From assembly GCA_018402135.1 (NCBI GenBank), contig JAGYJF010000002.1, positions 620,001 through 684,000 of the forward strand: a stretch of DNA of 64,000 nucleotides, written 5' to 3'. Made by a program: the position numbers and the translations under genes. Shown one piece after another: positions 1-64,000 of this stretch. Position 1 is the first letter of the stretch. The number at the start of each line of letters is the position of its first letter. This DNA is from Flavobacteriaceae bacterium. GTDB taxonomy: Bacteria > Bacteroidota > Bacteroidia > Flavobacteriales > Flavobacteriaceae. The notes under the pieces were generated by a model. It saw only the letters and a list, made by a program, of their open reading frames with translations. It was not told the origin of the DNA and made no database searches.

Positions 1-375
1 AGATTACAGTGTGCTTTTGTTGATACACCAGAAGTTGAAAAAGTTACGGATTTTATCGGATCACAAAAAGCCTATCCTGATGCCCATTTACTACCAGAAT
101 ATGTAGGAGAAGATAGTGGCACAAGTCTTGATATAGATATAGCCGATCGCGATCAATTATTTCGTGAGGCAGCAGAAGTTATAGTTACTGCCCAACAAGG
201 CTCGGCATCTTTATTACAGCGCAAGTTGAAATTAGGATATAACCGTGCAGGTAGAATTATAGACCAGTTAGAAGCTGCTGGAATCGTAGGTCCGTTTGAA
301 GGCAGTAAAGCCAGACAAGTTTTAATTACAGATTTAACAACATTACAACAATTTTTAGATAATGAAACAGCATAA
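1..375 (+). CDS. ftsK: DNA translocase FtsK, C-terminal part (5' end outside window)
   Basis: The first 124 codons are open from base 1 and end at TAA 373-375. The translation is the end of the RecA-like motor (near EYVGEDSG) followed by the winged-helix gamma domain; LLQRKLKLGYNRAGRIIDQL is the DNA-recognition helix region typical of FtsK/SpoIIIE. FtsK pumps chromosomal DNA toward dif at the septum and activates XerCD. The motor core and membrane segments lie upstream of the window. The next gene, lolA, starts 14 bp inside this one, so the two are probably co-transcribed and translationally coupled. Confidence 0.92.
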   Translation, partial: RLQCAFVDTPEVEKVTDFIGSQKAYPDAHLLPEYVGEDSGTSLDIDIADRDQLFREAAEVIVTAQQGSASLLQRKLKLGYNRAGRIIDQLEAAGIVGPFEGSKARQVLITDLTTLQQFLDNETA

Positions 376-1027
376 TATCATTTCAATCAAACTAGTTTTT
401 TTAAGCATTTTTATGCTTACATCGCTTTCAACATTTACTCAAAATGCCAATAAAGCTGAGGCCTTGCTTAACGAGGTAAGCGCCAAAATAAAAGCTTATA
501 AAAACATGTCTATTGACTTTAAATACGCCTTGGTGAATCAAAGCGAAAATATCAATCAAGAAACGCGCGGCACAGTGGTGATTGAAGGCGAAAAATATGT
601 TTTAAATATTTTGGGAGCTACCAGAATTTTCGATGGTAAAACACTATACACCATAAGTCCTGACGACGAAGAGGTGACGGTTTCTTCTAGCGATGCCGAG
701 AATGAAGGCACCATAACTCCCAACAAAATGCTGTCCTTTTACACCGATGGCTACACATATGCGATGGATATTGTTCAAAATGTTTTGGGCCGCAAAATTC
801 AATACGTAAAGCTTACCCCTATTGACAGTAAGTCGGAAATTAGTCATGTTTTATTAGGAATAGACGCCAATACCAAGCACATCTATAATTTAATAGAGGT
901 CGGCAAAAATAGCACACGCACTACTTTGACGATTAATTCGTTTAAAACAGATGAAACTTTATCAAAAAATATGTTTGCTTTTGACAAAGTTAAATATAAG
1001 GATTACTACATTAATAAAATTGACTAA
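362..1027 (+). CDS. lolA: LolA-like outer membrane lipoprotein carrier protein
   Basis: A 221-residue protein with an N-terminal signal peptide (hydrophobic stretch near residues 9-25, ending around TFTQ) and a LolA-type beta fold: NKAEALLNEVSAKIKAYKNM, then TRGTVVIEGEKYVL and FDGKTLYTI. LolA carries lipoproteins through the periplasm from the LolCDE exporter to the outer membrane. The ATG at 362 lies inside the ftsK 3' end, an arrangement that suggests coupling. An LptF/LptG-type permease follows 70 bp downstream, so the neighbourhood is envelope biogenesis. Bacteroidota LolA proteins are divergent in sequence; the assignment rests on the fold pattern and context. Confidence 0.85.
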   Translation: MKQHNIISIKLVFLSIFMLTSLSTFTQNANKAEALLNEVSAKIKAYKNMSIDFKYALVNQSENINQETRGTVVIEGEKYVLNILGATRIFDGKTLYTISPDDEEVTVSSSDAENEGTITPNKMLSFYTDGYTYAMDIVQNVLGRKIQYVKLTPIDSKSEISHVLLGIDANTKHIYNLIEVGKNSTRTTLTINSFKTDETLSKNMFAFDKVKYKDYYINKID

Positions 1028-1096
1028 GTGTTCCGAACAGCTATTTAGTTAGAAGCATATTTTAAACGATTTGAAGATTTATAATTCCATTCCAAA

Positions 1097-3070
1097 TTGA
1101 AAATACTAGATAGGTATATCTTAGTAACCTATTTGAAAACATTTACCAGTGTTTTCATTATTTTGATGTTCATTTTTGTGCTTCAAACTATTTGGCTGTA
1201 CATAACAGAACTTGCGGGTAAAGACCTTGACTTATTTATCGTAGGTAAATTTCTATTGTTTTTCGCCCCTAAAATGGTGCCTCTTGTGCTGCCCCTATCC
1301 GTTTTGCTAGCCTCTATTATGGTATTTGGCAATTTTGCAGAAAACTATGAGTTTGCTGCTATGAAATCTACTGGAATCTCATTGCAACGCGCCATGAGAA
1401 GTCTCACTTATTTTATCGTAATACTGGCAATTGGCGCTTTCTTTTTCGCTGATAAGGTAATGCCTTGGGCAGAGTACAACAGCTATAACCTACGCCGAAA
1501 CATCGCTAAGTTAAAACCAGCGATGGCCATAGCCTCAGGTCAATTTAATGAAATTGGAAATATCAATATTATTGTTGACAGTAAATCAGGTGACCGCGGT
1601 CAATATCTTGATAAGGTAGTTATCCATCAACAAAAAGCTTCTAAAAAAGGAAATTACACTGTAATAGTTTCTGAAAAAGGTGAATTGATAAGTAGCGAAG
1701 ATTCTAATATTCTGCAATTAGAACTTACCAATGGTCATTATTATGACGAGATTATCAATAATAAACCCGGTAATAAGCAAAATCAACCACATGCTAAAAG
1801 TTACTTCGACACCTACATTATTAACGTAGATTTAGAAGGCTTAAACAACGTAGATTTAGATGATAAGTCCTATTCAAATAGGTATAGTATGTTTGATATT
1901 AATGGATTGAGATATACAATTGACAGTTTATATATTGATAAAGAAAAGGACTATCAGTCATTAGCCAATACTTTATATAATCGGTCTACTATTGCAGCGC
2001 TTCCCACAAATATTAACCCTATTGAGGATTTAGAATATACTGGAAATATTTTGGATTTATTTGACAATAAACAGCGCATCCAAATATTAAATTTAGCAGA
2101 TAATACCATAAATACTTCCAAACAAATATTAGAAAGTACTGGTAAAACCTTTAAAAATAAAAACGCTTGGTTAAACGACCACATTGTAGCCTTAAATCAA
2201 AAATATGTTATTGGTTTCGCTTGTATCATTCTGTTTTTTGTGGGGGCACCTTTAGGAGCATTGATTAGAAAAGGCGGTCTGGGACTGCCTATGGTAATTG
2301 CCGTTGTTTTGTTTTTAACCTATCATTTTTTAGGAATTTTTGCAGTTAACAGTGGTAAAAATGATGTTATAAATCCAGCCTTTGCAACATGGGTTTCAAC
2401 ACTAGTGATGCTGCCGTTAAGTATTTATCTTACCTCACGAGCTACCAAAGACAGAGGCTTATTTGATTTAGGTGGCGTTTTAGAACCTTTGAAGAAATTA
2501 ATACCTTTTAAAAATAATTTCGATAATCTAGCCGTTGAAGGTGAAAATCTAAATTTCCTGAAAAATTACAATGCGAATCAATTAGTTGAAATAATTGAAG
2601 ATGACGATACCACCACTACATCTGATAAAAAACGAATTGCATTGAGCCTTTTAGAATTAAAGACTGAAGCTTTTGAAAATTTTAAAGCCAAGCTTTTAAA
2701 AACTAATGAAAATTTTAAAACGTCTAGTTTTTTGATTAATCAATATTTCGATTACGTAAAACCTGCATTAACGGGTTATATCACAGGATTAATTTTAATT
2801 TTACTTCATTTCGTTTTTAAAAATAACAAATTACCTCAAATAGCTGAAGTGTCCTTAATTCTGGGAATCGTGGCGCTCGGTATTTTCGTATTGTATTATG
2901 TGATTTCAAACGTATACTATATTCGCTATTACAAGCAAATTCAACATAGAAATAGTGTTAATATTATTTCACTAATATTTGGACTTCCCTTCTTCCCTAT
3001 TGCGTTGTTTTTTAACAACCATAAAGTTAAAACCGACTACAACCGATACCTTATAAAAAGTTTAAAATAA
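1097..3070 (+). CDS. LptF/LptG (YjgP/YjgQ) family permease with C-terminal extension
   Basis: A 657-residue membrane protein. The N-terminal part (MKILDRYILVTYLKTF and transmembrane segments to about residue 120) and a second membrane block near residues 370-450 (GFACIILFFVGAPLGALIRK) are the LptF/LptG signature. These permeases extract lipopolysaccharide from the inner membrane with the LptB ATPase. The start is TTG at 1097; no ATG fits the conserved N-terminus. The protein runs about 200 residues past the usual permease end: an acidic linker, a helical stretch and about three more hydrophobic segments (near 573-590, 597-617 and 636-650). Follows lolA in the same direction. Which of LptF or LptG it represents cannot be told from sequence alone. 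Confidence 0.85.
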   Translation: MKILDRYILVTYLKTFTSVFIILMFIFVLQTIWLYITELAGKDLDLFIVGKFLLFFAPKMVPLVLPLSVLLASIMVFGNFAENYEFAAMKSTGISLQRAMRSLTYFIVILAIGAFFFADKVMPWAEYNSYNLRRNIAKLKPAMAIASGQFNEIGNINIIVDSKSGDRGQYLDKVVIHQQKASKKGNYTVIVSEKGELISSEDSNILQLELTNGHYYDEIINNKPGNKQNQPHAKSYFDTYIINVDLEGLNNVDLDDKSYSNRYSMFDINGLRYTIDSLYIDKEKDYQSLANTLYNRSTIAALPTNINPIEDLEYTGNILDLFDNKQRIQILNLADNTINTSKQILESTGKTFKNKNAWLNDHIVALNQKYVIGFACIILFFVGAPLGALIRKGGLGLPMVIAVVLFLTYHFLGIFAVNSGKNDVINPAFATWVSTLVMLPLSIYLTSRATKDRGLFDLGGVLEPLKKLIPFKNNFDNLAVEGENLNFLKNYNANQLVEIIEDDDTTTTSDKKRIALSLLELKTEAFENFKAKLLKTNENFKTSSFLINQYFDYVKPALTGYITGLILILLHFVFKNNKLPQIAEVSLILGIVALGIFVLYYVISNVYYIRYYKQIQHRNSVNIISLIFGLPFFPIALFFNNHKVKTDYNRYLIKSLK

Positions 3071-3074
3071 GCGG

Positions 3075-3082
3075 TATCTTTG
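3075..3082 (+). promoter_or_regulatory. Bacteroidota -7 promoter element upstream of ribBA
   Basis: TATCTTTG matches the TAnnTTTG -7 consensus of the Bacteroidota primary sigma factor and lies 18 bp before the ribBA ATG. No good TTG -33 box is visible at the usual spacing, so this is a half-match. The implied leader would be only about 10 nt. No FMN riboswitch fits in the short gap. Confidence 0.4.
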
Positions 3083-3099
3083 CACCATATTTTTAAAAG

Positions 3100-4248
3100 A
3101 TGAACACCAGTCTATACATGCCCAAAACAGCCTTAAATACTATAAAAGACGCCATTGAAGCCATAAAAAAGGGTGAAGTTATCATAGTAGTTGACGATGA
3201 AAATCGCGAAAATGAAGGTGACTTCCTTGCTGCTGCAGAAACGGTTACACCAGAGATGATTAATTTTATGGCCATGCATGGACGTGGACTTATTTGTGCA
3301 CCGCTTTCAGAAAAACGCTGTAAAGAATTAGACTTACACATGATGGTGCACAACAACACCGACCCTTTGGAAACCGCCTTTACGGTTTCGGTTGATTTAC
3401 GTGGCAATGGTGTTACCACAGGTATTTCGGCATCAGACAGGGCAAAAACCATAAAAGCACTTATCGATGACCACACCAAACCCTTTGAATTAGCGCGGCC
3501 AGGACATATTTTTCCATTAGTTGCCAAAGATGGCGGTGTTTTAAGAAGAACCGGTCATACCGAAGCTGCCATCGACTTTGCAAGACTAGCAGGCTTCAAA
3601 CCGGCGGGTGTAATTGTGGAAATCATGAATGAAGATGGCACCATGGCGAGACTTCCGCAATTGATGCAAGTCGCTAAAAAATTCGATTTGAAAATTGTTT
3701 CTATCGAAGATTTAGTGGCGTACCGTATGCAGCACGATAGTTTGATTGAGAAAAAGGAAGATTTTAATTTAGAAACGCGCTTTGGAAATTTCCGTTTGCG
3801 CGCCTACCAACAAACCACTAACAATCAGGTGCATATTGCCTTATCTAAAGGTGAATGGACCATGAATGAGCCTGTACTTACCAGAGTAAACGCCACCTTG
3901 GTTAATAATGATATTTTAGGAACGCTCACCAATAACGCTGAGCAAAAGCTGGATGACATGTTTCGCGTGATAAATGAGGCTGGTAAAGGTGCTATTATTT
4001 TCATTAATCAACAGGCCCAATCTATGAACTTATTAAAACGTCTCAATCAGTTGAAAGAAGAACAAGTTGAAGGCAAAATTGTAAAAGCTCCACGCATAGA
4101 AATGGATCATAAAGACTTTGGTATTGGCGCTCAAATTCTGCACGACCTCAACATTCACAAATTAAGGCTAATCTCCAACTCACAACAAACCAAGCGTGTG
4201 GGTATGATTGGGTATGGATTGGAGATTGTTGATTATGTGGGTTATTAA
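3100..4248 (+). CDS. ribB: RibBA-like: active DHBP synthase fused to a degenerate GTP cyclohydrolase II domain
   Basis: 382 residues. The N-terminal half is 3,4-dihydroxy-2-butanone-4-phosphate synthase, which makes the four-carbon precursor of riboflavin from ribulose 5-phosphate: DDENRENEGDF (residues 32-42), TGISASDRAKT and RRTGHTEAAIDFARLAG are all intact. The C-terminal half, from about residue 212, aligns with GTP cyclohydrolase II but lacks its chemistry. The three zinc cysteines of E. coli RibA (in ECLTGD and RCDCG) are Thr, Thr and Asn here, and the RQEGRxIGL active-site segment reads NQQAQSMNL. I infer that only the RibB activity remains, as in the known RibBX variants, and that a separate GTP cyclohydrolase exists elsewhere. 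A second in-frame ATG occurs at codon 7. Confidence 0.9.
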   Translation: MNTSLYMPKTALNTIKDAIEAIKKGEVIIVVDDENRENEGDFLAAAETVTPEMINFMAMHGRGLICAPLSEKRCKELDLHMMVHNNTDPLETAFTVSVDLRGNGVTTGISASDRAKTIKALIDDHTKPFELARPGHIFPLVAKDGGVLRRTGHTEAAIDFARLAGFKPAGVIVEIMNEDGTMARLPQLMQVAKKFDLKIVSIEDLVAYRMQHDSLIEKKEDFNLETRFGNFRLRAYQQTTNNQVHIALSKGEWTMNEPVLTRVNATLVNNDILGTLTNNAEQKLDDMFRVINEAGKGAIIFINQQAQSMNLLKRLNQLKEEQVEGKIVKAPRIEMDHKDFGIGAQILHDLNIHKLRLISNSQQTKRVGMIGYGLEIVDYVGY

Positions 4249-5438
4249 ATTGAACTTTTAATAATTTCGGCCATTTTCTCAGCACGTTCTTGTACTTGAG
4301 TGTTTGTCCAACCTAATTTTATCAAACAAGACAAATTTCTTCCGATGTAATGATCAGACTGTTTAAAATCTTGTTGGTTCAATTTGGCCAAACCAGCTTT
4401 TAGTTCAACTGATAATGGAAATAAACTTTTCGCTTCCAACAAATGCTGCCATTTGCGCACATAATGCCAGTTATTATCGTAGTAATGAAAACAAGCATCA
4501 ATGCCTTCAGCTTTAAACGCCGCAGCGACTTGCCTTGTGGTTTCTAAACTCGGTAAGAAAAAATTGACAAAGGCATAACTTTCAACGCCGCCTTCAGGAA
4601 CGGTTCTAAAAACTACTTCGGGGATTTTAGACAGCTCATTTCTAATGATGGTATAGTGCTTTTTTTGGAGTCCGATAAATTCGTCAAATCTTTTAATTTG
4701 TGCCAGGCCAACGGCAGCGTTCAATTCTGAAATACGATAATTATAACCCAAAAACGGATGTGCTTCAGCACCTCTATCGTTGCCAATATGATCGTGACCA
4801 TGATCGGAATAATGGTCGGCTGCTTTGGCAAAATCCGGGTTATTAGTGATAACGGCGCCACCTTCGCCACAGGTAAAGGTCTTTACAAAATCGAATGAAA
4901 AAGTCCCAGCATCACCAATGCTTCCTAAGGGTTTACCATGATAAGTTCCGCCAATAGCCTGGCAGGCATCTTCCACTAATAGGAGTTGATGCTCTTTACA
5001 AATAATTTGTAAGGCATTTAAATTTGCCATACTCCCGCACATGTGCACAGGCATGATGGCTTTTGTTTTTGGCGTGATGGCTTTCTTAACAGCTTCAATA
5101 TCTAAAGTCAACGTATCGTCAATATCCACCAAAACAGGAATAGCGCCTAAAGCAATCACGGCTTCAAAACTGGCTACGAAAGTGAAACATGGCATAATAA
5201 CCTCATCACCAGCACCAACACCCGAAATTGCTAAGGCCACTGTAACCGCTGCGGTACCGCTAGACAGTACTTGGGCATGTTTTACTTTAAATTGATCTTG
5301 TAGCGCCGTTTCTAATTCCTTTGCCTTCCAATGGCCATTGCGCATACCGTCAAAACCATAGCGCATCAGTACACCATTGTTTAGCACGTCGTTTACCTCA
5401 TGTCGTTCTTGATCACCAAATAATTCAAATCCTGGCAT
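4245..5438 (-). CDS. DegT/DnrJ/EryC1/StrS family PLP-dependent aminotransferase
   Basis: 397 residues. A fold-type I aminotransferase: VEDACQA carries the PLP-binding Asp (D157), the Schiff-base lysine is K186 in FDFVKTFTCGEGGA, and SSGTAAVTVAL binds phosphate. The family usually transaminates nucleotide-linked keto-sugars for O-antigen or glycan precursors. Here no sugar nucleotide genes adjoin, so the substrate is unknown. Convergent with ribBA; the two coding ends overlap by 4 bp. The nitroreductase gene lies upstream on the same strand, 32 bp away, so the pair may be one transcript. Confidence 0.88.
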   Translation of the reverse strand: MPGFELFGDQERHEVNDVLNNGVLMRYGFDGMRNGHWKAKELETALQDQFKVKHAQVLSSGTAAVTVALAISGVGAGDEVIMPCFTFVASFEAVIALGAIPVLVDIDDTLTLDIEAVKKAITPKTKAIMPVHMCGSMANLNALQIICKEHQLLLVEDACQAIGGTYHGKPLGSIGDAGTFSFDFVKTFTCGEGGAVITNNPDFAKAADHYSDHGHDHIGNDRGAEAHPFLGYNYRISELNAAVGLAQIKRFDEFIGLQKKHYTIIRNELSKIPEVVFRTVPEGGVESYAFVNFFLPSLETTRQVAAAFKAEGIDACFHYYDNNWHYVRKWQHLLEAKSLFPLSVELKAGLAKLNQQDFKQSDHYIGRNLSCLIKLGWTNTQVQERAEKMAEIIKSSI

Positions 5439-5470
5439 AGTAAAAATTTAGAAGCTAAAGGTAATAATAA

Positions 5471-6118
5471 TTATAGGCTTATAACAACCTCATCAATGGG
5501 TTTACGCACTTTTTTAAAGGATGAAAACATATCGTCGTCTGCTCTAAAACCAACAGGTAATAATAAAACCGACGTTAAATTGTGTGCTTTTAAATTTAGC
5601 ACTTCATCTACTTTTTCTGGCATAAAACCTTCCATTGGGCAGCTGTCGATGTTTTCTATCGCGCAAACCGTCATTAAATTACCAAGAGCGATGTAAGTTT
5701 GTCTAATAGCCCATTCCCGCTTTGTAGCATGTTGCATATTGCCAATGGTAGATTTTAATTGATTTCGGAATGGTATTAATACATTTTCTGGGGTGTTTCT
5801 TATGGTTTGAACAGCATCAAAATAATCATCAACATCGGTCTCTGAAATGTCGTTCTGAATGCATAAAACCAGCACATGAGAAGCTTGTACCACTTGCTTT
5901 TGAAAATAGGCTGAGGATAACAAACTGTCCTTTAATTCTTGATTCGCCACCACAACCAACTTCATAGTTTGCAAACCATACGAAGTCGCCGTTAAATTAA
6001 ACGCTTGAATAAGTACATTTAATTGTTTGTCACTTAACTTTTTATCGGAGTTAAATTTTTTAGTAGCATAGCGCCACTGAAGTTTTTCTAATATTTCCAA
6101 AATCAATTTTTTTTGCAA
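5471..6118 (-). CDS. Nitroreductase-family NAD(P)H-dependent oxidoreductase
   Basis: 215 residues of the NfsB/nitroreductase fold, a flavin (FMN) enzyme acting as a dimer. WRYATKKFNSDKKLS near residue 15 is the FMN-binding start of the family, SYGLQTMKLVVV follows, and the C-terminal region SCPMEGFMPEKVDEVLNLK is characteristic. It would reduce quinones, nitro compounds or similar acceptors in the cytosol; the physiological substrate is not known. The start fits the family without a signal peptide. The 5' end faces the tRNA-Ser locus across a 120-bp gap before that locus's promoter. Confidence 0.88.
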   Translation of the reverse strand: MQKKLILEILEKLQWRYATKKFNSDKKLSDKQLNVLIQAFNLTATSYGLQTMKLVVVANQELKDSLLSSAYFQKQVVQASHVLVLCIQNDISETDVDDYFDAVQTIRNTPENVLIPFRNQLKSTIGNMQHATKREWAIRQTYIALGNLMTVCAIENIDSCPMEGFMPEKVDEVLNLKAHNLTSVLLLPVGFRADDDMFSSFKKVRKPIDEVVISL

Positions 6119-6242
6119 AGTTACAATTAGAACCGTAAAAAATTGAATCTCAAGATTGATTTATTAAAATTCTAACAGCTCACCTACTGACTAATGCCCA
6201 CTTCAACTTTAAAAAAACATTTTAATTTTTTAATCTATTTTA

Positions 6243-6273
6243 TTTGATAGATATAAAAAGGGGATTATATTTG
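6243..6273 (+). promoter_or_regulatory. Consensus Bacteroidota promoter of the tRNA-Ser transcript
   Basis: TTTG at 6243-6246, a spacer of exactly 19 nt, then TATATTTG at 6266-6273. This is a perfect fit to the Bacteroidota sigma consensus TTTG-N19-TAnnTTTG. The predicted start near 6280 lies about 120 nt before the mature tRNA, so the precursor would include the broken tRNA-like fragment at 6336-6400. Confidence 0.7.
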
Positions 6274-6335
6274 CACCCGCTTATGCACGCACGACCGATG
6301 CTTAGGCTTCAGTAGGCAAGTCTATTGATTATTAT

Positions 6336-6400
6336 GGTGAAATGGCAGTCCCGATAGCTATCGGGAGGTCGAATGCGAGAAATCGCACTCCAAAAAACTG
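6336..6400 (+). pseudogene. Broken tRNA-Ser-like fragment
   Basis: GGTGAAATGGCAG (6336-6348) and GGTCGAATGCG (6367-6377) resemble the 5' half of the true tRNA-Ser at 6401 (GGAGAAATGGCAG...GGTCGAATGCGG). The two pieces are separated by an 18-bp palindrome at 6349-6366, and the sequence after GAATGCG no longer forms an anticodon arm or 3' half. It abuts the intact tRNA. It is read here as a partial duplicate of the tRNA 5' half invaded by a palindromic element; a leader with chance similarity is less likely given two matched blocks in the right order. Confidence 0.6.
6349..6366. repeat. 18-bp perfect palindrome (TCCCGATAGCTATCGGGA)
   Basis: A perfect inverted repeat that would form a 9-bp stem or cruciform. 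It sits in the D-arm position of the broken tRNA-Ser fragment. From memory, this or a very similar palindrome recurs in intergenic DNA of flavobacterial genomes, but I see only this one copy in the window. Confidence 0.7.
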
Positions 6401-6485
6401 GGAGAAATGGCAGAGCGGTCGAATGCGGCAGTCTTGAAAACTGTTGAGGGTCACACCTCCGGGGGTTCGAATCCCTCTTTCTCCG
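6401..6485 (+). tRNA. tRNA-Ser (anticodon TGA)
   Basis: Acceptor arms GGAGAAA (6401-6407) and TTTCTCC (6478-6484) pair fully, followed by the discriminator G. The anticodon arm is GCAGT-CTTGAAA-ACTGT with anticodon TGA at 6435-6437, reading UCN serine codons. A long variable arm and the T-arm GGGGGTTCGAATCCC are present, as expected for a class II tRNA. CCA is not encoded. It is preceded by a strong promoter and followed by terminator-bearing repeats. Confidence 0.96.
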
Positions 6486-6486
6486 C

Positions 6487-6657
6487 TTAGAGCAAAGCTC
6501 AATATCTGATAAGATATTGGGCTTTTGTTTTTTAGGAATGTTGGAAACGCAGTTTTCAAAAATGGATAAAAAACAAAAGCCAAAATACTGCGAAAGCAGT
6601 TTTAAGCTTTATTATCAGGAGCGTGTGAACATGGGAAATTTAATCCTCTTTCTCCGC
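6487..6657 (+). repeat. 171-bp tandem repeat, copy 1
   Basis: Directly follows the tRNA. It ends with CCTCTTTCTCCGC, the same bases as the tRNA 3' end plus one. Copy 2 follows at exactly 171 bp with only about two differences (GCGAAAGCAG versus GCGAAAACAG, and AGGAGC versus AGGTGC). Inside are a terminator hairpin, a 15-bp inverted repeat (6520-6534 with 6567-6581), and a small GAAA-loop hairpin CTGCGAAAGCAG. The unit has no clear gene; its length is a multiple of three, so an open frame runs through by chance. Confidence 0.92.
6494..6534 (+). terminator. Rho-independent terminator in repeat copy 1
   Basis: AAAGCTCAATATC (6494-6506) pairs with GATATTGGGCTTT (6513-6525) through a TGATAA loop, a 13-bp stem with one G-U pair, followed by TGTTTTTTA. 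It lies 9 nt after the tRNA, so it ends the tRNA-Ser transcript. Confidence 0.8.
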
Positions 6658-6828
6658 TTAGAGCAAAGCTCAATATCTGATAAGATATTGGGCTTTTGTT
6701 TTTTAGGAATGTTGGAAACGCAGTTTTCAAAAATGGATAAAAAACAAAAGCCAAAATACTGCGAAAACAGTTTTAAGCTTTATTATCAGGTGCGTGTGAA
6801 CATGGGAAATTTAATCCTCTTTCTCCGC
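6658..6828 (+). repeat. 171-bp tandem repeat, copy 2
   Basis: Second unit, again ending with the tRNA-3'-end sequence CCTCTTTCTCCGC at 6816-6828. Near-identity to copy 1 implies a recent duplication or ongoing homogenisation. One of the differences breaks the GAAA-loop hairpin stem (CTGC/ACAG in place of CTGC/GCAG). Confidence 0.92.
6665..6705 (+). terminator. Duplicate terminator in repeat copy 2
   Basis: The same 13-bp stem and T-tract as at 6494-6534, displaced by 171 bp. It is probably redundant because the first copy already ends the tRNA transcript. Confidence 0.65.
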
Positions 6829-7133
6829 AAATGAAGCCATACCAAAAGTTATGATGGGCTTTAATTTTTAGACCTTCCCATCTTTTTCCTATGACCAATA
6901 TCATTTCATTTAAGTCTCATTATCAATAGGTTTACATCATCTAATTTTTAAAAATATAATCATAAAAAACTATACTAACTCTCAATAATTTGAACACTCT
7001 CTTTTAGTGGTAGTTATTAATTTCAAGCTTAAGAGAATTGATGCAGTCGAGTTTATGATTTTTAGTTATGAGAGTGCTAAGGGATGTTATTACTCATTCC
7101 CAAATGTAGTTTATAATTTAAATATCAACCATT
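6829..7133. other. Intergenic gap before the P-type ATPase
   Basis: About 305 AT-rich bases. Near 6833-6868 a weak GAAGCC...GGGCTT hairpin followed by TTTAATTTTT could be a further terminator. No integrase, tRNA, further copy of the 171-bp unit or convincing promoter is visible. Confidence 0.5.
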
Positions 7134-9779
7134 ATGTCAGAATCTTTCTCTCTCTCAGCAAAAACTGTCATAGACAAGTTGGACAGTAATACTGATTCCG
7201 GCCTTAATGAAAATGAGGTGAAAAATCGGATTAATAAATACGGTAAAAATGAGATAGCTGCGAGTGTGACAAAGAGTAGATGGAAAATTCTTTTAGAGCA
7301 ATTTAAAGATCCAATTATTTTCATTCTGGTTGTAGCAGCAGGTCTTACATTTCTTTTTAATGATGATTTAGCTGAGACTATAGCCATAATCACAGTTATC
7401 TTAATTACCATCACTATTGGTTTTATAATGGAGTTGCAAGGCATTCGTTCGCTTGAAGCCCTTCGTAAAATGGGATTTACTGAGAGTACGGTTTTACGTG
7501 ACGGAAAGATTAAAACCATTAAATCATCACCGTTAGTTCCCGGAGATATCCTTTTAATAGAAGCCGGAGATGTGGTTTCAGCGGATGCTCGTCTCATTAC
7601 TACCGATAACTTAATGGTTAAAGAAGCGTCGTTAACAGGAGAAAGCCGAGCTGTGGAAAAGCATGCGAATGCGCTTCCTGAAAACACCATATTATCCGAT
7701 AGGAAGAACATGGTGTTCAAAGGAACGACAGTAGAGCAAGGTTCTGCAAAAGCTATTATTGTTGCTACAGGAGGAAATACTGAACTTGGTAAAATTCAGA
7801 AAATGGGAGGAGATGTTGAAAAGCAACGCACACCATTGGAAAAAAAATTAAATGCATTGAGTAAATGGCTTATTTGGCTCACCCTAATTTTTGCAGTCCT
7901 TATTGTTTTTACTGGATATTTAAGAGGTCTGGATATGCTATTGATTATAGAAACAGCTGTAGCTCTAGCTGTTGCAGCAATACCAGAAGGCCTTCCCGTT
8001 GTAGCAACTATTGCATTGGCAAGAGGCATGTTGAAATTATCTAAGCGCCAAGTCATCATTAAAAAAATGGAAGCCGTTGAAACGTTGGGAGCAACAAATA
8101 TTATCTGTACTGATAAAACAGGAACGCTTACCGAAGATAAAATGCAAGTGCATACACTGGTTTTTGAAGATGAGATTTTAAAGGGAATCCAAAACAAAAA
8201 AAGCACACATTTTAATCATTTTAAACAATCTAAGGGGTTTAATGCTTTGATGATGAATAGTATTTTATGTAATAATGTTATTTTAAAAGCTGAAAAATTA
8301 AAAGGTGATAGCATTGAAATAGCCCTTGTGCGATTTGCTAAAAAATTACAGTTCGATCTAAATAAAATCAAGGAAAATAATCCTGAAAAAACCGAAATCC
8401 CGTTTAATACATCCAGTAAATTAATGGCCACCTTAAACAAAAGCGAAGAGGGCTACACTGTGCATGTAAAAGGAGCATTCGAGAACGTCATAAATTATTG
8501 CGACACTATATTAAAGGATGAGAAACCACAAGAATTCAAAAACAAAACCGAATGGTTATCTCGTGTCAATGATATGGCATCTCAAGGACTGAGGGTTTTG
8601 GCTTTTGCCTATAAACATCAGGAAACAGAACCAAAAGAGGATGATTTATTATCAGGTTTAACCTTCATAGGAGTTATAGGGTTCTTAGATCCTGCTAGAG
8701 AAGATGTAAAATCCACTATAAAAGTTTATAAAGAAGCAGGTATTAGGGTAGTTATGATGACAGGAGATCATCCTGGAACTGCAAAAAAAATTGCAGAGGA
8801 AATAGGCTTATTATCAAACAATGCAGCTTCAAATAGTATTATTCATGGAAATGAATTACAGTTTGAAGACCAACCAAGTCCTACAGCACATAAGAGTCTT
8901 CTGGATGCTTCGGTTTTTGCAAGAGTGACACCAGAACAGAAATTAAAACTTGTAAGCTTTTATCAGGAGAATGAAAATGTTGTGGGCATGTTTGGAGATG
9001 GCATAAATGATATACCAGCATTACGAAAAGCAGATATTGGTATTGCCATGGGGATTAGAGGAACCCAAGCTGCACGAGAAGCTGCTGATATAATTCTTAA
9101 AAATGATAAATTCACGACTATGGAATTGGCCATAAGTCAAGGACGTGCTGTTTTCGACCATATAAGGCAGTTTGTGGTGTATCTTCTATCCTGCAATTTG
9201 GCAGAAGTGGTTTCTGTTGGCTTAGCAGCATTACTTAATTTACCAGCGCCTCTTCTGCCACTACAAATCTTATTTTTAAATCTCGTTACAGATATATTTC
9301 CTGCATTAGCGCTAGGTATGGGCAAAGGTGAAGTGGATATTATGAAGCGTCCACCACGTAAAGCAAATGAACCGATTATGGGGAAAAAACGATGGACATC
9401 AACCATAATTTATGGCCTTTCCATTACTGTGGCTGTTGTTGGTATTACGACCTATGCCCATTTTTCATTGCAAGTATCATCGGTGATTATAAATAATATG
9501 GCGTTTTATACTTTAGTATTGGCGCAATTGTTTAACGTATTTAATATGGCAGAAAATAAGGTTTCATTTTTTAATAATGAGGTGATCAAAAATCCTTGGG
9601 TATGGTCTGCCATTGTATTTTCCTTATTTATCACAATTAGCGCTTATTATATACCGCCTGTTTCAGAAGCCCTTTTCTTAACCAAATTATCGCTAGAACA
9701 AATAGGTTGGGTAGTTGTTTTCGCTTTAGGATCATTGGCTTTATCGCAAATTATAAAGCGGTTGGGAGGCACATTCTAA
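7134..9779 (+). CDS. P2-type cation-transporting ATPase, probably Ca2+
   Basis: 881 residues with all P-type ATPase landmarks: actuator loop LTGES, phosphorylation site DKTGTLT near residue 326, nucleotide-binding KGAFE, and the hinge GDGINDIPALRKADIGIAMG near residue 621. Residues matching the SERCA calcium sites are present: PEGLP in TM4, NLAEVV in TM5 and NLVTD in TM6. It should export Ca2+ (possibly another divalent ion or, less likely, Na+) across the inner membrane at the cost of ATP. It begins the accessory block beside the tRNA-Ser repeats. Similar ATPases occur in bacterial stress clusters with PCMT/esterase fusions, which matches the next (broken) gene. Confidence 0.9.
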   Translation: MSESFSLSAKTVIDKLDSNTDSGLNENEVKNRINKYGKNEIAASVTKSRWKILLEQFKDPIIFILVVAAGLTFLFNDDLAETIAIITVILITITIGFIMELQGIRSLEALRKMGFTESTVLRDGKIKTIKSSPLVPGDILLIEAGDVVSADARLITTDNLMVKEASLTGESRAVEKHANALPENTILSDRKNMVFKGTTVEQGSAKAIIVATGGNTELGKIQKMGGDVEKQRTPLEKKLNALSKWLIWLTLIFAVLIVFTGYLRGLDMLLIIETAVALAVAAIPEGLPVVATIALARGMLKLSKRQVIIKKMEAVETLGATNIICTDKTGTLTEDKMQVHTLVFEDEILKGIQNKKSTHFNHFKQSKGFNALMMNSILCNNVILKAEKLKGDSIEIALVRFAKKLQFDLNKIKENNPEKTEIPFNTSSKLMATLNKSEEGYTVHVKGAFENVINYCDTILKDEKPQEFKNKTEWLSRVNDMASQGLRVLAFAYKHQETEPKEDDLLSGLTFIGVIGFLDPAREDVKSTIKVYKEAGIRVVMMTGDHPGTAKKIAEEIGLLSNNAASNSIIHGNELQFEDQPSPTAHKSLLDASVFARVTPEQKLKLVSFYQENENVVGMFGDGINDIPALRKADIGIAMGIRGTQAAREAADIILKNDKFTTMELAISQGRAVFDHIRQFVVYLLSCNLAEVVSVGLAALLNLPAPLLPLQILFLNLVTDIFPALALGMGKGEVDIMKRPPRKANEPIMGKKRWTSTIIYGLSITVAVVGITTYAHFSLQVSSVIINNMAFYTLVLAQLFNVFNMAENKVSFFNNEVIKNPWVWSAIVFSLFITISAYYIPPVSEALFLTKLSLEQIGWVVVFALGSLALSQIIKRLGGTF

Positions 9780-9896
9780 GCTATCCAATTAAATACTAAG
9801 GTAATTCGAAAGGCTTAAATGAGTATAGATGATATGCGTCATTTCATAATTAATTGATTAACAATACATTTATATAGATTTTTAAATACAATAAAG

Positions 9897-11614
9897 ATGA
9901 AGGATATTAGCATTATAGAACAGATGAAAGATAGGGGTATAAGCAAGACATTGCTTTTAGAAGCTTTTCAAAATATTCCTAAAGCTTTTTTTTATCAGAA
10001 ACATTGCATCCTAATTTTTATGAAGATGCAGCAGTTGAAAAAGCAACAGATAAAGCAGATCCTAGAGTAATAGTAATAGCCCGAATGTTGGAAGAGTTGC
10101 AGATAAAAGAAGAAGAAAACATCCTTATTATTGGAGTAGATTCTGTTACTATTCTGGCTGTTCTTTCCAAAATTTATAAAAATATTTATGCTATTGAAAC
10201 ATCCCAAGTTTATGCAAAATGGGCCTTAGATGTCCTTAAAACAATAGGTGTTACCAACGTACACATAAAAACAGGAAAACTTGAAGAAGGATGGAAAGCT
10301 AAAGGACCATTGAATGCTATTTTAAGTGCTTTAGAATTTGAAGAAATTCCAAAGGTGTTAATTGAACAATTAAAAATTGGAGCGAAATTATTAGCACCAA
10401 TGGGTTCAGATTGGGCACATGTGATGTTAGAAATCGTTGAACGGGTTTCTGAAACTGAATTTGTAGCAAAAGCATTACGGGATAATTATTTTATATCGAA
10501 GCCAACACTAATTCCTGATATAGGCACTGAAATCTATCCTGAAAAAGATATTATAGATGAAATTGGGATAAGTTCAATTCCTTTTAAAACCATTAAAAAA
10601 TTCCCAATAGATGGTTTATTAGATAGAATAGGAGACGTAAGAGTCGTTTTGTTAGAGTAGGCCTCTTATGGTACTTCAGAATTTCATGCTGCGAGACAGG
10701 AAATTACAAAAGCGCTAACAGAACGAAAAGGATTTAACTTTGTTTGCACTGAAGCCGATTGGTCTGATGCCGAACAAATAAACAATTAATAAAGAAATGA
10801 CTATAAATCGCAAGATTTGATGCCGTTTGGACGTTTCCCAGAATGGATGTGGAAAAACAAAGATGTACTCAATTTTGTAGAGTGGCTTAAAAAATATAAT
10901 AGCAAGCATGATAATACTATTGGATTTTACGGACTCGATTTATACGTATTAGAGATTTCTATTGATTTGGTCATTAAATATCTAGAAGATGTTAACCCAG
11001 ACTTGGTGATGCTTGCAAAATCGCGTTAAGCATGCATTATGCCATTTATGTCCAGTCCTTCAATGTATGGAAAACTTGCCACAACTAATAAACTGGAGAG
11101 TTGTGAGGCCGAGGTATTAAAAATGTTGTTCGACTTATTGAAAAACAAAAAATAAACTCGACGCTAGAGTTGAAATAAATATTGGACATTTATGTAAAGA
11201 ACATTTTGGTGATAAATCTTATCATATTGGTTTGGAACACATACAGGAACCGTTTCCGCGTCCAACAATTGGGATGTACCTATGAAAGTGATAGCTGTAA
11301 ATAACTCTTTATAAAAAAGTTACGAAAATATTTGTCATAGAACAAACGTCCCTAATTTTACACTGCCTTTACGTGAGGAACATTCAGAAGAAAAATTAAG
11401 AGAATTTTTAGGCACACCTCGACTCGAGCGAGCTATTGGTGTTGTCTATAGACCAGATACGGAACTGATGAGTCATTACTTTAAAACCGTTTTGCCGTCA
11501 CAATTTGACGAGTACATTTGGTTCAATAAATCACAAGCTGTATCACCATTAGATGCCAAAACAGAAACTACCAAACTTTTAGATTTGCATCCTTTTGAAT
11601 TGTTAGGTAGATAG
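9897..11614 (+). pseudogene. Decayed PCMT-erythromycin esterase fusion gene
   Basis: Reading across stops and frames gives an N-terminal protein-L-isoaspartate methyltransferase-like domain (starting ATG 9897; GISKTLLLEAFQNIPKAFF, then SETLHPNFYEDAAVEKATDK) running into an erythromycin-esterase-like domain (IGDVRVVLL, TSEFHAARQEITKAL, FGRFPEWMWKNKDV, GFYGLDLY, GTPRLERAIGVVYRP). Lesions: one base missing in a T8 run at 9986-9993; in-frame stops at 10658 (TAG), 10787 and 10790 (TAA TAA), 11027, 11153 and 11312; a frame change plus an apparent deletion of roughly 100 codons around 11155-11162; and one T missing near 11231. The remaining open piece at 10004-10660 is only the methyltransferase part. 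An intact stand-alone pcm lies at 31968. With this many lesions sequencing error cannot explain the loss. Confidence 0.9.
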
Positions 11615-11698
11615 GAAATAATTCTATGTGCAAAAAAACTTAATGGAATAAAGAATTAAACGAATTGAAACATTTTCAATTTAATAAACTAAATAACC

Positions 11699-12718
11699 TC
11701 ATAGTTCAAAACCTAAAGTATTTTGTAAAATTTCTTTAAGCTTAGGAGTAGAAATAGAATCAATTAAATTAAGCGCAGTAACATTACATAATTTTTCAAC
11801 CAATTCACTTCCAGCAATGGTGTTGGTTGAAATTCCTGTGACAACATCTGGTTTAATATTAAAAGCTTTCATTAATCCATAGACAGCATAAGGATCTGAA
11901 GCACTTAAAATTGTACACTTAATATTTTTCCTAATGGCCTCAATAGCCAAATCACCATGGTAAGGCTCTAAAGGTGAAGCACCTATTTCAATTACAGCAA
12001 CGTCTGCATCTATACTGCCAATAAGGTTTTTCATATGAGCCACTTTTTCTAAATAGACTTCCTTTTTACATATAGAAGACGGTAGTCCAGCATCAACAAA
12101 ATCAAAAACAGCATCTGCACCAACATCTTTAATAGCTAAAATATCTTTGTATCGACCAGCACCTGTTAATTTAGCACCTACCACTTTTAAACCTGCCATT
12201 TTAAAGATATTGGTAATTATTCTGGCAGAAGTAGTTTTACCAGCAGCCATAGATGTTCCTACAAACAATACAACCGGAACAGTAAATTCTTTCCATTGTA
12301 TAGGTTTTACAAAATCTTCCATTCTCGATTTTTTGCCATTCCTAAAGGCATGTCCCAGATATTTAATAGTCATCATCTCATGAATATAAACCGATTTTGA
12401 TGTTAACTTTCCGAGTAAACCACCTGCTGTTAATACATGTAGTATATCATCTTCTTCAACAGCCTTCCAAGTACCTGTTGCTTCTAAAGTCGCATAACGT
12501 TCTCCTAAAACGCCAACAAGCGATTCTCCTCCCATAACACCACGCATCCGTCCATTTGGCAATTCTATTTTAAAAGAATCACTTCCTTTTGCAATGATTT
12601 TGCAAACCACATAATCTCCAGTTTCCCATTTTGTTTTGTCTAATTTTTCGACCTCAAAACCATTAATGGACAAATCTGAGATTCGCGTTAAACCTGTATA
12701 GATGTATTTGTATTTCAT
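11699..12718 (-). CDS. DUF1611 family P-loop protein (DgcN-like)
   Basis: 339 residues. A beta-rich N-terminal domain to about residue 140 is followed by a P-loop NTPase domain: VLFVGTSMAAGKTTSARII is the Walker A, with ADVAVIEIGASPLEPYHGD and CTILSASDPYAVYGLMKAF downstream, all typical of DUF1611. Some members (DgcN) have been reported to act in D-glutamate catabolism as N-acyltransferases together with a racemase, DgcA. No DgcA homologue is next door here; instead an M20 hydrolase gene ends 11 bp upstream, on the same strand. The role is therefore inferred only to the level of D- or N-acyl-amino acid metabolism. Last gene of a three-gene minus-strand operon. Confidence 0.8.
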   Translation of the reverse strand: MKYKYIYTGLTRISDLSINGFEVEKLDKTKWETGDYVVCKIIAKGSDSFKIELPNGRMRGVMGGESLVGVLGERYATLEATGTWKAVEEDDILHVLTAGGLLGKLTSKSVYIHEMMTIKYLGHAFRNGKKSRMEDFVKPIQWKEFTVPVVLFVGTSMAAGKTTSARIITNIFKMAGLKVVGAKLTGAGRYKDILAIKDVGADAVFDFVDAGLPSSICKKEVYLEKVAHMKNLIGSIDADVAVIEIGASPLEPYHGDLAIEAIRKNIKCTILSASDPYAVYGLMKAFNIKPDVVTGISTNTIAGSELVEKLCNVTALNLIDSISTPKLKEILQNTLGFEL

Positions 12719-12729
12719 TGCTCTGATTT

Positions 12730-13905
12730 TTATTTGTTTTCATTTGATTTCTCCAACAACAATAATGTTAAAAGGGCTGTTCGTTCTATTAATTTATCCA
12801 CATAGATAAACTCGCGCGCAGCGTGAGCGCCATCACCAGTAGTGCCTAAACCATCTAAAGTGGCAGTATATAAGCTTGTGGTATTTCCGTCTGAACCACC
12901 ACCAGCCGTTGCCTCATCTAGAGAAAGACCTATTAATTTAGCATTGGCTTTTGCTAATTTCCATAATTGTTGATTTCGAGGTGTTTTTTCCATAGGCTGT
13001 CTGCCTATTCCACCCTCAATTACAAGCTCTACACCATCAAGCATAGGTTCTAATTGATGGATCTTTTCAGTGATATAGTCGCCATCCTTTTGACTGTAAA
13101 CTCTTACATCTATTACAGCATTGCTTGCCGCAGCTACTACGTTAGCTGAGGTACCACCTTCAATCAATCCAATATTAACGGTGATTCCTTTATCAAAATC
13201 GTTCATCGCATGCAATTGTTGTACTTGGTATGCGAGTTCAACAATTGCATTTACACCTTTTTCTGGGTCCAACCCAGCATGAGTAGCTTTCCCTTTTATG
13301 GCAATTGTAAAGCGACCAATACCTTTTCTTTCTGTTTTTAACTTACCTTCAATACCTAAGGGTGGCTCGAGAACAAATGCTCTTTTGACGATTTTTGAAA
13401 GTCTCTTTATGGCTAGGGTGGACTCATGACTTCCAACTTCTTCATCTGAATTTATTAATACAATAGGCGTAACAGGTATATCTAGCTTTAATGTTTTTAT
13501 AGCTGAAAGGGCAAATATTATTTCAGTTAAACCTGCTTTCATATCGTAAACACCTGGTCCGTTAAGTTTACCTTTGCTTTGTGAAATTGGCATGGTGTCG
13601 AGAGTATTCAAATCCCACACCGTATCACAATGTCCCAATAACAATTGGAATGGGCTATTTTTTTTTCTGTTTAAAGGGCGAGCATATAAATAGCCTCCTC
13701 CCTTTTCTCCTTTAACATGAATCGTATAAAACCCAAGTGACCTAAATTTGTCTTCAAGAAATTTGATTATATTATGAAGTGCCTTTTTATTATTTGAAGG
13801 CGATTCTATAGCAACCATGTCCTTTAAGAAATTCAACATTTTATGCCCATTTTCCTCGAGATATGTCTTTATCGCTTTGGCTGTATGTTGTTTTGAAGTA
13901 CTCAA
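12730..13905 (-). CDS. M20-family metallohydrolase (glutamate carboxypeptidase / N-acyl amino acid hydrolase type)
   Basis: 391 residues. M20 zinc-peptidase motifs: LLLGHCDTVW (zinc His and catalytic Asp), GPGVYDMKAG (bridging Asp), NSDEEVGS (catalytic Glu and zinc Glu), and HAAREFIYVD near the end (zinc His). The lid domain carries KGKATHAGLDPEKGVNAI. Overall it resembles the carboxypeptidase G2 group, which removes glutamate from N-acyl or peptide substrates. No signal peptide is seen, so it acts in the cytosol. Its start overlaps the stop of the upstream flavin reductase by 4 bp (ATGA), so the pair is translationally coupled. A plausible partner of the DUF1611 protein: one adds and one removes an N-acyl group. 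Confidence 0.86.
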   Translation of the reverse strand: MSTSKQHTAKAIKTYLEENGHKMLNFLKDMVAIESPSNNKKALHNIIKFLEDKFRSLGFYTIHVKGEKGGGYLYARPLNRKKNSPFQLLLGHCDTVWDLNTLDTMPISQSKGKLNGPGVYDMKAGLTEIIFALSAIKTLKLDIPVTPIVLINSDEEVGSHESTLAIKRLSKIVKRAFVLEPPLGIEGKLKTERKGIGRFTIAIKGKATHAGLDPEKGVNAIVELAYQVQQLHAMNDFDKGITVNIGLIEGGTSANVVAAASNAVIDVRVYSQKDGDYITEKIHQLEPMLDGVELVIEGGIGRQPMEKTPRNQQLWKLAKANAKLIGLSLDEATAGGGSDGNTTSLYTATLDGLGTTGDGAHAAREFIYVDKLIERTALLTLLLLEKSNENK

Positions 13906-14519
13906 TGTTTAAAGTCTTTTGGAAAAGGGAAATTATAGGTTTCAGAAATACTTGCGAATCGACCTTGGGCTATATAAGCCAATAATGGATTTTCCTTAAG
14001 TTGTTGCTGCTGATCTTTTTCTGAAACTTTCAAATAATCTTTATGACAGTAGGCAGCTACTATAGTACCTGTGATAATACTGTTTTCGTTAAAGCCATCG
14101 ATTATATTGAAGAGTTTACATTCTAAAAACAAATAAGATTCGGCTAAAAATAACGCATTTATAGTTGATGCTTTTAAGGTTGGTAATATATCAATTATGG
14201 GTTTTGTTACTGAATTTTCTTCACATCTAGGGGAAGCACTTAATGATGCCAATACCACTTGATTGGGTAATGGAAAACTTACTGAAAACTCTTTAGTGTT
14301 TTTTACATTATGGTAGGTTTTATGCTTTGGTGTGCATACAAAACCAAAGTAATTGTCAAATCCAATTGGTATGGCCAAATGTTTTGGTGCTAGATCATAT
14401 GTATCGCCTTCTTTCGTGCCTATAATAACCAAAGGCGCAACAGTGAAAATTTGCTCCCAGACTGGATTTGAAAGATCTAGCTTATAATATCCGTTTTCAT
14501 GTAATCTTATCATAATCAA
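13902..14519 (-). CDS. Flavin reductase-like FMN-binding split-barrel protein
   Basis: 205 residues with the FMN-binding split-barrel pattern: LVIIGTKEGDTYDLAPKHLA, YFGFVCTPKHKTYHNVKNTK and EFSVSFPLP match the flavin-reductase-like domain. Family members reduce flavin with NAD(P)H or serve as flavoprotein oxygenase partners. It is the first gene of the minus-strand operon with the M20 hydrolase and DUF1611 protein. Its substrate and its link to the other two genes are not evident. A second Met occurs at codon 3 and could be the true start. Confidence 0.8.
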   Translation of the reverse strand: MIMIRLHENGYYKLDLSNPVWEQIFTVAPLVIIGTKEGDTYDLAPKHLAIPIGFDNYFGFVCTPKHKTYHNVKNTKEFSVSFPLPNQVVLASLSASPRCEENSVTKPIIDILPTLKASTINALFLAESYLFLECKLFNIIDGFNENSIITGTIVAAYCHKDYLKVSEKDQQQQLKENPLLAYIAQGRFASISETYNFPFPKDFKH

Positions 14520-14739
14520 TGTATAAATTACATTTTAAAACTATATAATTAAAATCTTAAATTAAATGATATTCATCAGTAATTGAACATTTTGTGATAT
14601 AGCAAATTACATAGGTTAATATTTGTATTTATGAAATTAATCCAATTGATTTTAAAAAAATATTGAATAACCCATAACTATGAATAAGCGATTTAAGCAA
14701 CTGTTGCGCTATTTAACAACGCTTTTACTTCCAAATCAT

Positions 14740-14853
14740 CTACTTGATCAAAATTTTCGTAATATACATTTCTCCTAAAGAGGTATTTTTTCCTCCAATG
14801 ATATCCACATCATTTATACTAATCTCATTGAAATTTTTAATACGCGATTTCAT
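14740..14853 (-). pseudogene. ppsA: N-terminal remnant of phosphoenolpyruvate synthase
   Basis: Starting at ATG 14853 on the minus strand, 37 codons read MKSRIKNFNEI then GGKNTSLGEM and stop at TAG. GGKNxSLGEM preceded by an EIS-x-xDV stretch is the conserved N-terminus of PEP synthase/pyruvate phosphate dikinase, normally about 800 residues. The rest of the gene is gone. The surrounding gap, 14520-15023, holds no other recognisable gene; the stretch 14590-14740 is AT-rich and without clear signals. Confidence 0.7.
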
Positions 14854-15023
14854 CTTATGCTAGTTTTTGCTTTATAGAAATTTGAATTTACGGTAATGTT
14901 AGTAATCCTAATATGATAAACGTTTTAAAGTGATGCTAAAAGTTTCAAAAACTGATAAAGATCATTTTATAAGACATAATTAATCACTATTATGCTTCCA
15001 TATTAATATTAAATCAATAAATT

Positions 15024-15227
15024 ATGTCAGTATTAAAAGTAATAGAAATCTTAGGAAATTCTACAATAAGTTTTGATGACGCAGTTAAAAACGTTGTTAA
15101 AGAAGCATCCAAAACAGTAAAAAATATCAAGTCTGTTTATGTAAAAGATATGCAGGCAACTGTTGACAACAATCAGGTAACCCAGTTCAGAGTGACTACG
15201 AAAGTTAGTTTTGGTATAACCGATTAG
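15024..15227 (+). CDS. Dodecin family flavin-binding protein
   Basis: 67 residues, the usual dodecin length. It starts SVLKVIEILGNSTISFDDAV and continues with KEASKTVKNIKSVYVKDMQA and QFRVTTKVSFGI, the single-helix/three-strand pattern of dodecin. Dodecins form hollow 12-mers that store flavins or CoA and protect the cell from free flavin. Its neighbourhood includes a flavin reductase gene, though on the other strand. A large terminator follows directly, so it is a single-gene transcript. Confidence 0.9.
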   Translation: MSVLKVIEILGNSTISFDDAVKNVVKEASKTVKNIKSVYVKDMQATVDNNQVTQFRVTTKVSFGITD

Positions 15228-15234
15228 TTAAGAC

Positions 15235-15288
15235 AAGGATTTCAACAAGGTAAATACTTTACTAATTTACTTTGTTGAAATCCTTTTG
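15235..15288 (+). terminator. Terminator after dodecin
   Basis: A very long stem: 15235-15254 (AAGGATTTCAACAAGGTAAA) pairs with 15266-15285 around an 11-nt loop, followed by TTGTT. The stem is about 20 bp with at most one mismatch. The T-tract is short, so it may also serve as an mRNA-stabilising 3' hairpin. Confidence 0.75.
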
Positions 15289-15346
15289 TTCTAAAGTATT
15301 TAAGGGTAGAATAATTTTTATGGCAATACTAATAGACAGTATTTTT

Positions 15347-15369
15347 AGTAAACCAGAGAATGGTTTACT
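15347..15369. promoter_or_regulatory. Inverted repeat upstream of the baeRF gene
   Basis: AGTAAACC (15347-15354) and GGTTTACT (15362-15369) form a perfect 8-bp inverted repeat with a 7-nt centre, ending 44 bp before the baeRF ATG. It has no following T-tract, so it is more likely an operator or a 5' leader hairpin than a terminator. Confidence 0.4.
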
Positions 15370-15413
15370 GTGGCTCCCGATATAACAAATAATAATTTTA
15401 AAAAACAAACATA

Positions 15414-16571
15414 ATGTCATTACTATATAAAAAAGACATTGAAGAATTAAATAAGGTCAATGCAGAAAATTGTATTTCTTTATTTGTTCCTGCGCATAGA
15501 GCAGGTGAAGAAGTATTGAATCATAAAGATGTGTTAGCTTTAAAAACACAAGTAAAACACGTGAAACATAAGTTGTCTAAAAAAGGACTTCAGGATTTGG
15601 ATATCAGTAAAATGTTAGCTCCTGTAGAAAAATTAATAGATGATAGTCGGTTTTGGAGCCATCAATCTGATGGTTTGGCAATTTTTTTAACCGATAGTTT
15701 TTTTAGAAAATATACGCTTCCTATATATTTTCAAGAATTTAACGCTGTTGCAGATTCCTTTTATTTAAAACCATTGATGCCTATGTTTGTTGGTGATGGG
15801 ACTTTTTATTTGATGACGCTTCAATTAGAAACTGTAAAATTATATGAATGCACCAAATATAGTTTTACCGAGATTGTCATCGATGATTTAATACCTAAAA
15901 ACCTACAAGAAAGGGTAGGCTATGATTATGAGGAAAAAAATCTTCAATTTAGGACGCAACAAGCAGGTAAAGGGCAGGCCATGTTTCATGGTCAAGAAGC
16001 TGCTACAGGTAAAGACAAAAAGGAAATTAAAGTTTATTTTAAAGCCATAAATGATGGGCTCAGCACAATTTTACGTGAAGAGACTAGTCCATTATTAATA
16101 GTCTCTCAAGATTATCTCTTTTCAATTTACGAAGAGATTAATACGTATCAGAATCTAGTAAAACAACATGTTAAAGTTGATTTTGATGCTATTGATATTT
16201 TTGACATTCATGAGATGGCATGGGAAAAAATGGCTCCAACATTTGACCAAGCCAGAAAGGATAAAATAGCACGTTTTTTAGCAGAGCAAGGCACAGGTAA
16301 AACGGCTGTTGAAATTAAAGCCATATTGCCAGCAGCTTTTGATGGAAAAATTGAGACTTTATTTTGTGAAAATATGGCTGATATTTATGGTACTTACAAA
16401 AAAGAAAATGGGACTATAACGCTTTCTATAAGTGAGGAAAATGACAATTCAATTTCATTAATGAATGCAGCTGCAATACAAACCTTTTTAAAGGGTGGAG
16501 ACATTTATTTACTTGATAAGGAAGATATGCCAAATCCAAATTCAAAAATCAATGCATTGTATAGGTATTAA
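15414..16571 (+). CDS. Bacterial archaeo-eukaryotic release factor (baeRF) family protein
   Basis: 385 residues, no signal peptide or membrane segment. ENCISLFVPAHRAGEE at the start, FWSHQSDGLAIFLTD near residues 81-95, and YLFSIYEEINTY in the C-terminal third match the bacterial eRF1-like (baeRF) families. These contain a domain related to the middle and C-terminal parts of eRF1 and are predicted to act on ribosomes or RNA; experiments are scarce. I do not see the GGQ motif of true release factors, as expected for many baeRF groups. Genes of this family often sit with stress genes, which fits this block. Family assignment is by pattern recognition. Confidence 0.7.
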   Translation: MSLLYKKDIEELNKVNAENCISLFVPAHRAGEEVLNHKDVLALKTQVKHVKHKLSKKGLQDLDISKMLAPVEKLIDDSRFWSHQSDGLAIFLTDSFFRKYTLPIYFQEFNAVADSFYLKPLMPMFVGDGTFYLMTLQLETVKLYECTKYSFTEIVIDDLIPKNLQERVGYDYEEKNLQFRTQQAGKGQAMFHGQEAATGKDKKEIKVYFKAINDGLSTILREETSPLLIVSQDYLFSIYEEINTYQNLVKQHVKVDFDAIDIFDIHEMAWEKMAPTFDQARKDKIARFLAEQGTGKTAVEIKAILPAAFDGKIETLFCENMADIYGTYKKENGTITLSISEENDNSISLMNAAAIQTFLKGGDIYLLDKEDMPNPNSKINALYRY

Positions 16572-16931
16572 AAACAAAATTATTAGCGAAATTAATAAAT
16601 TTAAAAAAACAGAAATAATTGTAAGAATATTAATTATTACGTTTTAAGATTTTTTACGACATTAAGTAAAATGGTGACGTTAATTTTTTTTATTAACTCA
16701 TAGTTTGAAATTTAGGAAACCTAGTCAATTATCCAAAGCATTTGATTGTGGTATTCGATTCCTATTCTGGGATCAACGCAATTAATCCTTTTAAGCAAAC
16801 TTTATTCAAATTGGTAAACAATTTTTTATTCCACCTAAATTTTTAATCCCCAGCTTTTTCAAAGGGTCAAAAAAATGACACATTAAAAAAATTGGCAAAA
16901 AAAAATACTAATTGTAATTTCGGCACAATAA
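16572..16931. other. Intergenic gap at the end of the accessory block
   Basis: 360 AT-rich bases. There is a GTTAAT-T7-ATTAAC inverted repeat near 16679-16699, possibly a weak terminator for the baeRF gene. Otherwise I see no gene, no copy of the tRNA-Ser 3' end and no recombinase remnant. A promoter for the next gene occupies 16892-16922. Confidence 0.5.
16892..16922 (+). promoter_or_regulatory. Probable promoter of the DUF3108 gene
   Basis: TTGG at 16892-16895, 19 nt, then TAATTTCG at 16915-16922, one base off the TAnnTTTG consensus. Transcription would begin near 16929. That makes an ATG at 16932 almost leaderless and favours the second ATG at 16968, which would leave a leader of about 40 nt. 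Confidence 0.5.
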
Positions 16932-17747
16932 ATGCGTTTTCCGTTTTTCAATCTAACAAATCAATTTATGCGCGCTTCAATTTTAATACTCTTATTATTT
17001 ATTAGTGGCTTATTAAATTCACAAAATAAAACTATTGCAGCCGGCGAAAAGCTAGTTTTTACTGCATCTTACAATATGTCTGGAATTCTTACTGACCTTG
17101 CAGAAGTAACCATGCAAACCTCGGAAGTAAAAACTTCAAAAGCGACTTTAATGCAATTAAAATGCACTGCGGTAACCTATAGTAAATGGGATAGCTTTTT
17201 TAAAATACGTGATTTGTACGAAAGTTATGTGAGTCCAAATTATCTAACACCCTATTTATACAAAAGAGATATTGACGAAGGCGGTTATTATAAATTCATG
17301 CAGTATAATTTCAACCAAAAAACCAATACTGTTAACAGCTTAATGCGCAAAAAAAACAGTAAAGGTGAGTTTTGGGAAGAGAAGAAAACGCTTACTATTG
17401 GCAGCAATACAAGAGATTTGGTTACTACCTTATACCAAATTAGAAATCTCGATATTGGTAAAGCCAAAGTAAATGATACATCACAATTCACTATTTTATT
17501 TGATAATAAAGAATTTACAATAAACGTTAAAATGTTAGGTAAAGAAACCATTTCAACGGCATTAGGTCGAAAAGAATGTTTCAAATTGGGTATTTCACTT
17601 CCAAAAAATAATGAGTTAGGAAAAAATACAGACTTCATTTTATGGTTAACTGCCGACGATAATAAAGTTCCTGTTTACGGTAAATTTAAAATTCCTGTGG
17701 GGAACGGTGAATTAAAAATAAAATCAGCAACCGGATTAATGCATTAA
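16932..17747 (+). CDS. DUF3108 domain-containing secreted protein
   Basis: 271 residues as given; the ATG at 16968 (MRASILILLLFISGLLNSQ) gives a normal signal peptide and may be the true start. The mature part begins TIAAGEKLVFTASYNMSGIL and continues with KIRDLYESYV and GRKECFKLGISLP, features of DUF3108. These are predicted periplasmic beta-barrel-like proteins of unknown function in Gram-negative bacteria. The small membrane protein gene follows only 3 bp later, so the two form an operon. Confidence 0.8.
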   Translation: MRFPFFNLTNQFMRASILILLLFISGLLNSQNKTIAAGEKLVFTASYNMSGILTDLAEVTMQTSEVKTSKATLMQLKCTAVTYSKWDSFFKIRDLYESYVSPNYLTPYLYKRDIDEGGYYKFMQYNFNQKTNTVNSLMRKKNSKGEFWEEKKTLTIGSNTRDLVTTLYQIRNLDIGKAKVNDTSQFTILFDNKEFTINVKMLGKETISTALGRKECFKLGISLPKNNELGKNTDFILWLTADDNKVPVYGKFKIPVGNGELKIKSATGLMH

Positions 17748-17750
17748 AAT

Positions 17751-18077
17751 ATGAGAAAGTTAATTATTACCATTGGATATATTTCAGCATTACTCACCTT
17801 AATTTTAGCTGTCACCCCTTTTTCAAATATTGCAATTTTTCCAGGAGTTTTAGCGGTTATTTTAGCTGTTTTGATTTATGTCATATCCAATAAACAATCT
17901 AAAAAACCGGTTCAGTATATTTTATTGCTTACTATCATCGCAGCTGGATTTATGATATACAACACTATTTTTAGTGAAAGTACTGTAGGCGATACTGAGG
18001 CCTTAGAATTAAGGGAAGAAGAATCAAAAGAAAAAGCCATCGAAGAACTAGAAACATTAGACCTAGACTTCGAATAA
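17751..18077 (+). CDS. Small membrane protein, unknown function
   Basis: 108 residues with three hydrophobic segments (about 4-20, 24-46 and 56-72), then an acidic, charged tail rich in Glu (LREEESKEKAIEELETLDLD). No recognised family. Starts 3 bp after the DUF3108 gene and ends just before a terminator, so it is the second and last gene of that transcript. Confidence 0.75.
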   Translation: MRKLIITIGYISALLTLILAVTPFSNIAIFPGVLAVILAVLIYVISNKQSKKPVQYILLLTIIAAGFMIYNTIFSESTVGDTEALELREEESKEKAIEELETLDLDFE

Positions 18078-18099
18078 AACACCCTAATTTAAACACTTT

Positions 18100-18133
18100 T
18101 AAAGGGACACATTTCTATGTTCCCTTTTTTTTT
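18100..18133 (+). terminator. Terminator after the DUF3108 operon
   Basis: AAGGGACA and TGTTCCCTT pair around a loop (one bulged base), followed by nine Ts. Confidence 0.75.
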
Positions 18134-18161
18134 AGTTTATTTGAACCAAAAAGGATACTGA

Positions 18162-19196
18162 ATGAAATTATCATTTATTACTGCATTATTTCTAGTAGGA
18201 TCATGCACCACCTTGCGTTACACCGAACGTATTGAAAATATAAAAAATAACATCGTTTTTGAACAACCAGAAATTATTAAATCGCACCTAAATACGATTA
18301 AGGTAATTGACCTAAAAATGATCGTTTCTGAATTAGCTTCAGAAAAATATGAAGGTAGACGCGCAGGACAAAAAGGGCACCAAATGACTTGCGATTATCT
18401 AAAAAATTACTACAAAGAACAAGGTATTGCGCCGCCAGAAAATGCTCCGGATTATGCTCAAATAGTTCCTTCAACTTATTTGCCGTCTGAATATGGAGAC
18501 TCAGAAAATGTTATCGCCTATATAAAAGGTGAAGAATTTCCTGATGAACATGTTATTATTATGGCGCATTCCGACCACGAAGGCATTATAGATGGCAAGA
18601 TTTATTTTGGTGCTGACGACAATGCCTCTGGTACCGCCGCGGTTCTAGAAATAGCACAAGCATTTCAGATAGCAGCCCTAAACGGCTATAAACCAAAACG
18701 AAGCATTGTGTTCTTGCACGTCACTGCCGAAGAAATTGGATTACAAGGCTCACGTTACTACACCGAAAACCCAATATTTCCTCTTGAAAAAACTATGGCT
18801 GTACTCAATATAGACATGATTGGAAGAACAGATTTTAAGCATGAAGAAAACGATCAGTACTTGTATTTAATTGGCGTAAACCGACACAGTACCGAGCTGC
18901 CATTTATCGCCGAAAAGGCAAATGAATTTTCAACCAAACTCGATTTAGATTACCGTTACAACGATGAAAACGAATCTAATCGTTACTATTACAGATCCGA
19001 TCATTACAATTTTGCATTAAAAGATATTCCGGTAATATTCTTTTTTAATGGCGAACACGCAGATTATCATAAACCTACCGATACCGAGGATAAAATAAAC
19101 TACCAGCTCCTAGAAAAACGCACCCAATATATTTTCACTACAGCTTGGTATTTGGCAAATATGAACCATTATCTTGAAGCGAATTTAATTCGTTAA
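18162..19196 (+). CDS. M28-family zinc metallopeptidase, lipoprotein (paralogue 1)
   Basis: 344 residues. A short hydrophobic N-terminus ends at LVGSC, a possible lipobox (Cys 15). M28 aminopeptidase motifs are complete: MAHSDHEG (zinc His), FGADDNASGTAA (bridging Asp), TAEEIGLQGS (catalytic and zinc Glu), NIDMIGR (zinc Asp) and YRSDHYNF (zinc His). It should cut N-terminal residues from peptides at the cell surface or in the periplasm. Unlike its downstream paralogue it lacks the inserted PA domain. Close resemblance of the catalytic parts shows the pair arose by tandem duplication. Confidence 0.87.
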   Translation: MKLSFITALFLVGSCTTLRYTERIENIKNNIVFEQPEIIKSHLNTIKVIDLKMIVSELASEKYEGRRAGQKGHQMTCDYLKNYYKEQGIAPPENAPDYAQIVPSTYLPSEYGDSENVIAYIKGEEFPDEHVIIMAHSDHEGIIDGKIYFGADDNASGTAAVLEIAQAFQIAALNGYKPKRSIVFLHVTAEEIGLQGSRYYTENPIFPLEKTMAVLNIDMIGRTDFKHEENDQYLYLIGVNRHSTELPFIAEKANEFSTKLDLDYRYNDENESNRYYYRSDHYNFALKDIPVIFFFNGEHADYHKPTDTEDKINYQLLEKRTQYIFTTAWYLANMNHYLEANLIR

Positions 19197-19219
19197 ACTA
19201 TTCTTATATTCCCAAGCCT

Positions 19220-19252
19220 TTTGCCATTATTTTAGATATTAGTTTAAATTTG
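19220..19252 (+). promoter_or_regulatory. Promoter of the second M28 peptidase
   Basis: TTTG at 19220-19223, 21 nt, then TAAATTTG at 19245-19252, matching the Bacteroidota consensus. The start of transcription would be near 19259, about 20 nt before the ATG at 19281, so this paralogue can be expressed on its own. Confidence 0.55.
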
Positions 19253-19280
19253 TTCGTCACAATTAAAAATTAATACTCTA

Positions 19281-20852
19281 ATGAAACAAATATTCTATTT
19301 GCTGTTTACAACATTCTTTATTCTAGCATGTGGTAGCAGTACCCAAACAGCCGTTCAAGAAACTACGCCAACTCAAATCACAACCGAAGATGCAGTGGTA
19401 ACTTATGCATCAACTATTACCGCAAATGAATTGAGCGACATGCTTTACATTTATGCTTCAGATGAATTTGAAGGCAGAGAAACTGGTGAGCCTGGACAAA
19501 AAAAGGCTGTTGAATATTTAAAACAACATTATATTGATCTAGGAATTTCTTCACCATTAGGTGGCGATAATTATTTTCAACCAGTTCCATTAGAGAAACA
19601 AGGCGCTGTAGAAACAACCATTAAGATCAATACTAATACTTTTGAAACCTACAATGATGTCATTACAATTAGTGGCGGTACAACGACCTCATTTACAGTG
19701 AATGATATTGTATATGCTGGATACGGGGTTGAAGATGAAAATTATTCAGATTATACCGAAGATGTTACTGGCAAAATAGTATTGATCAAATCGGGCGAAC
19801 CTCAAGACGCCGATGGTAATTATATAACTTCAGGATCAACGGAACCTACCAAATGGGTTAATGGCCGTCAAGCACTAGCATCAAAAAGAGATGTTGCCCT
19901 AAAAAAAGGTGCAAAAGGTTTAATAATCATGGATGCCGAATTGTTTCCGCGATATTCTAGTTTTTATAAAGCTCAGGCTAGTCGAAGCGGAAGACTTTCC
20001 TTGAAATCGGATGAAACACCAATGATGATTATGATGATTAATGAAAAACTGGGTACAGCGCTGCATCCAAATATTCTAACCTCTAATTCATCAGAAATAT
20101 TAAAAATAGAAGCTGATTTCAATATTACCAGCAAAAGTGAAGATGTAATGTCTGAAAACGTAGTTGCCTATATCAAAGGAAGTGAAAAGCCTGACGAGGT
20201 TATTGTAATCTCGGCACATTTAGACCATGAAGGTATTAAAGATGGTGAAATTTATAATGGCGCTGACGATGATGGTTCAGGTACCATAGCAATTATTGAA
20301 ATAGCTGAAGCTTTCAAGATGGCTGCCGATAACGGACATGCCCCTAAGCGCTCTATTTTATTTCTTCATGTAACAGGTGAAGAAAAAGGCCTTTTAGGGT
20401 CTGCGCATTACGCCGATAACGATCCAATTTTTCCGCTTGCCAATACAGTTGCTAACTTGAATATTGATATGATTGGAAGAACCGATCCAAAACGCACGGG
20501 CGATAGAAACTACGTGTATTTAATTGGTAGCGATAAGCTAAGTACAGAATTACATGATCTATCAGAAATGGTCAATTCAAAATACACCAACATTACTTTA
20601 GACTACACTTACAACGACGAAAATGATCCAAACAGATTTTACTACCGTTCCGATCATTATAACTTCGCTAAAAATAATGTTCCTGTAATTTTTTACTTTA
20701 ATGGAACGCACGATGACTATCACCGTCCAAGCGATACCCCAGATAAAATTGAATATGATTTACTGGAAAATAGAACCAGACTTGTATTTCACACTGCATG
20801 GGAACTCGCCAACAGAGATGAAAGAGTTATCGTTGATAAAGCAACTGAATAA
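19281..20852 (+). CDS. M28-family zinc metallopeptidase with PA domain, lipoprotein (paralogue 2)
   Basis: 523 residues. Signal peptide II with lipobox ILAC (Cys 17). About residues 120-270 form a protease-associated (PA) domain inserted before the catalytic region. M28 zinc motifs are SAHLDHEG, NGADDDGSGTIA, TGEEKGLLGS, NIDMIGR and YRSDHYNF. The catalytic half closely parallels the upstream 344-residue gene. The PA domain usually shapes substrate access. Expected to be an outer-membrane or periplasmic aminopeptidase in protein scavenging. Followed by a strong terminator. Confidence 0.9.
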   Translation: MKQIFYLLFTTFFILACGSSTQTAVQETTPTQITTEDAVVTYASTITANELSDMLYIYASDEFEGRETGEPGQKKAVEYLKQHYIDLGISSPLGGDNYFQPVPLEKQGAVETTIKINTNTFETYNDVITISGGTTTSFTVNDIVYAGYGVEDENYSDYTEDVTGKIVLIKSGEPQDADGNYITSGSTEPTKWVNGRQALASKRDVALKKGAKGLIIMDAELFPRYSSFYKAQASRSGRLSLKSDETPMMIMMINEKLGTALHPNILTSNSSEILKIEADFNITSKSEDVMSENVVAYIKGSEKPDEVIVISAHLDHEGIKDGEIYNGADDDGSGTIAIIEIAEAFKMAADNGHAPKRSILFLHVTGEEKGLLGSAHYADNDPIFPLANTVANLNIDMIGRTDPKRTGDRNYVYLIGSDKLSTELHDLSEMVNSKYTNITLDYTYNDENDPNRFYYRSDHYNFAKNNVPVIFYFNGTHDDYHRPSDTPDKIEYDLLENRTRLVFHTAWELANRDERVIVDKATE

Positions 20853-20857
20853 ATTCT

Positions 20858-20888
20858 AAAGCACAACCAAAACGTTGTGCTTTTTTTT
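20858..20888 (+). terminator. Terminator after the M28 pair
   Basis: AAAGCACAAC (20858-20867) and GTTGTGCTTT (20874-20883) form a 10-bp stem with a 6-nt loop, followed by a run of Ts to 20888. Confidence 0.88.
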
Positions 20889-20928
20889 ATACTTTGCGGT
20901 TCTAAAAAAAACTGTAAGCCCTTCTTAA

Positions 20929-22101
20929 ATGAAACCAATTTTATTAATAATAATTTTTTCTTTTCTAATAATAAGTTGTAATACTGCTAAAGGTATTGAA
21001 AAATCTATTAGTACTGGAAATTACAACGCGGCTATCAGCGATGCTTTAAATAAATTAAGAACCAACAAGGAAAAAAAGCCAGCTTTTATTTACCTGCTAA
21101 AATCGGCATACGATAAAGCGAATACCCGTGATTTAAATGATATAGAATTACTTAAAGCCGAAAACATACCAGCTAATTCCTTGCGTATTTTCGAAACTTA
21201 CAAAGCCTTAAACTCCCGACAAGAAGCTGTAAGAGCCGTATTGCCACTTTATGTTGATGGTAACGAAATAAGATTTAACAGTCGTAACTACACCAACGAT
21301 TTGGTATCGTCTAAAACTGAAGCTTCGGCTTTTTTATATGACCAAGCTAAAGGTTTTTTAAACTCACCTAATAAATTAGATGCACGCACGGCCTATGGAG
21401 ATTTTGAATTTATTGAAAGTATCAACCCGAACTACAAAGATGTAAGAGTACTCATGACTCAGGCCTATAACAAAGGCACAGATTATGTTATCGTAAGTAT
21501 TCAAAATCAAACCAATCAAATTATACCAAGACGTTTAGAAACTTTTCTTTTAGATTTTAACACCTATGGTTTGGATAAGTTTTGGACTGTTTTTCATGCC
21601 GAACCACAAAAAAATTTACCTTATGATTACGCCATGCAGTTAAAACTAGCGCGCATTAATATATCCCCTGAACAGGTTAGTGAAAAAGAAATACTGCGAG
21701 AAAAAAGAATTGTAGATGGTTGGAAATATAAATTAGACCGTAACGGAAACGTCATGAAAGACAGTATCGGCAACGATATTAAAATTGATAATATAATTGA
21801 CGTACGGGCAAGGCTGTTTCATTACCGACAATTTAAAACAACACAGGTAATCGCCGCAGTCGTATTTCAAAATTTGAATAACAATCAAATCTTAGATAAT
21901 TTCCCGATCGACAGTCAATATGTGTTTGAAAACTTTTTTGCTACTTTTCGAGGTGATGAACGTGCGCTCTTAGAAGAGGATATAGTTTTAATAAGAAACA
22001 GTCAAATACCATTTCCACCCAACGAACAAATGATTTATGATTCTGGTGAAGATTTGAAATTACAACTAAAACGAATTATCAATTCTTACAGGTTTAGATA
22101 A
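20929..22101 (+). CDS. Lipoprotein of unknown function
   Basis: 390 residues. A signal peptide II with LIISC (Cys 17) predicts a lipoprotein. The first 170 residues look helical, with repeat-like spacing (ISTGNYNAAISDALNKL, EKKPAFIYLLKSAYDKAN), resembling tetratricopeptide-type helices. The rest is mixed, containing YVIVSIQNQTNQIIPRRLET and IIDVRARLFHYRQF. I do not recognise a named family. Convergent with ytxJ; the coding ends overlap by 8 bp. Confidence 0.78.
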   Translation: MKPILLIIIFSFLIISCNTAKGIEKSISTGNYNAAISDALNKLRTNKEKKPAFIYLLKSAYDKANTRDLNDIELLKAENIPANSLRIFETYKALNSRQEAVRAVLPLYVDGNEIRFNSRNYTNDLVSSKTEASAFLYDQAKGFLNSPNKLDARTAYGDFEFIESINPNYKDVRVLMTQAYNKGTDYVIVSIQNQTNQIIPRRLETFLLDFNTYGLDKFWTVFHAEPQKNLPYDYAMQLKLARINISPEQVSEKEILREKRIVDGWKYKLDRNGNVMKDSIGNDIKIDNIIDVRARLFHYRQFKTTQVIAAVVFQNLNNNQILDNFPIDSQYVFENFFATFRGDERALLEEDIVLIRNSQIPFPPNEQMIYDSGEDLKLQLKRIINSYRFR

Positions 22102-22480
22102 ACCTTGAAACTTCTACATCGTTAATATCTCCATGAGAAGCGTGCGCCACCACTCTGCCATTTTTGATGATAAGTAATTGAGGTGATTGGTGCATCACCT
22201 GGAATTTGTATCCAACCTCATTCGAAATTTCTCGATAGTTCAATAAATCTAAATAATACAAATCTGCATTTTGCTCATTTAAAGAATAAGCTTTCACGAA
22301 TTGATTTAATACCATTTTGCTAATACCGCAACGCGTTGAATGCTTGAATATGAATTGCGGCTTCACTTTAGAAGCTTCTATAATGGCATCAAGTTGATGA
22401 ATTTCGTTAAGCGAAATCCAAGGTAAAACATTGGCTGCTGGTTGCTCATTACTTCCAAATATAGATTTAAATAGTCCCAT
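22094..22480 (-). CDS. ytxJ: Bacillithiol-system redox-active protein YtxJ (monothiol bacilliredoxin)
   Basis: 128 residues, thioredoxin-like fold without a signal peptide. HSTRCGISKMVL, with C51, is the YtxJ active-site motif, replacing the CxxC of thioredoxins by a single cysteine. QSPQLLIIKNGRVVAHASHG is the cis-Pro and beta-strand end. The family (DUF2847) is linked to bacillithiol, the low-molecular-weight thiol of Firmicutes and of many Bacteroidota. It would remove bacillithiol from mixed disulfides in the cytosol. Single gene, with clpB divergent upstream. Confidence 0.88.
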   Translation of the reverse strand: MGLFKSIFGSNEQPAANVLPWISLNEIHQLDAIIEASKVKPQFIFKHSTRCGISKMVLNQFVKAYSLNEQNADLYYLDLLNYREISNEVGYKFQVMHQSPQLLIIKNGRVVAHASHGDINDVEVSRFI

Positions 22481-22668
22481 TTCATGCAGAATTTAATACG
22501 CTGAATAAAAGTAGTCTTTAAAATTTATATTCCTTAAAAACCGACAAATAGTCATTCCAATTTACTTAAAATCAGACATAATGTCTGCAATTCATAAGTG
22601 GTAAGAAAATTGACTATTCTTTCCTGAAAAGAGAAAAATAATTTAACTCCCATTATAACAAAACTATT

Positions 22669-25278
22669 ATGAACCTAAACAATTTTACCATAAAATCGCA
22701 AGAAGCCATTCAGCAAGCGCAACAATTAGCGCAAAGCTTAGGGCATCAGCAAATAGAAAATGAGCATATTTTTAAAGCCATTATTGAGGTGGATGACAAT
22801 GTAGTTCCTTTTCTACTTAAAAAACTGAATGTTAATACTAGTGTCTTAAATTTAGCCGTTGATAAGCAGTTAGAAAGTTTCGCCAAAGTTTCTGGCGGCG
22901 AAATAATGCTTTCACGCGAAGCAGGTAAAGCAATTAATGAGGCGTCTATCATTGCTAAAAAAATGAAAGATGACTACGTTTCTATAGAACATTTGGTATT
23001 GGCAATTTTTAAATCGAATAGCCCAATAGCTAAAATGCTAAAAGACCAAGCAGTTACTGAAAAAGGTTTACAAGCGGCTATTAATGAACTGCGTAAAGGC
23101 GACCGTGTAACCTCGCAAAGTCAAGAAGAAACTTATAATTCACTTAATAAATACGCTAAAAACTTAAACCAGTTGGCGCGTGACGGAAAATTAGACCCAG
23201 TAATTGGCCGTGATGAAGAAATACGACGCATACTTCAAATATTATCCCGTCGCACAAAAAACAACCCTATTTTAGTTGGTGAACCAGGAACTGGTAAAAC
23301 AGCCATTGCAGAAGGTTTAGCCCACAGAATTATAGATGGTGATATTCCCGAAAATCTTAAAGATAAACAAATATTTGCACTAGATATGGGCGCACTTATT
23401 GCAGGTGCCAAATACAAAGGTGAGTTTGAAGAACGTCTGAAAGCAGTAATTAAAGAAGTTACAACTAGCGAAGGAGATATCGTTTTATTTATAGATGAAA
23501 TTCACACCTTAGTTGGTGCTGGAGGCGGACAAGGCGCGATGGATGCAGCAAACATATTAAAACCAGCCCTGGCAAGAGGTGAACTACGCGCCATTGGAGC
23601 AACAACACTTGATGAGTATCAAAAATATTTTGAGAAAGACAAAGCATTAGAACGCCGTTTTCAAAAAGTAGTAGTAAACGAACCAGATACTGAAAGTGCC
23701 ATTTCAATTTTACGAGGCATTAAGGAAAAATACGAAACGCATCATAAGGTACGAATTAAAGACGAAGCCATTATCGGAGCCGTGGAATTATCGGAACGTT
23801 ATATCACTAATCGATTTTTACCAGACAAAGCTATTGATTTAATGGACGAGGCAGCGTCGAAATTGCGGATGGAAATCAACTCAAAACCAGAAGAGTTAGA
23901 TGTGCTCGACAGAAAAATAATGCAACTCGAAATCGAGATCGAAGCCATCAAGCGTGAAAAAGACGAGATCAAACTTAAATCACTCAGTGCCGAAGTCGCG
24001 AACTTAAAAGAAGAACGCAACAGCCTTAATGCCAAATGGAAAAGTGAAAAGGAAGTAGTTGATAATATTCAATTACAAAAATCAAATATTGAAAATTATA
24101 AACTTGAAGCCGAACGTGCTGAACGCGAAGGCGATTATGGAAAAGTTGCCGAATTGCGTTACGGTAAAATTAAAGATTCTCAAGAATCTTTAGAAAAACT
24201 GCAAAAACAGCTAAGAGAGAATCAATCCGGTAGCTCTTTAATAAAAGAAGAAGTCACGTATGACGACATTGCAGAAGTTGTAGCGAAATGGACTGGCATA
24301 CCGGTTACCAAAATGCTTCAAAGTGAACGCGACAAACTTTTAAAGTTAGAAGACGAATTGCACAAACGTGTTATTGGTCAAGAAGAAGCTATTGTAGCTG
24401 TGAGTGATGCCGTACGAAGAAGTAGAGCAGGATTACAAAATCCGCAAAAACCCGTTGGAACCTTCTTATTTTTAGGAACCACAGGCGTTGGTAAAACTGA
24501 ATTAGCAAAAGCACTTGCCGAGTACTTATTTGATGATGAAAACGCCATGACTAGAATAGACATGAGCGAATATCAAGAACGACATGCCGTAAGCAGATTG
24601 GTTGGTGCGCCTCCAGGTTATGTTGGTTATGATGAAGGCGGACAGCTCACTGAAGCCGTGCGTAGAAAACCATATTCTGTTGTATTATTAGATGAAATTG
24701 AAAAAGCACATCCCGATACGTTTAACATTCTTTTGCAAGTATTAGATGAAGGCAGGTTAACCGATAACAAAGGCCGCGTGGCCGATTTTAAAAACACTAT
24801 TATTATTATGACTTCCAATATGGGAAGCGAAATAATTCAGGAAAAATTTAGTGCGGTTAAAGATCTGGATACGGCGATGGAAGCAGCCAAAATTGAAGTA
24901 TTAGGATTACTAAAACAAACCGTTAGGCCCGAATTTTTAAACCGAATAGACGATACTATTATGTTTACGCCTTTAACCAAAGAAAATATATTAGATATTG
25001 TTGGTCTGCAAATAAAAGGTATCACAAAAATGATTGGAAAACAAGGTATAACCTTTGATGCCACTTTAGAGGCGAAAGCCTACCTCGCTGATAAGGGTTT
25101 CAATCCTGAATACGGAGCAAGACCAGTAAAACGTGTCATTCAAAAAGAAGTATTAAACGCATTAAGTAAAGAAATACTTGCCGGAACTGTAACTACAGAC
25201 AGCATTATTTTACTTGACGAATTTGATGGCGAGTTGGTATTTAGAAACCAAGGCGACCTAGTGGTTGAAGAAATTTAA
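22669..25278 (+). CDS. clpB: ATP-dependent disaggregase ClpB
   Basis: 869 residues, the usual ClpB length. Domains in order: N-terminal Clp repeats (1-150), AAA+ module 1 with Walker [10 protein letters not shown] near 204-212, the long coiled-coil middle domain (about 400-530, [20 protein letters not shown] and after), then AAA+ module 2 with [10 protein letters not shown] near 603-612. No ClpP-binding IGF loop is evident, as expected for ClpB. It rescues aggregated proteins with DnaK after heat stress. A single gene with its own terminator. A CIRCE or other heat-shock operator was not recognised in the 188-bp upstream gap. Confidence 0.97.
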
Positions 25279-25335
25279 TAACAAGCGTAACAATTTTAAA
25301 ATATAAGAGTCTTATAGTTGGTTGGTTAGTAGAAG

Positions 25336-25380
25336 AGCAACACAAATTTCTGTACAGAAAGGCGTGTTGCTTTTTTTTTC
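25336..25380 (+). terminator. Terminator after clpB
   Basis: AGCAACAC (25336-25343) and GTGTTGCT (25364-25371) form the outer stem, and the palindrome TTTCTGTACAGAAA (25347-25360) makes an inner hairpin. Nine Ts follow. Confidence 0.88.
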
Positions 25381-25644
25381 TTCAATTAAAGTTGGTTTGG
25401 GTCTTTATGAATTTTACTTTTTGTCAAATTCGAAAAGTATCATCGATTATTAAAATCTAACAATTTTATTATGAGACATTTCATGTAGTTGACAAAGTAT
25501 TTTCACAAAAAAAGCAATTTTTTGACAAAGTTTTAGTTTTTATGTAATGCAATTATGTTTAACTTTACGTGCTATTAATTCCCAAATTTACAGTAATCAT
25601 TAAACAATTGTTGATTTAACAAAAAATCAAGATACCTACCTATT
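25381..25644. other. Upstream region of deoC
   Basis: About 260 AT-rich bases. The decamer TTGACAAAGT occurs twice, at 25489-25498 and 25522-25531, 33 bp apart (about three helical turns). This could be a regulator site or chance. A clean TTTG-N19-TAnnTTTG promoter was not found. No gene is seen. Confidence 0.4.
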
Positions 25645-26307
25645 ATGAATATTTCTAGTTATATAGACCATACGCTTTTAAAGCCAACGGCGACCGAGCG
25701 CGAAATTCTTACACTTTGCAATGAGGCCAAAAAAAACAGATTCAAAGCAGTTTGTGTTAACAGTTGTTATGTAGCACTTGCCAAACAATCACTAACAAGA
25801 ACTGATGTAAAGGTCTGTTCTGTTATTGGTTTTCCATTTGGAGCTATGTCCACCCAAGCCAAAGTTTTCGAGGCAAAATGTGCTATTGAAGACGGTGCTG
25901 ACGAAATTGATATGGTTATAAACCTAGGGCTTTTAAAAAGCAAAAACTATTTAGCTGTTTTAAAAGATATAGGCGATGTCAAACACGCTATCGGCAATAA
26001 AACATTGAAGGTTATTCTTGAAATAAGTGAACTTTCCAAAAACGAAATCATTAAAGCTTGCGAAATCTGTTTAGATGCCAACGCCGATTTTGTTAAAACA
26101 TCAACTGGGTTTTCAAAAAGCGGTGCTACTCTAACAGCCGTGAAAATCATGAAAAAAACCGTCAAAGACCACATCAAAATAAAAGCTTCAGGTGGTGTCA
26201 ATACCCACGATAAAGCACTCAAGTATATACAAGCTGGAGCAAACAGAATAGGCACCTCTTCGGGAATTGCTATTGTTAATGACGAAGAAGCTACCTTGGC
26301 CTATTAA
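25645..26307 (+). CDS. deoC: Deoxyribose-phosphate aldolase
   Basis: 220 residues, standard for DeoC. It cleaves 2-deoxyribose 5-phosphate to glyceraldehyde 3-phosphate and acetaldehyde in nucleoside catabolism. ISSYIDHTLLKPTAT at the start, KVCSVIGFPFG, ADEIDMVINLG, and the Schiff-base lysine in DFVKTSTGFS are all intact, as is IKASGGV with the second catalytic Lys. deoD follows 27 bp downstream, so the pair forms a salvage operon: phosphorolysis of nucleosides, then breakdown of the sugar. Confidence 0.96.
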   Translation: MNISSYIDHTLLKPTATEREILTLCNEAKKNRFKAVCVNSCYVALAKQSLTRTDVKVCSVIGFPFGAMSTQAKVFEAKCAIEDGADEIDMVINLGLLKSKNYLAVLKDIGDVKHAIGNKTLKVILEISELSKNEIIKACEICLDANADFVKTSTGFSKSGATLTAVKIMKKTVKDHIKIKASGGVNTHDKALKYIQAGANRIGTSSGIAIVNDEEATLAY

Positions 26308-26334
26308 TCATATCATTTTTGTTATATTTACGTC

Positions 26335-27033
26335 ATGAGCGTACACATTGAAGCCAAAGTTGGAGAGATTGCAGAAACCATTCTACTTCCAGGAGATCCG
26401 TTGCGAGCCAAATGGATAGCAGACACATTTTTTGAAAACAGCACTTGTTTTAATAAAGTGAGAAATATGTTTGGATACACTGGTTTTTATCAAGGCAAAC
26501 GCGTTTCGGTGATGGGAACTGGTATGGGTGTGCCGAGTATTTCAATTTATGCCCATGAACTGATAAACGACTATGGCGTGAAAAATCTCATTCGTGTTGG
26601 CAGCGCAGGATCGTATCAAGCAGAAGTTAAAATTCGCGATATTGTGATTGCCATGGCAGCATCTTCAAATTCTGCGGTAAACGAATTGAGATTTGGCGGT
26701 GCAGATTATGCGCCAACTGCCGATTTTAATCTCTTTTTAAAAGCAGTTGAAACCGCCAAAGCAAAACAAATAGACGTTAAAGCAGGTAATATTTTTACCA
26801 GTGACATATTCTATGCCGACGATTTTGAATCTTATAAAAAGTGGTCTAAATTTGGAGTGCTTTGTGTGGAAATGGAAACCGCAGGATTATACACTATTGC
26901 CGCAAAACACAGAGTTCATGCCTTATCCATTTTAACCATTTCCGATTCATTAGTAACCGGTGAACGCACCACGACCAAAGAACGCGAAACCACTTTTAAA
27001 GACATGATAGAAATTGCTTTAGAATTGGCTTAA
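26335..27033 (+). CDS. deoD: Purine-nucleoside phosphorylase, DeoD type
   Basis: 232 residues, standard for the hexameric bacterial [22 protein letters not shown] at the N-terminus, the phosphate-binding [17 protein letters not shown] (ribose/base site) and the catalytic Asp in ISDSL are present. It splits purine (deoxy)nucleosides with phosphate into base and (deoxy)ribose 1-phosphate. Follows deoC in the same direction. The TATATTTAC just upstream resembles a -7 box with one change, so an internal promoter is possible. Confidence 0.95.
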
Positions 27034-27063
27034 CCATCATCAACTTAATATTATTATCAAAAA

Positions 27064-27582
27064 ATGACACGTATCATCCTTGTTCTATTTTTTACAACCA
27101 CTATTTCATCCTTGGTGAATGCACAAAACACTAAAAATAGTAAAGATGACGTAACTGTTTATTATTTGGTGCGTCATGCAGAAAAAGATAGAACTAATCC
27201 GCAGGATAAAAACCCGAATTTAACAACTGACGGAGTTAATCGCGCTAAAAATTGGAAAGACATTTTAAGCAATATTTCATTTGATATGGTGTATGCAACA
27301 AACTATAATCGCACAAAACAAACTGCGCTACCCCTAGCAGAATCTAACAATCTTTCAACTGTAATATACGAAGGTAATAATTTGGTTGATAACAATTTTT
27401 TCAAAGTAACTAAAGGAAAAAAAGTATTTATAGTTGGACATAGCAATACTGTTCCTGAAATTGTAAATAAATTAATAGGTCAAAAAAAGTACTCAGAAAT
27501 TAATGATAGTGAAAACGGTTCTTTATTTATTGTTACCAAACGCGGCGAAATAATTTCAGAACAACTGCTAATTATCAATTAA
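27064..27582 (+). CDS. Secreted histidine phosphatase-family protein
   Basis: 172 residues with an N-terminal signal peptide (to about VNAQ, residue 20). YLVRHAEKDR carries the RHG-type catalytic His motif (RHA here), and VGHSNTVPEI holds the second His. The domain is short and resembles the SixA/phosphoglycerate-mutase-like branch; the substrate of periplasmic members is unknown. It lies 30 bp after deoD and may be co-transcribed. It converges on the DUF6503-like lipoprotein gene with a 15-bp overlap. Confidence 0.85.
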   Translation: MTRIILVLFFTTTISSLVNAQNTKNSKDDVTVYYLVRHAEKDRTNPQDKNPNLTTDGVNRAKNWKDILSNISFDMVYATNYNRTKQTALPLAESNNLSTVIYEGNNLVDNNFFKVTKGKKVFIVGHSNTVPEIVNKLIGQKKYSEINDSENGSLFIVTKRGEIISEQLLIIN

Positions 27583-28338
27583 ATTAACTTCTAAATTCTC
27601 CAGTTCAATGGTAGACAATAATATCAGGTTGTTACTTTCAAATAAGAGTTGCAGCTCTATTAAAGTTACTAATTTTGTTTCTGGCTTATAATTTCTGTAA
27701 TCAACAAATCTAACTCCGTTTAAAAAGCGTTCGTTGTAAGCTTCTCTAAATCGAATACCGCCACCATCGGTGAAATATTTATAGGCTAAATAGTCTATTT
27801 TAAAGGTGTCCGCATGAATCCAATATAAAAAAATATCCTCAAAATCTTCCCCACCGCCGACTTCGTCAAAGGTTATTTCAATAATATGATAAGGTTCATT
27901 TTTTATGGTCGTGCTATCTATATAACGCTTGTGAACCGCTTTTTGATTCAAACCAAAGGGTAAGACAGAAAAATAATGAACGGAATTTACTGAATTGGAA
28001 TACTTTATAACATCTTCTTCACTTAAATCAATGAGACTGTCATTCACAAAACGATTAAAATCGGTATTATCAAGCACATCATAAATAGTAGAATCATTAC
28101 GCATAATAGTTCTACTTAATACCAACTGACCATTGTTTCTTATGGCTTTATAATGAATATCTCTGAAATCAAAATCGATTGTCGCATTTGAAACCAAGTT
28201 AGACCCTGATATCTCAAGCGACTTATCTACAATTTTTTCTGCGTCTAGTTCCGCAGTTTTTGTCGCATTTTTGCAACTTATTGCAATTAAAAAAATTAGT
28301 AATGCAAATGGTAATTTCAGCATATTTAAGTGTTTCAA
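27568..28338 (-). CDS. Lipoprotein, DUF6503-like
   Basis: 256 residues. Signal peptide II with LIAISC (Cys 22). AEKIVDKSLEISGSN opens the mature part, then IDFDFRDIHYKAIRNNGQLV, EITFDEVGGGEDFEDIFLYW and TFKIDYLAYKYFTDGGGIRF. The layout resembles a family of Bacteroidota lipoproteins (DUF6503) with a LolA/outer-membrane-carrier-like beta fold; I recall this by pattern only. Function unknown. Divergent from smpB. Confidence 0.72.
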   Translation of the reverse strand: MKHLNMLKLPFALLIFLIAISCKNATKTAELDAEKIVDKSLEISGSNLVSNATIDFDFRDIHYKAIRNNGQLVLSRTIMRNDSTIYDVLDNTDFNRFVNDSLIDLSEEDVIKYSNSVNSVHYFSVLPFGLNQKAVHKRYIDSTTIKNEPYHIIEITFDEVGGGEDFEDIFLYWIHADTFKIDYLAYKYFTDGGGIRFREAYNERFLNGVRFVDYRNYKPETKLVTLIELQLLFESNNLILLSTIELENLEVNLIDN

Positions 28339-28375
28339 AATTTAGTCGTAAAATTAAGCATTAGCTGTCATGCAG

Positions 28376-28407
28376 TTGAATAAATCGCAAATAAATCGAT
28401 ACCTTTG
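28376..28407 (+). promoter_or_regulatory. Promoter of smpB
   Basis: TTG at 28376-28378, 21 nt, then TACCTTTG at 28400-28407, a full TAnnTTTG match. Transcription should begin about 7 nt after it, at or next to the ATG at 28414, which predicts a leaderless mRNA. Confidence 0.6.
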
Positions 28408-28413
28408 CCATCC

Positions 28414-28869
28414 ATGCAAAAAAACATAAACATAAAGAACAAACGCGCGCGATTTGAGTTCGAGATAGTCGATACTTATACCGCGGGAATTGTTCTAACT
28501 GGCACCGAAATTAAATCTATTCGCAGTAGTAAAGCCTCTATTGCGGAAAGTTTTTGTGAGTTCAATGATGCTGGTGAATTGTTTGTGATTAATATGACTA
28601 TTGAAGAATACTTGTATGGCAATTATTACAATCACAAACCAAAAGCCGAACGCAAATTATTGCTCAACCGACGAGAGCTTAAAAAACTTCAAAAAGACGT
28701 TCAGGCGAAAGGACTTACCATTGTCCCGCTGCGATTATTTATTAACGACGACGGATTCGCAAAATTAGAAATAGCCCTGGCAAAAGGTAAGAAACTTTAT
28801 GACAAACGCGATAGTATAAAAGAACGTGATGTGATGCGCGACATAGACCGTATCAAAAAAAACTTCTAA
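28414..28869 (+). CDS. smpB: SsrA-binding protein SmpB
   Basis: 151 residues from ATG 28414. A longer reading from TTG 28405 is rejected because that codon lies within the -7 promoter box. SmpB delivers tmRNA to stalled ribosomes. [48 protein letters not shown] and the C-terminal tail [15 protein letters not shown] are all canonical. Single gene. tmRNA itself is not in this window. Confidence 0.96.
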
Positions 28870-28941
28870 ATTAACTTTAGCTTTTCTGTAACATTAAACA
28901 GTGTATTTATACCTATGTTTGAAATGTACTAAAAATTCTAA

Positions 28942-31413
28942 ATGAAATCTATTCTTACGTTTATTACATTACTTATCACACCAATAAGTATGTATTCACA
29001 AGTAAAAGGTTCGGTTACTGATATAAATAATGAAGCATTGGCTTATGTTAACGTATTTATAGAAAACACCTATACGGGAACCACGACGAATGAATCTGGA
29101 AATTATGAGTTAAATATTTCAAAATATGGAAAGTACACTTTAGTTTTTCAGTATTTAGGATATAAAACCAAGAAGGTTGTTATTGAAGTTGAAAAATTTC
29201 CTTTCGAGCAAAACATCATTTTAGAAGAAACTCAAATTTCATTAACTGAAATCGTCATCAACGCTGAAGACAATCCAGCCAACCTTATTATTAGAAATGC
29301 TATTGATAACAGAAATAAAAATCTTGAAACTATCAATGCCTATACCGCTAATTTTTATTCGCGTGGTTTGATAAGAATTAAAGATGCACCGGAAAAAATT
29401 TTAGGTGTTGAGGTTGGTGATCTTGGTGGTGGATTAGATTCCACTAGAAGTGGTATTATTTACCTTTCAGAAACGGTTTCTAAACTTCAATTCTTGCGAC
29501 CAGATAAGCTTAAAGAAACCATCACGGCTTCAAAAGTAAGTGGCGATGACAGTGGATTCAGTTTTAATAATGCCAGCGATGTAGATTATAATTTTTACAA
29601 TAACACTATAGAATTGGGTAATCAAATTGTATCACCAATTGCCGATTTTGCCTTTAGTTATTATAACTATAAACTCGAAGGCACCTTTTATGATGCGCAA
29701 CAAAATCTAATTAATAAAATAAAAGTTATTCCGAAAAGAGCAAAAGACCGCGTGTTCTCAGGTTATATTTATATCGTTGAAGATCAATGGACTATTTATG
29801 CAACTGAATTAAGCATTACAGGAGAACAAGCTAGAATTCCAGCAGCTGATATTTTAACTATTTCACAGAATTTCACCTATTCATCTAACGATAAAGTTTG
29901 GGCACTCATTTCGCAAAACATCGACTTTAAATACGGATTATTTGGCATTAAAGGTGACGGTAGGTTTACCGCGGTTTATAGCGACTACAATTTTAACAAT
30001 AACCTTAGTAAAAAAGATTTTAACCGCGAATTGGTTTCATTTATAGAAAATGCCAATAAAAAGGATAGTGCCTATTGGACCATGTCAAGACCTGTGCCAC
30101 TTACCTCAGAAGAAATTACCGATTACGTTAAAAAAGACAGTATTCAAATTCTAAAAAAATCAAAACCCTATTTAGATTCTGTTGATCGTGCAAAAAACCG
30201 ATTCAAACCACTTTCGGCCTTAACAGGTTACACCTATCAAAATTCTGAGAAGAACACCAGAATTGGATATAATATTCCCATTGGTGCTGTGCAATTCAAC
30301 ACTGTTCAAGGCTATAATGCTGGTATGAATTTTTTCTATACCAAAGGCTATGATGAATTTAGGAAATACTTTTCTGCCAATGCCAGTTTAAATTACGGGT
30401 TTTCTGATGACAGATTACGTGCTACCGGTTCATTAACCTATAAATTTAACAATATTAGCAAGGCAATTTTATCGCTTTCGGGTGGGGTAACGACTGAGCA
30501 ATTTAATAGTAGTGTCCCTATTTCACCGCTTGTAAACGGTGTATCATCGTTGTTCTTTGAAAGCAACTTTATGAAACTTTACGACAAAAGTTTTCTTCAG
30601 CTATCTTACTCCGAAGAGATAGCTAATGGTTTTAGACTTTACGGCAATATGAGTTATGAACGCAGAAAAGCATTGTTTAATACATCTGATCAAGTTTTTT
30701 TCGATAAAAATGACAAAGTTTATACCAGTAACAATCCTTTAGATCCGGAAGCCTTTGGAGTTGCACCATTTGACACCCATAACATTGTTAAACTTAATGT
30801 AGCGGCGCAATTTAACTTCGGTCAAAATTATTTGAGTTATCCCAGAACCAAGGTCAACCTTACAAATGATAAATATCCAACACTTACCATTGGTTACGAA
30901 CAAGGACTTGGTGCTACTAATTCCAACTATAATTTTCAACAAATAAAAGCGCGTTTATACCAATCGTTCGATATTTCAAATAAAGGTCGTTTTAGCTACA
31001 ACATGCGCGGTGGAAAATTATTTAATGCTGAAAACATAGCCTTTATGGATTTCCAGCACTTTAATGGTAATCAAACCAGGCTGAGTACTAACGGAAGTTA
31101 CACCGATGTTTTCAACAATCTGGAGTATTACAGGCTTAGCACTAATAATTCTTATTTTGAAAGCCATATTGAGCATAATTTTAACGGGTATTTGCTGAAC
31201 AAAATTCCACTTATAAATAAATTAGGCTTTAGTACGGTTATAGGTATTCATAATCTATTTACCAGCGATCATAAACCGTATCAAGAATTTTCGGTTGGAT
31301 TAGATAAAATTGGTTGGGGGAAATTTAGATTTCTTCGTGTGGACTATGTGCGCTCCTATCAAGGAGGTTACCTAAACGATGTAATTATCTTCGGATTAAA
31401 CTTTTTTAATTAA
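28942..31413 (+). CDS. Outer membrane protein with carboxypeptidase-like regulatory domain and DUF5686
   Basis: 823 residues with signal peptide. Residues about 20-105 are a carboxypeptidase-D regulatory-like domain (VKGSVTDINNEALAYVNVFI, TTTNESGNYELN), as found at the start of SusC/TonB-dependent proteins. The remainder is DUF5686, with long amphipathic strands to the C-terminus that look like an outer-membrane beta-barrel and an aromatic end (FGLNFFN). It is not a full TonB receptor: no plug domain is seen. Function unknown; common in Bacteroidota. A TATGTTTG -7-like box lies 20 bp before the start. Confidence 0.85.
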   Translation: MKSILTFITLLITPISMYSQVKGSVTDINNEALAYVNVFIENTYTGTTTNESGNYELNISKYGKYTLVFQYLGYKTKKVVIEVEKFPFEQNIILEETQISLTEIVINAEDNPANLIIRNAIDNRNKNLETINAYTANFYSRGLIRIKDAPEKILGVEVGDLGGGLDSTRSGIIYLSETVSKLQFLRPDKLKETITASKVSGDDSGFSFNNASDVDYNFYNNTIELGNQIVSPIADFAFSYYNYKLEGTFYDAQQNLINKIKVIPKRAKDRVFSGYIYIVEDQWTIYATELSITGEQARIPAADILTISQNFTYSSNDKVWALISQNIDFKYGLFGIKGDGRFTAVYSDYNFNNNLSKKDFNRELVSFIENANKKDSAYWTMSRPVPLTSEEITDYVKKDSIQILKKSKPYLDSVDRAKNRFKPLSALTGYTYQNSEKNTRIGYNIPIGAVQFNTVQGYNAGMNFFYTKGYDEFRKYFSANASLNYGFSDDRLRATGSLTYKFNNISKAILSLSGGVTTEQFNSSVPISPLVNGVSSLFFESNFMKLYDKSFLQLSYSEEIANGFRLYGNMSYERRKALFNTSDQVFFDKNDKVYTSNNPLDPEAFGVAPFDTHNIVKLNVAAQFNFGQNYLSYPRTKVNLTNDKYPTLTIGYEQGLGATNSNYNFQQIKARLYQSFDISNKGRFSYNMRGGKLFNAENIAFMDFQHFNGNQTRLSTNGSYTDVFNNLEYYRLSTNNSYFESHIEHNFNGYLLNKIPLINKLGFSTVIGIHNLFTSDHKPYQEFSVGLDKIGWGKFRFLRVDYVRSYQGGYLNDVIIFGLNFFN

Positions 31414-31434
31414 TTTGGCGCAAACTATATAAGC

Positions 31435-31971
31435 ATGAAAACTAGCATTTTTTCAATTCTAATCATAATATGTTTAACTACGAGTAATTTTGCACAAGAA
31501 AATGAAGAAGCAAAAGATTATTGGGCTTCGGTTGCAAGTTTAGACGCTATCGTAAACAGTTTATATGCGGTGATTTCTGGTGAAAAGGGTCAGGAACGCG
31601 ATTGGGATCATTTTAAATTTTTATTTCATGCCGATGCGAAGTTAATTCCAGCTGGCAAAACTCCTACAGGTAAATACCAAGCACGCTTTTTAAAACCGCA
31701 AGATTATATCACGACTTCTGGAGCTTGGTTGGTAGAAAATGGTTTTTTTGAAGTTGAAATAAAACGAGAAATTCAAACATTTGGTAGTATTTCGCACGTT
31801 TTCAGCACCTATCAAGCGTATAGAAGTGCCGGCGAAGCAGAGCCTTTTATGCGCGGTATTAACAGTATTCAGCTTCTAAACGACGGTGATCGGTGGTGGA
31901 TATTAAATGTTTATTGGACACAAGAAACTCCTGAAAATCCCATTCCAAACGCTTATTTACCGCGAAATTAA
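31435..31971 (+). CDS. Secreted NTF2-like (SnoaL/DUF4440-type) protein
   Basis: 178 residues. Signal peptide ends near NFAQ (residue 20). The remainder has the pattern of a cone-shaped NTF2-like fold: LDAIVNSLYAVISGEKGQER (helix), HFKFLFHADAKLIP, and the terminal SIQLLNDGDRWWILNVYW strand. No catalytic residues can be assigned. Lies 22 bp after the DUF5686 gene and probably shares its transcript. Convergent with pcm, overlapping by 4 bp. Confidence 0.72.
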   Translation: MKTSIFSILIIICLTTSNFAQENEEAKDYWASVASLDAIVNSLYAVISGEKGQERDWDHFKFLFHADAKLIPAGKTPTGKYQARFLKPQDYITTSGAWLVENGFFEVEIKREIQTFGSISHVFSTYQAYRSAGEAEPFMRGINSIQLLNDGDRWWILNVYWTQETPENPIPNAYLPRN

Positions 31972-32609
31972 TTTTTGTTTTCCAAAAGTGGCACAAATCG
32001 AAATTCACCAAACTCGTGTTTTTCAAATTCTTGTTCACTTTTTCGAATGATGAGGGTCATTACTTGAGTCGTATCGCCAACTGGAATCACCAATCTACCG
32101 CCAATGGCCAATTGCGCAAGCAAATCTGAAGGGATTTTAGGCGCTCCAGCAGTTACAATTATGCCATGATACGGCGCCGCTTCAGCATACCCTATGTAGC
32201 CATCGCCAAAAATTAATTTCTTGGCATTGTAACCTAATTTTGGTAAAAACTTTGAAGTTCTTTTAAACAATTCTTGTTGGCGTTCAATACTGTAAACTTT
32301 AGCTCCTAGTTCTAATAAAACAGCCGTTTGATAACCGCTACCAGTACCGATTTCTAACACCGTATCACCCTTATTTATTTGAAGCAATTCGGTTTGGAAC
32401 GCCACCGTATAGGGTTGCGAAATAGTTTGATCGGCAGCAATTGGAAAGGCTTTATCTTGATAAGCATGATCTAAAAACCCCGAATCCATGAACAAATGCC
32501 TCGGAATTTTACCGATGGCATTAAGCACTTCACGGTTTTTAATACCTTTACCTTTAAGTATTTCAACCAATTTATTTCGTAAGCCTTGATGTTTTAACGT
32601 GTCTTTCAA
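31968..32609 (-). CDS. pcm: Protein-L-isoaspartate O-methyltransferase
   Basis: 213 residues, the standard length. It methylates isoaspartyl residues in damaged proteins using SAM so that they can revert to aspartate. IGKIPRHLFMDSG, AFPIAADQTISQPYTVA (substrate loop), VLEIGTGSGYQTAVL (SAM motif I), and GGRLVIPVG are all present. This intact copy contrasts with the decayed PCMT-esterase fusion at 9897-11614, so repair of isoaspartate would not be lost with that gene. Confidence 0.95.
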   Translation of the reverse strand: MKDTLKHQGLRNKLVEILKGKGIKNREVLNAIGKIPRHLFMDSGFLDHAYQDKAFPIAADQTISQPYTVAFQTELLQINKGDTVLEIGTGSGYQTAVLLELGAKVYSIERQQELFKRTSKFLPKLGYNAKKLIFGDGYIGYAEAAPYHGIIVTAGAPKIPSDLLAQLAIGGRLVIPVGDTTQVMTLIIRKSEQEFEKHEFGEFRFVPLLENKN

Positions 32610-32783
32610 TGGAACTAAATTAATGGTAGCGAATTTAACTGAATGCGAAACAAGTTCAAAGTGAAAACTGAAAAATTACTGTGCATCTACTTCATAAAAA
32701 GCCTATATTTATTTAGGCAATTTATAATTTCATTTGCATTATTTTTATTTCAAAACAACTATTTTTGTTAAAAACCTAAAAAT

Positions 32784-33743
32784 ATGCTGAAAGCAGGCGT
32801 TCTTGGTGCTGGTCACCTAGGAAAAATCCATTTAAGATTACTCAAACAATCCGATAAATATGAACTTGTTGGATTTTTCGATACCGATGCTGAAAACGGT
32901 AAAAAAATTAGCGATGAATTTGGTTATACCTATTTTGATTCCTTAGATAAACTTATTGATGCTGTTGATGTTGTTGATATCGTGACTCCAACTTTGTCTC
33001 ATTTTGAATGTGCGAAAAAAGCCATTGCTAAAGGCAAGCATATTTTTATAGAAAAACCCATTACCAATACCGTTGAAGAGGCAGAAACCATCCGAACTTT
33101 ATTGGCCGAAAACAATGTTAAAGGACAAGTTGGTCACGTAGAACGTTTTAATCCAGCGTTTACGGCCGTTAAAGACAATATTAATAATCCGATGTTTATT
33201 GAATGTCATAGACTTGCAGAATTTAACCCACGTGGAACCGATGTTCCTGTCGTGTTAGATTTAATGATTCACGATATTGATATCATTTTAAGTGTGGTGA
33301 AATCTTCCGTTAAAAATATTTCTGCAAGTGGTGTAAGTGTTATTAGTGACACTCCTGATATTGCGAACGCCCGAATAGAATTTACCAATGGCTGCGTAGC
33401 CAATTTAACAGCGAGTAGAATTTCGCTCAAGAATATGCGTAAAACTCGGTTCTTTCAAAAAGACGCTTATATTTCGGTTGATTTTCTTGAGAAGAAATGT
33501 GAAGTCGTTAAAATGAAAGACGCACCTGAACAACCAGGCGATTTTGATATGATCCTTCAAAATGCCGAAGGTGTTAGCAAACAAATTTATTTCGATAATC
33601 CTGAAGTTTCTAATAACAACGCTATTTTAGATGAGTTAGAAACCTTCGCTGATGCCATAAACAACAACACCAAACCGGTTGTTACCTTGCATGATGGCAC
33701 CGAGGCATTGCGCGTGGCTACTATGATTATCAATCAATTTTAA
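32784..33743 (+). CDS. Gfo/Idh/MocA family NAD(P)-dependent oxidoreductase
   Basis: 319 residues. Rossmann start GVLGAGHLGKIHLRLL and the family signature EKPI in FIEKPITNTVEEAE (catalytic Lys region), followed by the alpha/beta C-terminal domain (GHVERFNPAF, LDLMIHDIDIIL with conserved His). Family members oxidise or reduce sugars, inositols or imines. This group is found beside a 3-hydroxyacyl-CoA dehydrogenase in flavobacteria, as here (27 bp gap), but the substrate is not known. Confidence 0.88.
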   Translation: MLKAGVLGAGHLGKIHLRLLKQSDKYELVGFFDTDAENGKKISDEFGYTYFDSLDKLIDAVDVVDIVTPTLSHFECAKKAIAKGKHIFIEKPITNTVEEAETIRTLLAENNVKGQVGHVERFNPAFTAVKDNINNPMFIECHRLAEFNPRGTDVPVVLDLMIHDIDIILSVVKSSVKNISASGVSVISDTPDIANARIEFTNGCVANLTASRISLKNMRKTRFFQKDAYISVDFLEKKCEVVKMKDAPEQPGDFDMILQNAEGVSKQIYFDNPEVSNNNAILDELETFADAINNNTKPVVTLHDGTEALRVATMIINQF

Positions 33744-33770
33744 ATACAGTATTACAAAACAACAAATACA

Positions 33771-34658
33771 ATGAAAAATATAGCAGTAATAGGCGCAGGC
33801 ACTATGGGTAATGGTATTGCCCATACCTTTGCACAGTCAGGTTTTAAAGTTCAACTTATTGACTTAAGCGAAAGCAATTTAAAACGCGGTATCGATACGA
33901 TAAGCAAAAATCTAGAGAGACAAGTTGCAAAAGACCTGATTTCTGAAACCGACAAAGAAAATACACTAAGCAATATTTCAACATTTACCGATATAAATGA
34001 AGGTGTTGAATACGCCAGTTTGGTAGTAGAAGCAGCCACCGAAAATATCGAGTTGAAACTAAAAATTTTCAAACAATTGGATGAAGCCTGTCCAGAAGAC
34101 ACCATTCTTGCTACCAATACTTCATCCATCTCCATCACACAAATAGCGGCGGTTACCAAAAGACCAAAACTTGTAATAGGGATGCACTTTATGAATCCAG
34201 TGCCAATTATGAAATTAGTAGAGATTATCCGTGGCTATAACACTAGCAACGAAGTAACTGAAACCATTATGGAACTTTCCAAAACTCTTGGCAAAATTCC
34301 AGTTGAAGTAAACGATTATCCAGGTTTTGTTGCCAATCGCATTTTAATGCCTATGATAAACGAATCCATAGAAACACTTTACAATGGCGTAGCAGGTGTA
34401 ACCGAAATTGATACCGTAATGAAGCTCGGTATGGCACATCCCATGGGTCCATTACAGTTAGCAGACTTTATTGGCCTTGACGTATGTCTTTCTATTTTAA
34501 ATGTGATGTATGAAGGCTTTAAAAATCCGAAGTATGCACCGTGTCCCTTACTCGTAAACATGGTTCGTGCGGGCAAATTTGGTGTGAAATCTGGCGAAGG
34601 TTTTTATGATTATTCCGAAAGCCGGAAAGCAGAAAAAGTAGCGAAACAATTTGTGTAA
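33771..34658 (+). CDS. 3-hydroxybutyryl-CoA dehydrogenase (3-hydroxyacyl-CoA dehydrogenase family)
   Basis: 295 residues, typical for the single-function enzyme. NAD-binding GAGTMGNGIAHTFAQSG, the catalytic His in GMHFMNPVPIMKLVEII, the catalytic Glu region, and NDYPGFVANRILMPMINE are all intact. It interconverts 3-hydroxybutyryl-CoA and acetoacetyl-CoA in fatty acid or butanoate metabolism. In an operon-like run with the upstream oxidoreductase and the downstream DUF1015 gene. Confidence 0.93.
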   Translation: MKNIAVIGAGTMGNGIAHTFAQSGFKVQLIDLSESNLKRGIDTISKNLERQVAKDLISETDKENTLSNISTFTDINEGVEYASLVVEAATENIELKLKIFKQLDEACPEDTILATNTSSISITQIAAVTKRPKLVIGMHFMNPVPIMKLVEIIRGYNTSNEVTETIMELSKTLGKIPVEVNDYPGFVANRILMPMINESIETLYNGVAGVTEIDTVMKLGMAHPMGPLQLADFIGLDVCLSILNVMYEGFKNPKYAPCPLLVNMVRAGKFGVKSGEGFYDYSESRKAEKVAKQFV

Positions 34659-34709
34659 AACGCTACGATTTTAATATAACACTCCGTTTAAACAATTTAC
34701 AGTAATACA

Positions 34710-35948
34710 ATGACCAAAATAATCCCGTTTAAAGCAGTTCGGCCAACGCGCAGTAAAGTTGGTCTGGTGGCCTCCCGTTCGTACGAAAGCTACACGGATG
34801 AAGAACGTGATTCGCGCATGCATTACAATCCATTTAGCTTTTTACATATTATTAATCCTGGGTTTAAATACGATCACGTCATTAAAGGCAGCGAGCGTTA
34901 TAATTTAGTGAAAAACCGCTATTTAGAATTCAAAGAAGATGGTGTTTTTCTTCAAGATGAAAAACCTTCACTTTACGTTTATAAAATTGTAAATAGAGAT
35001 AAATTTGAATTCAGTGGCATTATCGCCTTAGCGCATGCTGAAGATTATGAAAATAATCTAATCAAAAAACATGAAGACACGATTTCTGATCGTGAAGAAA
35101 CTTTTAAAACCTATTTAAAAACAGTAGGTTTTAATGCGGAGCCTGTATTGCTAACCTATCCAGATAACGATGTCATTTCAACGGTAATAAAAAATGCCCA
35201 AGAGTCTTTTCCTGAATATGAGTTTACCATGACTTATAGAGACACGCACTACCTTTGGAAAATAGACAATCCAGAAACTATTGCTACCATTCAACAAGAA
35301 TTTAGCAATACCAAATACGTATATATTGCCGATGGACACCATCGTTGTGCCTCTTCATTTTTGCTTTATCAAGATAAAAAAACTCACAATCCTAATCACT
35401 GTGGGAACGAACCTTATAATTTTTTTATGTGTTATTTCTTACCAGAATCTCACTTAAAAATTCATGAATTCAACAGAGTAGTTAGAGATTTAAACGGACT
35501 AAACAAAGAAGCTTTTTTAGTGAAGCTAGATGGCTTTTATAAAATTGAAAATCGAGGCACGACTCCCTATCATCCAGAAAGTGCACATCAATTTAGTATG
35601 TACTTAGATGGCGAATTTTATGCTTTAGTTTTACGAAAATCGGCTTATGCCTTTAATACTTCCTTAGACGAATTAGATGCTTATGTGCTTTATAAAACAA
35701 TTTTGCAACCAATATTAGGAATAGAAGATTTAAAAAATAGCAATCGCATAGATTATTCTAACGCTAAAAATGAATTAATAAACATTAAAAGCCTTGTAGA
35801 TAGCGGCGAATTTAAAGTTGGATTTAACATGCGTCCAGCTACCATCGATCAGCTAAAAAACATTGCAAACGAAGGCTTAACCATGCCACCAAAAAGCACC
35901 TACATTTTACCAAAGCTCCGAAGTGGCCTAACAATTTATGAATACTAA
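34710..35948 (+). CDS. DUF1015 family protein
   Basis: 412 residues, cytosolic. IIPFKAVRPTRSKVGLVASR begins the domain and YIADGHHRCASSFLLY is the characteristic DGHHR motif reminiscent of a ParB-like/nuclease fold. LRKSAYAFNTSLDELDAYVL follows. DUF1015 proteins are widespread in bacteria but lack a firm biochemical role; some neighbours are serine-pathway genes, not seen here. It overlaps the yggS gene start by up to 11 bp. Confidence 0.88.
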   Translation: MTKIIPFKAVRPTRSKVGLVASRSYESYTDEERDSRMHYNPFSFLHIINPGFKYDHVIKGSERYNLVKNRYLEFKEDGVFLQDEKPSLYVYKIVNRDKFEFSGIIALAHAEDYENNLIKKHEDTISDREETFKTYLKTVGFNAEPVLLTYPDNDVISTVIKNAQESFPEYEFTMTYRDTHYLWKIDNPETIATIQQEFSNTKYVYIADGHHRCASSFLLYQDKKTHNPNHCGNEPYNFFMCYFLPESHLKIHEFNRVVRDLNGLNKEAFLVKLDGFYKIENRGTTPYHPESAHQFSMYLDGEFYALVLRKSAYAFNTSLDELDAYVLYKTILQPILGIEDLKNSNRIDYSNAKNELINIKSLVDSGEFKVGFNMRPATIDQLKNIANEGLTMPPKSTYILPKLRSGLTIYEY

Positions 35949-36615
35949 CATGACGATAACCAATAATTTAAAAACCATTATATCAGCAATTCCAGAACAC
36001 GTCACCTTAGTAGCGGTTTCTAAAACAAAACCAATTTCCGATTTAATGGAAGCCTACAACGCTGGCCAACGTGTTTTTGGTGAGAATAAAATTCAGGAAA
36101 TGGCCGATAAATTTGAGGCCATGCCCAAGGATATTCAGTGGCATATGATTGGTCATGTGCAAACTAACAAGGTGAAATACATGGCGCCTTTTGTTAGCCT
36201 TATTCACAGCGTTGATAGTTTAAAATTATTAAAAGAGATAGACAAACAAGCCAAAAAATACGAAAGAACAATTAATTGTCTTATCCAAATTAAAATAGCT
36301 GAAGAAGATTCAAAATTCGGGCTTTCAGCTAACGATGCAAAAACCTTAATACTATCTCCTGAAGTTAGACAACTTAGTAATATTAATATTGTTGGACTTA
36401 TGGGAATGGCCACCTTTACCGAAGATGAAGCGCAACTAAAAACAGAATTTAGCAAACTCAAAAATGCTTTTGACAGTTTTAAGGACATCGACACAAATAA
36501 TTCTGACTTGAAAATTATTTCTATGGGTATGAGTGGTGATTACACTATTGCCATTTCATGCGGCAGCAACATGATTAGAGTAGGAAGTAATATCTTTGGA
36601 GAACGAAATTACTAA
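35938..36615 (+). CDS. YggS-family PLP homeostasis protein
   Basis: 225 residues with the first start; an ATG at 35950, two bases after the DUF1015 stop, gives MTITNNLKTIISAIPEHVTL and is an equally plausible start. PLP-binding lysine in TLVAVSKTKP, then GENKIQEM, WHMIGHVQTNKVKY, and SMGMSGDYTIAISCGSNMIR, all conserved in YggS/PLPBP. It binds pyridoxal phosphate on an alanine-racemase-like barrel without known enzyme activity and keeps B6 and amino acid pools balanced. Confidence 0.93.
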   Translation: MNTNMTITNNLKTIISAIPEHVTLVAVSKTKPISDLMEAYNAGQRVFGENKIQEMADKFEAMPKDIQWHMIGHVQTNKVKYMAPFVSLIHSVDSLKLLKEIDKQAKKYERTINCLIQIKIAEEDSKFGLSANDAKTLILSPEVRQLSNINIVGLMGMATFTEDEAQLKTEFSKLKNAFDSFKDIDTNNSDLKIISMGMSGDYTIAISCGSNMIRVGSNIFGERNY

Positions 36616-36629
36616 CAAAACAAATAGCT

Positions 36630-37205
36630 ATGAAAATATATACAAAAACTGGTGACACGGGCACTACTGCCCTATTTGGCGGCACCCGCGTACCAAAACA
36701 TCATATCAGAATTGAAAGTTATGGCACAGTAGACGAGCTCAACTCTCATATTGGATTGTTACGAGATCAGGATATTAACAAGAGTCATCAACTATTTCTG
36801 ATGGACATTCAAGATAAATTATTTACAGTTGGTGCTATTTTAGCAACGGACCCTGATAAGGCGATTCTAAAAAGTGGCAAGGAACGTTTAAATATTCCTA
36901 AAATTTCACAGGCAGATGTAGAGACTCTAGAAAAAGCTATTGATTTAATGGATTCCCAATTACCGCCAATGACACATTTTGTCCTTCCTGGTGGACATCC
37001 TACGGTGTCAACATGTCATGTAGCGCGCTGTGTATGCAGGCGTGCCGAACGTTTGGCGGTTGCACTTATGGAAATTTCCCCCTTTCAAAATACCACTTTA
37101 GTGTATTTAAACAGACTCTCAGACTATCTTTTTGTGTTGGCACGAAAGTTGTCTAACGAGTTAAATGCGGAAGAAATTAAATGGATTCCCACAAAAGAAT
37201 CCTGA
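36630..37205 (+). CDS. Cob(I)yrinic acid a,c-diamide adenosyltransferase, PduO type
   Basis: 191 residues. KIYTKTGDTGTTALFGGTRV (ATP-binding N-terminus), SYGTVDELNSHIGLLR and CHVARCVCRRAERLAV are the PduO/MMAB signature. It adds the adenosyl group to cob(I)alamin, forming coenzyme B12. The MeaB GTPase at 42589 indicates a B12-dependent mutase elsewhere in the genome. Lies 14 bp after yggS, so probably co-transcribed. Confidence 0.93.
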   Translation: MKIYTKTGDTGTTALFGGTRVPKHHIRIESYGTVDELNSHIGLLRDQDINKSHQLFLMDIQDKLFTVGAILATDPDKAILKSGKERLNIPKISQADVETLEKAIDLMDSQLPPMTHFVLPGGHPTVSTCHVARCVCRRAERLAVALMEISPFQNTTLVYLNRLSDYLFVLARKLSNELNAEEIKWIPTKES

Positions 37206-37220
37206 GAAAAACAGGCTTTT
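37201..37220 (+). terminator. Short terminator after the adenosyltransferase gene
   Basis: CCTG and CAGG form a short stem starting within the stop-codon region, followed by CTTTTTTTT. The stem is weak, so efficiency may be partial. Confidence 0.5.
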
Positions 37221-37263
37221 TTTTACGCTCTTTTTATTAATGATGAAATAATGTACTTTTTTC

Positions 37264-37293
37264 TTGATTTATTCAGCAGAAAATTTATTTTTG
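37264..37293 (+). promoter_or_regulatory. Promoter of the DUF2795 gene
   Basis: TTG at 37264-37266, exactly 19 nt, then TATTTTTG at 37286-37293, a full Bacteroidota consensus. The ATG at 37317 is about 17 nt beyond the expected transcription start. Confidence 0.65.
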
Positions 37294-37316
37294 CAGAAAA
37301 TTAAAACACATAAGAA

Positions 37317-37538
37317 ATGTATTGGACCCTCGAATTAGCATCTTATTTAAGCGATGCACCATGGCCAGCCACTAAGGACGAACTTATAGACTACGCAATT
37401 AGAACAGGAGCGCCATTAGAAGTTGTTGAAAACCTGCAATCTATAGAAGATGAAGGCGATTCTTATGATTCAATTGAAGAAATTTGGTCGGATTATCCAA
37501 CAGATGAAGATTACCTCTGGAATGAGGACGAATATTAA
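37317..37538 (+). CDS. DUF2795 domain-containing small acidic protein
   Basis: 73 residues. YWTLELASYLSDAPWPATKD and YAIRTGAPLEVVENLQSIED match DUF2795, a small helical domain of unknown function. The tail is very acidic (DSIEEIWSDYPTDED). It has its own promoter and terminator, so it is an independent transcript before secA. Short but well supported by the conserved motif. Confidence 0.87.
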   Translation: MYWTLELASYLSDAPWPATKDELIDYAIRTGAPLEVVENLQSIEDEGDSYDSIEEIWSDYPTDEDYLWNEDEY

Positions 37539-37563
37539 AAATAATAAAACAGAATAATTAAAA

Positions 37564-37587
37564 AGTCTCATATAGAGGCTTTTTTTG
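37564..37587 (+). terminator. Terminator after the DUF2795 gene
   Basis: AGTCTC and GAGGCT form a 6-bp stem with one G-U pair and an ATATA loop, followed by seven Ts. Confidence 0.75.
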
Positions 37588-37621
37588 TTTGGTTTTCTTT
37601 TTATAAACCTTGCACAAACCT

Positions 37622-37629
37622 TATCTTTG
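37622..37629 (+). promoter_or_regulatory. Possible -7 element for secA
   Basis: TATCTTTG fits TAnnTTTG. No TTG sits at 17-23 nt upstream, only further or nearer, so the -33 part is weak. It would give a leader of about 70 nt before the secA ATG. Confidence 0.35.
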
Positions 37630-37706
37630 AAGGTTTCATGCGAACAACATATAGAACAAAATATGCCAATGCAACACGCATTTAGGCTTAAAATTATACA
37701 ACACCT

Positions 37707-40700
37707 ATGAACATACTGAATTCAGTACTTAAGGTTTTTGTTGGCGATAAATCCAAACAGGATGTAAAAGCCATCATGCCAATTGTAAATAAAATAAAAA
37801 CTTTTGAAGCCGCTATAGAAGCCTTGTCTCACGACGAATTAAGGGCCAAAACTGAAGGCTTTAAAACCAAAATAGCCGAGTCTCGAAAGCCTTTTTACGA
37901 ACAAATTGACCAACTTAAACAAAAAGCCCAAGACACCGAAGATATTGACGAACGCGAAAATATCTACCAAGAGATAGATGCTATTGAGGACGATATTTAC
38001 GCAGCTACTGAAGCTGTTTTAAATGATATACTTCCTGAAGCATTCGCTGTAGTAAAAGAAACAGCCAAACGCTTTTTTCACAATACCGAAATTACCGTTA
38101 CGGCCAATACTTTTGATAGAGAAATATCAGGAAGTAAAAGTTATGTCACACTTTCTGATGAAAAAGCCGTGTGGAGCAATTCTTGGGATGCTGCTGGTAA
38201 GCCGATTACTTGGGATATGATTCATTACGATGTTCAGCTTATTGGTGGTATAGCAATGCACCAAGGCAAAATTGCCGAAATGCAAACAGGTGAAGGTAAA
38301 ACTTTGGTAGCCACACTTCCAATGTATTTAAATGCACTTTCAGGCAAGGGTGTACACTTGGTAACTGTTAACGATTACTTGGCCAAACGTGATAGCGCGT
38401 GGATGGCACCAATTTTTGAATTTCACGGCTTAAGTGTTGATTGTATAGATTACCACCAACCCAATTCTGCCGCTAGGAAAAAGGCTTATAATGCTGATAT
38501 CACTTACGGCACCAATAATGAATTCGGTTTTGATTATCTGAGAGATAACATGGCACATTCGCCTGAAGATTTAGTGCAACGTCGCCATCATTTTGCGATT
38601 GTGGATGAGGTAGATTCGGTATTAGTTGATGATGCCAGAACACCATTAATCATTTCTGGACCAATACCGCAAGGAGATCGACATGAGTTTACTGAGCTAA
38701 AACCGAAGGTTGAATCGATTGTAGCAGAACAGCGCCAGCAGTTAATTGCTGTTTTGGCAGAAGCAAAAAAACTTATTGCCGAGGGTGACACCAAAGAAGG
38801 TGGTTTTAAATTACTTCAGGTATATCGAGGTATTCCTAAAAACAAAGCATTAATCAAGTTTTTAAGTGAAGAAGGCATAAAACTACTGCTTCAAAAAACT
38901 GAAAACTTCTACATGCAAGATAACAACCGGGAAATGCCGAAGATTGATGCCGATTTATACTACGTTATCGATGAAAAAAATAATCAGGTAGATTTATCAG
39001 ATAAAGGTGTAGAATTCCTTTCAGGTAAAGACGATCCTAACTTTTTTATCATGCCAGAGATGGGTACGGAAATCGGAAAAATTGAAAGTAAAGGGCTGCC
39101 TGCTGAAGAAGAAGCCAAGCTTAAAGAAGAACTTTTTAAAGATTTTAGTATCAAATCTGAACGTATTCATACACTTAATCAGCTCCTAAAAGCCTATGCG
39201 TTGTTTGAAAAAGACACCCAATATGTGGTGATGGAGAACAAGGTGATGATTGTAGACGAACAAACTGGACGTATTATGGACGGTCGTCGTTACAGTGATG
39301 GTTTGCATCAAGCTATTGAAGCCAAGGAAAATGTAAAAATTGAAGATGCGACACAAACTTTCGCGACTATTACGCTTCAAAATTATTTCAGAATGTATCG
39401 CAAGCTTTCGGGTATGACAGGTACAGCGGTAACTGAAGCCGGTGAATTCTGGGAAATCTATAAGTTAGATGTAGTTGAAATCCCAACCAATAGACCCATT
39501 GCTCGTGATGATAAAGAAGATTTAGTTTATAAAACAAAGCGTGAAAAATACAATGCCGTAATTGACGATGTAACGCAGTTATCAGAAGCTGGCAGACCAG
39601 TTTTAATTGGAACAACCTCTGTAGAAATAAGTGAATTATTAGCTAAAATGCTTGCTATTCGCAAAATTCCGCATAACGTTCTAAACGCGAAACTCCATAA
39701 AAAAGAAGCCAATATTGTTGCCGATGCTGGTAAACCTGGTCAGGTTACGATCGCCACCAACATGGCAGGTCGTGGTACCGACATTAAACTTTCTAATGAA
39801 GTTAAAAAAGCAGGCGGTTTGGCAATTGTAGGTACAGAGCGTCACGATTCTAGACGTGTAGACAGACAGTTACGCGGTAGAGCTGGTAGACAAGGTGATC
39901 CTGGAAGTTCGCAATTTTATGTGTCGTTAGAAGATAATTTGATGCGTTTATTTGGTAGTGAACGTATTGCCAAAATGATGGACAGAATGGGATTAAAAGA
40001 AGGTGAAGTAATTCAGCATTCTATGATTTCAAAGTCTATTGAACGCGCACAGAAAAAAGTAGAAGAAAACAACTTCGGTATTAGAAAGCGTTTATTAGAA
40101 TACGACGATGTGATGAATGCCCAGCGTGAAGTGGTGTATAAACGACGTAAGCACGCCTTACAAGGTGAACGTTTGCGCGTTGATATTGCCAACATGATTT
40201 ACGACACGGCAGAATTAATCTGCGAGAAAAATCAGGTGGCAAACGATTTTAAAAACTTCGAGTTCGAACTCATTAGGTTTTTCTCGATGAGTAGCCCGAT
40301 TGCAGAAAGTGAGTTTTCAAAACTTCCGGTTCAGAAAATGGCTCAAGAAGTTTACAAAGCTGCCTTTAATCAATACCGCGATAAAATGCAACGGAATGCT
40401 GATTTGGCCTTCCCTGTAATTGAAAATGTGTACAAAAATCAAGGCGAGAAGTTTAAACGTATCGTGGTACCATTCACGGATGGCGTCAAGCAACTTCAAG
40501 TAGTTACCGATCTTGAAAAAGCTTATGAGACCAAAGGAAAGCAACTTATTAACGATTTTGAAAAGAATATTACACTCGCTATTGTTGACGATGCTTGGAA
40601 AACACATTTACGCAAAATGGACGAGCTAAAACAATCCGTTCAGTTAGCCGTACACGAGCAGAAAGATCCGTTGTTGATTTATAAATTTGAGGCATTTGAG

Positions 40701-41063
40701 CTCTTTAAAAGCACGATGGATCAGGTTAATAAGGATGTGATTTCCTTCCTATTTAAAGGTGAATTACCAACCGAAACTACCGATGCCATTCAAGAAGCAA
40801 GAACGAAAAGGAAAGAGCAACTTCAGACTACTAAGGAAGATATTCCTAATTTAGACGAACGCTCGGCGCAATCGCGTGCTGCAGGTCAAAATACCCAGCG
40901 CCAAGCTCAAGTTGTAGAAACCATTGTGAGGGACAAACCAAAAATTGGACGCAATGATCGTGTGACTATCAAACATGTGATGAGTGGTGAAAATAAAACA
41001 CTTAAATTTAAACAAGCCGAGCCATTAATCACAAAAGGTGATTGGGTTTTGATTGAAGAATAA
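37707..41063 (+). CDS. secA: Protein translocase ATPase SecA
   Basis: 1118 residues, the long form usual in Bacteroidota. Walker A MQTGEGKTLVATLP near residue 192, VNDYLAKRDSAWM, EVDSVLVDDARTPLIISGP (DEAD-like box), TIATNMAGRGTDIKL and RGRAGRQGDPGSSQFYVS are present. It drives secretory proteins through SecYEG. Insertions relative to E. coli SecA appear around residues 325-400. The C-terminus keeps KIGRND but lacks the CxCxSGxxxxxC zinc motif that normally follows, ending instead in a beta-rich tail (KTLKFKQAEPLITKGDWVLI). This tail replacement is, as far as I recall, normal in the phylum. Single gene with terminator. Confidence 0.97.
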   Translation: MNILNSVLKVFVGDKSKQDVKAIMPIVNKIKTFEAAIEALSHDELRAKTEGFKTKIAESRKPFYEQIDQLKQKAQDTEDIDERENIYQEIDAIEDDIYAATEAVLNDILPEAFAVVKETAKRFFHNTEITVTANTFDREISGSKSYVTLSDEKAVWSNSWDAAGKPITWDMIHYDVQLIGGIAMHQGKIAEMQTGEGKTLVATLPMYLNALSGKGVHLVTVNDYLAKRDSAWMAPIFEFHGLSVDCIDYHQPNSAARKKAYNADITYGTNNEFGFDYLRDNMAHSPEDLVQRRHHFAIVDEVDSVLVDDARTPLIISGPIPQGDRHEFTELKPKVESIVAEQRQQLIAVLAEAKKLIAEGDTKEGGFKLLQVYRGIPKNKALIKFLSEEGIKLLLQKTENFYMQDNNREMPKIDADLYYVIDEKNNQVDLSDKGVEFLSGKDDPNFFIMPEMGTEIGKIESKGLPAEEEAKLKEELFKDFSIKSERIHTLNQLLKAYALFEKDTQYVVMENKVMIVDEQTGRIMDGRRYSDGLHQAIEAKENVKIEDATQTFATITLQNYFRMYRKLSGMTGTAVTEAGEFWEIYKLDVVEIPTNRPIARDDKEDLVYKTKREKYNAVIDDVTQLSEAGRPVLIGTTSVEISELLAKMLAIRKIPHNVLNAKLHKKEANIVADAGKPGQVTIATNMAGRGTDIKLSNEVKKAGGLAIVGTERHDSRRVDRQLRGRAGRQGDPGSSQFYVSLEDNLMRLFGSERIAKMMDRMGLKEGEVIQHSMISKSIERAQKKVEENNFGIRKRLLEYDDVMNAQREVVYKRRKHALQGERLRVDIANMIYDTAELICEKNQVANDFKNFEFELIRFFSMSSPIAESEFSKLPVQKMAQEVYKAAFNQYRDKMQRNADLAFPVIENVYKNQGEKFKRIVVPFTDGVKQLQVVTDLEKAYETKGKQLINDFEKNITLAIVDDAWKTHLRKMDELKQSVQLAVHEQKDPLLIYKFEAFELFKSTMDQVNKDVISFLFKGELPTETTDAIQEARTKRKEQLQTTKEDIPNLDERSAQSRAAGQNTQRQAQVVETIVRDKPKIGRNDRVTIKHVMSGENKTLKFKQAEPLITKGDWVLIEE

Positions 41064-41086
41064 AGATTTTTTTAAAATAATAGATG

Positions 41087-41120
41087 AAATCCTGATAGTG
41101 TAACCCTGCCAGGATTTTTT
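41087..41120 (+). terminator. Terminator after secA
   Basis: AAATCCTG and CAGGATTT pair around a loop of about 15 nt, followed by TTTT. It lies between convergent genes secA and the M23 peptidase and could act on both strands. Confidence 0.7.
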
Positions 41121-41150
41121 GCTTTAGTTCAAGCATTTTTTTTGAAAAAC

Positions 41151-41891
41151 CTAAAATATATTCAATAACAAATTAGGGTCTGGGCAGTTTTGAGCGAAGT
41201 ATGCTAAATCATTTTTACTACTCACGCCGGGATAATCGCCTTTATATTCGCCAATCTCTTTAATAATTTGAAAATGTAAATGTGGCGGATAGTCGCCGTT
41301 TACAGTGGCATCTCCCAAAGTAGCAATTTGCGTTCCCTTCTTAAAACATTGACCAACTCCCAAAGAAGAAATAGAAGATAAACTGAGATGTCCGTATAGT
41401 GTGTAAAAGATTATCCCTTCAGCCTCATGCTTTAAAATTATGGTTGGTCCGTAATCGCCGTAATTTAAGTTGTTTTGAAAACTATGAACCTCCGCATCTA
41501 GAGGCGTAACTATAGGTGTCTCTGCTTCAATCCATAAATCCATACCGAGGTGAATGTTGCGTTCGGTATCTGGATTTTGTTGGTTAAAATGTATACTGCG
41601 TTGGTAAATTCCGCGAGGTTCTAGATAACCTCCGTAGGCTACTTGTGCCTTTTTGAATTTCATAAAACTCCAAATATAATTTTCTAATAAATTTGAAGAT
41701 TGTAGCATTTCGAAATTTAAATCGGTGTTGTAAATTGACAGATCCAGTCTGCAATAATCTCCTTTTGCAATCTTACTTGGTAAAATGTTAAACGCTTCGG
41801 GCGCGATTTTTTGTAAAACTTTAGACAATGCTATCATAAAAATTAGGACGACTTTAGCTACAAAAATACGAAGTAAAACGATGAACATCAT
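41151..41891 (-). CDS. M23-family peptidoglycan DD-metallopeptidase-like protein
   Basis: 246 residues. NIHLGMDLWIEAETPI (zinc His and Asp of the LytM HxxxD motif), TLYGHLSLSS and PPHLHFQII (HxH motif) define the M23 domain in the C-terminal half. The hydrophobic N-terminus (FIVLLRIFVAKVVLIFMIAL) is a signal peptide or anchor. It would cut peptide cross-links in the cell wall, or act as a regulator of another hydrolase. It ends close to secA's terminator. Confidence 0.85.
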   Translation of the reverse strand: MMFIVLLRIFVAKVVLIFMIALSKVLQKIAPEAFNILPSKIAKGDYCRLDLSIYNTDLNFEMLQSSNLLENYIWSFMKFKKAQVAYGGYLEPRGIYQRSIHFNQQNPDTERNIHLGMDLWIEAETPIVTPLDAEVHSFQNNLNYGDYGPTIILKHEAEGIIFYTLYGHLSLSSISSLGVGQCFKKGTQIATLGDATVNGDYPPHLHFQIIKEIGEYKGDYPGVSSKNDLAYFAQNCPDPNLLLNIF

Positions 41892-42008
41892 CTCAAAATA
41901 ATTAGTTAAAATAATTCAAATATGAATCAGATTATTAACTCACTTGCTCATAAAATTTAATAAATTGCGTTATATTTATAATTATCTTATTAATAGCCAT
42001 TTTTTATA

Positions 42009-42581
42009 ATGAATTACTTTCTGAAAAGACTTCTCATAGGTTTATTTCTTATTGCTGTTGGGCTGTTCTGTTACTCTTACTTTGTTGAAAACATATTTTC
42101 GCAACGCCTCAGTCCACAAGATTCCGTTTCATTTCAAATGAATGATTTAAAATTAGAAGTGAAATACAACAGACCCTCAAAACGCGAACGTGAAGTTTTT
42201 GGTGCCTTAGTTCCTTACAACGACGTATGGCGAACTGGTGCCAACGAAGCCACCATTTTTATAACCAATCAAGATTTAATGATTGATGGTATATTTCTTC
42301 CTCAAGGAAGTTATACCCTTTGGACGGTTCCTAATGAAGAACACTGGCAAGTGTTTTTCAACAATAAAATGTATCCTTGGGGTGTGAACGAAGCCATGGA
42401 AGCCATGCGTGAACCTCAATTTGATATTGTAGATATTCATGTTCCTGTTTCCCATTTAGACAATGAAGTTGAACAATTTACCATTGGTTTTGACAATACC
42501 ACAGGAAATATTTTTATAACCATGGCATGGGACACGACTAAAATTGCCATACCTATAGAAGTTTTAAAATTAACCCAATAA
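42009..42581 (+). CDS. DUF2911 domain-containing protein, membrane-anchored
   Basis: 190 residues. One N-terminal transmembrane segment (about residues 8-25), then the DUF2911 domain: LEVKYNRPSKREREVFGALV, YNDVWRTGANEATIFI and LPQGSYTLWTVP. The domain is beta-rich and periplasmic, with no known function, and is abundant in Bacteroidota. The meaB gene begins 7 bp later in the same direction, so both probably share one transcript. Confidence 0.87.
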   Translation: MNYFLKRLLIGLFLIAVGLFCYSYFVENIFSQRLSPQDSVSFQMNDLKLEVKYNRPSKREREVFGALVPYNDVWRTGANEATIFITNQDLMIDGIFLPQGSYTLWTVPNEEHWQVFFNNKMYPWGVNEAMEAMREPQFDIVDIHVPVSHLDNEVEQFTIGFDNTTGNIFITMAWDTTKIAIPIEVLKLTQ

Positions 42582-42588
42582 GAAGATT

Positions 42589-43659
42589 TTGAGTTCTAAA
42601 AAACATAAAGCATTAAACGAACAAAAAGTTGTTAAGCAATCTCATACCATAAGCTCAAATGCCTCCGAATTCATCAAAAAAAGACACGATAAACAAACTT
42701 CTTCGGAAGAATTAATTAGCAACATCTTAAAAGGTAATATTACAGCTTTAAGTCAAGCCATTACACTAATTGAAAGTACACAGCCCGAACATTCTAAAAA
42801 AGCACATGACATCATTTTAGGATGTTTGCCACACGCTAATAAATCGGTAAGAATAGGCATCACAGGGATTCCCGGTGTTGGAAAAAGCACCTTTATTGAA
42901 GCCTTGGGTTTGCATTTGGTGAATCAACAAAGAAAAATAGCAGTTTTAGCGGTCGATCCCAGTAGCTCTTTAAGTAAGGGCAGTATTCTTGGCGACAAAA
43001 CACGTATGGAAAGCTTGGTTAAAAGCGACTTAGCATTTATCAGACCTTCGGCCTCTGGAAGTTCGTTGGGTGGTGTTGCCAGAAAAACTCGTGAAAGTAT
43101 TATACTTTGTGAAGCCGCTGGATACGATACTATTTTAGTTGAAACTGTAGGCGTTGGTCAAAGTGAAACTGCAGTGCATGGTATGGTAGATTTCTTTTTA
43201 CTACTTAAAATTGCTGGTGCTGGCGATGAGTTACAGGGCATAAAACGTGGCATCATTGAAATGGCTGATGCTATTGTGATTAATAAAGCTGATGGTGATA
43301 ATATTCAAAAGGCAAAAAATGCTAAGGTAGAATTTAACCGTGCGCTTCACCTCTACCCAGCTAAAGATTCTGGTTGGGCTCCAACTGTTAGCCTATGCAG
43401 TGCGTTAGAACAAACTGGCATTAATGACTTATGGGAGTTAATAGAAGGCTATTTAAAACAAGTAAATGATAATGGTTATTTTAGTGTCAATCGTATTCAG
43501 CAAAATAAGCATTGGCTCACACAAACGATTGACGATAGGCTCAAATCGGACTTCTACAATAAACCACAAATTAAATTGGAATTAAAACAACAAATGCAAC
43601 TCATCGAGCACGGAAAAACTACCCCATTTGTTGCAGCAGACTATTTATTAAGTTTATAA
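42589..43659 (+). CDS. meaB: Methylmalonyl-CoA mutase-associated GTPase MeaB
   Basis: 356 residues starting at TTG 42589, 7 bp after the DUF2911 stop. P-loop GIPGVGKSTFIEAL near residues 92-105, VDPSSSLSKGSILGDKTRME, SGSSLGGVARKTRE (switch region), and VETVGVGQSE. MeaB is a G3E chaperone that loads and protects adenosylcobalamin on methylmalonyl-CoA mutase. The mutase genes are not in this window, but the adenosyltransferase at 36630 supplies the cofactor. It converges on the epimerase gene with a 6-bp overlap. The first 50 residues are longer and more charged than in some MeaB proteins. Confidence 0.93.
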   Translation: MSSKKHKALNEQKVVKQSHTISSNASEFIKKRHDKQTSSEELISNILKGNITALSQAITLIESTQPEHSKKAHDIILGCLPHANKSVRIGITGIPGVGKSTFIEALGLHLVNQQRKIAVLAVDPSSSLSKGSILGDKTRMESLVKSDLAFIRPSASGSSLGGVARKTRESIILCEAAGYDTILVETVGVGQSETAVHGMVDFFLLLKIAGAGDELQGIKRGIIEMADAIVINKADGDNIQKAKNAKVEFNRALHLYPAKDSGWAPTVSLCSALEQTGINDLWELIEGYLKQVNDNGYFSVNRIQQNKHWLTQTIDDRLKSDFYNKPQIKLELKQQMQLIEHGKTTPFVAADYLLSL

Positions 43660-44595
43660 AAAATTCTTTTTAAACCATTCAGCTTGAAGTTCAACAGCCT
43701 TTAAAAGTGTTGTTTGCGGATTGTAATTTAATAATCGTTTGGCTTTATCTATATTCGCCTTGGTGCGTACTTGGTCTCCAAAACGCTTGGGCATTTTCTC
43801 AATCTGAATAGTTGAATTTAAAACCTTTGCAACTGCATCAATACCGTCTTGAGTGGTGTGCTCAACTTCAGTTCCAAGATTAATAATTTCATTATTTAAA
43901 ACAGCCTCTTTGCCAATAACACTCACCACACCATCAACAATATCGCCAACATAGGTGAAACTGCGCAAGTGTTTTTCACTGCCTTCAAACAGTGGAAACG
44001 GTTGGTTTTTCAAACCCAAATCAATCAGCTTGGTGTACATTTTTTCTGGGCGTTCACGAGGTCCAATAACTGAGTATAACCTGAGTGAACAAGCCTTTAT
44101 TTGTTTCACACGCGCATGTTGCAGTACCAATTGTTCCGCGGCCAATTTGGTGACTCCGTAGTAAGAGGCTGGCTCGGGTGCCTTGGTTTCTGGAAAGGTG
44201 GCCTCTAATCCATATATTGACGATGTGCCAATATTGACAAACATTTTTAATTGATTGCACTGCAAGGCAAAATCACAAAGTAATTTAGTGGCTAAAATAT
44301 TATTGGTAAAATAATCTTCAAATGTAGAGGTTGAAGAAATTCCAGGTTGTGCCGCAAAGTGAAAAATATAATCAAAATCTTTGTCTAAAATAGTGAAGGT
44401 TGCTGCGTCACGCAAATCAGACTTTACTATTTTAACGCCACAATCTAATAGGGAATTGGCATTTAATGACTTTAGATCTGGATTGTAGTAATCGCAAAAA
44501 TTATCAACACCAACAACGCTATGTCCTAATTTAACTAACCTTTCAGCTGTATGCGAGCCTATGAAGCCTGCGGCTCCGGTAACCAAGATTTTCAT
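43654..44595 (-). CDS. NAD-dependent epimerase/dehydratase (UDP-glucuronate 4-epimerase-like)
   Basis: 313 residues of the extended short-chain dehydrogenase family. Rossmann start VTGAAGFIGSHTAERL, catalytic Ser in GTSSIYG and the YxxxK pair in YYGVTKLAAEQL. SLRLYSVIGPRERPEKMY is typical of nucleotide-sugar epimerases, and SFTYVGDIVDGVVSV closes the substrate site. It probably epimerises a UDP-hexose or UDP-uronate for surface polysaccharide. No glycan cluster surrounds it apart from the divergent glycosyltransferase at 44702. Confidence 0.85.
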   Translation of the reverse strand: MKILVTGAAGFIGSHTAERLVKLGHSVVGVDNFCDYYNPDLKSLNANSLLDCGVKIVKSDLRDAATFTILDKDFDYIFHFAAQPGISSTSTFEDYFTNNILATKLLCDFALQCNQLKMFVNIGTSSIYGLEATFPETKAPEPASYYGVTKLAAEQLVLQHARVKQIKACSLRLYSVIGPRERPEKMYTKLIDLGLKNQPFPLFEGSEKHLRSFTYVGDIVDGVVSVIGKEAVLNNEIINLGTEVEHTTQDGIDAVAKVLNSTIQIEKMPKRFGDQVRTKANIDKAKRLLNYNPQTTLLKAVELQAEWFKKNFL

Positions 44596-44701
44596 TATTT
44601 ACAATAATTTATAACGCAAATTAAATCATTTTTAAATTAGATGTCGGCACTACATTGTTATTTTTTAATTATTTACTTTTATAAATTCAAACCGACTTAA
44701 A

Positions 44702-45421
44702 ATGTCATATCAATTAACCATACTTATTCCTGTTTATAATGAAGAAGGTAATCTTGAAAGAGTTGAGCAAGAATTTATTGAATTTCTAAAAATAAGCAAA
44801 AAACCCTCAAAAGTTGTATTCATAAATGATGGTTCAAAAGACAATAGCCAAAAGTTAATAGAAGCTATTTGCCAAAGAAATCAGGAATTTCAATATATCA
44901 CCTTAGATCAAAATAGCGGTTTAAGCACAGCCTTAAAAGCTGGTATTGATTTTGCAAAAACACCTTTTATCGGTTACATAGACGCTGATTTACAGACTTC
45001 TCCAATGGATTTCAATATTTTACTCGATTATATTGAAGACTATCATTTGGTTAACGGATTTAGACAAAACAGACAAGATAATTTCATAAAAAATGGTATT
45101 TCTAAACTAGCAAATGCCACAAGACGCATGTTTACCAATGACGGAATGTACGATTCGGGATGCCCATTAAAAATAATGCATACAGATTATGCCAAACGCA
45201 TCCCCATGTTTAAAGGACTTCACCGATTTCTACCCGCAATGGTAGTATTACAAGGTGGCAAAATAATTCAGTTGCCAGTATCTCATTTTCCTAGAATGTC
45301 AGGGAAATCTAATTATGGTTTAATAAATAGGTTATTGAGTCCTTTTGTGGCTTGTTTTATTTTTTTGTGGATAAAGAAACACTATATCCAGTATACGGTA
45401 ACACAATGCAGTGATATTTAG
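44702..45421 (+). CDS. Glycosyltransferase family 2
   Basis: 239 residues. TILIPVYNEEGNLERVEQ, VFINDGSKDNSQ, the metal-binding IGYIDADLQTSP and FPRMSGKSNYGL show a GT-A fold of the polyprenyl-phosphate mannosyl/glucosyl transferase type. One hydrophobic segment near the C-terminus (PFVACFIFLWIKK) may anchor it. Likely makes a lipid-linked sugar donor, or modifies lipid A or surface glycans. Divergent from the epimerase gene, which may work in the same process; converges on the PAP2 phosphatase gene. Confidence 0.87.
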   Translation: MSYQLTILIPVYNEEGNLERVEQEFIEFLKISKKPSKVVFINDGSKDNSQKLIEAICQRNQEFQYITLDQNSGLSTALKAGIDFAKTPFIGYIDADLQTSPMDFNILLDYIEDYHLVNGFRQNRQDNFIKNGISKLANATRRMFTNDGMYDSGCPLKIMHTDYAKRIPMFKGLHRFLPAMVVLQGGKIIQLPVSHFPRMSGKSNYGLINRLLSPFVACFIFLWIKKHYIQYTVTQCSDI

Positions 45422-45439
45422 ATTCTTTGGATAATCTAT

Positions 45440-46021
45440 TTAACTCATATTTTGTTTTTCAAATCTTCGGAGAAAATATAATCCTAGTTTATAAAAGCCA
45501 AATCCGGCCAAAGCACCAAATATCATTCCGCAAAATAAATCTATAGGATAATGAACTCCCACGTAAATCCTGCTGTAAGCGACGAAAAAACTCCAAAACA
45601 ATAAAATAAATATTAGTTTTTTGTAGTGCTTTCTCAAAACCAGTCCTCCAAAAACCGCCGCTGCCATCGAATTTGAAGCGTGTCCGGAGAAAAACCCATA
45701 TCTACCGCAACGTGGCGCTATGTAACGCATGCCTTCATTAACCAATTCGTCTAATCTACAAGGTCTTGGACGCTGGAAAGTATGTTTAAATAAATTCGTG
45801 ATTTGATCCGTAAAAGTGATCATTAACGCGATAGTGAGCACAAATATGAGCATTGGTTTAAAACCATAGCTTTTATATATTAAATACAATAAAACTAAAT
45901 AAAGGGGCACAAATGTAAATTCAGCTGTTATGATTAGCCACAGTCTATCCCAAGTAGGACTGCCTAATTTGTTTAAATACAAAAATAATTCGGTGTCGTA
46001 TTGTAGAAGTTTTTCTAGCAT
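45440..46021 (-). CDS. PAP2-family membrane phosphatase
   Basis: 193 residues with about five transmembrane segments. The three PAP2 motifs are present: KHTFQRPRP (KxxxxxxRP), FFSGHASNS (PSGH-like with Phe-Ser) and SRIYVGVHYPIDL. It dephosphorylates a lipid such as undecaprenyl diphosphate or phosphatidate, or removes a lipid A phosphate. It overlaps the upstream 75-residue gene by one base, so those two are coupled. Confidence 0.9.
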   Translation of the reverse strand: MLEKLLQYDTELFLYLNKLGSPTWDRLWLIITAEFTFVPLYLVLLYLIYKSYGFKPMLIFVLTIALMITFTDQITNLFKHTFQRPRPCRLDELVNEGMRYIAPRCGRYGFFSGHASNSMAAAVFGGLVLRKHYKKLIFILLFWSFFVAYSRIYVGVHYPIDLFCGMIFGALAGFGFYKLGLYFLRRFEKQNMS

Positions 46022-46248
46022 TAATCGTTGTATCGTTCTACTTCCCTATCGTAAAAAGTACTTGCTTGGATAATAAGATTTTCTATCTCTAGTTCTAATT
46101 CCGCTTGGTCTTCCTGATCAAAATCTTCAAACCATTCTACTTCATCATTTTCAAGATTAATTATAAATCGTGGAAATTCAGTATGAATTATAAAAATAGC
46201 TTCAGGAAAGTCGGTATTATCACCCAAAATAAATTTAGGAAGCGTCAT
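46021..46248 (-). CDS. Small acidic protein of unknown function
   Basis: 75 residues, strongly acidic in the second half (NLENDEVEWFEDFDQEDQAE). No signal peptide. The TAA stop overlaps the ATG of the PAP2 gene by one base, a coupling that supports it being a real gene. I do not recognise a family. Its own start lies 128 bp from the divergent methyltransferase gene. Confidence 0.7.
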   Translation of the reverse strand: MTLPKFILGDNTDFPEAIFIIHTEFPRFIINLENDEVEWFEDFDQEDQAELELEIENLIIQASTFYDREVERYND

Positions 46249-46376
46249 TGCTCGTTGGTTTAGTTAAGCAAATTTAAAAAAATCATCAAGCTAGCTGCCA
46301 TTAATCTAATTTTTTATTTTTAAAAATTCTAATTTAACATGAAATCAAAGCTTTATTTTTGTAACAATATCAACAC

Positions 46377-47147
46377 ATGCATACCGCAAAATCTTATTTA
46401 CATTTTCTGCTCAAATCTAAAAACCAACATGGTGTGCATTCGCCATTTGTTTATGATTTAGTCACCAAATGCTTTTATGATTCAAAAAGTTATTCAGAAT
46501 ATGAAATTTTAAAAAACTATAGAAATTCTCTTCTAAAAGATAAATTAATTCTTGAAGTTACAGATTTTGGTAGTGGTTCAAAGACTTTTAAAAGTTCATA
46601 CCGAAGCGTCTCAGATATAACCAAAACATCTGGCACTACATTTAAACATGCCAAACTATTGTTTCGATTGGCTATGTATTTTCAACCAAAAAACGTGTTA
46701 GAGTTAGGAACTTCTGTCGGTATTGGTACAAGCGCTTTGGCATTGGGAAACAAAAATTCAAACATCACAAGTATTGAAGGTTGTCCGAAAATTGCCGATT
46801 TAACCATTCAACAATTAAAGAAGCAAACTATTGATAATGTGGCTATTATTAATGATGATTTTAAGCCGGCGCTCTTAAATATGGCTACTAGTCATTGGGA
46901 TTTTGTTTTTTTTGACGGTCATCACGATGAATTGGCTACCATTAAATATTTCGAACAACTACTTCCAAAGGCTCATAACAATTCTATGTTTATATTTGAT
47001 GATATTTATTGGTCTAAAGGCATGACTAAGGCTTGGAACCATATAAAAACGCACCCAAAAGTTACGGTCAGTATCGATACGTTTCAATACGGAATTGTTT
47101 TCTTCAGAAAAGAGCAAACAAAGGAAGAATTCGTTATAAGATTGTAA
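46377..47147 (+). CDS. Class I SAM-dependent O-methyltransferase-like protein
   Basis: 256 residues. NVLELGTSVGIGTSALALG is the SAM-binding motif I, ITSIEGCP follows as motif II, and WDFVFFDGHHDELATIKYFE plus MFIFDDIYWSKGMTKAW resemble catechol O-methyltransferase-like enzymes. The first 100 residues are extra (HGVHSPFVYDLVTKCFY) and conserved in flavobacterial homologues. Substrate unknown. A TATTTTTG -7 box (46354-46361) precedes the start by 15 bp but has no clear -33 partner. Confidence 0.85.
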   Translation: MHTAKSYLHFLLKSKNQHGVHSPFVYDLVTKCFYDSKSYSEYEILKNYRNSLLKDKLILEVTDFGSGSKTFKSSYRSVSDITKTSGTTFKHAKLLFRLAMYFQPKNVLELGTSVGIGTSALALGNKNSNITSIEGCPKIADLTIQQLKKQTIDNVAIINDDFKPALLNMATSHWDFVFFDGHHDELATIKYFEQLLPKAHNNSMFIFDDIYWSKGMTKAWNHIKTHPKVTVSIDTFQYGIVFFRKEQTKEEFVIRL

Positions 47148-47210
47148 CATGCGTTATGGTTTTACGTCTTACAATAGGTATTAAAGGTTTTAAACATCAT
47201 AAAAATAACA

Positions 47211-47894
47211 ATGGATAAGGTTATTAAAATTAGAAATATTATTAGAGATTTTCCTTTAGGACAAGAAACGGTTCACGTTTTAAAAGGTATTGATTTAGAC
47301 ATTAACCGTGGTGAATACGTCGCTATCATGGGTCCGTCAGGTTCAGGAAAATCTACCTTGATGAATATTTTAGGGTGTTTAGATACACCTACCGATGGCA
47401 CGTATATCCTGAACGGTCAGGACGTGAGTAAAATGACCGATGATGAATTAGCCGAAATTAGAAATCAGGAAATAGGCTTCGTATTTCAAACTTTTAATTT
47501 ATTACCCCGAACTACAGCCTTAGACAATGTGGCATTACCCATGATTTATGCTGGTAAAACTAAAGCCGAACGTAACGAACGTGCTAGCAAAGTTTTAACC
47601 GATGTTGGACTTGCTGATAGAATGGACCATAAACCTAACCAGTTATCGGGTGGACAGCGACAAAGAGTGGCTGTTGGCAGAGCTTTGGTAAACAATCCAT
47701 CCATTATTTTAGCCGATGAACCAACGGGAAACTTAGACTCTAAAACATCTTTAGAAATTATGCATTTGTTTGACGACATACATCATGCAGGAAATACCGT
47801 TATATTGGTTACCCATGAAGAAGATGTTGCAAAACATGCACACAGAATAATCAGATTACGTGATGGCATTGTTGAAAGCGACCTTAAAAAATGA
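47211..47894 (+). CDS. ABC transporter ATP-binding protein, LolD/MacB type
   Basis: 227 residues. Walker [17 protein letters not shown]-loop [20 protein letters not shown], signature [15 protein letters not shown] and Walker [13 protein letters not shown] are complete. [19 protein letters not shown] and the overall layout match the LolD/MacB branch, whose partners have FtsX-type permease domains. No permease adjoins, so its partner is encoded elsewhere; lipoprotein export (with LolA at 362) or drug/peptide export are both possible. Confidence 0.88.
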
Positions 47895-47978
47895 AGTAAT
47901 TATAATTTTCGCAATAAGTTATTAGTTGTAAATTTGAGCTGAATCAAACGTGAAAATTTTCAACTAAATCATTTCAAT

Positions 47979-49343
47979 ATCTACGCAATTTTAGACATAG
48001 AAACTACCGGTGGCAAGTACAATGAAGAAGGCATCACAGAAATAGCCATTTATAAATTTGACGGACACAAAGTTGTGGACCAGTTTATTAGCTTGGTTAA
48101 TCCAGAAAGAGAAATTCAGCCCTTTGTAGTGAATCTTACAGGTATCAATGCTGCCATGTTGAGAAGTGCACCCAAGTTTTATGAAGTTGCCAAACGCATT
48201 GTTGAAATTACCGAAGACTGTATTATTGTGGCCCACAATGCCGAATTTGATTACAGAATTCTAAAAACCGAATTTAACCGATTAGGCTTTGATTTTAAGC
48301 GCAAAGCCTTATGTACGGTTTCATTATCTCAACAACTAATTCCAGAACAAGAATCGTACAGCCTTGGCAAACTGGCACGTGCCCTGGGAATACCTGTGAG
48401 CGACCGGCATCGCGCTAACGGCGACGCTCTAGCCACGGTTCAATTATTTAAAATTTTGTTGAACAAAGACTCTTACAAATCCATTGTTCAAAGCAGCATA
48501 AAAACGGATCAAAAAGAAAAATTACCTTCCAATCTAAAATACATTATTGACGATTTACCTTCAGAAATTGGCGTTTATTACATTCATAATAGCGATGGCG
48601 ATATCATCTATATAGGAAAAAGTAGTAATATAAAAAAACGCATCAACCAGCACTTTACTGGCACCAATTCAAAATCTAAAAAAATACAACTACAAGCTGC
48701 TAAAGTAACCTACGAATTAACGGGTAGCGAACTCATTGCACTTTTAAAAGAAAGTGAAGAAATAAAACGCAACAAACCAATTTTAAATCACGCTTTAAAG
48801 CGTGCAGTTTTTTCACATGGTATTTATTCTAGCGTAAATGAACTCGGCTACATTGAACTTAAAATAAATAACGTCAATAAAAAAGAACAACCCATCACAA
48901 CGTTTGCCAATTATTACAGTTCCAAACAATTTATGAATAGGATTGTGGAGCAATATGAATTGTGTTTAAAACTCACAGGACTTTCTAACACAACAAACGG
49001 TTGTTTTAATTATGATGTAAAATTATGTCATGGTGCATGTTTAAACTTTGAAGCTTCAGAAATTTACAATCAAAGAGTTAAGGATATGATAGCGCGCTAT
49101 AGTTATAATTCACAAAATATGGCCTTAATTGATCGTGGTAGAACTTTTGATGAAAGAAGTGTTATTTTGATTAAAAATGGTGTTTTTAAAGGCATTGGCT
49201 ATATCAACTTGAATTATCAAATCAATAAATTAGAAGTGCTTGAAACCATCATAACCCCTATGCAAAACAATAGAGATACCCAGCACATCATTCAAAGTTA
49301 TATGCGACAGAAAAAGCATTTTAAATTAAAAACTTTTGATTGA
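47979..49343 (+). CDS. DnaQ-like 3'-5' exonuclease fused to a GIY-YIG (UvrC N-terminal) endonuclease
   Basis: The frame is open from 47943 to the stop at 49343. The exonuclease begins YAILDIETTGGKYNEEGITE, whose DIETT carries the first catalytic Asp and Glu. VAHNAEFDYRILKTEF and RHRANGDALATVQLF are the later ExoII/ExoIII motifs. GVYYIHNSDGDIIYIGKSSN, near residues 204-223 from this start, is the GIY-YIG domain. No ATG, GTG or TTG lies before the DIETT motif in this frame: the first ordinary start is GTG 48075, which would delete it. The position expected for Met is ATC 47979, used here as a tentative start. Similar fusions (YjhB/Cho-like) act in DNA repair. Confidence 0.75.
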   Translation: MYAILDIETTGGKYNEEGITEIAIYKFDGHKVVDQFISLVNPEREIQPFVVNLTGINAAMLRSAPKFYEVAKRIVEITEDCIIVAHNAEFDYRILKTEFNRLGFDFKRKALCTVSLSQQLIPEQESYSLGKLARALGIPVSDRHRANGDALATVQLFKILLNKDSYKSIVQSSIKTDQKEKLPSNLKYIIDDLPSEIGVYYIHNSDGDIIYIGKSSNIKKRINQHFTGTNSKSKKIQLQAAKVTYELTGSELIALLKESEEIKRNKPILNHALKRAVFSHGIYSSVNELGYIELKINNVNKKEQPITTFANYYSSKQFMNRIVEQYELCLKLTGLSNTTNGCFNYDVKLCHGACLNFEASEIYNQRVKDMIARYSYNSQNMALIDRGRTFDERSVILIKNGVFKGIGYINLNYQINKLEVLETIITPMQNNRDTQHIIQSYMRQKKHFKLKTFD

Positions 49344-49433
49344 TAACGAAGGGTTTTGAAGCACTTGTATCAGATTATTACGATATTAATCTATCATTGT
49401 TTATATTTACATAAGTAATTATTCATTTAAAGT

Positions 49434-50267
49434 ATGAGTAGCACAACTGCAAGACCAGGCTGGAGAGCAAAAATTCATGAGGTTATCTACGGAACACACA
49501 CGCCTGCTGGTAAATTATTTGATGTCGTCTTATTAATTGCTATCGTTTTCAGTATTATTATTGTGATGCTGGAAAGTGTTCAATCTTTTGATAGTAAGTA
49601 TCACGATTTTTTTAATATTTCCGAATGGATCATTACCATTCTATTTACAATCGAGTACATACTTCGTATCATTTGTGTTACCAAACCTAAACGCTATATT
49701 TTAAGCTTTTACGGTATCGTTGATTTATTATCCACCATTCCAAAATATCTGGCACTTTTTATAATGGAATCTCAGTTCTTAACAGTATTTAGAGCTTTAC
49801 GATTACTTCGTGTGTTTAGAATTTTAAAACTCATTCGATTTGTTGGAGAGGCAAATAACCTAACACGAGCCCTTAAGCAAAGTCGATCTAAAATTTTTAT
49901 ATTTATCTTTTTCATCTTTATTATATCGATAATTTTAGGGACCATTATGTATTTAATTGAAGGACCCGATAATGGCTTTAAAAGTATTCCTCAAAGCATT
50001 TATTGGTGTATTGTTACATTAACTACTGTAGGTTTTGGCGACATCACACCACAAACCCCTTTGGGTCAAATGTTAGCCACCTTAATTATGATCATAGGTT
50101 ATGGCATTATTGCTGTTCCAACAGGTATTATTTCAGCAGAATACGTTTCTTCCAACAAAAACATCGCACCAAATCATGGTGAAGCATGTAAATCTTGTGG
50201 AACTGACATCATTATCTCCGATTCAAATTATTGTAGAAAATGTGGTGAAAAGATAATAAATGGCTAA
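49434..50267 (+). CDS. Voltage-gated potassium channel family protein with C-terminal zinc ribbon
   Basis: 277 residues with six membrane segments. The S4-like segment RALRLLRVFRILKLIR (residues 120-135) carries regular arginines, and TTVGFGD (197-203) is the K+ selectivity filter. After the last membrane helix comes a short tail with CxxC pairs at C252/C255 and C267/C270 (CKSCGTDIII and CRKCGEK), a zinc-ribbon in place of the usual RCK domain. It forms K+-selective tetramers. Overlaps the start of miaA by 8 bp, so the two are translationally coupled. Confidence 0.88.
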   Translation: MSSTTARPGWRAKIHEVIYGTHTPAGKLFDVVLLIAIVFSIIIVMLESVQSFDSKYHDFFNISEWIITILFTIEYILRIICVTKPKRYILSFYGIVDLLSTIPKYLALFIMESQFLTVFRALRLLRVFRILKLIRFVGEANNLTRALKQSRSKIFIFIFFIFIISIILGTIMYLIEGPDNGFKSIPQSIYWCIVTLTTVGFGDITPQTPLGQMLATLIMIIGYGIIAVPTGIISAEYVSSNKNIAPNHGEACKSCGTDIIISDSNYCRKCGEKIING

Positions 50268-51168
50268 TTTCTTAATATGTATTGTTGGTCCAACAGCCAT
50301 AGGAAAAACCGCCTTAAGTATTAAGCTTGCACAATATTTTAATACTGAAATTATTTCGGCAGATTCCAGGCAATTTTTCAAAGAAATGTCTATTGGAACC
50401 GCAGCACCATCACCCGATGAATTGGCATCTGCAAAGCATCATTTTATTCATCATAAATCTATAGATGACAACTACAATGTTGGTGCTTTTGAAAAAGATG
50501 TCATTTCATTACTAGATGAAAAATTTAAAGAAAATTCCATTATGATTATGGTTGGTGGCTCTGGATTATATTTAGACGCTGTGACAAAAGGCCTCGACGA
50601 TTTTCCTGACATCGATCCTCATATAAGAGTTGAATTAAATCAAAAGCTCGAAAATCAAGGTTTAGAAAGCTTACAAAAACAGCTTGAAATTCTTGATAAA
50701 ACTTCATTCGACCAAATATCAATTGATAATCCGCATCGCGTGATTCGCGCTTTAGAAATTTGTATGGGTGCAGGAAAGCCCTATTCTTCATTTTTGAAAG
50801 CTTCCAATACCAAAAGAGATTTTGATATAATAAAAATCGGACTTACCGCTGAAAGAGATGATATTTACCATCGCATCAACCAACGTGTTGATGCGATGGT
50901 TGCGGCAGGATTAGTTGAAGAAGCGACTTGTTTGTTTCCTTTCAAAGATTTAAATGCCTTAAATACGGTTGGCTATAAAGAAATTTTCGGTTTTTTAGAA
51001 GGTGCATATAGTTTAGACTTTGCCATTTCTGAGATTAAAAAAAATAGCCGAAGGTTTGCAAAGCGGCAACTTACTTGGTTTAGAAAAGATGACAGTATTA
51101 AATGGTTTCATTATGAGACTTCAACCGAAGACATTATTACACATATTAAAAATAAAACCACCAAATAA
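50260..51168 (+). CDS. miaA: tRNA dimethylallyltransferase
   Basis: 302 residues, standard. P-loop IVGPTAIGKTALSIKLA, EIISADSRQFFKEMSIGTAA (substrate-binding Asp), and the RRFAKRQLTWFRKDDSIKWF end are all conserved. It adds dimethylallyl to A37 of tRNAs reading UNN codons, including the tRNA-Ser at 6401. Overlaps the channel gene by 8 bp. A bidirectional terminator follows. Confidence 0.95.
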   Translation: MANFLICIVGPTAIGKTALSIKLAQYFNTEIISADSRQFFKEMSIGTAAPSPDELASAKHHFIHHKSIDDNYNVGAFEKDVISLLDEKFKENSIMIMVGGSGLYLDAVTKGLDDFPDIDPHIRVELNQKLENQGLESLQKQLEILDKTSFDQISIDNPHRVIRALEICMGAGKPYSSFLKASNTKRDFDIIKIGLTAERDDIYHRINQRVDAMVAAGLVEEATCLFPFKDLNALNTVGYKEIFGFLEGAYSLDFAISEIKKNSRRFAKRQLTWFRKDDSIKWFHYETSTEDIITHIKNKTTK

Positions 51169-51175
51169 GCCATAA

Positions 51176-51202
51176 AAAAATCCGATTTTTCAATCGGATT
51201 TT
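51176..51202. terminator. Bidirectional terminator between miaA and the response regulator gene
   Basis: AAAAATCCGATT (51176-51187) pairs with AATCGGATTTT (51192-51202); A-tract on one side and T-tract on the other let it serve both converging genes. Confidence 0.85.
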
Positions 51203-51222
51203 CAAACTTCTTATAACTATAT

Positions 51223-51930
51223 TTAATCTTTGTTGATAACCAATCTAAATCCTTCGCCGTGAATGTTTAGGATTTCGACGTTTGGATCTAATTTTAAATA
51301 CTTTCGCAACTTAGCTATATAAACATCCATACTTCTAGAAGTAAAGTAATTGTCATCTCTCCAGATTTTGGTTAAGGCTAATTCCCGCGGCATTAAATCG
51401 TTTTCATGTAAGGCCAACAGGCGTAACAAATCATTTTCTTTAGGTGATAACTTAATAGGATCTTTACCGTCAAACTTTAGAAAACGCAATTTTGAATTTA
51501 AATCAAATCTTCCTATTTTGAATTCAAATTGTTTGCTATCAGCCACTGTGTCCGTAGCCTTTCTTTGAATAATTGCTTTAATTTTCATAAGCAATACTTC
51601 ACTGTCAAAAGGTTTGTTTAGATAATCATCTGCGCCAACTTTATAGCCTTTAAGCACATCGTCTTTCATAGCTTTGGCCGTAAGAAAGATAATTGGCACA
51701 TCGGCATTTTTCTCTCTAATTTCTTTTGCCAAAGTAAAGCCATCTTTATAAGGCATCATCACATCTAGTATGCATAAATCGAAATCGTCTTTTTTAAACT
51801 TTTCAAATCCTTCCATACCGTTTTTAGCATGAACTACATCGTAGTTATTCATGTTTAGATAGTCTTTAAGTACGGTTCCAAAATTTGGATCGTCTTCTAC
51901 CAGTAAAATTCTCTTATTCAGTTCTTCCAT
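51223..51930 (-). CDS. OmpR-family response regulator
   Basis: 235 residues. Receiver domain with phosphoacceptor D56 (DLCILDVMMP), acidic pair VEDDP, and K106 in DYLNKPFDSE; C-terminal winged helix with LSPKENDLLRLLALHEN and SMDVYIAKLRKYLKLDP. It lies 5 bp after the histidine kinase gene, so it is the cognate regulator. The Bacteroidota pair RprX/RprY has a similar layout. Target genes are unknown. Confidence 0.92.
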   Translation of the reverse strand: MEELNKRILLVEDDPNFGTVLKDYLNMNNYDVVHAKNGMEGFEKFKKDDFDLCILDVMMPYKDGFTLAKEIREKNADVPIIFLTAKAMKDDVLKGYKVGADDYLNKPFDSEVLLMKIKAIIQRKATDTVADSKQFEFKIGRFDLNSKLRFLKFDGKDPIKLSPKENDLLRLLALHENDLMPRELALTKIWRDDNYFTSRSMDVYIAKLRKYLKLDPNVEILNIHGEGFRLVINKD

Positions 51931-51935
51931 AATTT

Positions 51936-53507
51936 TTATGATATTAGTGGCAGTTTTATTGTAAAGATACTACCTTTTCCTTTTTCGCTTTCAACAGATA
52001 CGTGACCTTGGTGATCTTCCACCATTCTTTTAACATAGGCTAAACCTAATCCATGTCCTTTTACGTTGTGTACATTTCCTGTGTGTTCTCTGTAAAACTT
52101 TTCAAACACTCGTTTCTGCACAATTTTTGTCATGCCAGCACCTTTATCGGCGATTCTTAAAAGAATATTATTACCTACATTTTCCGTATAAATATCAATT
52201 TCCGGCTCGCCTTCGGTGTATTTAATGGCATTGTCTAATATATTAACTATAACATTGGTAAAATGTGTGTCGTTTGCTAAAACTGACGATTTTGAGGCGT
52301 TTAAATGTAACTTAACGTAACCGTTCCTATCTTCAACAATTAATTCTACATGTGCTACTGCGGCCTCTATCAGTTCATGAAGCTTAACGCGTTCTTTACT
52401 GATATTTAATTCATTTTTTTCTAATTTAGATATTCGCAACACGTTTTCTACTTGAGCATGCATACGCTTGTTCTCTTCCTTTATCATTCCCAAATAACGC
52501 AAAACCTTTTCTTTATCATCAATAATTTTTGGGTTTCTAATGGCATCTAAAGCAAGATTAATGGTTGCGATAGGCGTTTTAAACTCATGGGTCATATTAT
52601 TGATAAAGTCTGTTTTTATTTGTGAAATCTGCCGTTGTTTTATCAACTGATAAATAGCGTTTGAATACGCAACTATAATAATAGTGGTAAACAAAATTGA
52701 AAGCGCTATTAACCACAATATATTCGAAAACAAAAACTTTGTACGCTCCGGAAAATTGACGAATAACTTATAATTACTTTGGTTATTATTATCTAGAAAT
52801 ATGGGAACTCCATAATTTGAAGTTGCATTCATTTCGAAATTTACCGATTGAACTTTGGTAGCCAAATCCCGATCATAAATTGCGAATTCAAAATCAATAC
52901 CGATACCTTCAGCTTTGAGCTCGTTAGATAATAATTCTCTTACATAATCCTTTTCAATTCTTTTGTAAATTGGAAAGTTTTTATAGTAATCTCTGTATCC
53001 TTGTTCTAATAATTTTCTTTGAATTTCATCTAAAGTTGAATACTCAATAATCGTTTCTTCAGGTTTAATACTGTGATTACCGTCCAAGGAGTTTTCATTA
53101 AAAACCATGGTTTCACGACGGTTAAACAAACGACTAACACTAATGCTGTCTATACCTATTTCAAAGAACAATGAGGGTACTTTAAAACTCTCCTCGGAAA
53201 TTATATTCCTGTAAACGGTTGTTTCATTTCTGTCTTCATCTCTAAACTTAACCAGCATTTCTCTTAGTCTAATAGAATCGGACTCACCTCCAGATTTTAT
53301 CAAATCACTAATTTTAGAATAGTAGTATTCAAATTCCTTATCTTCTATAGCTTTCGAAACAACACTTAAAGAACGTTTTACGTTTAGAGTAAATTGTTTT
53401 TCTTCGTTGTCTAAACTATTATCTATAAAAAATGCTTGTACAAAGATAATCCCGATGAGCGATAGGCTCATCAAAATAACCAACATGATGAAAAACTTCT
53501 TACCCAC
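51936..53507 (-). CDS. Membrane-bound sensor histidine kinase
   Basis: 523 residues. TM1 near residues 5-26, a periplasmic domain of about 230 residues, TM2 near 262-283, then the kinase: phosphoacceptor H307 in NNMTHEFKTPIATIN, N-box VIVNILDNAIKYTEG, IADKGAGM (G1) and GHGLGLAYVKRMVEDH (G2). No HAMP domain is obvious between TM2 and the HisKA. The periplasmic domain has no recognised family and probably senses envelope state. Gene order GT, YbbR, coaE, kinase, regulator suggests this pair has its own promoter after a 79-bp gap. Confidence 0.92.
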   Translation of the reverse strand: MGKKFFIMLVILMSLSLIGIIFVQAFFIDNSLDNEEKQFTLNVKRSLSVVSKAIEDKEFEYYYSKISDLIKSGGESDSIRLREMLVKFRDEDRNETTVYRNIISEESFKVPSLFFEIGIDSISVSRLFNRRETMVFNENSLDGNHSIKPEETIIEYSTLDEIQRKLLEQGYRDYYKNFPIYKRIEKDYVRELLSNELKAEGIGIDFEFAIYDRDLATKVQSVNFEMNATSNYGVPIFLDNNNQSNYKLFVNFPERTKFLFSNILWLIALSILFTTIIIVAYSNAIYQLIKQRQISQIKTDFINNMTHEFKTPIATINLALDAIRNPKIIDDKEKVLRYLGMIKEENKRMHAQVENVLRISKLEKNELNISKERVKLHELIEAAVAHVELIVEDRNGYVKLHLNASKSSVLANDTHFTNVIVNILDNAIKYTEGEPEIDIYTENVGNNILLRIADKGAGMTKIVQKRVFEKFYREHTGNVHNVKGHGLGLAYVKRMVEDHQGHVSVESEKGKGSIFTIKLPLIS

Positions 53508-53586
53508 TGTTCAAAGTTAGTATTTTAACATTTAGAGATTTGACCATTTAACCTTACATTAACACAAATGTTAAAATTTGTTGGTT

Positions 53587-54171
53587 TCAGCACTTCTTTA
53601 AGATTTTGGAATGAATTTCAGCAACTTGTATTTTGGTTTGCTCTAGGTCATTATTGAAAATCACATAATCTGATTTTGAAACTTTCACTTCTTCTGGAAG
53701 CTGATTTTTTATAACAGACATTACCTTTTTACGATTGCTCCCATCGCGCTTTATTACGCGATTAATTCTGGTTTCAGTATCGGCAGTTACTGTTATAATT
53801 AAGTCGTATTGTGATTGTAAATTATTTTCGAAAATTATGGCTGCTTCTTTTAATATAAAAGGTGCATTTTGCTTTTTAAACCAACGCTCAAAATGGGTTT
53901 TGACCTTTGGATGTACTATGGCGTTGATTTGACTGAGAAGGGCTTTATTTTTAAAAATTTGTGAAGAAATGTAAGACTTATTAAGACCCTTTTCGGTGTA
54001 AGACGATTCACCTAACAACGCTATGAGTTTTTTTCTGATGACTTTAGAAGAATTCATCAGTTTCTTAGCTTCATGGTCGGCTATATAAACGGGAATCCCA
54101 AAAGACTTAAACATCTTAGCAACTGTAGTTTTTCCGCTTCCAATGCCACCTGTAATACCTACTACTTTCAT
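53587..54171 (-). CDS. coaE: Dephospho-CoA kinase
   Basis: 194 residues, standard. P-loop VGITGGIGSGKTTVAKMF, DHEAKKLM, then VHPKVKTHFERWFKKQ and the lid region INRVIKRDG. It phosphorylates dephospho-CoA on the 3' hydroxyl, the last step of CoA synthesis. Same strand as the YbbR gene upstream and the histidine kinase gene downstream. Confidence 0.94.
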   Translation of the reverse strand: MKVVGITGGIGSGKTTVAKMFKSFGIPVYIADHEAKKLMNSSKVIRKKLIALLGESSYTEKGLNKSYISSQIFKNKALLSQINAIVHPKVKTHFERWFKKQNAPFILKEAAIIFENNLQSQYDLIITVTADTETRINRVIKRDGSNRKKVMSVIKNQLPEEVKVSKSDYVIFNNDLEQTKIQVAEIHSKILKKC

Positions 54172-54293
54172 ATATAATATCTATCATTATTCATTGCGTC
54201 GGTCTTCTAAGAAAATATTATAATTCACACACTAACAAAAGTTTATAAATGACTTTGTTGTTATGAAGGCAATTCATTTTCATCGTCAAGTAA

Positions 54294-55256
54294 TTATTCT
54301 ATTATAATAAATTCAACCTCTTTCAACCTTATCCTTGGATTTCTGACGACTCTAGGTGATTTAAAGAGGATTGGCTTTATAGTTGTTATATTTTTATTAA
54401 TTACTTGATTATAATCACAAACCACTTCAAACATTTCAGGAATTATGCGCGCTGCATCTTTCAACGCCACTTCATATAAAACGTCTGCTGTTTTTGGAAA
54501 ATAATTAATCTTCACATCTTGAGGTAAGCCCATAATATCAATAGGAACAGACACCATATTTTCAGTATATTTTTCTACTTCTGCTGATATACTAATCTGT
54601 GATTGAGATAGTTTAATTTGTGACGCCTGATTTAAGCTTAAATTAACTTTCACATTTATATTGTTTTTTATTTCATCTAAAGATATTAAGCTCGTTTCAA
54701 TAAAATTAACCCCACCAACCGCTTTAGATGCTCCAATTATGGTAACACTGTCTGGCTTCAAAACGATAGAATCATACAGGTTGTAACCTGGCATAAAATT
54801 AAATTTCCTATTTAACTTAACAGGCACCACTTTTGAAATCAGTTTTGAAAATGGTATTGTTATACTGTCTGGTTTTACGGATTCAATCACAACATTAGAA
54901 CCTAACTTTTGAGTGATCAAATATTTTATATTTGACGAAGCACTGTATGCAAGATTTCCATCCACTGAAAAAACAGTCTCAAAATCTAAACTTAAATTTT
55001 GAGGATTTAATAAATGTGCGAGATAATTAAATCCGAAAGTACTAACGGTTGCCGATACAGGTAAAATACTGTCTTGATCGATGTAAATGTCATTTGGTAC
55101 ATTTACCAATTCAACTTTTAGATTTAATGTTTCAGTATATTTTTTTGACAACTTTGTGAAAATCAAAAAAACAAATGCCAAAAGCAGGAAAAATCCGAAA
55201 CTTTTAAATTTAATCTTGCTAACAATAGTATTAAAATAGTTTTTTTGTTTATTCAT
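54294..55256 (-). CDS. YbbR-like (CdaR-type) domain protein
   Basis: 320 residues. One transmembrane segment near residues 20-34 (GFFLLLAFVFLIFTKL), then extracytoplasmic YbbR-type repeats of about 80-90 residues (KLNRKFNFMPGYNLYDSIVL, VSVPIDIMGLPQDVK). In Firmicutes CdaR regulates the c-di-AMP cyclase CdaA. Whether that role holds here is unknown; a cyclase gene does not adjoin. Overlaps the upstream glycosyltransferase gene by 8 bp. Confidence 0.85.
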   Translation of the reverse strand: MNKQKNYFNTIVSKIKFKSFGFFLLLAFVFLIFTKLSKKYTETLNLKVELVNVPNDIYIDQDSILPVSATVSTFGFNYLAHLLNPQNLSLDFETVFSVDGNLAYSASSNIKYLITQKLGSNVVIESVKPDSITIPFSKLISKVVPVKLNRKFNFMPGYNLYDSIVLKPDSVTIIGASKAVGGVNFIETSLISLDEIKNNINVKVNLSLNQASQIKLSQSQISISAEVEKYTENMVSVPIDIMGLPQDVKINYFPKTADVLYEVALKDAARIIPEMFEVVCDYNQVINKNITTIKPILFKSPRVVRNPRIRLKEVEFIIIE

Positions 55257-56271
55257 TTATCTTATAAAATAATTCGGGAAATTGCTGTTCTGGTGCTTTG
55301 TTAAAAATACGTATTAATACTGTGGATTTCAAAAATCCATAGCCGTAACCAAAAAATTGAACACCTATGGCCAGTAATCCAAAAATAGCTATTTTCAAAC
55401 TTTGCTCTTTAACTAAAGCCAGTACAAATGCCGTTATAAAATACAATAAATAAGCTACAATAAAGATATAAAAACCATTTATTGTTAACAACAACGACAC
55501 GAAAAGCCCCAGACAAAACAAACTCGGAAACCAAAAAACCAAGCTTTGATGTCTAGGGTAGCGCTTATTAAGAATTGGTCGTACCAAACCAAATTTATAC
55601 ACTTGTTTATAAAATTTACGCCATGATATTCGGCGTTTATGATATACATAGGCATCTCGAAATAAAGCTGTTTTAAAGCCCAGTTTCCAAAGTCTGATTG
55701 ATAAATCGGGGTCTTCACCAGGATGGATGTTACCAAATCCATTAGATGCTTCAAAGGCTAATTTAGACAACCCCATGTTAAAGCTTCTAGGTTGAAAAGC
55801 ATTTAGCTGCTTTTTACTTCCTCTAATGCCACCGGTTGCAATAAATGACGTCATGGCAAAATTAATGGCTTTCTGCAATGCTGAAAATGAGGCGTGCGCT
55901 GCGTCTGGACCGCCAAAACAATCAACATAATTATCTTGAAGCCCTTTGTTTACTTCTACCAAATAGTTAGCTGGCAACAAACAGTCTGAATCCAAAATGA
56001 TAAAATAATTGCCTTTGGCACGTTTCATTCCATAATTTCTGGAATCACCAGGGCCAGAATTTTCTTTAAAAAAGTAACTGATATTTAATAAATGTAAAAA
56101 TTGATCCACTACTGTTATTGAAGATTCATTTGAGCCATCTTCAATAATTACTACTTCAAAATTAAAGTTGCCAGAAAGTTGCGTGATACTATACAGAAGC
56201 TCTTCAACTTCTGTAGGTCTGTTATAGACTGGGATTATAAATGAAAAATTTAGCGGATTCATACTTGACAA
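55249..56271 (-). CDS. Glycosyltransferase family 2 with C-terminal membrane segments
   Basis: 340 residues. SFIIPVYNRPTEVEELLYSI (GT-A start), VVIIEDGSNESS, FIILDSDCLLPANY (the DxD-like metal site is DSD), and EASNGFGNIHPGEDPDLSIR (acceptor/catalytic loop). Two or three hydrophobic segments follow from about residue 240. It likely builds a surface polysaccharide or lipid-linked sugar. It starts the run of minus-strand genes that continues with YbbR and coaE. Confidence 0.87.
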   Translation of the reverse strand: MSSMNPLNFSFIIPVYNRPTEVEELLYSITQLSGNFNFEVVIIEDGSNESSITVVDQFLHLLNISYFFKENSGPGDSRNYGMKRAKGNYFIILDSDCLLPANYLVEVNKGLQDNYVDCFGGPDAAHASFSALQKAINFAMTSFIATGGIRGSKKQLNAFQPRSFNMGLSKLAFEASNGFGNIHPGEDPDLSIRLWKLGFKTALFRDAYVYHKRRISWRKFYKQVYKFGLVRPILNKRYPRHQSLVFWFPSLFCLGLFVSLLLTINGFYIFIVAYLLYFITAFVLALVKEQSLKIAIFGLLAIGVQFFGYGYGFLKSTVLIRIFNKAPEQQFPELFYKINE

Positions 56272-56290
56272 AAGTAGGTAAACTAAATAA

Positions 56291-56324
56291 AAAACCCGCC
56301 AATCAAAAATGATTGGTGGGTTTT
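56291..56324 (-). terminator. Terminator after the 477-residue T9SS protein gene
   Basis: A perfect hairpin apart from one G-U: CCCGCCAATCA and TGATTGGTGGG with flanking A/T runs (AAAA and TTTT), reading as a rho-independent terminator for the minus-strand gene that ends at 56349. Confidence 0.88.
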
Positions 56325-56348
56325 AAAATAAACTAATAATTTTTAGTC

Positions 56349-57782
56349 TTACTGCTTTAAAACTTTTATAGTTTTGGTAACGTTATTAATGGTTACTTGC
56401 GCAAAATAGGTGCCTGAATTTAGAGACTGCATGTCTATTTCGCTTTCCATAGTGTTAGGAGCGGTTTTAATAACTGCCTGACCTACCATATTAAAAATAG
56501 TTACATTTTCAATATTGTTCTGAGCCTTTAACGACAAAGTGTTTTTAACGGGATTTGGAAAATACGAAAAAGTAGTATTTGCTAAAATATCTTCATTACC
56601 CAAAGTTTGAGGTGTCCAAACAGCAAATTCAAATGTTGGATTAGCTGGCGTGGTACCACCAAAGGAATAAACTCTAAAATAGTAAGTGGCTCCGATAGTT
56701 AAACCAGTAGTATTTATCTCTTCTACTGTAGGACCACTAACTGTTGCATCTGCACAATCTTCTTGTATTAACGCGTCACAATCTCCAGAAAACAAGGTTA
56801 AAACCGCATCAAAATTAACATTAGCAGTTATATTAACCTCAGTAGATCCAGCTACAAAAGAATACCATACATCATCTAGTGCATTGCCTGTAAAACCAGC
56901 ACAGGTTAAAGCAGCTAAATTGGTATTTGCAGTTTCAGCGATAGAGGCTGCTGCAAATACTGCCTCGCCTGCTGTAGCAACATCACCTTGAACACTTACA
57001 GGTAATGCACCAGCGCAAACATCATTTACAACTGGGGTAAAGCTTAAGGTCGTAAAATTAATTGGACCAACCCAGGCAGATGTAACGCCACCACCGCAAT
57101 CGGTTTGAATAAACAAATCATAAGGTGTATTAAGAGTTAAGACGCTCCCTGAAGACGCATTAGTACCCGCAGTATTTCCAGACGCCACAATGCTATTTCC
57201 TTGACCAGCACCGTCAGCTACAATTTCCCAGTTATATCCAATTGGAGAACCAAAAGTAGCTGCATCCCAACTAAAATCAAATTGATCTCCCAATAATAAA
57301 TCTTGGAAAACCGCCTCTACTTCACTGCATTCAGGTGCTTCTGTAAATTCCAACGACCAATTAAATGCTGCTGAACTCCATCTGGAATCCCATTCAATGT
57401 AATATGTTGTCCCTGATATAACTGGAATAGTTATAGCCGATCCTAGACCCGCGTCGCAGTCATCATCACTCGTAGCCAAATTAACTAAAGAACCACATGA
57501 TCCGTTAGAAATATGCAATCTTGTATCAAGTGTACCAGCACAAGAATTTACATTGATTGTTCCGTCAGCTGCTGCTGTATAAAAAAACCAAGCTGCATCT
57601 CTAGTTGTTGCATCAGTTTCTCCACCCAAAGTACCATTTTGGATATCTGTGCCTGTAAAATTAAATACAGGACCGGCACCAACAGAAGTAACATCTACAG
57701 CCGTACCGCAAGTATTACCACCATTTTGAGCAAAGCTAAACGCTGTAGTTAATGATAAAAATAAAAAAGTAATTTTCTTCAT
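56349..57782 (-). CDS. Secreted protein with T9SS type A sorting domain
   Basis: 477 residues. Signal peptide ends near SFAQ. TYYIEWDSRWSSAAFNWSLE and TYYFRVYSFGGTTPANPTFE belong to two beta-sandwich domains of pre-peptidase C-like or similar type; between them is a fibronectin III-like stretch (LNTPYDLFIQTDCGGGVTSA). The last 75 residues are a type A C-terminal sorting domain: FSYFPNPVKNTLSLKAQ, IFNMVGQAVIKT, and GTYFAQVTINNVTKTIKVLK. It is exported by SecYEG and the type IX system and attached outside. No enzyme domain is seen; adhesion is possible. Confidence 0.85.
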   Translation of the reverse strand: MKKITFLFLSLTTAFSFAQNGGNTCGTAVDVTSVGAGPVFNFTGTDIQNGTLGGETDATTRDAAWFFYTAAADGTINVNSCAGTLDTRLHISNGSCGSLVNLATSDDDCDAGLGSAITIPVISGTTYYIEWDSRWSSAAFNWSLEFTEAPECSEVEAVFQDLLLGDQFDFSWDAATFGSPIGYNWEIVADGAGQGNSIVASGNTAGTNASSGSVLTLNTPYDLFIQTDCGGGVTSAWVGPINFTTLSFTPVVNDVCAGALPVSVQGDVATAGEAVFAAASIAETANTNLAALTCAGFTGNALDDVWYSFVAGSTEVNITANVNFDAVLTLFSGDCDALIQEDCADATVSGPTVEEINTTGLTIGATYYFRVYSFGGTTPANPTFEFAVWTPQTLGNEDILANTTFSYFPNPVKNTLSLKAQNNIENVTIFNMVGQAVIKTAPNTMESEIDMQSLNSGTYFAQVTINNVTKTIKVLKQ

Positions 57783-57887
57783 AAGTTGAAATTTTAAATG
57801 TTATTTATAGTATGATTTCAACTCGAAAATATTAATTATTTTTTTTTAATCTACTAACTTATTCATTATAATAGATATAATACAAAA

Positions 57888-57915
57888 AAAACCCGTTCAA
57901 TTACAAACGGGTTTT
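57888..57915 (-). terminator. Terminator after the 1008-residue T9SS protein gene
   Basis: AAAACCCGTT (57888-57897) and AACGGGTTTT (57906-57915) pair in a 10-bp stem, with an A-tract on the left that is a T-tract on the minus strand. Confidence 0.88.
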
Positions 57916-57939
57916 AATTTCAGTTATTTAGGTAAATTG

Positions 57940-60900
57940 TTATTGTTTCACCACTTTTACAGTTTTTACAATGTTGTTAATTGTTACCTGGGCAAAGTAA
58001 GTTCCAGAGCCAAGTGTGGTCATATCTACTTCAAAGGTGGTGGTGTTAGGCGCTAATTTTAAAACTGCTTGACCTAACATGTTAAACACGGTTACCTGCT
58101 CGATATTATTTTGAGCGTTTAGAGTAAGGGTATTTTTAACCGGGTTTGGGTGGTATTGAAATGTTGACAATACAGGAGTTTCTAACCCCAAAGTACTAAA
58201 TTCATCAACAGTAACATCATCTATAGTAACACCACGGCCCCATTTCGAAGTACCCTCAAAGGCAATATAATACTCAGAAGTAGGATTTGGTAACTCAAGG
58301 GTTACTTCTGTCCAATTAGTAACACTGGAGGTATAGGCTTCTATTAAATTCCAATCACCGTCTGCAGATGTTTTGTAATAGACTCTCAACTCATCCTGGT
58401 CTCCACTCCAATCTACCTGTGTGTAATAAAATTTAATGGCCGGATTGGTTAAACCAGACAAATCGAACGTTGGCATAATAAGTTTTGTTGTATTATCACT
58501 ATTATTGGCTGCAAAGAACCTAGCCAAGTAGTCGCCTGTTCTCGCAGTAACCGTAGTATTGTTATTGGCATTTACAAAAACCCAGTTTACTGAAGCCGAC
58601 ACATACTCTTGCGACCAACAATCTGATATAGCTCCTGCATTTTCAAAACTATCGGTATATGGGAATGTTGCCAATGGCTCGCAGGGTGTAGCAAAAGCAA
58701 ATGGCCCTACCCAAGCACTTACATCTCCATTACCACAATCTGCCTGCACATAAAACTCGTAACTTGTATTTGGGCTAAGGCCGGTAGCGCTGGAAGGATT
58801 AGAGACTCCGGCAGCAGTTGGTGTACCCGTTGGTGTAGCGCCTGCTTCTGTAATCTCAATGTTCCAAGCAGTTTGACCTTGATCGGCGGTCCAGCCGAGG
58901 TCTGCTGTGGTAGCTGTTATGTTGGTAGCAGAGAGGTCTGTAGGATCAATACAAGTTGGCGCTTCTTGAATAACAATATCATCTAATAAAACACTAGCTG
59001 TATTAACATTTCCTCTTCTAAACACCATATATGGATTGGTGGTGGTTATTATTAAGCTAAATTCTTGATATGTAGTTGTTAATGTAACGGTCTCATCACC
59101 CACAAAAGTATTGGCATCTGTTTTATTTGTCATTGTACCAACTTCTAATGTCTGACCTGCCGTAGTAGCTTTTGCAGAGAACTTCACCAAATACTGATTG
59201 CCTTGCATACTTTGCTTTAGTAGCGGAGAAATCAGCATTAAATTAGTCGTAGTTGAAAAAGCCGTCAATAACAGGTGGTTTGGAGAAGAATTTACAGGTG
59301 TGAAACTCGAAGTTGTTGTAACTCCTCCTGAAAAACTACTAAAAACAGCAATTGAAGACCAACACTCAGGTAAATTAGGTGTAGTTACATCGTCAAAGTT
59401 TTGTACAATTGGCAAATCAACATCACACTCAGTAGTAAAACTGGTTGGGGGACTCCAATTAGAGAACTCCCCACCACCACAATCACTTCTAATAAAGATA
59501 AAATACGTGGTATTTGGATCTAAATCAGATAAAGATAATGAAGATAAGGGTGTGATCTGTATAATATCTGTAGGCACCTCATTTACTGTTGAAACAGCAT
59601 ATTGAAAACCGTTACCGGGTTCGGAATCGGTCCAAGAAATTTGAGCTTCCGTATCGGTAACATTAGAAACCGTAACCCCTGATGGAATTAGACAATTGTC
59701 TTCTTCTGCTATATTGATAATATAATCTTGTGTTTCACCATATGTTGTTCCAGTACCTGCGGGACCACATGGGGTAAGAACATTAACATCTCCCGTTTCT
59801 CTCAGAACGAATCGCATAAGCGTAGTTCCTAACTCAGCATCATTAGGAATATTTAGAACCCCACTGGCGGTAGCTGTAGAAGTAGTGTTACCCATGGTAC
59901 CTTCAAAAACCATTTCGGTAGCAGCGTCCAAAACACCATCCTGATTAAGATCTATATAAACTCTCACTGCCGCAGCATAATTACCATTACAAGTACCTCT
60001 TGTTACAGAAATAGCTGTAGGATCAAGCCTCTTTACCTCAAAAGCGGCAGCAGATGTATTGTCGGTATAAGTAGCACAATTGCCGGAACCAACTGGAGAA
60101 TTTCGCTCATCATCCGCTACAGCCACTTGTGCAATTTTAGAATCGTCGCCATTTGTAGCAGCAGAAGGGCAGTAATCAAATAATAAGGTAGTTGTAGCCC
60201 ATACACTTTGCCCGTCTGTATCGCAATCAGACTTAACATAAACTTGATAGGTTGCCCCAAAAGCTATATTGGTAGCTGTTGCTTCCGTGACACCGGCCGC
60301 AGCGGTACCACTGTCTACAGGTTCATCTACTTCTACGTCGTCTCCATCTGCCATTAGGCGCCATTGATAACCGTTGGTGGCCTCTGCTACGGCATCCCAT
60401 GCAATAGCAACGCTACTGGTTGATAGGTTTGAAGCCGTTACATTTGTAGGTGCAGCACATGATGGTGGATCGTCATAATAAACAGTAACAGTCCAAGAAT
60501 TGTTATCGACTACTGCTATCGACGTACCACAACCAGAACCGCCATATGTGCGAAATGCATGCATTTCAAAATCAATATTTCCACCACCTGTTATATTGTT
60601 AGCAATAGAAAGATTTGATCTAGAAAATGTTTGAGTTCCAGCCGAATTACCTGTTCCGGAAAAATAAGAACTTTCTGCTTCACCATTTACTGCTTTTATT
60701 CTAGATCGCAGTTCACTCATCCATTCACTAGTAGTCATCTCATAAGAAACATCAACTCCAGTAATTATTTTGCCAGAAGGTATATTTACGGTAAGTGTTT
60801 CAAAACAAGAAGAATCATCTGAGGGTGAAGGTGATGCAAAATTGCCTAAATGATCAGTAGCAATATTGCCTGCCGTGTAAGTGGCACTAGCGCTACCTGC

Positions 60901-60966
60901 TTGAGAATACATCTCTGCATAAGAGACACACATTAATAAAAAAAAGACAAATGTAATTTTTTTCAT
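57940..60966 (-). CDS. Large secreted protein with fibronectin III repeats, GEVED domain and T9SS type A sorting domain
   Basis: 1008 residues with a signal peptide (ending near MYSQ). In order: an N-terminal beta domain, three or more fibronectin type III domains (PTNVTASNLSTSSVAIAWDA near residue 177, PSGVTVSNVTDTEAQISWTD, PTDLSATNITATTADLGWTA), a GEVED domain (VRVYIDLNQDGVLDAATEM, YGETQDYIINI), a MAM/jelly-roll-like stretch (FPYTDSFENAGAISDCWSQE), and a C-terminal sorting domain almost identical in pattern to that of the 477-residue neighbour (FQYHPNPVKNTLTLNAQ...GTYFAQVTINNIVKTVKVVK). A surface-attached protein; substrate binding or adhesion is inferred. Confidence 0.87.
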   Translation of the reverse strand: MKKITFVFFLLMCVSYAEMYSQAGSASATYTAGNIATDHLGNFASPSPSDDSSCFETLTVNIPSGKIITGVDVSYEMTTSEWMSELRSRIKAVNGEAESSYFSGTGNSAGTQTFSRSNLSIANNITGGGNIDFEMHAFRTYGGSGCGTSIAVVDNNSWTVTVYYDDPPSCAAPTNVTASNLSTSSVAIAWDAVAEATNGYQWRLMADGDDVEVDEPVDSGTAAAGVTEATATNIAFGATYQVYVKSDCDTDGQSVWATTTLLFDYCPSAATNGDDSKIAQVAVADDERNSPVGSGNCATYTDNTSAAAFEVKRLDPTAISVTRGTCNGNYAAAVRVYIDLNQDGVLDAATEMVFEGTMGNTTSTATASGVLNIPNDAELGTTLMRFVLRETGDVNVLTPCGPAGTGTTYGETQDYIINIAEEDNCLIPSGVTVSNVTDTEAQISWTDSEPGNGFQYAVSTVNEVPTDIIQITPLSSLSLSDLDPNTTYFIFIRSDCGGGEFSNWSPPTSFTTECDVDLPIVQNFDDVTTPNLPECWSSIAVFSSFSGGVTTTSSFTPVNSSPNHLLLTAFSTTTNLMLISPLLKQSMQGNQYLVKFSAKATTAGQTLEVGTMTNKTDANTFVGDETVTLTTTYQEFSLIITTTNPYMVFRRGNVNTASVLLDDIVIQEAPTCIDPTDLSATNITATTADLGWTADQGQTAWNIEITEAGATPTGTPTAAGVSNPSSATGLSPNTSYEFYVQADCGNGDVSAWVGPFAFATPCEPLATFPYTDSFENAGAISDCWSQEYVSASVNWVFVNANNNTTVTARTGDYLARFFAANNSDNTTKLIMPTFDLSGLTNPAIKFYYTQVDWSGDQDELRVYYKTSADGDWNLIEAYTSSVTNWTEVTLELPNPTSEYYIAFEGTSKWGRGVTIDDVTVDEFSTLGLETPVLSTFQYHPNPVKNTLTLNAQNNIEQVTVFNMLGQAVLKLAPNTTTFEVDMTTLGSGTYFAQVTINNIVKTVKVVKQ

Positions 60967-61167
60967 AAAGTTAATTTTAAGTTAATAATCCGTTAAATCA
61001 TTCACCAAAATATGAATTTTAAATTAAAAGGAAGAAAAATCCGATACGAATAGACTAAATGCTAAAATAGTCGATTAAATACGTTATGGGTATGAAAAAT
61101 TGAGAAACTAGCTCTGAAATATATTTAGCTTTTAACGATTTTAATGGTTTCCTTTAAAAGACCAAAA

Positions 61168-62853
61168 TCAAGCACTACAATATAAATACCGGAATTTAAA
61201 AAGTGTAGATCTAACCTCAAATTGTCGTGCATTAATTTTTGAATTTTTGTAAACCTCTTGACCTAGGTAGTTGTAAAACTGTATGTTATTTATTTCATTA
61301 GTTGATGACAGTGTTAATGTGTTATCAACTGGGTTGTTATAATTTAACCTAAAGTTGTTATTAAGCTGATTTACCGATAATGTAGCACCTTCAACTATGT
61401 TCAACTTTTGGTTAGGTGACACATTATAAACGATGTCTTCAATACCACTTAACCAATTTACTTTCACGTAATCTATAGCCGAAGCAGTTCCTACACCAAA
61501 AATTTCTGTACCTGAGTTTTGCGATAAATAGCCTTCGCCGCAAAGTGTGTATCGATATTGAATATTACCATTTACAGAAATTTCAATTAATGAGCCAATT
61601 CCGTCTCGGTTACTCTGTGTGCCTTCCAAATACACTTTCAACCAATTATTAGCGGTTGTTGTTTGGTTCTGCCAGAGGAAAATATTTTCGTTATTTCCGT
61701 TGGTTACAATTATATCAGACAAACCATCATTGTTAAAATCGCCAATTGCATTCGAAAAGCTTTCTCCAGTATCATTACCCAGTCCTGAATTTGAAGGAAT
61801 GTTGAAAATACCTTGCCCATTATTTTCATAAAATGCAGAAGATAAATAAATGGGATTGGGAATATAGTTTCCGCTTACGTACAAATCTAAATCAGTATCG
61901 TTTTCCGCATCAAAAAAAACAGCGCCCCAACCTATACTATTAAATAAGGTTCCGGTAGACTGAGCTATATCAGTGAATGTTCCATCACCATTGTTTTGAA
62001 AAAAGACGTTGCCTTCCGTGCCATTGGTAATATAAATATCCATCCAACCGTCGTAGTTAAAATCATCTATGGTCACCGACATGGCATCAATGCCAATATC
62101 CGTTCCTGAAATTTCACTGACATCGGTAAAAGTACCATTACCATTATTTTTGTAGAGTGTGTTGCGAAATGAAGTTTTATCATTTGAAACATAGATGTCT
62201 TGAAAACCATCATTATTGTAATCAAAAAAAGCGGCGCAAAACGACATCTCACTCGTAGTTTTAATACCAGCTTCAATGCTTACATCGGTAAATGAGCCAT
62301 CGCCATTATTTCGAAATAGAAAATTAGGAGTTTCTAAATTGTATTCATCTCTGTTACATATAAATAAATCTAAAAACCCATCATTATTATAGTCGCCCCA
62401 GGATGCGCCGTAAGTGAATAAATTTTGCGTTGGTAGCCCTACTGTTTCGGTAATGTCTATAAAATTGAAATTACCGTCATTTTGATACAATCGATTACCA
62501 TTGGTGTCGCTCGTTACAAATAAGTCGTAATCGCCATCGTTATCAAAATCAACCCAATTAATTTGTTTGGATTGATAAATAGGCACGTCTAACAAAAATT
62601 CTTCGAAAAAACTTCCAAAAACGTTTTTAAAAAACCGCACCTTGTCCTCAGCTCCTGTGGCAAGGGTAATATCGTCCCAGCCATCTTGGTTATAATCAAA
62701 AAAACTGACGCCATTTCCTAAATAAGTATTTCCAGTGCTTAAATTTAATCCAAGAACACTAGCCCGATCTTGAAAATATATTTGTGAATACAACACGCAT
62801 TGCATTCCCAAAAAAAGCATTAAAATTGAAATGTTTTTCAAAAGAATAATCAT
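61168..62853 (-). CDS. CRTAC1-like FG-GAP/VCBS repeat protein with ASPIC/UnbV domain; 3' end frameshifted
   Basis: 561 residues as read. Signal peptide ends near VLYSQ. Many FG-GAP/VCBS repeats follow (WDDITLATGAEDKVRFFKN, NDGDYDLFVTSDTNGNRLYQ, YNNDGFLDLFICNRDE, YNNDGFQDIYVSNDKTSF), a seven-bladed beta-propeller type with Ca2+ loops. The ASPIC/UnbV domain is NWLKVYLEGTQSNRDGIGSL to GYLSQNSGTEIFGVG. A sorting domain starts at NYNNPVDNTLTLSS. An extra A at 61212 on the minus strand shifts the frame. In the +1 frame the sequence continues DLHFLNSGIYIVVLDFGLL and ends ETIKIVKS at stop 61125-61127. The intact protein would be exported by T9SS; this version ends in KFRYLYCSA. Confidence 0.87.
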   Translation of the reverse strand: MIILLKNISILMLFLGMQCVLYSQIYFQDRASVLGLNLSTGNTYLGNGVSFFDYNQDGWDDITLATGAEDKVRFFKNVFGSFFEEFLLDVPIYQSKQINWVDFDNDGDYDLFVTSDTNGNRLYQNDGNFNFIDITETVGLPTQNLFTYGASWGDYNNDGFLDLFICNRDEYNLETPNFLFRNNGDGSFTDVSIEAGIKTTSEMSFCAAFFDYNNDGFQDIYVSNDKTSFRNTLYKNNGNGTFTDVSEISGTDIGIDAMSVTIDDFNYDGWMDIYITNGTEGNVFFQNNGDGTFTDIAQSTGTLFNSIGWGAVFFDAENDTDLDLYVSGNYIPNPIYLSSAFYENNGQGIFNIPSNSGLGNDTGESFSNAIGDFNNDGLSDIIVTNGNNENIFLWQNQTTTANNWLKVYLEGTQSNRDGIGSLIEISVNGNIQYRYTLCGEGYLSQNSGTEIFGVGTASAIDYVKVNWLSGIEDIVYNVSPNQKLNIVEGATLSVNQLNNNFRLNYNNPVDNTLTLSSTNEINNIQFYNYLGQEVYKNSKINARQFEVRSTLFKFRYLYCSA

Positions 62854-62888
62854 TTAAGCCTTTCACGAATATACAAAAGAATTAGAAT

Positions 62889-63707
62889 TTATTCCTCACC
62901 CATAAAACCATTCATAATGGCATCACTTACACCCATATTACTGAATCCGCCATCATTAAACAAGTTTTGTAAGGTAACGCGCTTGGTAAGATCACTAAAA
63001 AGTGACACGGTATAATTGGCGCAATCTAAGGCTGTAGCGTTGCCTAGTGGCGACATTTTTTCAGCATAAGCTATAAATCCATCAAATCCTTTAACTCCCT
63101 GACCAGCTGTAGTTGGTGTAGGTGATTGTGAGATGGTATTGACACGCACTTTCTTATCACGTCCGAAGAAATAACCAAAACTACGGGCAATACTTTCTAA
63201 ATAGGCTTTATTATCTGCCATATCATTGTAATCAGGAAATACCCGTTGTGCGGCCATATAAGTTAATGCTACAATGCTTCCCCATTCGTTCATAGCATCA
63301 GCTTTATAAAGGCTTTGCATCACTTTATGGAACGACATGGCTGAAACATCGGTACCTTTTTGTGTCCAATCGTAATTTTGGTCGGTGTAATGGCGACCTT
63401 TTCTAACGTTTATAGACATGCCAATAGAATGTAAAACAAAGTCTAATTTACCACCAAGTATTTCCATAGATTTAGCTACCAAATTCTCTAAATCTTCAAT
63501 GGAAGTGGCGTCGGCAGGAATAATTTGAGCACCAGTCTTTTCGGCTAAATCATTTATTCGCCCCATACGCATTGCAATGGGTGCATTGGTCAACACAAAG
63601 GTTCCGCCTTCTTCATGAACGCGTTCTGCCGTAATCCATGCAATTGAATTGGGATCTAATGCACCAAAAATAATTCCTCTTTTTCCTTTTAATAAATTGT
63701 ATGACAT
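62889..63707 (-). CDS. fabI: Enoyl-[acyl-carrier-protein] reductase FabI
   Basis: 272 residues. NAD-binding GIIFGALDPNSIAWITAERV, the region DFVLHSIGMSINVRKGRHYT, the catalytic Tyr/Lys pair in FPDYNDMADNKAYLESIARS, and ISQSPTPTTAGQGVKGF (substrate loop). It reduces trans-2-enoyl-ACP, the last step of each fatty acid elongation cycle, and is the target of triclosan. The spacing in YNDMADNK matches the Y-x6-K pattern of FabI. Lies between the secreted-protein gene and recN. Confidence 0.95.
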   Translation of the reverse strand: MSYNLLKGKRGIIFGALDPNSIAWITAERVHEEGGTFVLTNAPIAMRMGRINDLAEKTGAQIIPADATSIEDLENLVAKSMEILGGKLDFVLHSIGMSINVRKGRHYTDQNYDWTQKGTDVSAMSFHKVMQSLYKADAMNEWGSIVALTYMAAQRVFPDYNDMADNKAYLESIARSFGYFFGRDKKVRVNTISQSPTPTTAGQGVKGFDGFIAYAEKMSPLGNATALDCANYTVSLFSDLTKRVTLQNLFNDGGFSNMGVSDAIMNGFMGEE

Positions 63708-63783
63708 GTTTGTTGGTTTAAGATTAAATGTTCAGTGTTCAAAGTTAAAAAAGTTTCAATGCAAACTGAAGTTGAAAAGATTT

Positions 63784-64000
63784 TTAGTTTAATAATTGTT
63801 TGGCGTGCGCAATGGCTGAGCTGGGCAAACTGCTTCCACTTAACATTTGAGCAATTTCTACAATGCGTTCGTCTTTATCTAGAAGTTTGAGTTTGGTTTG
63901 TGTTTGCGCATCGGTATCTTCTTTAAAAACTTTGAAATGAGTATCTCCTTTTGCGGCAATTTGCGGCAAATGTGTTATAGCGAAAACCTGCAAATTATTA
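63784..64000 (-). CDS. recN: DNA repair protein RecN, C-terminal end (5' part outside window)
   Basis: About 72 codons of the C-terminal end are inside the window. NNLQVFAITHLPQIAAKGDT is the conserved H-loop region of the RecN ABC-type ATPase, followed by IVEIAQMLSGSSLPSSAIAH, which is the family's terminal helix. RecN is an SMC-like protein that helps repair double-strand breaks. The rest lies beyond base 64000. Confidence 0.93.
   Translation of the reverse strand, partial: NNLQVFAITHLPQIAAKGDTHFKVFKEDTDAQTQTKLKLLDKDERIVEIAQMLSGSSLPSSAIAHAKQLLN

Follow-up and report, generated by a model that had tools for sequence, protein, structure and literature searches.

We found that three adjacent genes in the window (the 64,000-nucleotide stretch of Flavobacteriaceae DNA analyzed here) form one conserved operon. 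The genes encode FLAV, a flavin-reductase-like protein; an M20 metallohydrolase; and PLOOP, a member of an unnamed family (Table 1). We document the conservation of the unit, its conserved residues, its gene contexts, and a palindrome upstream. We predict, with slightly less than even confidence, that PLOOP and the M20 enzyme respectively make and break an amide between an acyl group and glutamate under the control of oxygen or NO, and that the flavoprotein accompanies this pair.

The predicted pathway would run as follows. PLOOP would be an amide ligase that uses ATP and belongs to the same fold class as dethiobiotin synthetase and CTP synthase. It would activate a carboxylate as an acyl phosphate and join it to glutamate, or a close analogue, through the amino group. 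The M20 enzyme would hydrolyse the R-CO-NH-Glu bond formed by PLOOP, and the FMN-binding protein may act on the R group or provide reducing power. An FNR-type regulator would turn on the operon and the surrounding stress/dormancy island, presumably under low oxygen or nitrosative stress. In the open-licence PMC literature, we found no paper on the PLOOP family, the gene between argG and argC described below, or the three-gene module.

Table 1. Features of the operon and its surroundings (positions in the window)
Feature	Position	Strand	Size or basis
Gene 1, FLAV, FMN-binding split-barrel flavin-reductase-like protein	13902..14519	-	205 aa; PF01613 and 1eje match
Gene 2, M20 metallohydrolase, carboxypeptidase G2 type	12730..13905	-	391 aa; PF01546/PF07687, PDB profile, residue counts
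Gene 3, PLOOP, N-terminal domain and BioD/CTP-synthase-like P-loop domain	11699..12718	-	339 aa
Walker A GTSMAAGKT, PLOOP residues 154-162	12233..12259	-	translation
FNR/CRP-type palindrome TGATNNNNATCA, upstream of the operon	14567..14578		sequence
Same palindrome TGATNNNNATCA, ~60 bp upstream of the dodecin gene	14953..14964		sequence
Dodecin	15024..15227	+	PF07311, 86.5 bits
Bacterial aeRF family-7-like (hibernation-factor-like) protein	15414..16571	+	PF18849, 141 bits

The three genes are conserved as a unit

A preliminary description of this DNA had reported three adjacent genes with a 4 bp overlap between FLAV and M20. We confirmed the open reading frames and the overlap in the window; M20 and PLOOP are separated by 11 bp. 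Orthologues of FLAV and PLOOP were present in the identical 26 of 299 genomes sampled from the same family, and the order FLAV-M20-PLOOP was found at all loci read (32/32) when all open reading frames were called. Junctions inside the trio at orthologous loci were mostly overlaps or gaps of <20 bp. Within the sampled family, genomes thus carry either the whole operon or none of it. The preliminary description had named rare co-occurrence of the three genes in other genomes as evidence against its proposal; that objection falls away because the three-gene unit is conserved.

The cut-offs behind the 26/26 count were fixed after the score gaps had been viewed. For FLAV, the next match after 5e-86 was a 59-residue piece in one genome (G102) at 2.7e-28, followed by a match at 4e-8. 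For PLOOP, the next match was a distant protein (in G059, 2e-136) that is itself a row of the profile. Calling only the longest open reading frames recovered the trio at 28/32 loci and missed it at the four loci of group f50. Gene starts at the f50 loci were over-extended by the ORF rule used, so their intergenic gaps are not reliable. A scan of genome contigs found only 2 loci.

FLAV and the M20 enzyme

FLAV belongs to the Flavin_Reduct family (PF01613; 46.8 bits, cut-off 27), and its best relative in the PDB was the FMN-binding protein 1eje (E 1.8e-6). The M20 protein matched PF01546 (64.9 bits) and PF07687 (76.3 bits), each above the cut-off. Its profile had carboxypeptidase G2 (6xj5/1cg2) as the best match in the PDB (E 4e-40).

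Alignment to 1cg2 placed the metal and catalytic positions of the M20 protein at H92, D121, E155, E156, E180 and H361, which we take to be the ligands of two metals and the catalytic glutamate. These residues were kept in 32/32 orthologues. The glutamate-binding residues of carboxypeptidase G2 are K208, N275, R288 and R324 (numbering offset 22). At glutamate-binding positions of the M20 protein, N255, R268 and R302 were present in 32/32 orthologues, and position 188 was K in 27/32, R in 3 and another residue in 2. One study describes Arg324 and a conserved Asn (PMC6271292). The M20 enzyme is carboxypeptidase G2-like, with the glutamate-binding residues largely kept. The carboxypeptidase G2 structures are its closest solved relatives and share its metal and Asn/Arg/Arg positions. 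However, the M20 protein sits in a conserved three-gene operon, its K188 is incompletely conserved, and it scored below the cut-off of the NCBIfam glutamate carboxypeptidase model (221 vs 349 bits).

Carboxypeptidase G2 acts on folates, and in the synthesis of F420 the protein FbiB unites ligase and FMN reductase functions. By analogy, an operon combining an amide ligase, an FMN protein, and a carboxypeptidase G2-like hydrolase, with a dodecin gene close by, might serve to tailor a cofactor: PLOOP would add glutamate or a glutamate-like unit to a pterin- or flavin-type redox acid, FLAV would reduce it, and the M20 enzyme would trim it. We consider this unlikely, as no pterin or deazaflavin gene was noticed among the neighbours, read mostly by eye, and the relatives of PLOOP in arginine operons (see below) indicate a small N-acyl group.

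PLOOP resembles dethiobiotin synthetase in its P-loop domain

PLOOP consists of an N-terminal domain (residues ~1-140) and a P-loop domain (~144-339). In the 25 family members scanned, the N-terminal domain had no convincing Pfam match among the 25 of 32 families listed. There were weak matches to CbiA, MobB and AAA_26 in 18, 13 and 13 of the 25 members. Searches of the PDB with phmmer gave nothing significant, with a best E of 0.68 for the window PLOOP and 0.52 for a relative from an arginine operon.

We found that the P-loop domain could be aligned to E. coli BioD with hhalign (E 3.2e-5, probability 72.6%). The alignment paired PLOOP K161/K183/D192/E244 with BioD K16/K38/D55/E116 in the numbering of the translation. 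Without the first Met these are K15/K37/D54/E115. We take them to be the catalytic residues of BioD (dethiobiotin synthetase), which forms an amide at the expense of ATP. After seven duplicate loci had been removed, the quartet was kept in 66/66 PLOOP family members collected, and G154, G160 and K161 were likewise identical in 66/66. There was no convincing sequence likeness between PLOOP and E. coli CTP synthase (pyrG; 36 columns, probability 3.7%).

Structure prediction from the single sequence had a mean pLDDT of 36.7. A model from three sequences reached a mean pLDDT of 50, with residues 1-143 below 50. In fold comparisons with this weak model, the C-terminal domain was closest to the amidoligase domain of CTP synthase (Z 15.9); HypB and SRP GTPases each had Z 14.4 and dethiobiotin synthetase Z 14.2. 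PLOOP may have its P-loop fold class in common with BioD and with the amidoligase domain of CTP synthase, and it has the K-K-D-E quartet in register with BioD. It differs from both in its extra N-terminal domain and its gene context.

The HypB and SRP GTPase scores, and the weak CbiA, MobB and AAA_26 matches, would also fit a HypB/MobB-like role, in which PLOOP, as a chaperone or switch driven by nucleotides, would supply the M20 protein, FLAV, or a neighbouring ribonucleotide reductase with a metal or cofactor. A ribonucleotide reductase gene lies immediately downstream in loci L008 and L010 (Pfam-checked in L010), but such a gene was found in only 3/32 loci. PLOOP also retains the BioD-type quartet, and the position of its relatives between argG and argC is fixed. 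We regard a chaperone or switch as improbable, and an amide ligase is the reading that we carry forward.

PLOOP is distinct from DUF1611/DgcN

DgcN, reportedly the subject of a study by Yu et al. in 2023, is a DUF1611 protein. The preliminary description had taken gene 3 for a DUF1611 gene. We found that PLOOP scored 21.7 bits against PF07755 (DUF1611; cut-off 25), with 37/201 positions matched, and that DUF1611_N (PF17396) had no match in the window PLOOP at E up to 1. Two true DUF1611 proteins matched PF17396 at 100 and 90 bits. Comparison of the PLOOP and true DUF1611 profiles (E 5.4e-7) aligned only columns 148-346, i.e., the P-loop domain. True DUF1611 proteins occur separately from PLOOP, with DUF1611_N and an adjoining MR_MLE gene; the genome of one of them (L150) also carries the three-gene module.

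No dgcA gene adjoins the operon, as the preliminary description had stated, and none was found elsewhere in the window's genome (G000), although that absence is not absolute because the genome is about 89% complete. G000 has two MR_MLE_C matches. One (L013) was rejected as a DgcA-type racemase: its best name was o-succinylbenzoate synthase (116 bits, cut-off 130.6), and it scored 36 bits against DgcA, where 400 bits are required. The translation of the other (L014) reads by eye as enolase.

Based on these results we rejected PLOOP as a DUF1611/DgcN protein; it also lies in a different operon. The distant relationship of the P-loop domains, a plausible acylation of glutamate in both, and possible deacylation by the M20 enzyme would allow a DgcN-type route without a racemase, in which D-glutamate is acylated and then deacylated. 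We think this route very improbable, given that the alignment is confined to the P-loop domain, that no DgcA was found, and that one genome carries both the module and, apart from it, a true DUF1611 protein. DgcN is recorded as a D-glutamate N-acetyltransferase (EC 2.3.1.312; PMC11747546). That activity would suggest acetyl-CoA, not ATP, and so argues against reading PLOOP as an ATP-dependent ligase. Another source reports dgcN in Bacteroidia and Rhodothermia (PMC12363236).

Relatives of PLOOP lie in arginine operons

We found relatives of PLOOP between argG and argC in other classes of the phylum. The order argG-PLOOP-argC was present at 19/19 loci read, and in 6 further genomes a relative was assigned to this slot by its distance to argG. 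In 11 of these 25 genomes, we found none of the three synthase types sought (GNAT, ArgJ and ArgA). The other 14 had a partial or full synthase candidate, or one type was left out. In one such arginine operon (L110, in G459), all other steps had genes by NCBIfam best match, with no synthase among them. The PLOOP relative there is encoded at L110:9400-10464, and its genome was negative for GNAT, ArgJ and ArgA alike.

The GNAT whose gene lies beside argG in the window's class was found in 7/7 genomes tested of that class and in 1/30 of other classes (G364). Classical ArgA was above the cut-off in 0/30 genomes, and the GNAT half of ArgA had at least a weak match in 14/30. One genome with only a partial match (G361) was excluded from the GNAT and ArgA counts. 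ArgJ was sought in 23 genomes and found in 1 (G547, the genome of L113). The relatives lie where one would expect the enzyme that opens arginine synthesis, which is otherwise missing. This position, with 29/30 genomes lacking the GNAT, suggests that they N-acylate glutamate.

PMC7311316 describes a GNAT N-acyl-glutamate synthase of Bacteroidetes, of the BT3761/Cabys_1732 type. From its position next to argG alone, we infer that the GNAT seen here is of this type. The two proteins are alike in that the GNAT gene in the window's class, as the PLOOP relatives in other classes, lies beside argG. They differ in having unrelated folds, and the GNAT gene precedes argG, whereas PLOOP lies between argG and argC.

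In the window's genome, GNAT-argG-argC is found elsewhere (G000:C2, L125), and the window PLOOP lies outside the arginine operon. In a tree whose 14 arginine-operon rows include one gene twice (L057 and L111), PLOOP proteins of the module formed a clade separate from that of the arginine operons, with about 23-25% identity between the two. Because of this separation, the substrate of the module PLOOP need not match that of the arginine relatives.

The preliminary description had proposed a D-amino acid or N-acyl-glutamate route. The N-acyl-glutamate part gained support from the arginine-operon relatives and the carboxypeptidase G2-like M20 enzyme; the D-amino acid/DgcN part was not supported. 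The N-acylglutamate synthases known to us depend on acyl-CoA or acyl-ornithine, and none is of the ATP-ligase type. We put forward a broader proposal only tentatively, and think it somewhat doubtful: the PLOOP family would be a new, fold-unrelated class of ATP-driven, BioD/CTP-synthase-like N-acylglutamate synthetases, on which entire classes of the phylum would rely to start arginine synthesis. The window operon would be an oxygen- or NO-controlled offshoot performing the same reaction with the M20 enzyme and the flavoprotein, for reversible conjugation of glutamate in dormancy. If true, an unnamed family would fill in the missing enzyme of a textbook pathway by different chemistry, and the three-gene unit would gain a function tied to low-oxygen dormancy.

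An FNR-type palindrome and a stress/dormancy island

We found an FNR/CRP-type palindrome upstream of the operon in 20/31 loci, where 0.43 would be expected. It was missing at 11/31 loci, including 4/4 f50 loci; L083, where the contig stops at the gene, was left out of the count. The site was chosen after the upstream sequences had been viewed, so the 20/31 count is not a blind test. A stricter form of the palindrome occurred at 4 sites in the whole window, a number reached in 9/100 shuffles and thus not rare.

The same palindrome precedes the gene for dodecin, a flavin-binding protein, and the operon and the dodecin gene are probably under shared regulation. A neighbouring gene encodes the aeRF-like protein, which scored 124.7 bits against the ribosome hibernation factor model NF052287 (cut-off 330). 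The operon lies in a stress/dormancy island.

The FLAV, M20 and PLOOP genes form a conserved operon

The preliminary description had placed three adjacent genes at 11699-14519, and reading the ORFs of the window bore this out, with all three on the minus strand (see table). The genes for the flavin-reductase-like protein (FLAV) and the M20 hydrolase overlap by 4 bp, and 11 bp separate the latter from the gene for the P-loop protein (PLOOP).

Features of the three-gene module and further TGAYNNNNRTCA sites in the window
Feature	Position	Strand	Remarks
FLAV, flavin-reductase-like protein	13902-14519	-	ORF; Pfam family accepted
M20 metallohydrolase	12730-13905	-	ORF; Pfam family accepted
PLOOP, P-loop protein	11699-12718	-	ORF; DUF1611 match under Pfam cut-off
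TGAYNNNNRTCA site	9830-9841		~56-60 bp before PCMT gene
TGAYNNNNRTCA site	14953-14964		~56-60 bp before dodecin gene
TGAYNNNNRTCA site	17872-17883
TGAYNNNNRTCA site	23610-23621

We found that the unit is kept intact. A search of 99 genomes returned the window's own PLOOP, three orthologues close to it and a single distant relative, and a scan of named contigs added two loci, L007 (Algibacter sp.) and L008. With a profile of seven sequences, PLOOP matched in 35 of 299 genomes of the same family, 26 of them with E < 1e-140; this search gave no match in G001, the congener of the window genome. A FLAV profile matched in 53 of the 299, 26 of them below 1e-80, and these 26 genomes were identical to the 26 with strong PLOOP matches. 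FLAV, M20 and PLOOP were consecutive on one strand in 32/32 loci (those of the 26 genomes, L007, L008 and all four loci from f50, a family in another class, where PLOOP is 44-47% identical). The exact 4-bp overlap was present in 21/32. Within the sample searched, the unit is all-or-none across genomes.

PLOOP is distinct from DUF1611 and has BioD-type residues

The trio had been proposed, from its DUF1611 gene, as a candidate D-amino acid or N-acyl-glutamate route lacking a racemase. The DUF1611 and D-glutamate frame was not supported. The Pfam match of PLOOP to DUF1611 scored 21.7 bits (cut-off 25) and covered 37 residues around the P-loop, and it is the sole DUF1611-like match in the window genome (~89% complete). 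DUF1611_N, present in both true DUF1611 proteins scanned (90 and 100 bits), had no match in the window PLOOP at E up to 1. Alignment of a profile of 25 diverse PLOOP members (A5) with one of 13 true DUF1611 proteins of the phylum (A6) was confined to the P-loop domain (columns 148-346, probability 92.3%, E 5.4e-7). True DUF1611 genes exceeded the cut-off in 50/247 genomes of the phylum, a set distinct from PLOOP; an MR_MLE-family gene (Pfam-checked) adjoined DUF1611 in 5 of 13 loci read (L144, L150, L158, L160 and L163), and one genome, G033, contains both a true DUF1611 gene and the module. Judged by sequence, PLOOP is a family of its own.

The top match of A5 in the PDB was dethiobiotin synthetase (BioD; E 2.6e-4), and profile comparison with E. 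coli BioD gave E 3.2e-5 (probability 72.6%). In the window protein, K161, K183, D192 and E244, which are identical in all 66 PLOOP family members collected, fall on K16, K38, D55 and E116 of translated BioD (K15, K37, D54 and E115 without the first Met), the catalytic residues of that enzyme. A three-sequence AlphaFold model was poor (mean pLDDT 50.4; residues 1-143 below 50), with ten-residue means of 54-83 and one block at 43 in the C-terminal domain. The nearest fold to this domain of the poor model was the CTP synthase amidoligase (Z 15.9, 185 residues, 3.0 A), followed by HypB (14.4), SRP GTPases (14.4) and dethiobiotin synthetase (14.2). Taken alone, the fold would also allow a nucleotide switch. 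In both BioD and CTP synthase, ATP activates an oxygen that an amine then attacks; we infer that PLOOP is an ATP-dependent amide ligase.

Relatives of PLOOP occupy a fixed place in arginine operons

In a 46-row tree made by a quick method, in which the placements of L072, L105 and L108 are unsure, the module clade was a single group (19 rows, support 100), as was an arginine clade (14 rows including one gene twice, support 99); a third, looser group lies mostly beside ABC transporters. The arginine-clade genomes belong to other classes of the same phylum and are probably Rhodothermia- or Balneolia-like.

We found the order argG-PLOOP-argC in 19/19 loci (L052-L070), and a relative of PLOOP likewise separates argG from argC in L109-L113, from other classes of the phylum. 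The PLOOP-argG distance fits this slot in six more genomes (G428, G474, G554, G364, G707 and G648). PLOOP was outside the slot in L047-L051 and the third-group loci. L110 (G459) reads argG-PLOOP-argC-(143-aa ORF)-argD-N-acetylornithine carbamoyltransferase-argB-ArgE/DapE-argH. NCBIfam names every gene of this run except PLOOP; scores exceed the cut-off for argG, argC, the carbamoyltransferase, argB and argH and fall short of it for argD and ArgE/DapE. L113 (G547) has the same run minus the extra ORF, with argH slightly under cut-off. The step without a gene in these operons is the first, N-acyl-glutamate synthase.

Three known types of synthase were sought. In 6/6 loci read from the window's class (L115-L119 and L125), a GNAT gene lies directly before argG (PF00583 over cut-off, tested on L125). 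GapMind describes a BT3761-type N-succinylglutamate synthase (PMC7311316), and from gene position the argG-adjacent GNAT is a putative member of this type. Among genomes from the family and class of the window, this GNAT was present in 7/7 tested; elsewhere it was present in 1/30 (G364), the 30 including G346 (ABC-group PLOOP) and G664 (module PLOOP the only one seen). ArgJ was found in 1/23 genomes (G547, elsewhere in the genome). Classical ArgA was over cut-off in 0/30 genomes, and its GNAT half had at least a weak match in 14/30.

PLOOP occupies the slot in eleven genomes (G459, G354, G340, G680, G418, G349, G645, G612, G565, G707 and G474) in which none of the three types was found at the thresholds used. 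This pattern makes the PLOOP relative a good, though unproven, candidate for the missing N-acylglutamate synthase. The N-acyl-glutamate idea survives, in another and more interesting shape than the DUF1611/D-glutamate one.

Agreement with the other contexts of PLOOP relatives is loose. A Priestia megaterium plasmid (L072:2724-11412) carries a relative inside a phosphonate-type cluster that also encodes PEP mutase, a carbamoyltransferase, an M20 peptidase, a luciferase-like oxidoreductase and two ligases of the ATP-grasp type; in such a setting an amino group might first be protected and later released. This M20 peptidase did not match the module M20 profile at 1e-5. ABC transporters lie beside relatives in L012 (by Pfam), L071 and L073 (by annotation) and L100-L103 and L106 (by eye). 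Some of these loci also encode a protein with DUF2490 or one of asparaginase type, mostly identified by eye, the latter Pfam-checked in L012 only.

The M20 hydrolase resembles carboxypeptidase G2

The solved structures nearest to the M20 profile were carboxypeptidase G2 (CPG2) entries (E 4e-40; next other protein 5e-20). Roles of the metal- and substrate-site positions are taken from CPG2, with its numbering. The metal-ligand positions are identical in 32/32 orthologues, as are N255, R268 and R302, corresponding to CPG2 N275, R288 and R324; K188, corresponding to K208, is K in 27/32, R in three and another residue in two. These residues support, without proving, a preference for substrates with an acidic C-terminal residue, because some of them are common to other M20 enzymes. 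For CPG2, PMC6271292 mentions Arg324 and an Asn that is conserved. By its match to 1eje (E 1.8e-6), FLAV is a member of the family of FMN-binding split-barrel proteins, and there is no oxygenase partner within the three-gene unit. Which reaction the module carries out, on what substrates, and what FLAV contributes are matters of inference.

A stress-related neighborhood and an FNR-type site

Neighbors of the module include universal stress proteins (14/32 loci), a WG-repeat-like protein (11/32, named by eye) and DUF2267 (10/32), the first and last Pfam-checked on one example each. In the window they include dodecin and a hibernation-factor-like protein, and in L008 a Ribosomal_S30AE (hibernation factor) gene is immediately ahead of FLAV.

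In 20/31 loci the palindrome TGAYNNNNRTCA, which forms the core of sites of the FNR/CRP family, is found between -43 and -72 relative to the start called for FLAV; shuffling gave a mean of 0.43 and a maximum of 3/31 loci over 300 rounds. It was absent within -140 to +40 in 11 loci, including the four f50 loci, L008 and L011. The whole window has 12 TGAYNNNNRTCA sites (3.7 expected; 0/100 shuffles had as many) and four of the stricter TGATNNNNATCA (1.6 expected; 9/100 shuffles reached four). One TGAYNNNNRTCA site precedes dodecin and one the PCMT gene; others are inside genes. Sites before FLAV, dodecin and PCMT suggest putative joint control by oxygen or NO, and a possible FNR-type regulon would include the PCMT and dodecin sites.

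The PCMT-erythromycin esterase fusion is intact in L007 (647 aa; 9082-11025, minus strand). At 9897-11611 of the window (plus strand) it is broken, with homologous pieces in two frames and one stretch unmatched, reflecting either decay or an assembly error. In G057 (L010:8404-9756), PLOOP, at 450 aa, has a C-terminal Ribosomal_S30AE extension (one of seven rows matches).
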